Made by a program: the position numbers and the translations under genes | Source: Actinomycetota bacterium | Lineage (GTDB): Bacteria > Actinomycetota > Thermoleophilia > Solirubrobacterales > Solirubrobacteraceae | Reading direction: 5' to 3' | Assembly: GCA_005888335.1 (NCBI GenBank) | Contig: VAWY01000146.1 | Span: 1 to 16,825, forward strand | DNA length: 16,825 nt | The notes under the pieces: generated by a model | Databases searched by the model: none | Told to the model about the DNA's origin: nothing | What the model saw: the letters and a program-made list of their open reading frames with translations, nothing else | Shown here: positions 1-16,825 of the stretch, piece after piece | Position numbering within the stretch: position 1 is the stretch's first letter | Layout of the letters: every line of letters begins with the position of its first letter

Positions 1-2149
1 TGCCGGCGGGCGAATGGGGTGCGATCGCGCCGGCGGGCGAGATGTGATCGGTGGTGACGCTGTCGCCGAGCACGGCGATGGCGCGGGCGCCCGTGATCTT
101 CGAGAACCGTTCCGCCGGCTCGGCCTTCATCGCGTCGAAGTAGGGCGGGCGCTTGACGTAGCTGGACTCGGGGTCCCAGTCGTAGCGGTCGCCGACAGGG
201 ATCTCGAGCGCGTTCCAGCTGTCGTCGCCCGCGAACACCTCGCCGTAGCTCTGGCGGAACATGTCGGACTCGATCGCCTGCTCGATCGCGGCCGCGACCT
301 CCTGCTGCGAGGGCCAGATGTCGCTGAGGCGCACGTCGCCCTGAAGCGGCTCGCGCGTGATGTCGATGTCCATCCGCCCGACCAGCGCGTAGGCCACGCA
401 CAGCGGCGGGCTGGCGAGGTAGTTCATCTTGACCTCGGGGTGGATGCGCCCTTCGAAGTTGCGGTTGCCGGAGAGCACCGAGCAGACCGTCAGGTCGCGC
501 GCGGCGATCTCGGCAGAGATCTCCTCCGGCAGGGGACCGCTGTTGCCGATGCATGTCGTGCAGCCGTAGCCGACGAGCGAGAAGCCGAGCCGCTCGAGCG
601 GCTCGATCAGCCCGGCGCGCTCCAGGTACTCGGTGACCACCTTCGATCCCGGCGCGAGGCTGGTCTTGACCCACGGCCGGCGCTCGAGCCCGGCCTGCAC
701 GGCCTTCTTCGCGAGCAGCCCGGCGCCCAGCATGACCGAGGGATTCGACGTGTTCGTGCAGCTCGTGATGGCGGCGATCACGACCGCGCCGTGGTCGAGC
801 CCTTCGCGCTCGGCGCCCGCGATCGCGCCGCTCGCGCGGCGCGCACGTGTCGGCTTGGGCGACAGGCCGCCGGCCTTGCTCGAGGGCGGATCGCTCGCCG
901 GGAAGGTCAGCGCCGCCGACGTGTCCCAGCCCTCATAGAGCTCCCCGCTCACGAAGCCCTCGAGCTCGGCGCGGAAGTCCTCGGCGGCGTCTGCCAGGGG
1001 AACCCGGTCCTGCGGGCGCCGCGGGCCGGCCAGGCTCGGCTCGACGGTCGAGAGGTCGAGCGAGAGCGTGTCGGAGAACACCACATCGGGCGAGTCCTCG
1101 TCGTGAAACAGCCCCTGCTCGCGGCAATACGCCTCGACGAGCTCGACATGCCCGGCCGGACGCCCTGAGAACGTCAGATACCGCAACGTCTCGCGATCGA
1201 CGGGGAAGATGCCGCACGTCGCGCCGTACTCGGGCGACATGTTGCCGATCGTCGCGCGGTCGGCCAGCGGCAGCGTCGACAGCCCGGGGCCGTAGAACTC
1301 GACGAACTTGCCGACGACGCGGCGCTCGCGCAGCATCTGCGTGACCGTGAGGACGAGGTCGGTCGCGGTGGTGCCCTCCGGCAGCTCGCCCGTGAGGCGG
1401 AACCCGACCACCTGGGGGACGAGCATCGAGACTGGTTGGCCGAGCATCGCCGCCTCGGCCTCGATCCCGCCGACGCCCCAGCCGAGGACGCCGAGGCCGT
1501 TGATCATCGTCGTGTGCGAGTCGGTTCCGACCAGCGTGTCCGGGAACGCCTGGCCCTCGCGGGCATCCACGACGCGCGCGAGGTACTCGAGGTTGACCTG
1601 GTGGCAGATCCCGGTGTTCGGCGGCACCACCGCGAAGTTGTCGAAGGCGCTCTGGCCCCAGCGCAGGAAGGCGTAGCGCTCCCGGTTGCGTTCGAACTCG
1701 AGCTCGGCGTTGCGCTGGAAGGCGAACCGCTCGCCGAAGACGTCCACCTGGATCGAGTGGTCGATCACCAGCTCGACCGGCACCAGCGGGTTGATCAGCG
1801 TGGGGTCGCCGCCGAGCTGCGCCATCGCGTCGCGCATGGCGGCCAGGTCGACGATCGCCGGCACGCCGGTGAAGTCCTGCATGAGCACCCGGCTCGGCGT
1901 GTAGGCGATCTCCTGCGTCGGCTCACGCTGGGGATCCCAGCTCGCGAGCGCCTCGATGTCCTCGACGGTGACGGCCTTGCCGTCCTCGTTGCGCAGCAGG
2001 TTCTCGAGCAGGACCTTGAGCGAGTAGGGCAGCCGTGCGACGTCGAATCGCGGCTGCAGCGCGTCGAGGCGGAAGATCTCCAGTGATTGCCCTGCGAGGT
2101 CGACCGTGTGACGTGCGCCGAAGGAGTCGGGATGGCTCACGAGGTTCAT
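1..2149 (-). CDS. acnA: Aconitate hydratase AcnA (3' end beyond window)
   Basis: Catalyses citrate/isocitrate interconversion in the TCA cycle with a [4Fe-4S] cluster. The minus-strand frame is open from ATG at 2149 to the left edge, giving about 716 residues of a family usually near 900, so the C-terminal swivel domain is mostly outside. Visible family motifs include [20 protein letters not shown] near the N-terminus, [29 protein letters not shown], and the cluster cysteines in [20 protein letters not shown] and [14 protein letters not shown]. The last visible residues read [20 protein letters not shown]. The start ATG overlaps the stop of dps as ATGA, so translation is probably coupled, and acnA is the last gene seen of a ferredoxin-dps-acn operon. 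Identity is near certain. Confidence 0.97.
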
Positions 2150-2640
2150 GCCGGCTCGCGTTGCGCGCGAAGCATCCAGTGCTGCTTCTCGAGCGTCTTG
2201 ACGACCTCGATCAGGAGGTCCTCGCTGATGCTGTCCCGCACGGCGGCCTCACCCATGGCCAGGCGCGCGCGGTCGATGACGTCGCCCAGCCTGTCCGTCA
2301 GTCCCACGACGAGATCCCGATCGCTGATGCGGCCGGCGGGGAAGGCGTCGATGCGGCTATCCCGGGCAACGGTCGCAGCCTGTGCGTCGGGAGCGAAGCC
2401 CAGCGTGGCCGCGCGCTCGGCGACGTCGTCGCTCAGCGCGCGCCACTCGTCGACGAGCTCGTCGAGCTGCAGGTGCAGCGAGTGGAAGGTCGCGCCCTCC
2501 ACGTTCCAGTGAGCATGCTTGCCCAGAAGGGAGAGATCGACCAGGTCGACCAAGACCTCCTGCAGTGCCTCACCGACCTCGCGCACATCGCTGTGCAGCG
2601 ATCGCGCGTCATGCATCGCCGCCTGAGTGATCATCATCAT
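2146..2640 (-). CDS. dps: Dps-family ferritin-like DNA-binding protein
   Basis: A 164-residue miniferritin expected to oxidise and store Fe(II) and protect DNA under starvation or oxidative stress. The ferroxidase signature is visible as [21 protein letters not shown], with H44, H56, D71 and E75 at the spacing of the classical Dps site. The start is the first of three consecutive ATG codons (2640-2632); a purine-rich Shine-Dalgarno (AAAGGAAG) lies about 9 nt upstream, and the open frame further upstream reads as an out-of-frame copy of the ferredoxin gene. The stop overlaps the acnA start by 4 bp. It lies 104 nt downstream of ferredoxin on the same strand. Ferredoxin, Dps and aconitase are all iron proteins, which suggests a shared iron or redox stress role (inference). 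Confidence 0.95.
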
Positions 2641-2744
2641 CCTTCGGCTCTTCCTTTCGACGTTCGACGTTGCCTGATCGTGGCGCCATCTCCGCTGGTG
2701 CGGCATGGGCTGGAGCGCCCATCCTGCGGCTGGCCAGGCTGCAT

Positions 2745-3014
2745 TCACTCGGGCCGGCGGCGGAAGTACGCGGCGTTGCGCTCGATGAAGTGATGCCACT
2801 CCGCGGGCACCACGTCCTCGGGAGTGATCGCGTCCACCGGGCAGGCCTCGACGCAGGCGTCGCAGTCGATGCATTCCTCGGGATCGATGTAGAGCTGCTC
2901 GGCAGCGTCGTAGCCCGGTTCGTCCGCGGTGGGATGGATGCAGTCCACCGGGCAGACCTCGGTGCACGACAGGTCCTTCACCCCGATGCACGGCTCGTTG
3001 ATCACGTACGCCAC
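2745..3014 (-). CDS. fdxA: 7Fe ferredoxin ([3Fe-4S][4Fe-4S])
   Basis: Small soluble electron carrier of 89 residues. The cysteine pattern is C9-x7-C17-x3-C21-x3-C25 and C48-x2-C51-x2-C54-x3-C58-P. By comparison with known 7Fe ferredoxins, C9, C17 and C58 would hold the 3Fe cluster and C21, C48, C51 and C54 the 4Fe cluster; the usual second cysteine of the first motif is absent, as expected for a 3Fe site. The chosen start is GTG at 3014 (protein begins MAYVINEPCIG), which matches the family N-terminus; an ATG at 3155 in the same frame would add 47 unrelated residues and overlap the upstream gene heavily. It begins 7 nt after the stop of the upstream hypothetical gene, so the two are likely cotranscribed. 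Confidence 0.94.
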   Translation of the reverse strand: MAYVINEPCIGVKDLSCTEVCPVDCIHPTADEPGYDAAEQLYIDPEECIDCDACVEACPVDAITPEDVVPAEWHHFIERNAAYFRRRPE

Positions 3015-3021
3015 GGTGGTC

Positions 3022-3423
3022 TCACACAACCGTGAGCTCGGCGAGCAGCGGGCCGACGGCGCTCCGGAGTTCCCCGCACGCGCGACTGGCCGTCCGGATG
3101 GCGTCGCCGGCTGCGACGAAGTCGTCAGACAGTCGCCCGGCCGTCGCCGACGCATCGTCGCCGAGGACGGGCCAGGCGCTCCTGATTCGTTTCAGGCTGC
3201 CTTCGCGGAGCAGGTCTGTCGCCACCGCCGCCTGCTCGAGCGCGCTCTCCAGGCAACGGAGCGTGGACGCGACAGCGGCTTCGTTGTTGCGTCCGCCGGC
3301 CGCGGCGCGCAGTTCGGCAGCCGCCGCTCGGACGTCGCACGCGCGGTCGTAGAGCTCCTTGCTGGGATCCCGTCGCCGGGTGCTGGAAAACCGGGTGTTC
3401 GGCTTGCCGGTGGTCAATGTCAT
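3022..3423 (-). CDS. Helical hypothetical protein, first gene of ferredoxin-dps-acn operon
   Basis: A 133-residue protein I do not recognise. After a basic N-terminus it is alanine-rich and predicted mostly helical (KELYDRACDVRAAAAELRAA, then LESALEQAAVATDLLREG, then GDAIRTASRACGELRSAVGP), resembling a four-helix bundle with no signal peptide or membrane segment. The stop is 7 nt before the ferredoxin GTG, which supports an operon. GAGG lies only a base or two before the ATG, so the ribosome site is poor. A copy of the recurrent 20-bp element sits 35 nt upstream of the ATG, the same spacing as at several other genes here. Function unknown. Confidence 0.75.
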   Translation of the reverse strand: MTLTTGKPNTRFSSTRRRDPSKELYDRACDVRAAAAELRAAAGGRNNEAAVASTLRCLESALEQAAVATDLLREGSLKRIRSAWPVLGDDASATAGRLSDDFVAAGDAIRTASRACGELRSAVGPLLAELTVV

Positions 3424-3457
3424 GCCTCGATGCTTTCACCGGTGATTCGACGCGACC

Positions 3458-3477
3458 ATGGGGCCGCGGATGCATGC
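3458..3477 (-). promoter_or_regulatory. Recurrent 20-bp element, site 1 (upstream of hypothetical-fdx-dps-acn operon)
   Basis: On the minus strand this reads GCATG-N9-CCCCAT. The final T lies 35 nt before the ATG at 3423. It matches the consensus GGATG-N9-CCCCAT in 10 of 11 fixed positions. Whether it is an operator or part of a core promoter is not known. Confidence 0.55.
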
Positions 3478-3497
3478 GGCGTGACGCGACGCGTGTC

Positions 3498-3656
3498 TTA
3501 CGCCACCCGACGAGGCGGCGGAGGCGGGTCAGGGATCAACACGTAGGTTTCGCTGTCGGGCGCCCAGGCCGGGTGCGCGTGCGTGCTTGGGTCGACCTCG
3601 CGACCGACGACAACGTCGAGGTACAGGCGGAGCGGGCCACTGAACAGGGGGATCAT
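3498..3656 (-). CDS. Small hypothetical protein, proline-rich tail
   Basis: A 52-residue protein beginning MIPLFSGPLRLYLDVVVG and containing HAHPAWAPDSETYVLIPD before a run of prolines. Unlike the arginine-rich shadow frames around it, its composition is that of a normal protein. Its ATG overlaps the stop codon of the upstream 49-residue frame as ATGA at 3653-3656, the same junction type seen repeatedly in this window, and this is the main reason for calling it. It ends in TAA. No known family is recognised and function is unknown. Confidence 0.5.
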   Translation of the reverse strand: MIPLFSGPLRLYLDVVVGREVDPSTHAHPAWAPDSETYVLIPDPPPPPRRVA

Positions 3657-3802
3657 TCGGACTCCCAGCTCCCGACGGCAACCGCTGCAGCGACGAGCAG
3701 CGGCGTCGCCAGCGTCGCGCCAGCCTGTCTGCCGCCGGCCTTCGCACTGGTGGTTGTCTCAGGGTCGATTTCCACGACGGTCTCGACGTGTTGTGCGCAC
3801 AC
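3653..3802 (-). CDS. Small single-pass membrane protein (hypothetical)
   Basis: A 49-residue frame from GTG at 3802. It has an acidic/polar N-terminal half (HVETVVEIDPETTTSAKAGG) followed by one likely membrane helix (ATLATPLLVAAAVAVGSW). It is joined to the next small gene by an ATGA overlap. The GTG is the only usual start codon between the upstream in-frame stop and the conserved-looking part, but no clear ribosome site is seen. A weak copy of the recurrent element lies 27 nt upstream. Function unknown; the call rests on composition and on the coupling. Confidence 0.42.
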   Translation of the reverse strand: MCAQHVETVVEIDPETTTSAKAGGRQAGATLATPLLVAAAVAVGSWESE

Positions 3803-3828
3803 GCTCTCGGCCGGCGTCGATGGCGACC

Positions 3829-3848
3829 ATCCGGCCAGAGCCCCATCG
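3829..3848 (-). promoter_or_regulatory. Recurrent 20-bp element, site 2 (weak)
   Basis: Minus strand reads CGATG-N9-CCGGAT. It is the poorer kind of match, and its spacing of 27 nt to the GTG at 3802 differs from the usual 35-39, so it may be chance. Confidence 0.25.
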
Positions 3849-3932
3849 CGGGCGTCGTCATGACTGCATCCGGGTCGTCTCGCGCCGGTTCAGCCCGACA
3901 GAGGCCGCGAGCGAGATCTCAGGATCCGGGGC

Positions 3933-4052
3933 TCAGAGGATCGCGTCGACCACGATGGTGGCCAGGGCGACGAGCAAGAACAGAGCGATCGCACGAAGCA
4001 TCACTTCGACGGGCGCACGTCGCCGGTGACGGATGCTGACGAAGATCATCAT
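3933..4052 (-). CDS. Very small membrane protein (hypothetical)
   Basis: A 39-residue protein beginning MMIFVSIRHRRRAPVEVM and ending in a single membrane helix, LRAIALFLLVALATIVVDAI. The positive residues before the helix suggest the C-terminus lies outside (positive-inside rule). The first ATG overlaps the stop of the upstream 77-residue membrane protein as ATGA at 4049-4052; a second ATG follows directly. No SD is needed if translation is coupled. Not assignable to a family. It could form a small membrane complex with its partner (inference). Confidence 0.5.
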   Translation of the reverse strand: MMIFVSIRHRRRAPVEVMLRAIALFLLVALATIVVDAIL

Positions 4053-4282
4053 CGCGCTTGGCGAATCCGGGTTCGGCTGCTCGCGATGGCATGGGACCGC
4101 CTTCGCGGCTTCGTGTCCGCGCGATACGGCTGCGAAGAGCGCGCGAGCTGGTCGGCGAACAGCGCGCCGCCGACGACGATGAGCGCCCAACCGATTCCAG
4201 CCGACCACCCGCTGGCCACCACCGCGATACCTGCGAGGCAGGGCGCGGCCAACCACACTTGTCGCAGAACTCGAGTACGCAT
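4049..4282 (-). CDS. Small two-helix membrane protein (hypothetical)
   Basis: A 77-residue protein: short basic N-terminus (MRTRVLRQVW), two adjacent hydrophobic helices at about residues 10-45 (LAAPCLAGIAVVASGW and GIGWALIVVGGALFADQLA), then a strongly basic cytosolic tail rich in Arg and Ser. It is first in a pair with the 39-residue membrane protein through an ATGA overlap. A good copy of the recurrent element lies exactly 35 nt upstream of the ATG and abuts a second copy pointing the other way. No family recognised. Confidence 0.6.
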   Translation of the reverse strand: MRTRVLRQVWLAAPCLAGIAVVASGWSAGIGWALIVVGGALFADQLARSSQPYRADTKPRRRSHAIASSRTRIRQAR

Positions 4283-4316
4283 GGCCGTACCGTCGCGCCC
4301 TGCGCCCGGCTCGTGG

Positions 4317-4336
4317 ATCGGGACAGGACTCCATCC
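4317..4336 (-). promoter_or_regulatory. Recurrent 20-bp element, site 3 (upstream of the 4282 gene)
   Basis: Minus strand reads GGATGGAGTCCTGTCCCGAT. The last T is 35 nt before the ATG at 4282. It is nearly identical in its first half to the site before the tandem Usp gene (GGATGGAG at both) although the genes are unrelated. Confidence 0.6.
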
Positions 4337-4356
4337 GGGTGCGTTGCCGTCCCCAT
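4337..4356 (+). promoter_or_regulatory. Recurrent 20-bp element, site 4 (back to back with site 3)
   Basis: Plus strand reads GGGTG-N9-CCCCAT and begins at the base following site 3, so the two form a divergent pair. It is 32 nt upstream of an in-frame GTG (4388) that is an alternative start of the gene annotated at 4451. Confidence 0.5.
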
Positions 4357-4395
4357 GTCCGCCGTGGACCGGCCGCCCCGCGAAGCGGTGGCCGC

Positions 4396-4415
4396 GACTG
4401 CAGGCTCGGCCCCAT
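4396..4415 (+). promoter_or_regulatory. Recurrent 20-bp element, site 5 (half match)
   Basis: Plus strand reads GACTG-N9-CCCCAT, with the CCCCAT half perfect (preceded by GG as at other sites). The last T is 36 nt before the ATG at 4451. Confidence 0.35.
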
Positions 4416-4450
4416 GGTTGCTGCTACCAGCGCGGCTGATCATCCGACCC

Positions 4451-4924
4451 ATGCCCTCGTCCTCTGATGGCATCGCTCGACTTCCTCGCAGCGTCATCGC
4501 TCGACAGCTCGCGCGGATGCGCGCGGCGTTGCGACACGGCAAGCTCGATGCGGCGCTCGCCGTCGGCCAGGACCCATGGAGCGCCGCCGACCTCATGGTG
4601 CGGGCCTCCGCGCTGAGTTCATTCGCTATGCAGACGAGGCTGGCCGCCTCGCTCGAACAGCTGGTCGACGCCGCCGAACTGCTGCCCGTGTCTCGGTACA
4701 TCCGTACGCGCACGGTGCTGACTCACCGTGAGTCGCTGCTCGCCCTTGCGTCGCGGCTACGGGAGCTGGCACCTGTCGAGGTCGCCGTCGCGGCTCGCCT
4801 GTCAAAGCTCGTGTGGGATCAGGCGAGTCCCGCGTATCAAGCCGGAGATCCGGGACCGCTGTTCGCCGAGGTCATTGCCCGATCGGTGCATGTTCTGCGA
4901 GACGAACGCAGCGAGCCCCGCTGA
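4451..4924 (+). CDS. Helical hypothetical protein
   Basis: A 157-residue protein I cannot assign. It is basic and helix-rich throughout (SVIARQLARMRAALRHGKLD, SLEQLVDAAELL, ALASRLRELAPVEVAVAARL, LFAEVIARSVHVLRDERSE), without membrane segments or cysteine motifs. The ATG at 4451 is chosen because the frame upstream becomes arginine- and proline-rich shadow sequence; GTG at 4388 would add 21 residues and is favoured if the upstream element at 4337 drives it. No SD site is visible. It lies upstream of a Usp gene on the same strand with a 105-nt gap that holds another copy of the element, so they are probably separate transcription units. Confidence 0.65.
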   Translation: MPSSSDGIARLPRSVIARQLARMRAALRHGKLDAALAVGQDPWSAADLMVRASALSSFAMQTRLAASLEQLVDAAELLPVSRYIRTRTVLTHRESLLALASRLRELAPVEVAVAARLSKLVWDQASPAYQAGDPGPLFAEVIARSVHVLRDERSEPR

Positions 4925-4972
4925 CCCCACGGTCGACACGAAACGGCCGGCACATGACGAAGGCAGCCGCCG

Positions 4973-4992
4973 ATGTGCGGTCGTGGCCCCAT
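4973..4992 (+). promoter_or_regulatory. Recurrent 20-bp element, site 6 (half match)
   Basis: The right half GGCCCCATGG is perfect; the left half reads ATGTG at the standard spacing, or CGATG with an 11-nt spacer starting at 4971. The last T is 38 nt before the Usp ATG at 5030. Confidence 0.35.
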
Positions 4993-5029
4993 GGCGCCGC
5001 ACCGGGTGGTCGACGAACTTGTCAACTGC

Positions 5030-5482
5030 ATGTTCCGCCGACTCCTCGTCCCGCTCGACAGCTCACCGCACGCCCGGCACGCACTTGCCGAGGCGATCGA
5101 TCTCGCGAAGTCGAACAACGCCAGGCTCACGGTGATGACTGTGGTGCCCGAGCCGTCGGCATGGGCGACGCTGGGGGCGATCGACGCGCCGATCAATCTG
5201 CGCGAGCTCAACGAGCAGGTCGAGCACGCTTACCAGAGGATCCTTGACGCCGCCGTCGAGACGGTCCCTCAGGATCTCTCGGTGAAGACGCTTCTCAAGC
5301 ATGGAGCGCCGGGCGCGGCGATCGTCGACGAGGTCACGGCCCACGATCACGACCTGATCATCATGGGCTCGCGCGGGCGCGGCGAGCTTCGGTCGCTGCT
5401 GCTCGGCAGCGTCAGCCGCCACGTCCTTCACGAGAGCCCGATCCCCGTGCTCGTCGTGCATGTCCCCGGCGACCAGTCGTAG
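5030..5482 (+). CDS. Universal stress protein, single UspA domain, ATP-binding type
   Basis: A 150-residue cytosolic Usp. It starts with the typical beta strand and acidic residue (MFRRLLVPLDSSPHARHAL, D10) and carries the complete nucleotide-binding signature G-2x-G-9x-G-S at G113-S127 (GSRGRGELRSLLLGS), followed by the final strand PIPVLVVHVP. The family binds ATP and acts in stress survival or dormancy; the exact partner is unknown. ATG at 5030 is chosen over the ATG at 4973 because Usp domains start directly at this strand. No SD is visible. The next gene (WrbA-like) converges on it with only 27 nt between stops. Confidence 0.93.
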   Translation: MFRRLLVPLDSSPHARHALAEAIDLAKSNNARLTVMTVVPEPSAWATLGAIDAPINLRELNEQVEHAYQRILDAAVETVPQDLSVKTLLKHGAPGAAIVDEVTAHDHDLIIMGSRGRGELRSLLLGSVSRHVLHESPIPVLVVHVPGDQS

Positions 5483-5509
5483 GCCGGGGCGATCAGAACG
5501 TGCCGACGC

Positions 5510-6184
5510 TCAAGGCGACCGCTCGTTCCACTGTGCGATCGCTCGGGGGACGGGGAAACCCGACAACGACGGAAGGCCGTCCCGTGAATCGTCCGAGTCG
5601 AGTCGGCCATCGCGCCAGATCACGCAGTGACGGGCGTCGGCTACGGCGAGCTGCACCACGATGTGCCCGAACCGGGCGCCATGACGCTCGGCGGCCTTTC
5701 GTGACGCCTCGTCGGGCCGCCCGCCCGAGTCATAGGTGACGCCGGACGAGTCGTCGCTCCACCCCGGCACGCGCTCCCCGCTGTAGCCGCCGGGCACGAC
5801 CGCGAGCCCGAGCCGCAGGCACAGCTGGCTCAGCGCACGGACCGTGGGCTCGGCCTGGGCTTTGGGCAGCGAGGTGAGGACCGCCGCGCAGCGCACGCCC
5901 AGATCGCCGGTCCGAAGCAGCGCCAAGACGTCGGGATGCACGCTGGCGAGCAGGTACCCGACCGCATCATCGCCGTCGACTGATGACGCGAGGCAGAGCC
6001 CGCGGCTCTCGGCAAGGAGGCGGCGAAGCTCTCTCGGAGCCGGCGCGGCAAGGTCATCGACGGCGATGTGCGCGACCGAGGCGCCCTCGCGCCTCGCGCC
6101 TCGCGCGAAGGCACTGGCGAGGATCCCGATCGGATCGCCCGCGCCGATATCGAGCACGGTGACGCTCATCGCTGGTGGTCGCAT
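5510..6184 (-). CDS. Flavodoxin/WrbA-like protein with degenerate FMN loop
   Basis: A 224-residue (or 219 from ATG 6169) alpha/beta protein. The N-terminal strand SVTVLDIGAGDPIGILASAFARGARREGASV and the C-terminal DDSSGVTYDSGGRPDEASRKAAERHGARFGHIV resemble the NAD(P)H:quinone oxidoreductase WrbA, whose C-terminus has a Gly-Gly-Asp-Gly-Ser-Arg segment followed by a helix. The usual phosphate-binding S/T-x-T-G-x-T loop is not present; GAGDPIG stands in its place, so FMN binding is uncertain. ATG 6184 is preferred because the upstream element is then 39 nt away, close to other sites; ATG 6169 (MSVTVL) fits the fold equally well. It is divergent from the tandem Usp gene. Confidence 0.7.
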   Translation of the reverse strand: MRPPAMSVTVLDIGAGDPIGILASAFARGARREGASVAHIAVDDLAAPAPRELRRLLAESRGLCLASSVDGDDAVGYLLASVHPDVLALLRTGDLGVRCAAVLTSLPKAQAEPTVRALSQLCLRLGLAVVPGGYSGERVPGWSDDSSGVTYDSGGRPDEASRKAAERHGARFGHIVVQLAVADARHCVIWRDGRLDSDDSRDGLPSLSGFPVPRAIAQWNERSP

Positions 6185-6222
6185 GTCACTTCGCAGCGTC
6201 GCTCGCCGCGGAGCGCGTTCCC

Positions 6223-6242
6223 ATGCACTCACGGGCTCATCT
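6223..6242 (-). promoter_or_regulatory. Recurrent 20-bp element, site 7 (upstream of WrbA-like gene)
   Basis: Minus strand reads AGATG-N9-GTGCAT. It keeps GATG and the terminal CAT; the last T is 39 nt before ATG 6184. The equivalent site before the Usp at 11882 is GGATG-N9-GTGTAT. Confidence 0.4.
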
Positions 6243-6272
6243 CGCGGGGAACACGGCTCGCGCTCGCGAGCA

Positions 6273-6292
6273 GGATGGAGGCCTCGCCCCAT
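6273..6292 (+). promoter_or_regulatory. Recurrent 20-bp element, site 8 (upstream of tandem Usp)
   Basis: Plus strand reads GGATGGAGGCCTCGCCCCAT, a perfect match to GGATG-N9-CCCCAT. The last T is 35 nt before the ATG at 6327, and it is separated by 30 nt from the divergent site 7. Confidence 0.6.
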
Positions 6293-6326
6293 GCCCAGCG
6301 CAGCTCGCGCCTACCAGGCTTGTGGC

Positions 6327-7253
6327 ATGCGTCTTCATCGACCAACGATCGTCTGCGGGGTCGACGGCTCTTCGCGAACGGGTGAGCTCGTGCGGATCGC
6401 GGCCCGGCTCGCCGATGTCCTCGACACCCATTTGGAAGTCGTTCACGTCCTCGGCGCGTCCTCGCAGCGCCCGTCGCTGGCATCTGCCGCGACCACCGCC
6501 GGCTCCGGCTGGGCGGCCGGCAACGTTCTGACCGCGGACGTCAACGACAGCGAACTTGCCGCGGTCGCCATGCTCGACGAGGTTTGCCAGGCGGTCGGGG
6601 CTCGGACGGCAGGACGGCAAGTCATTCGCTACGGCGACCCGGCGCGCCGTCTCGCCGCCATCGCCGAGGGCAGCGAGGCTCTCCTCGTCGTCATGGGCAG
6701 CTGCCGCGACGCCCGGGACCGCGACGGGCTCCTCGGCAGCGTGGCCAGCCGACTGGCGGCTGACGCACCCTGTCCGGTGCTGATCGTGGCCTCGGGCCTC
6801 GAGCCGCACGTCCGGCCTGAGGAGTGGCGAGGACGCACGCTGGTCGCGGGCTTCGACGGCTCGGCGCCGGGTTGGGCTGCCGCGTGCCAAGCGGCGACCC
6901 TCGCCGAGCAGCTTGACAGCGCCTTGATCGTCGCCAGCGTCGGCCCTGGTGCCGCGGTCGCGACCAATGACGTCGTGCTCCCGCTGCAGGAAACCGTTTC
7001 TCGTCAGCGAGATCCGAACTGCGCGGCCACCGACCTGACTGTCCACCACGAGATGCGAGACGGGGATCCCGCGTGGGAGCTGGAAGCCGTCGCCGCCGCG
7101 ATCACCGCGCCCCTTATCGCGATCGGCTCCCGAGGCCTCGGACCGTGGCGTGAACCGCTGCTCGGCTCGGTGGCACGTCACCTGCTCAGCGCAGCGCGGC
7201 GCCCGATTCTCGTCCTGCCCGCAGCCTCACTGCTGCACGGAGGCGCGGCATGA
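6327..7253 (+). CDS. Universal stress protein, two tandem Usp domains
   Basis: A 308-residue protein with two Usp domains. Domain 1 (about 1-155) begins RPTIVCGVDGSSRTGELVRI and ends APCPVLIVAS; its nucleotide signature is partly lost (GSCRDARDRDGLLGS, the second Gly is Arg). Domain 2 (about 165-300) begins GRTLVAGFDGSAPGWAAACQ and has an intact G-2x-G-9x-G-S (GSRGLGPWREPLLGS), so probably only the second domain binds ATP. The start ATG lacks an SD but lies 35 nt after a perfect copy of the recurrent element. The stop overlaps the next Usp gene as ATGA at 7250-7253, starting a chain of coupled frames that ends with the hemerythrin gene. Confidence 0.93.
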   Translation: MRLHRPTIVCGVDGSSRTGELVRIAARLADVLDTHLEVVHVLGASSQRPSLASAATTAGSGWAAGNVLTADVNDSELAAVAMLDEVCQAVGARTAGRQVIRYGDPARRLAAIAEGSEALLVVMGSCRDARDRDGLLGSVASRLAADAPCPVLIVASGLEPHVRPEEWRGRTLVAGFDGSAPGWAAACQAATLAEQLDSALIVASVGPGAAVATNDVVLPLQETVSRQRDPNCAATDLTVHHEMRDGDPAWELEAVAAAITAPLIAIGSRGLGPWREPLLGSVARHLLSAARRPILVLPAASLLHGGAA

Positions 7254-7984
7254 CGAACCTGAGACGCATCCTCTTTGTCGGCGACCCGGGGGAGCCGCGA
7301 GCGCAGGCGGCAAGCGATCTCGCCAGCCGTATGTCGGCGACGCTCTCGTTCCTCCCCGCCGGTGTCGGATCGGCCGCGACGGGCGTCGATCGACGTGCTT
7401 CGGGCACAAGGGGCACAGTCGCGACGCTCGATCCTCCCATTCCGCAGGAGGTCGTCATCAGGGCCGGCAAGCAGCGGGCCGACCTCATCGTCGCCGGCCC
7501 GCCAATGCCCGACGAGGTGGCCGTTCGACTGGCGGACGAGACAGGTTGTCCAGTGCTGGTACTGCCGGAGTCGAGCACACGACTGCCCAGGCGGCCCAAC
7601 ATCTTGGTCGGCCTCGACGATCACGGAGACCCAGACGCGATCGTCGGCGCGACGACGCGCGTGGCACAGGCAGTCGGTGGACGGCTGACGCTCGTACACG
7701 TCGTCGAGCTGTACTCGCGCGACCTTCACGTCCAGCTCGATGCCGGATGGCGGGTGCTCGCCTCCGCGGTCCGGCTCATCAGTCCCCACGTGTCGGCGTC
7801 CGCCACGGTTCTTGTCGGCGATCCCGCAGGCGAGCTGCTCGACGCCGCCGCGGGAAGTCAGGCGGACATCATCGCCATCGGCGCGCCGGGCGACGTGTCA
7901 GCCGGCGTGAACTCGGTAGCCGCGGCAGTCCTCGGGGACGCGGGTTGCCCCATCCTGTTGGTGCCCGGAGAAGGCGTCGCATGA
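7250..7984 (+). CDS. Divergent tandem universal stress protein
   Basis: A 244-residue protein with two Usp-like halves. The first (about 1-105, LRRILFVGDPGEPRAQAASD to GCPVLVLPES) is shortened and has no nucleotide signature. The second (about 110-244) starts PNILVGLDDHGDPDAIVGAT and ends GCPILLVPGEG; its signature GAPGDVSAGVNSVA lacks the last Gly. ATP binding is therefore doubtful and the protein may act as a structural or regulatory partner of the preceding tandem Usp (inference). The start overlaps the upstream stop (ATGA, 7250-7253) and the stop overlaps an 18-codon mini-ORF (ATGA, 7981-7984), so all are probably made from one message. Confidence 0.88.
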   Translation: MTNLRRILFVGDPGEPRAQAASDLASRMSATLSFLPAGVGSAATGVDRRASGTRGTVATLDPPIPQEVVIRAGKQRADLIVAGPPMPDEVAVRLADETGCPVLVLPESSTRLPRRPNILVGLDDHGDPDAIVGATTRVAQAVGGRLTLVHVVELYSRDLHVQLDAGWRVLASAVRLISPHVSASATVLVGDPAGELLDAAAGSQADIIAIGAPGDVSAGVNSVAAAVLGDAGCPILLVPGEGVA

Positions 7985-8037
7985 GCTTCTTCGTCGAGCG
8001 ACAGCCTGATCATCCGGGCAACCGCGTGAAGTCATGA
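7981..8037 (+). CDS. 18-codon mini-ORF bridging Usp and hemerythrin genes
   Basis: Encodes MSFFVERQPDHPGNRVKS. Its ATG overlaps the stop of the divergent Usp gene as ATGA (7981-7984), and its own stop overlaps the start of the hemerythrin gene as ATGA (8034-8037). A random 53-nt gap would rarely be spanned exactly with both junctions of this type. It may serve as a translational bridge that keeps ribosomes moving to the hemerythrin start, or it may be a gene remnant. No function is claimed for the peptide. Confidence 0.4.
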   Translation: MSFFVERQPDHPGNRVKS

Positions 8038-8483
8038 ACAGAGACCCGGCACTCATCTCGCTCTCGCGCGACCATCACAAGACCCTGGTGGCCGCTCAAG
8101 AGCTGCGGCGGGCCACCGCGCAAACGGCAGCCGACGTCCGCGCGCGGTTTCTCTCGTACTGGAACACACATGGCCGCGCGCACTTCCGTACGGAGGAAGA
8201 GGTGCTGCTGCCCGCGTTCGCCGCGCACGGAGATCCCTATCACCGGCTGGTTGGCCGCGCGCTGTGCGACCACGTTGCGATCCGCCAGCGGGTCGATGCC
8301 CTCGTCAGCGAATCGCCAGCGCTACCTGCTGTCCTGCACGACCTCGGCAGCCGACTCGCCGAACACGTACGGCTCGAGGAACGAGAGCTGTTCCCGCTGA
8401 TCGAGCGGACGATGCCCGCTGCACGACTCGCCGCGGTGGCGGTCGCGCTTGAGCAGGCGGCCGCCGGCAAGCCCGGTGAGTGA
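8034..8483 (+). CDS. Hemerythrin-like HHE domain protein
   Basis: A 149-residue four-helix protein expected to bind a di-iron centre. Candidate iron ligands in order: SRDHHKTL (residues 11-18), the HFRTEEEVLLPAF segment around residue 46, LCDHVAIRQRV in the third helix, and LAEHVRLEERELFPLIE in the fourth, which together give the His/Glu set of the HHE family. Members sense or carry O2 or NO or take part in iron and redox stress responses. It is the last gene of the coupled Usp chain and converges with the anti-sigma gene (8 nt between stops). The pairing with Usp genes fits a low-oxygen or redox stress role (inference). Confidence 0.92.
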   Translation: MNRDPALISLSRDHHKTLVAAQELRRATAQTAADVRARFLSYWNTHGRAHFRTEEEVLLPAFAAHGDPYHRLVGRALCDHVAIRQRVDALVSESPALPAVLHDLGSRLAEHVRLEERELFPLIERTMPAARLAAVAVALEQAAAGKPGE

Positions 8484-8491
8484 GATGACAC

Positions 8492-8722
8492 CTAGGACTG
8501 CTGGGCGACGAGGTCGCGAAGGCTGTCGTGATCCTCGTGGCATGCCGGGCAGCCCTGCAGATGGGCGCGCATGCCGGGCAGCCGGGCGTCGGCGTCCTCG
8601 CCGGCCAGCTCCAGCTCGACGTACTCGTCGAGTAGCTCGAAGCACTCCTCGCAACTCACTTCAGGGCCTAGCGGACCCAAGAGCGCAGCGATCAGTTCGG
8701 TATGTCGGGGATCAGTGGTCAT
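8492..8722 (-). CDS. Zinc-finger anti-sigma factor, soluble
   Basis: A 76-residue protein with the mycothiol-system style anti-sigma (zf-HC2) layout: CEECFELLDEYVELELAGED followed by RAHLQGCPACHEDHDSL, giving a CxxC near residues 25-28 and an H-x3-C-x2-C at about 55-61. There is no membrane segment, so it is a cytosolic ZAS protein, probably redox-responsive through zinc and thiols (family knowledge). Its ATG at 8722 lies inside the 3' end of the ECF sigma gene (11-bp overlap), the usual arrangement for a sigma/anti-sigma pair. It would bind and silence that sigma factor until stress. Confidence 0.87.
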   Translation of the reverse strand: MTTDPRHTELIAALLGPLGPEVSCEECFELLDEYVELELAGEDADARLPGMRAHLQGCPACHEDHDSLRDLVAQQS

Positions 8723-9455
8723 GTCCGGCTCCGATGGCGGTGGTCGTCTCGAGGGCAAGACCGGCGACGGCGAGCGCCGCCCGAAGCTTGCGTCGAGCAT
8801 CGTGAAGCGTCTTGTAGAGCGCCCCGCGCGTCGTGTTCAGCCGCTCGGCGAGCACGTCGATCGGAACGCCCCCGAGTGCGAGCGCGCAGAAGACCTCGCG
8901 CTGGTGGGAAGTCAGCTCGGTGCGCACCGCAGCGCGCAGCGCGTCGAGCGTCTCGGTGTCCTCGACGACCTGCTGCGCGGAGGCGCCGCCGTCCCGCATC
9001 GCCGGCCAGGCGTTTTCGTCGAGCATCACCTCGCGACCGTGCCAGCTACGCCGCCGCGCCTTGACCCCCGCCTCGAGCAACACGAACTTGTACGCCCATG
9101 TGGTGAAGCGACTGGCTCCCCGGAAAGTGTCGAGCTTGGCGAGGATGGCCACGAGCGCGTCATTCGCGGCCTGCGTGGCCAGGTCGTCGAACTCGCCGTA
9201 TGGCACGTGGCTGAGCGTCTGGCGGCGCCGGTTGAGCTCGAAGTGCGCACCGCGCAGCAGCAGGTCGTGCAGATCGGCGACCGCCTCGTCGCGCACGGCG
9301 GCGGGTCCGCGCAACGCGGCGAGCCACGCGTGTGAATCGCGTTGAGCGTCCCCCGCGTCGTGTTGTGCGGCGCCTGGCACGCGTCTCCGAGCGTAGACGC
9401 GCGCGGCCGGGCCCCTGGAGACGGGGATCGCTTCGGTGGCCGTCAAATGCATCAT
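8712..9455 (-). CDS. ECF-type RNA polymerase sigma factor
   Basis: A 247-residue sigma-70 family protein. Region 2 is seen in LATQAANDALVAILAKLDTF and FRGASRFTTWAYKFVLLEAG; region 4 is LTSHQREVFCALALGGVPID then LAERLNTTRGALYKTLHDAR, a helix-turn-helix that binds the -35. The N-terminal 35 or so residues are atypical and basic, so the true start may be further in. The listed start is the first of two ATG codons at 9455, without a convincing SD. It overlaps the anti-sigma gene by 11 bp. The sequence CGACGTAAG lies 30 nt upstream and recurs 30 nt before a mini-ORF leading to the patatin gene, hinting at common control. Confidence 0.88.
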   Translation of the reverse strand: MMHLTATEAIPVSRGPAARVYARRRVPGAAQHDAGDAQRDSHAWLAALRGPAAVRDEAVADLHDLLLRGAHFELNRRRQTLSHVPYGEFDDLATQAANDALVAILAKLDTFRGASRFTTWAYKFVLLEAGVKARRRSWHGREVMLDENAWPAMRDGGASAQQVVEDTETLDALRAAVRTELTSHQREVFCALALGGVPIDVLAERLNTTRGALYKTLHDARRKLRAALAVAGLALETTTAIGAGHDH

Positions 9456-9484
9456 GGTTCGTTCGCGACGACGCGCCGAGGTTT

Positions 9485-9493
9485 CTTACGTCG
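9485..9493 (-). promoter_or_regulatory. Shared CGACGTAAG motif upstream of sigma gene
   Basis: Minus strand CGACGTAAG, last base 30 nt from the sigma-factor ATG. The same 9-mer occurs on the plus strand at 10080-10088, also 30 nt from an ATG. It could be a -10 region. No matching -35 was found. Confidence 0.25.
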
Positions 9494-9516
9494 CTCGTCG
9501 TTATGCCGACCCTGAT

Positions 9517-10011
9517 TCAGGCTGCCCAGCGCGCACCGGCGTCGCAGTGACCGCGGCCCGGCGAGCGGCGTACGGGAATCCGCTGAACCGGAAGACCGCT
9601 GATGCGCTCGGCTCGGTGGCTGAGATCGAGTGGGTTCCACGCCCACGCCCAGCGGTCGCGGGCGAAGAGCAGGATCTCGCTCGCGGGATGAGTGACGAGC
9701 GCGTCGCCGATGGCGGTGATCGGGTCGGGATCGCCCACGCCGGAGACCTCGATGGCCAGTCCCTCGGCGACACAGAGCTGCTTCAGGGTGACGAGCTGGA
9801 GATGCGCACACGGCGCACTCGCAGACGGATCGCCCACCCAGTCCAGGCCGTGCAGCCACGCCGGGACCATCAGGATGAACGACGCGTCGTGGTCGGCCCT
9901 TCGCCGGCAGGCCGCGACGACTGTGGCCGGGTCGGCGGTCCAGTCGGCGACGACAAGGACTCGAGCGTTCGTCCGCGGCGAACTCGCTGCTTGGTGTCCG
10001 TTCATCTCCAT
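9517..10011 (-). CDS. Usp-like alpha/beta protein (hypothetical)
   Basis: A 164-residue protein with alternating strands and helices: ARVLVVADWTADPATVVAAC, then ASFILMVPAWLHGLDW, then GDPDPITAIGDALVTHPASE followed by ILLFARDRWAWAWNPLDLSH. The order of strands and the strand-Asp at the start resemble the Usp/HUP fold, but the G-2x-G-9x-G signature is replaced by an aromatic stretch (RDRWAWAWNP), so this is a distant or non-ATP-binding relative. The start at 10011 is supported by GGAGA about 6 nt upstream; an open frame continues further but is then the shadow of the patatin gene. It is divergent from the patatin gene, with a shared intergenic region. Confidence 0.68.
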   Translation of the reverse strand: MEMNGHQAASSPRTNARVLVVADWTADPATVVAACRRRADHDASFILMVPAWLHGLDWVGDPSASAPCAHLQLVTLKQLCVAEGLAIEVSGVGDPDPITAIGDALVTHPASEILLFARDRWAWAWNPLDLSHRAERISGLPVQRIPVRRSPGRGHCDAGARWAA

Positions 10012-10079
10012 CGTCGTCTCCAGTCGTGGGGTGACCCGATGTGCGAGGGCGACCTCAACGTTCATACGTCGGCGCCGGT

Positions 10080-10088
10080 CGACGTAAG
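10080..10088 (+). promoter_or_regulatory. Shared CGACGTAAG motif upstream of patatin mini-ORF
   Basis: Same 9-mer as before the ECF sigma gene, and again 30 nt from an ATG (10118, the mini-ORF). This suggests that the sigma factor may drive both its own gene and the patatin unit, but the case rests on two sites. Confidence 0.25.
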
Positions 10089-10117
10089 GGTTCGGCGTCG
10101 CCCAGCGCAAACGGGAC

Positions 10118-10153
10118 ATGACGAACTTGACCGACACCCAACTGCGGTCATGA
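10118..10153 (+). CDS. 11-codon mini-ORF upstream of patatin gene
   Basis: Encodes MTNLTDTQLRS and stops in an ATGA overlap (10150-10153) with the patatin start. No strong SD is seen in front of either start. It may be a translated leader that couples into the patatin gene; chance is possible because the frame is short. Confidence 0.28.
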   Translation: MTNLTDTQLRS

Positions 10154-11037
10154 GCGTCGCCTTCGTGCTTTCGGGCGGCGCCAGCCTGGGCGCGGTTCAG
10201 GTCGGCATGCTCAGAGCGCTCGTCGACGAAGGCATTCGCCCTGACCTGCTGGTCGGCACCTCGGTCGGCGCCGTCAACGGCGCGTTCCTCGCAGGGCGCG
10301 ACTTCACCCGGCAGAGCGTTGACGAGCTCGCTGAGCTGTGGCTCAGCGTCCGGCGCGGCCAGGTGTTCCCGCTCGAGCCAGTGACCGGCCTCCTCGGCTT
10401 CCTCGGCGCGCGCAAGAACTTGGTCCCCGACCGTGCGCTGCGGCGGCTGATCAGCCGGAACACCGACTGCGACCGTCTGGAGCAGCTCCCCATTCCGCTC
10501 CACGTCGTCGCGTGCGACGTCCTCACCGGCACGGAAGTACGGCTCTCGGACGGCCCGCTGGTCGATGCCGTGCTGGCCAGCGCTGCCATCCCTGGAGTCC
10601 TGCCGCCCGTCGACTGGAACGGGCGCCTGCTCATCGACGGTGGCGTGATCAACAACACCCCGATCACGCATGCGCTCGAGCTCGGCGCCACCGAGATCTA
10701 CGTGCTGCCCACGGTTGGCCCCTGCGCCCTGACCGAGGCACCGCGTGGCGCCCTCGGAATGCTGGTGTACGCCACCAGCCTCATGGTCGCCCACCGCTTT
10801 GCCGCCGAGACGCTGACACTCAACGACCGCGCCGACGTGACCATCCTTCCGCCGCCCTGCCCGATGACCGTCCAGCCGATGGACTTCGGGCATGCCGAAG
10901 AGCTGATGCAGCGCGCCGAAGCCGATGCGCGACCCTTCCTGGCGGATCGCGAGCCGCGTGTGGTGCCTCTGCCTCGACGGCGGACGCCGCTTCGCGCGAG
11001 CCCCGTGCCGAACTGCGACCTGCCGTCGGCCAGTTGA
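10150..11037 (+). CDS. Patatin-like phospholipase
   Basis: A 295-residue lipid acyl hydrolase of the RssA/patatin class. The oxyanion-hole glycines are in SGGASLGAVQVG (8-19), the nucleophile is S38 in GTSVGAVNG (GxSxG), and the dyad aspartate is D163 in LLIDGGVINNTP. The region ACDVLTGTEVRLSDGPLVDA and SAAIPGVLPP are also typical. It would release fatty acids from phospholipids or act on another lipid ester; the substrate cannot be told. ATG 10150 is chosen because the protein begins with the first strand MSVAFVLSGG, and the long frame upstream is a shadow of the Usp-like gene. The C-terminal tail is basic and low complexity. The stop is followed 8 nt later by a small conserved-looking gene. 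Confidence 0.93.
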   Translation: MSVAFVLSGGASLGAVQVGMLRALVDEGIRPDLLVGTSVGAVNGAFLAGRDFTRQSVDELAELWLSVRRGQVFPLEPVTGLLGFLGARKNLVPDRALRRLISRNTDCDRLEQLPIPLHVVACDVLTGTEVRLSDGPLVDAVLASAAIPGVLPPVDWNGRLLIDGGVINNTPITHALELGATEIYVLPTVGPCALTEAPRGALGMLVYATSLMVAHRFAAETLTLNDRADVTILPPPCPMTVQPMDFGHAEELMQRAEADARPFLADREPRVVPLPRRRTPLRASPVPNCDLPSAS

Positions 11038-11045
11038 GTACGGCG

Positions 11046-11261
11046 ATGGACGGGCATCTGGACCACCAGCCGCGCGCCGTGCTGCACGTACCGCGCGACG
11101 TCATCGTCTGGCGCCGGAGCTTGCTCGTCGAGGCGGGATTCGAACCGGAGCTGGCGCGCGAATTGTCAAGCCACGCCGGATACGACCTCCACGACTTGCT
11201 GAACCTGGTCGATCGAGGCTGTTCACCACCGCTCGCGGCTCGGATCCTCGCGCCGTTCTGA
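11046..11261 (+). CDS. Small hypothetical protein downstream of patatin
   Basis: A 71-residue protein with a normal composition: VIVWRRSLLVEAGFEPELAR then LSSHAGYDLHDLLNLVDRGC and SPPLAARILAPF. It reads like a short helical protein whose middle resembles a helix-hairpin that recognises the C-terminal end as a conserved block; I recall similar small proteins in actinobacterial genomes but cannot name a family. ATG 11046 lies 8 nt after the patatin stop, so the two are likely one transcript; TTG at 11034 is an alternative start. No membrane segment or cysteine pair. Function unknown. Confidence 0.65.
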   Translation: MDGHLDHQPRAVLHVPRDVIVWRRSLLVEAGFEPELARELSSHAGYDLHDLLNLVDRGCSPPLAARILAPF

Positions 11262-11336
11262 GTACCGCTATCCCGGGGTCACACCCGTGACCTACACACG
11301 TCATCGGCGGTCCACCGTATCGCCGGTCGCACGCCG

Positions 11337-11882
11337 TCAGGAGGGCATGTGGGGGCCGCCGCCGACCGGCGGCGACATGACGACAACCGGACACCGGGCT
11401 GCACGGGACACATCCCCCGAGAGCCATGACGGGCCGAAGACGATCAGCAGGCGCGCGTCTTGGTCGTGCGCGAAGCGCGTCAAGAGGCACTGCGTGCTCC
11501 GGCCGCCTCTCAAGAGCTCGAACTGTCGCTCCCCGATCACTCGCCGGACGTTCGCAACCACGCGGTGCCGGGTCGTCAAGCGGGCGCGAGCGTCTAGGGC
11601 GCGCGTACCGACGTCGTCAACCTCCGCGAGCGAAACCGCGTGGGCAAGGACCAACGGTGCGTCGACCTCGGCCCCCAGTGCGCCGGCCAAACGCATCGCA
11701 CGTCGGGCGTCGCTCGACGCATCGACGGCGCAGACGATCGGCCCGACGTGGGCGGCGTGGCTTCCTGTGGGCACCAGGACAAACGCGGATCCGTCGCGGA
11801 GGCCACGCAAGTGGCGCTCGAGGTGCCACATGAGCTCGTCCTGGGCGACGTTCGCATCGGGAGGCGGGAGGAGGATTGCCAT
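11337..11882 (-). CDS. Universal stress protein, divergent single domain
   Basis: A 181-residue protein. After about 45 residues of leader sequence, the Usp domain begins GPIVCAVDASSDARRAMRLA, continues DAPLVLAHAVSLAEVDDVGT and ends ARCPVVVMSPPVGGG. The nucleotide signature is not recognisable (VFGPSWLSGDVSRA), so ATP binding is doubtful. The ATG at 11882 has no SD. Its upstream region is a clear relative of the region before the WrbA-like gene at 6184, including a copy of the recurrent element 37 nt upstream, and it is divergent from the stump of another Usp gene. Together they form a copy of the divergent promoter block at 6184-6327. Confidence 0.85.
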   Translation of the reverse strand: MAILLPPPDANVAQDELMWHLERHLRGLRDGSAFVLVPTGSHAAHVGPIVCAVDASSDARRAMRLAGALGAEVDAPLVLAHAVSLAEVDDVGTRALDARARLTTRHRVVANVRRVIGERQFELLRGGRSTQCLLTRFAHDQDARLLIVFGPSWLSGDVSRAARCPVVVMSPPVGGGPHMPS

Positions 11883-11918
11883 CTAGTCACAGCTTGGCCC
11901 GCCGCGGGGTGCGTTCCT

Positions 11919-11938
11919 ATACACGCGCGGGCCCATCC
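11919..11938 (-). promoter_or_regulatory. Recurrent 20-bp element, site 9 (upstream of minus-strand Usp)
   Basis: Minus strand reads GGATG-N9-GTGTAT. The left half is perfect, and the last T is 37 nt before ATG 11882. Confidence 0.45.
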
Positions 11939-11968
11939 GGTTGGTGCTCGGCGGTCGTTTGCGCATCC

Positions 11969-11988
11969 GGATGCAGCCCCGGCCCCAT
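11969..11988 (+). promoter_or_regulatory. Recurrent 20-bp element, site 10 (upstream of Usp stump)
   Basis: Plus strand reads GGATGCAGCCCCGGCCCCAT, a perfect match, 35 nt before ATG 12023. The gap of 30 nt to the divergent site 9 equals the gap between sites 7 and 8. Confidence 0.58.
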
Positions 11989-12022
11989 ACCACCGGGGCG
12001 CGGGCATCGCCACGCTCTTGGC

Positions 12023-12085
12023 ATGGCTCGTGCTCGACCGACGGTCATCTGCGCCCTCGACCGCGCCGTCCCGGGGCAGGCATGA
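12023..12085 (+). pseudogene. N-terminal stump of a Usp gene, now a 20-codon leader ORF
   Basis: Encodes MARARPTVICALDRAVPGQA. The first 13 residues match the start of the tandem Usp at 6327 (MRLHRPTIVCGVDGSS), and the upstream DNA is also related to that gene's promoter region, so this is the remnant of a paralogous Usp whose body has been lost. The stop forms an ATGA overlap (12082-12085) with a small membrane-protein gene, so the stump is probably still translated and now couples into that gene. The intact promoter element upstream suggests that it is still expressed (inference). Confidence 0.6.
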
Positions 12086-12372
12086 GCGTCTTCGTCTGGT
12101 CGATGGTCGGAATCGCGATCTGGCACTTCACGATCTTCGTTCCGGATCGGTTCGCCGGCGGGATCGTGGGCGCTTTCCTGGCGGCGTGGATGGGCGGCGT
12201 CGCGTCGGGCTTCGTCATCGAGGGCTTCGCTCTCCCAAGCGACAACCCACCCGGGATGCGGCATGCGCTCTACGCGCTGCCTGGCTCTCTGTTAGGCCTC
12301 GTTGCCTGCTACGGCTACGGCGCGAGGGCCCAACGGCTCCGACACCAGCTGACGGTGAGGAGTGCGGACTGA
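12082..12372 (+). CDS. Small membrane protein, about three helices (hypothetical)
   Basis: A 96-residue protein with hydrophobic segments at about 4-20 (FVWSMVGIAIWHFTIFV), 25-48 (AGGIVGAFLAAWMGGVASGFVI) and 64-80 (ALYALPGSLLGLVACYGYGA), and a basic C-terminal tail. The glycine-rich helices resemble small GlsB/YeaQ-type membrane proteins, but the match is only general. Its ATG overlaps the Usp stump stop as ATGA, so it has taken over the Usp promoter and translation start. Function unknown. Confidence 0.65.
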   Translation: MSVFVWSMVGIAIWHFTIFVPDRFAGGIVGAFLAAWMGGVASGFVIEGFALPSDNPPGMRHALYALPGSLLGLVACYGYGARAQRLRHQLTVRSAD

Positions 12373-12553
12373 CAGATCCGGGGCTTTGCGCCCAGCTACT
12401 GGATGTGCGCGCGTAGCGCTGACCGCGCGATTCGCCACCGAGCGACAACGAGCGGTGCGTACTGGCCGCCCTCCGCGAGGTACTCCATCAGTGCCTCGTG
12501 AAGCGGGATCGTGTTCCTGCTCGACTCACGTCGGAGTGCGCGGTATATCGCTC

Positions 12554-12569
12554 GCGTCATGCATGACGC
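12554..12569. repeat. 16-bp perfect palindrome
   Basis: GCGTCATGCATGACGC, lying in the 248-nt gene-free stretch 12373-12620 between the small membrane protein and the recombinase remnant. It may be an operator or a protein-binding site of the lost element. Nothing else coding is seen in that stretch; a 7-bp inverted repeat (AGGTCTC 12583-12589, GAGACCT 12611-12617) could be a weak terminator of the recombinase. Confidence 0.4.
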
Positions 12570-12620
12570 AGGACACGTGACTAGGTCTCCGCGAACCCCA
12601 GCCTGGCTCAGAGACCTGGA

Positions 12621-13439
12621 TCAGTTGACTGCCAGGCTGAGGTGGGGCCCGAGGCTGTCGTCGAAGAGGTGGCCGTACTTGTCGAGGGTGAACGCGGCGG
12701 AGTGGTGGCCCATCCAGCGCTGCAGGCGAAGTGGGCTTGCGCCGGCGTCGATGAGCAGCGCGGCGCGCCCTGAACGCCGACAACAGCAACTCCGTGTCGC
12801 CACGTCCGACGATGACCGCTGGCAACCGCGTGGCGAGCGGGTGGCTGACCGGGATCGTGCGTCGGCCGTGCCGCGACTTGGGGCCGGTGAGCTGGCCGTT
12901 GACGATCGCGCGGCGCACGTGGATCCTCGGCTGCGCTGCGTCGAGGTCGGCGTCCATGACCCGCAGGGCGATCGCCTCGGAGATCCGCAGACCGGTCGCG
13001 GCCAGCAGTTCGAAGAGCGGCCGCCATTCGTCTGGGATCTCGGCCAGCGGCCGCGCGAGCTGCTGGCGTGTGAGGAAGCGACGCTCGTCGAACCGCGTCC
13101 GCGCCTACGCCTCGGCAGCAAGATCACCGGCTCCGCGCCATCGCGGAGCAGGCCGGCCCGGACGGCGTGGCGCAGGCAGGACTGCAGAGGCAACACGGCG
13201 TTCCGCACCGAGCGGTCAGTGAGTCGGTGACCGTCCTCATCGGTCAGGCGGCATAGCCAGTCGACGTACGCACGCGCACGGCGCTCGTCGATGTCGCGCA
13301 GTCGCTCGTCGGGAGCGGAAGGTTGTCCGGCATGGCTATCGGTCCCCGCCGCACGAGCTACCCGCCAGGCGGGCCGCCGGGCACACCCATCATGTCGCTC
13401 GCCGCGTCGCACGAGAGCTTCGCCGTCCTGCGATTTCAC
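12621..13439 (-). pseudogene. Tyrosine recombinase/integrase remnant
   Basis: Phage-type integrase homology runs in three pieces and two frames. The core-binding part (RLRDIDERRARAYVDWLCRL to AVRAGLLRDGAEPVILLP) starts near 13304; the ATG at 13439 is nominal and the upstream residues look like shadow sequence. At about 13098-13125 the frame changes by one base, and homology continues with TRFDERRFLTRQQLARPLAE, LLAATGLRISEAIALRVMDA and GPKSRHGRRTIPVSHPLA (catalytic Arg and Lys region). Near 12755-12775 it jumps back to the first frame at LLIDAGASPLRLQRWMGHHS and TLDKYGHLFD (second His and Tyr). The H-x-x-R box between them is missing, so an internal deletion has removed a catalytic segment. 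It cannot be an active enzyme. Confidence 0.85.
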
Positions 13440-13507
13440 CGCAGGACGCGTGCCCGGCGGTGATGCGCGTCAGATGACCGCCGCCGACCGCCGTGGAGCC
13501 ATGCGAG

Positions 13508-13529
13508 AACTCGCCAGAAACTCGCCAGA
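13508..13529. repeat. Two tandem 11-bp repeats (AACTCGCCAGA)
   Basis: Two exact copies of AACTCGCCAGA in a row, 13508-13518 and 13519-13529. A matching pair occurs at 13739-13760, on the other side of the tRNA fragment. The 11-bp period is near one helical turn and they may be integrase arm-type sites. Confidence 0.55.
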
Positions 13530-13577
13530 AAATCAAACCGGGCCGAGTAGGCCCCTTGAATACGCGGCTTCAGACGC

Positions 13578-13607
13578 TTGACCTTCGGTCTCGAGACCGA
13601 AGGTCAA
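13578..13607. repeat. 30-bp perfect palindrome
   Basis: The left arm TTGACCTTCGGTCTC is followed directly by its exact reverse complement. The stretch TGACCTTCGGT also occurs in the tRNA-Arg fragment at 13669-13679, where it is the complement of the anticodon-stem region, so the palindrome may have arisen from tRNA or att sequence. Confidence 0.75.
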
Positions 13608-13612
13608 AACCA

Positions 13613-13642
13613 CGAAAACCCCAGCATTCACCGGGGTTTTCG
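13613..13642. terminator. Rho-independent terminator after tRNA fragment
   Basis: Stem CGAAAACCCC / GGGGTTTTCG of 10 bp with a 10-nt loop. In the minus direction it starts 2 nt after the tRNA 3' end and ends in a T-run, so it is the tRNA terminator; its symmetry would allow both directions. Confidence 0.75.
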
Positions 13643-13644
13643 AG

Positions 13645-13694
13645 CGCGCCCGACAGGATTCGAACCTGTGACCTTCGGTTCCGTAGACCGACAG
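13645..13694 (-). pseudogene. 3' half of a tRNA-Arg (ACG) gene, probable att core
   Basis: On the minus strand the anticodon stem-loop (TCGGT-CTACGGA-ACCGA, anticodon ACG), variable region, T-arm (ACAGG-TTCGAAT-CCTGT) and acceptor 3' strand CGGGCGC with discriminator G are all present. The D-arm and the 5' acceptor strand (which should read GCGCCCG) are absent; the sequence departs from tRNA at about 13695. A tRNA cut at the anticodon stem next to a broken integrase is the usual signature of an att site. Whether a complete copy exists elsewhere cannot be seen. Confidence 0.8.
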
Positions 13695-13734
13695 CCACGG
13701 GGTGATATTTGGCTGTGTAGAGCCAAATCCGTGG
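13695..13734. repeat. Bulged 14-bp hairpin at the tRNA fragment boundary
   Basis: CCACGG (13695-13700), a 6-nt bulge, ATTTGGCT (13707-13714), loop GTGTAG, AGCCAAAT (13721-13728) and CCGTGG (13729-13734). It begins exactly where tRNA similarity ends. It may mark the recombination core or a structured single-strand att site. Confidence 0.55.
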
Positions 13735-13738
13735 TCCC

Positions 13739-13760
13739 AACTCGCCAAAAACTCGCCAGA
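13739..13760. repeat. Second pair of 11-bp repeats
   Basis: AACTCGCCAAA (13739-13749) and AACTCGCCAGA (13750-13760), with a partial third unit AACTCG starting at 13761. They lie 231 bp from the first pair in the same orientation. The stretch from 13767 to 14008 holds no recognisable gene. Confidence 0.5.
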
Positions 13761-14008
13761 AACTCGAGGAGAGCCCGACGTTGTCAAGGCGCGCCGCGGA
13801 CCGGGGACTCGGGCGCTCGCATCTGGGGCGAGAGCGCACGCGGCGAGCGCGGCGCCGCCGCCTCGCTCCTTCCCGTGGATGCCGGCCGGGATCCCTGCGC
13901 CGGCGCCGCCCTCGCGGACAGGGGCGAACGCCGAGGGCGGCGCGAGCACCGGTCATCCGCGGCCCGAAACGGCTGGCCGCCACGGGCGTGCAGGGCGACT
14001 CCCGCAGA

Positions 14009-14020
14009 TAGGCTGTTGTC
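14009..14020 (+). promoter_or_regulatory. Probable -10 box of a leaderless vapBC transcript
   Basis: TAGGCT at 14009-14014 ends 6 nt before the vapB ATG. With a transcription start at the usual 6-8 nt, the message would begin at or next to the ATG, which agrees with the lack of an SD. No convincing -35 was found. Confidence 0.45.
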
Positions 14021-14266
14021 ATGGCCACCGCGCGTCGCACCGTCCGCGTCGAGCTCGACGAGAGGCTCGTGTCACGCGCGCGCGCGCAAGCGCGCGACGA
14101 CAGCCGGCCCGATGACGAGATCATCGAGGATGCCCTCAGCCGCTACCTCCTAGAGCGCCTACTCGACAACACCCAGCAACGCTCCAATCTGGGCGAGGAA
14201 GAGGCCACGCGCCTGGCGGTCGAGGAACTGCACGCCATGCGGCGCGAGCGCGACGCCGCTGCGTGA
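14021..14266 (+). CDS. VapB-type antitoxin (ribbon-helix-helix)
   Basis: An 81-residue protein with an N-terminal strand-helix-helix, TARRTVRVELDERLVSRARA then DDEIIEDALSRYLLERLL, as in ribbon-helix-helix DNA-binding antitoxins. The charged C-terminal part (GEEEATRLAVEELHAMRRER) would bind and neutralise the toxin. It likely dimerises and represses its own promoter (family knowledge). The stop overlaps the toxin start as GTGA at 14263-14266. The ATG follows a -10-like box directly. Confidence 0.82.
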   Translation: MATARRTVRVELDERLVSRARAQARDDSRPDDEIIEDALSRYLLERLLDNTQQRSNLGEEEATRLAVEELHAMRRERDAAA

Positions 14267-14673
14267 CGCGCGCGGTCGTCGACTCAAGCGTCCTCGTCTC
14301 CGCGCTCATCGCTCGACGCGACACGCCGCCGAGCCAGGTGCTCCGGGCATGGGCGCGCGAGCGCTTCGAGCTCGTCGTCAGCCCGAGGCTCATCGCCGAG
14401 GTCGCCGGCGTCCTCGCCCGCCCGAAGTTCGAGCCCTACCTCAGACCAGACGAGGCCAGCGACTTCCTCGACATGCTGCGCAGCGACGCCGTCGTTCACC
14501 CCGATCCCGCCGTCGTCGAGCGGGTGACCCGCGACCCCGGCGACGACTACCTCGTCGCCCTCGCCAGGGCCGCCCAGGCGGTGCTGGTCTCCAGCGACCG
14601 CGACGTCCTCGAGGCCGACATCGGCGACATCGAGGTGCTCAGCGCTCGCGAATTCCTCGACCGGCTCGCGTGA
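14263..14673 (+). CDS. PIN-domain toxin (VapC-like)
   Basis: A 136-residue PIN-domain ribonuclease. Metal-binding acids fit the family: D7 in AVVDSSVLVSALIARRDTPP, E in SPRLIAEVAGVLARPKFEPY, and the acidic pair in DPGDDYLVALARAAQAVLVS followed by SSDRDVLE. The arrangement is that of the COG1569 group of TA-associated PIN proteins. It would cleave RNA, possibly tRNA, when the antitoxin is lost. The start is GTG at 14263, overlapping the antitoxin stop by 4 bp. It converges with the quinone oxidoreductase gene with 15 nt between stops. Position next to the att remnant suggests it came with a mobile element (inference). Confidence 0.88.
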   Translation: MTRAVVDSSVLVSALIARRDTPPSQVLRAWARERFELVVSPRLIAEVAGVLARPKFEPYLRPDEASDFLDMLRSDAVVHPDPAVVERVTRDPGDDYLVALARAAQAVLVSSDRDVLEADIGDIEVLSAREFLDRLA

Positions 14674-14688
14674 CCACGGTCCGCGGCG

Positions 14689-15675
14689 TCAGCGCACGTC
14701 CAGGACGATCTTGCCGAGTGCCTGGCGACGTTCGATGACCTTGAGGGCCTCCGCCGCCTGGTCCAGCGCGAAGCGCTGACCGATCAACGGCCGCACGAAG
14801 CCGTCGTCCACCAAGCGGTTGACCTCACGGCCGATCTCGCGCGCGCCGTCAGGGTCTCCCAATGCGTACTCGCCCCACGCTGCGCCGACCACCTCGGTGT
14901 TGTTGAGCAGCAGGCGGTTGACCTTCACCGCCGGAATCTCGCCACCGCTGAAGCCGACGGCGACCAGCCGGCCGCACCGGCGTAGCGACCGGAGGCTGAC
15001 CGTGAAGCGCTCGCCCCCCACCGGATCGATGACGACGTCGACCCCACCCCCGGACAGCTCCTTGGCCTCGTCCCTCCACGGTCCGGTCGAGCGCAGGACC
15101 TCGTCGGCGCCCGCTTCGCGCGCAAAGCGTTCCTTCTCGTCGTCGGACACGACCGCGACGGTCCGTGCGCGAAGCGCCTTGGCGACCTGCAGCGTCGCCG
15201 TGCCGACGCCGCCCGCCGCGCCGTGCACGAGCACCGTCTCACCGGCCTTCAGGCGCCCGCGCGTCACGAGCGCGAAGTACGCGGTGTGGTAGTTGACGAT
15301 CAATCCTGCGCCCTCGACGAAGTCCAGCGCCTCGGGCAGCTTGAACGTGAGGAACTCGGGCGCCACCGCCACCTCGGCGAACCCGCCGAGCAGGCAGCCC
15401 GCAGCGACGCGGTCGCCGGGCCTGACACCAGCGCCGTCCGGGGCGCTGCGGACGATCCCCGACACCTCGATGCCCGGCACGAACGGCACCGGTGGCTTGA
15501 TCTGGTACATGCCCCGCGTCTGGAGCAGCTCCGGGAACGACGCGCCGGCGGCGTGCACGTCTACGATCACCTCGCTGCCTGGAAAGAGCGGGTGCGAAGC
15601 CTCCGGCTCCGGAAGCTCGACGAGTTTCAGGCCGGTGTCGGGCCCACTCAGCTCGACGATCTGCACCGCCTTCAT
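14689..15675 (-). CDS. Quinone oxidoreductase, zinc-independent MDR family
   Basis: A 328-residue NADPH-dependent enzyme of the medium-chain dehydrogenase/reductase superfamily. The N-terminal GroES-like part contains EVIVDVHAAGASFPELLQTR and VPGIEVSGIVRSAPDGAGVRP followed by GDRVAAG; the Rossmann domain has VHGAAGGVGTATLQVAKALR for the cofactor and AREAGADEVLRS. The zinc-ligand cysteines of alcohol dehydrogenases are absent. The substrate may be a quinone or an enoyl compound. The ATG at 15675 is fixed by a strong SD (GGGAGG, about 6 nt upstream); 18 more residues upstream to 15729 are not needed. The MCE gene lies about 100 nt upstream on the same strand. Confidence 0.93.
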   Translation of the reverse strand: MKAVQIVELSGPDTGLKLVELPEPEASHPLFPGSEVIVDVHAAGASFPELLQTRGMYQIKPPVPFVPGIEVSGIVRSAPDGAGVRPGDRVAAGCLLGGFAEVAVAPEFLTFKLPEALDFVEGAGLIVNYHTAYFALVTRGRLKAGETVLVHGAAGGVGTATLQVAKALRARTVAVVSDDEKERFAREAGADEVLRSTGPWRDEAKELSGGGVDVVIDPVGGERFTVSLRSLRRCGRLVAVGFSGGEIPAVKVNRLLLNNTEVVGAAWGEYALGDPDGAREIGREVNRLVDDGFVRPLIGQRFALDQAAEALKVIERRQALGKIVLDVR

Positions 15676-15678
15676 ACT

Positions 15679-15688
15679 CAACCTCCCT
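15679..15688 (-). promoter_or_regulatory. Strong ribosome binding site of the quinone oxidoreductase
   Basis: Minus strand AGGGAGGTTG just before the ATG. It is one of the few textbook Shine-Dalgarno sites in the window and decides the start at 15675. Confidence 0.7.
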
Positions 15689-15777
15689 GCGCCGTTGGCG
15701 GCGCCTCGTTTCGGTGGCGGACACGCCATCGCTCACTTGCCGGCGCGTCGAGCGACTCGACGCCCCGGCTCTCGACA

Positions 15778-16825
15778 TCAAGGCGGCGCCAGTTGGAGCC
15801 GCGGGTAGTAGGCGGTCACCCCGTTGAACTCCCAGGGGCCCTGCACGACGCAGGGCGGGACGCCGCTACCGATCGGCGGCACGAGCGCCCGGTTGCCTGT
15901 ATGACGGCAGTCGTAGCTCTTCAGGAATCCCCCGCGCTTGATGTCGTCGAGCGCGTCGGCTTTCGGGTACGCGTTGGATCGGTTCGTCGGCAGCTTCTTG
16001 ACGAAGCCCGCGATGCTCTCGTTCGACAGGTATGCCGCACCGCCAGCGCGACCGATGATCTTGCCCTGCGGGCCGACCATCTTGCCGTTCAGGACCGCCC
16101 CGACGTTGGTCAGAGTGCCGATGACCGCGGAAGAGCGATACAGGCCCAGCAGTTGCATGAAGGGGATGAGCTCGCGCGAAGCCGGATACGCCGGTTTCAG
16201 CGCCGACGGCGCGGCGCGAAGGACGCGGCTCAGCGACGGCAGACCGCGGTTGCCCGCGGCCATCGTCGCCGGAAGGGCTCGGAAGACCCGCCCGAACTCG
16301 GGGGAGGCGGTCGCAACGGCCTCGACGGCGGGTCGTAGTCGTGGGGCGGCCGGGCGCAACGCACGCGCGGCCGCGTTGAGATCAGGACTCGCCGCGGTGA
16401 CCGTCTTCGACGTCTCTCGAGCTGGCGGAGGAAGGCGGGCATGGCCCGGACCGTCGCCGCCAGCGCGCGGTTTCGCCGGCCCGTCACGCGGAAGAGGTCG
16501 TTGCCGGCGCGGACGGCACCCTGTCGCTCGCCTACCGCGTCGAAGACCTTCCCGCATTCGCGATCGGCCCCTGGAGTTGGCTGCTCTGCCCGTCAAGGGT
16601 CTCGAGGACGTCGTCCAGGTTGGCGGTGTACGGCGCGCTATGGCCCAGCGTGTCGTTGAGCGCACCGGCTCGGCCGTGAAATGCCGTCGCCAGGCCGGCG
16701 AACAGCCTTTGCATCCGCTCGCGCGTCCTGGGTTCGAAGGTGCCGAGAAACTCGTCGAACTGCACCGACGGTCGCACGCTCGTCGGCGAAAGGCTGCCTC
16801 CCTCCGGGATCGTCGGCGCAGTGGA
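15778..16825 (-). pseudogene. MCE-family (MlaD-like) protein, C-terminal part with two frameshifts
   Basis: Homology extends over three frames. From the right edge: PTIPEGGSLSPTSVRPSVQF and DEFLGTFEPRTRERMQRLFA up to LQGPIANAG; then, after a one-base loss at about 16548-16556, KVFDAVGERQGAVRAGNDLF to VRAMPAFLRQLER; then, after a second loss at about 16411-16420, ETSKTVTAASPDLNAAARAL to the stop. The last part keeps ELIPFMQLLGLYRSSAVIGT and the tail GPWEFNGVTAYYPRLQLAPP. Such proteins carry an N-terminal membrane anchor and an MCE domain (outside the window) and move lipids between membrane and wall. Either a recent pseudogene or two sequencing errors; the good conservation around both sites leaves this open. 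Confidence 0.8.

Follow-up and report, generated by a model that had tools for sequence, protein, structure and literature searches.

A 16,825-nt stretch of DNA from a Solirubrobacteraceae bacterium (contig VAWY01000146.1, here called the window) carries a recurrent short motif upstream of genes that encode unrelated proteins, which raises the question of what reads it. A sequence-only reading had drawn the motif as GGATG-N9-CCCCAT and proposed either the operator of a stress regulator or an unusual core promoter. The answer favored here, with a probability of roughly 0.77, is that the element is the operator-promoter of a two-component stress regulon, and that a candidate regulator of the NarL/LuxR type would bind it. 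The next sections discuss the element, its distribution in related genomes, and the systems that it resembles.

The element and its register

All ten 20-mers reported by the sequence-only reading were found at their coordinates and strands, and the start distances given for the eight sites with an ATG each equal the number of intervening nucleotides plus one. The pattern as written is not enriched, with 39 window matches at up to three mismatches against 42.8 ± 6.6 in shuffles. Two of the ten sites (6273 and 11969) match it exactly, three with one mismatch, one with two and two with three, while 6223 and 11919 are absent from the list of matches with up to three mismatches. Redrawn, the element is an 18-bp imperfect palindrome, ATGSR-N6-RCCCCAT, that is, the reported 20-mer minus its first two nucleotides. 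The leading GG is merely a purine preference, and in place of GGATG the left half has ATG together with a loose dyad counterpart to the right half; no covariation between the halves was found beyond column make-up.

The element stands in a fixed register to a -10 hexamer, SANNNT, which starts at the 23rd nucleotide past it (a 22-nt gap), and to the ATG, which lies most often 34 nt downstream. When the A of the ATG is numbered +1, the -10 occupies -12 to -7 and the element -52 to -35, with CCCCAT at about -40 to -35. The suggestion that CCCCAT could itself be the -10 box is ruled out because the conserved A/T pair sits further downstream. In a set of 28 sites, hand-picked from scan matches by element score and plausible start, 25 have A at element+24 and 25 have T at element+28, and GGC is preferred immediately 3' of the element. 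The A/T pattern was first spotted by eye in 20 of these sites, and two of the eight added later (L140 and L112) are without it. Sites left out of the set include G082 821290, 1579113 (both strands), 1579187, 3092843, 3005659, 1062130, 1048271 and 1115586, together with L113:489, L113:1306, L121:2966 and L122:8730 from other genomes. Both A and T are present in 16/16 sites with the ATG at 34 nt, compared with 60/1541 (3.9%) ATG-started ORFs of at least 200 aa in 1.2 Mb of genome G082.

Among 688 filtered starts of G082, TANNNT peaks at -17 to -12 (7, 15, 15, 15, 14 and 16 per position) and occurs 0-3 times at each other position between -40 and -6, which suggests that many genes of this genome start leaderless or nearly so. 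The element promoters also seem to begin their message at the start codon, and the element would then cover the -35 region of a leaderless promoter as an activator site.

The -10 of the element promoters differs from the genome-wide TANNNT boxes of G082, as its -12 base is G or C in 27/28 sites and never T. One explanation takes the conserved block for the -35 element of alternative-sigma promoters whose -10 would be SANNNT, perhaps read by the ECF-like sigma factor encoded at 8712-9455 (Pfam 23.5 bits, cut-off 25.7; NCBIfam sigma70-ECF 42.8, cut-off 42.9). The sigma-like genes of G005 and G046, by eye like 8712-9455, have the element 34 nt before their ATG, but no site precedes the sigma gene of the window itself. 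In ECF sigma promoters, 15-19 nt usually separate the -35 from the -10. The gap from the end of CCCCAT to the -10 is 22 nt, longer than this, although the GGC preference would allow a weak hexamer, ATGGCC, at -36 to -31, 18 nt from the -10. The element is, moreover, dyad-like, one copy (L153:386, among the near-perfect palindromes present at regulator loci) has an in-register -10 on both sides, and matches cluster around kinase-regulator genes, all of which makes the sigma explanation unlikely.

Table 1. Candidate operators in the window, with their -10 hexamers and downstream genes (nt, distance from element to ATG; unmarked scores are also from the relatives-only model)
Coordinates	Strand	Assignment	-10 hexamer	ATG (nt)	Score	Remarks
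2705..2722	-	candidate operator ATGGGCGCTCCAGCCCAT before dps	CACGAT 2677-2682		17.8 (relatives-only model)	missed by the sequence-only reading; transcript predicted to begin near 2670, with a leader of 30 nt before dps ATG 2640
3458..3475	-	candidate operator before helical-protein gene 3022-3423	AAGCAT 3430-3435	34	20.7
3829..3846	-	candidate operator	GAGCGT 3801-3806		19.8	possible small membrane ORF downstream (by eye)
4317..4334	-	candidate operator before small membrane protein 4049-4282	GACGGT 4289-4294	34	17.6
4339..4356	.	probable tandem box			12.5 (element only); 9.3 (full)	no in-register -10
4398..4415	+	candidate operator before ORF 4451-4924	GATCAT 4438-4443	35	23.0
4975..4992	+	candidate operator before Usp gene 5030-5482 (Pfam)	GAACTT 5015-5020	37	17.0
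6223..6240	-	doubtful operator before ORF 5510-6184	GACGCT 6195-6200 (in register)		3.2 (element only)	duplicate of 11919
6275..6292	+	candidate operator before Usp-Usp-hemerythrin run 6327-8483 (Pfam)	CAGGCT 6315-6320	34	23.2
11919..11936	-	doubtful operator before Usp-like ORF 11337-11882	CAAGCT 11891-11896 (in register)		-3.0 (element only)	duplicate of 6223
11971..11988	+	candidate operator before 12023-12085 and membrane protein 12082-12372	CACGCT 12011-12016	34	20.3

The reported 4337 site is better read as a tandem box because it lacks an in-register -10 and its centre is 22 bp from that of 4317 (Table 1). Positions 6223-6292 can be aligned with 11919-11988 as a duplicate, so that 4/10 reported sites form two pairs, and the statement that shared descent does not explain the motif needs an exception for 6223/6273 and 11919/11969. 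The minus-strand sites at 6223 and 11919 have the A and T at the expected -10 positions despite their low element scores. Downstream of the 11971 site, 12023-12085 is a remnant-like 20-codon ORF that resembles the start of a Usp, and a site also stands 34 nt ahead of the ATG for a G082 protein that by eye resembles 12082-12372 (L124:10008). An Rfam scan gave one weak tRNA match.

Recurrence in related genomes

A model of the 18-mer plus the -10 hexamer, trained on 22 sites of relatives, gave eight window matches at scores of at least 15, namely seven of the ten reported sites (3458-, 3829-, 4317-, 4396+, 4973+, 6273+ and 11969+) and the new one before dps; for the element columns this test is only partly independent, because the training sites were first found by a matrix containing window 18-mers. 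The same threshold gave no match in 20 Markov-1 shuffles or in 79.4 kb of the relatives' five aconitase loci, and at 11 or above the shuffles averaged 0.95 and the aconitase loci gave 1. The latter loci, all from Thermoleophilaceae, contain no site scoring 13 or more. In G082, it takes high scores for the full model to exceed its order-1 Markov control (17 vs 21 at 13 or above, 15 vs 9 at 15 or above, 10 vs 1 at 17 or above). A fixed 55-mer pattern, overly strict, gave 11 matches in 10 of 232 genomes, against 3 for the reversed control.

A positional preference, named beforehand as the support to be sought in a genome scan, appears in 1.2 Mb of G082 as a peak of ATG distances at exactly 34 nt, with 7 matches (at least 2 of which look spurious) against about 0.66 per distance. 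The site is also kept at homologues of the helical-protein gene: a counterpart lies upstream in 7/7 genomes with E <= 6.5e-6, of which 5 had contributed to the matrix, and no counterpart accompanies the six weaker protein matches (E >= 2.9e-5). Two of the seven are imperfect, as G005 lacks an in-register -10 and the ATG of G195 is at 26 nt. The scan covered each whole locus, and the named sites lie within about 130 bp of the protein match. The protein itself, for which 18 close-relative proteins were found, has a predicted structure of two helices with a mean pLDDT of 80.7.

With these counterparts in seven genomes and the 34-nt peak in G082, the proposal that unrelated genes are preceded, at a fixed distance, by the operator of a stress regulator holds. 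A fortuitous likeness in GC-rich DNA, combined with duplication of one intergenic region, would agree with the lack of enrichment of the written pattern and with the two duplicate regions, but the separate training and test sets, the fixed -10 register and the conservation at homologous genes make it exceedingly improbable.

Kinase-regulator loci

In Solirubrobacterales genomes, the element promoters cluster around a pair of genes encoding a HisKA_3 kinase and a NarL/LuxR-type regulator. Thirty regulator loci (108 kb), chosen by regulator identity, were scanned with a model built from the window only, which is a cleaner test than the relatives-only model on the window. At scores of at least 16, it gave 17 matches in 11/30 loci, compared with 1 in ten shuffled sets, none in the aconitase loci and 2 in the 1.16 Mb of G082 that lie away from the regulator region. 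Without the five genomes that had given rise to the idea, 11 matches in 8/25 loci remain. Both genes are absent from the window, and on the favored reading its own organism would encode such a pair.

The G195 regulator matches Response_reg (E 2.8e-28) and GerE (E 2.8e-17) in Pfam. The five kinases scanned (L118, L113, L116, L231 and L173) have HisKA_3 and HATPase domains, with HAMP in 3/5. Kinase genes preceded by a site occur in G082, where the ATG is at 39 nt, and in G074, where it is at 34 nt. Genes downstream of sites include those for Usp (in the window, G226 and G044), GreA-like and sigma-like proteins, an M41 protease and the kinase; the ten downstream proteins examined were chosen among matches with recognizable genes rather than from all matches.

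Alternatively, another dimeric regulator of this gene set may bind the palindrome, with the kinase-regulator pair, whose genes have sites upstream, as just one of its targets. With the final model, 17/30 regulator loci are without a match of at least 16 within 1.5 kb, which fits that explanation and counts against the favored one. Also against the favored one, 8/19 larger regulator regions have no match, and on the regulator tree the loci with a site group together no more than chance would give (8 changes, with 70/500 shuffles as low). Against a separate regulator stand the association of the site with a recognition helix that opens with K or R instead of E (12/19 vs 1/11, Fisher p 0.007, kinship ignored) and a GGG...CCC spacing equal, by our own count on the consensus in the available text, to that of the OsdR operator. 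We therefore consider a separate regulator improbable, slightly more so than the alternative sigma factor.

Known systems and the proposed regulon

For the favored two-component regulon, the membrane kinase would phosphorylate its partner regulator, a dimer of which would bind the 18-bp dyad over the -35 region and contact RNA polymerase, activating rather than repressing initiation from SANNNT (A at -11, T at -7). Transcription would then begin at or a few nt from the start codon, dps with its 30-nt leader being the exception. The palindrome could serve genes on either side, and the sites of the kinase and regulator genes would provide autoregulation.

The best reading is that this regulon would work like DevR/OsdR and yet not be a member. 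In the available text of the sources, DevR/DosR of M. tuberculosis is a NarL-subfamily regulator with one or more operators per promoter, the proximal one overlapping the -35 (PMC3029386), and OsdR of Streptomyces coelicolor has the palindromic consensus AGGGCCGATCGGCCCT, with Usp genes around the two-component genes (PMC5069765). Shared features are the NarL-type regulator, a palindromic operator before Usp genes that overlaps the -35 (if the promoters are leaderless), and sites at the two-component genes themselves, as at the kinase genes of G082 and G074. Unlike in these systems, the operator ends in ATG...CAT, and GreA-like and sigma-like genes belong to the regulon. DosS and DosT have two GAF domains, as described in the portion available (PMC4082495), whereas no GAF match was found in the five kinases scanned. 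The same portion gives Lys179, Lys182 and Asn183 as base-contacting residues of DosR (PMC4082495); matched by hand on the alignment, the first position in the 30 regulators is K 29 times and R once, the second D/E in all 30, and the third R in 29 and H in 1, so that two of the three contacts differ, with D/E in place of Lys182 and R or H in place of Asn183.

There is also a likeness to VraR, the best PDB match of the two regulators tried (134 and 133 bits, vs 108 and 121 for DevR), and LiaS is one of the models that the kinases match. The gene set differs from those of cell-wall stress regulons. Among the NCBIfam matches listed, all are far below their cut-offs (best MctR, 176 of 300 bits), indicating no named equivalog.

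A wider reading is more tentative and, in our judgment, somewhat less probable than its negation. It holds that a dormancy-like two-component regulon extends across the Solirubrobacterales with a rigid promoter grammar (a two-way palindromic operator, 22 nt, a -10 without the T at -12 that ordinary leaderless genes of the same genome have, and the ATG as +1), in which the regulator would replace the -35 and -12 contacts and RNA polymerase would be retuned through the GreA-like and sigma-like members. The open-access literature searched on gene control in Solirubrobacter, Solirubrobacterales, Thermoleophilia and Conexibacter, represented by titles and the starts of abstracts and with most subscription papers outside it, contains no such system.

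Thermoleophilia are common in soil, and their gene control has hardly been studied. If this reading is true, the members of the regulon could be read from DNA alone, there would be a named regulator to test, and a Usp-rich stress response resembling that of M. tuberculosis would be controlled by a kinase that has no GAF domains.

The element and its gene neighbourhood

The sequence-only reading had described ten 20-mers, GGATG-N9-CCCCAT, as either the operator of an unknown stress regulator or an unusual core promoter. All ten are present in the window sequence where it placed them; the pattern as written shows no excess, with 39 matches in the window against 42.8 expected by chance at three mismatches. 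The divergent intergenic regions 6223-6292 and 11919-11988 are alignable copies of each other.

The helical protein encoded at 3022-3423 falls into no family in Pfam or NCBIfam; a search of 232 genomes from the order matched it in 13. Loss of the sites at orthologous genes in close relatives would, on the same reading, have refuted the idea; the homologue is preceded by a site in all seven genomes with E ≤ 6.5e-6, whereas none scoring at least 13 was found in the other six (E ≥ 2.9e-5). Five of these seven sites were first seen by eye and then built into the scoring matrix, and the matrix itself picked out those of the relatives G082 and G054. At the G005 homologue the -10 does not keep the register, and at that of G195 the ATG lies 26 nt away. 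Matrix searching yielded more sites in relatives, the commonest distance to the ATG being 34 nt after the element.

The aconitase at the left end of the window shares 70-78% identity with five loci of Thermoleophilaceae and no more than 64% with any of the 75 others listed, which makes this group the most likely source of the window.

Features in and around the element-bearing region of the window
Feature	Position	Basis or remark
Ferritin-like Dps		Pfam
4Fe-4S ferredoxin		Pfam
Probable tandem box	4339-4356	centre 22 bp from that of 4317-4334
Usp	5030-5482	Pfam
Usp	6327-7253	Pfam
Usp	7250-7984	Pfam
Hemerythrin	8034-8483	Pfam
Sigma region-4 match	8712-9455	Pfam, below cut-off
Patatin	10150-11037	Pfam
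Usp	11337-11882	Pfam

Minus-strand 8486-9455 holds an ECF-like sigma ORF followed by a short cysteine/histidine ORF that by eye resembles a zinc-finger anti-sigma; the element is absent at this sigma-like gene and present at those of G005 and G046. Behind the duplicated promoter copy 11919-11988 lies a 20-codon, Usp-start-like ORF (12023-12085), which overlaps the membrane protein 12082-12372 by ATGA. Two overlapping small ORFs at 14021-14673 have a VapBC-type toxin-antitoxin look by eye, the first having no Pfam match. A weak Rfam tRNA match (13649-13701, minus; 29.9 bits, gathering score 29) adjoins recurring ACTCGCCA-type stretches, together with a region that by eye looks integrase-like (about 12600-13300).

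Promoter register and two-way tests

In 28 hand-picked sites, A at element+24 and T at element+28 each occur in 25, and in both cases in 16/16 of those with ATG at 34 nt; taking the A of ATG as +1 puts these positions at -11 and -7. As background, both bases occur together in 60 of 1541 ATG-started G082 ORFs at least 200 aa long. In G082, TANNNT peaks at -17 to -12 before 688 filtered starts (7, 15, 15, 15, 14, 16, against 0-3 at other positions; 1.2 Mb scanned), which suggests that transcription there is often leaderless or nearly so. The element-bearing promoters differ from these boxes, -12 being G or C in 27/28 and T in 0/28.

The same 1.2 Mb holds 84 matrix matches of at least 11. Their distance to the ATG peaks, in line with the preference earlier proposed: seven lie exactly 34 nt before the ATG of an ORF at least 50 aa long, where other distances average about 0.66, and at least two of the seven (821290, 1579113+) look spurious. 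Among 66 non-redundant full-model matches of at least 16, from the window and fetched whole-genome loci with training sites included, the ATG lies at 34 nt in 25, at 35 in 10 and at 36-38 in 7; the remaining 24 have it at none of these distances.

A model from 22 relatives' sites gave eight window matches of at least 15, against none in 20 shuffles and none in 79.4 kb of aconitase loci. Conversely, a model from eight window sites alone gave 17 matches of at least 16 in 11 of 30 regulator loci (108 kb), its controls giving one in ten shuffled sets, none in the aconitase loci and, in G082 beyond the regulator region, two in 1.16 Mb. The 30 loci were chosen by protein identity of the response regulators, and five of the genomes had prompted the link; without these, 11 matches remain in 8/25 loci. 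Of 19 longer stretches taken around these regulators or around their neighbours, 11 held a match of at least 16 and 8 held none. In G082 the full model did no better than an order-1 Markov control below a score of about 15, and lone low-scoring matches therefore mean little.

A candidate kinase-regulator pair

In G195, G005 and G083, a HisKA_3 kinase lies near sites, as do regulators at least 68% identical to that of G195, which carries receiver and GerE domains; related kinases or regulators occur near sites in G084 and G226. A site precedes the kinase gene itself in G082 (ATG at 39 nt) and G074 (34 nt). The second regulator of G195 is preceded by two sites (locus L118, 17382 and 17404) that repeat the 22-bp spacing of the probable tandem box. 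Near-perfect palindromes were found in regulator loci, and in G044 a single one (L153:386) is flanked on each side by a -10 in register, one facing a Usp gene (Pfam) and the other a 349-aa ORF, kinase-like by eye.

Ten chosen downstream proteins comprise, by Pfam, two Usp, three GreA-like, one sigma-like, two kinases, one pyridine nucleotide oxidoreductase and one AAA+/M41 protease. Near kinase-regulator genes, GreA-like proteins repeatedly follow the element (L173:522-1088, L239:2944-3564, L247:14474-15040, L113:5900-6496). Proteins of about 90-130 aa starting LIRC/LVRC recur within about 75 nt behind it (L113:6805 minus, G082 897893, L232:11056 minus, L247:17167 minus).

Regulators whose recognition helix starts with K or R have a site in 12/19 cases, against 1/11 for E (p 0.007). 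This association is a lead, which shared ancestry could also produce; clustering of site presence on the regulator tree was not significant.

Likenesses to DevR/OsdR are a regulator of the same kind, a predicted operator over the -35, one or more boxes per promoter and Usp genes close to the pair. In contrast, two of three DNA-contact residues differ in the regulators here, and five HisKA_3 kinases scanned had no GAF match in Pfam. As read from sequence alone, the predicted system is one that would work like DevR yet is not classed as DevR, because two features tested, GAF domains and DNA-contact residues, depart from it.
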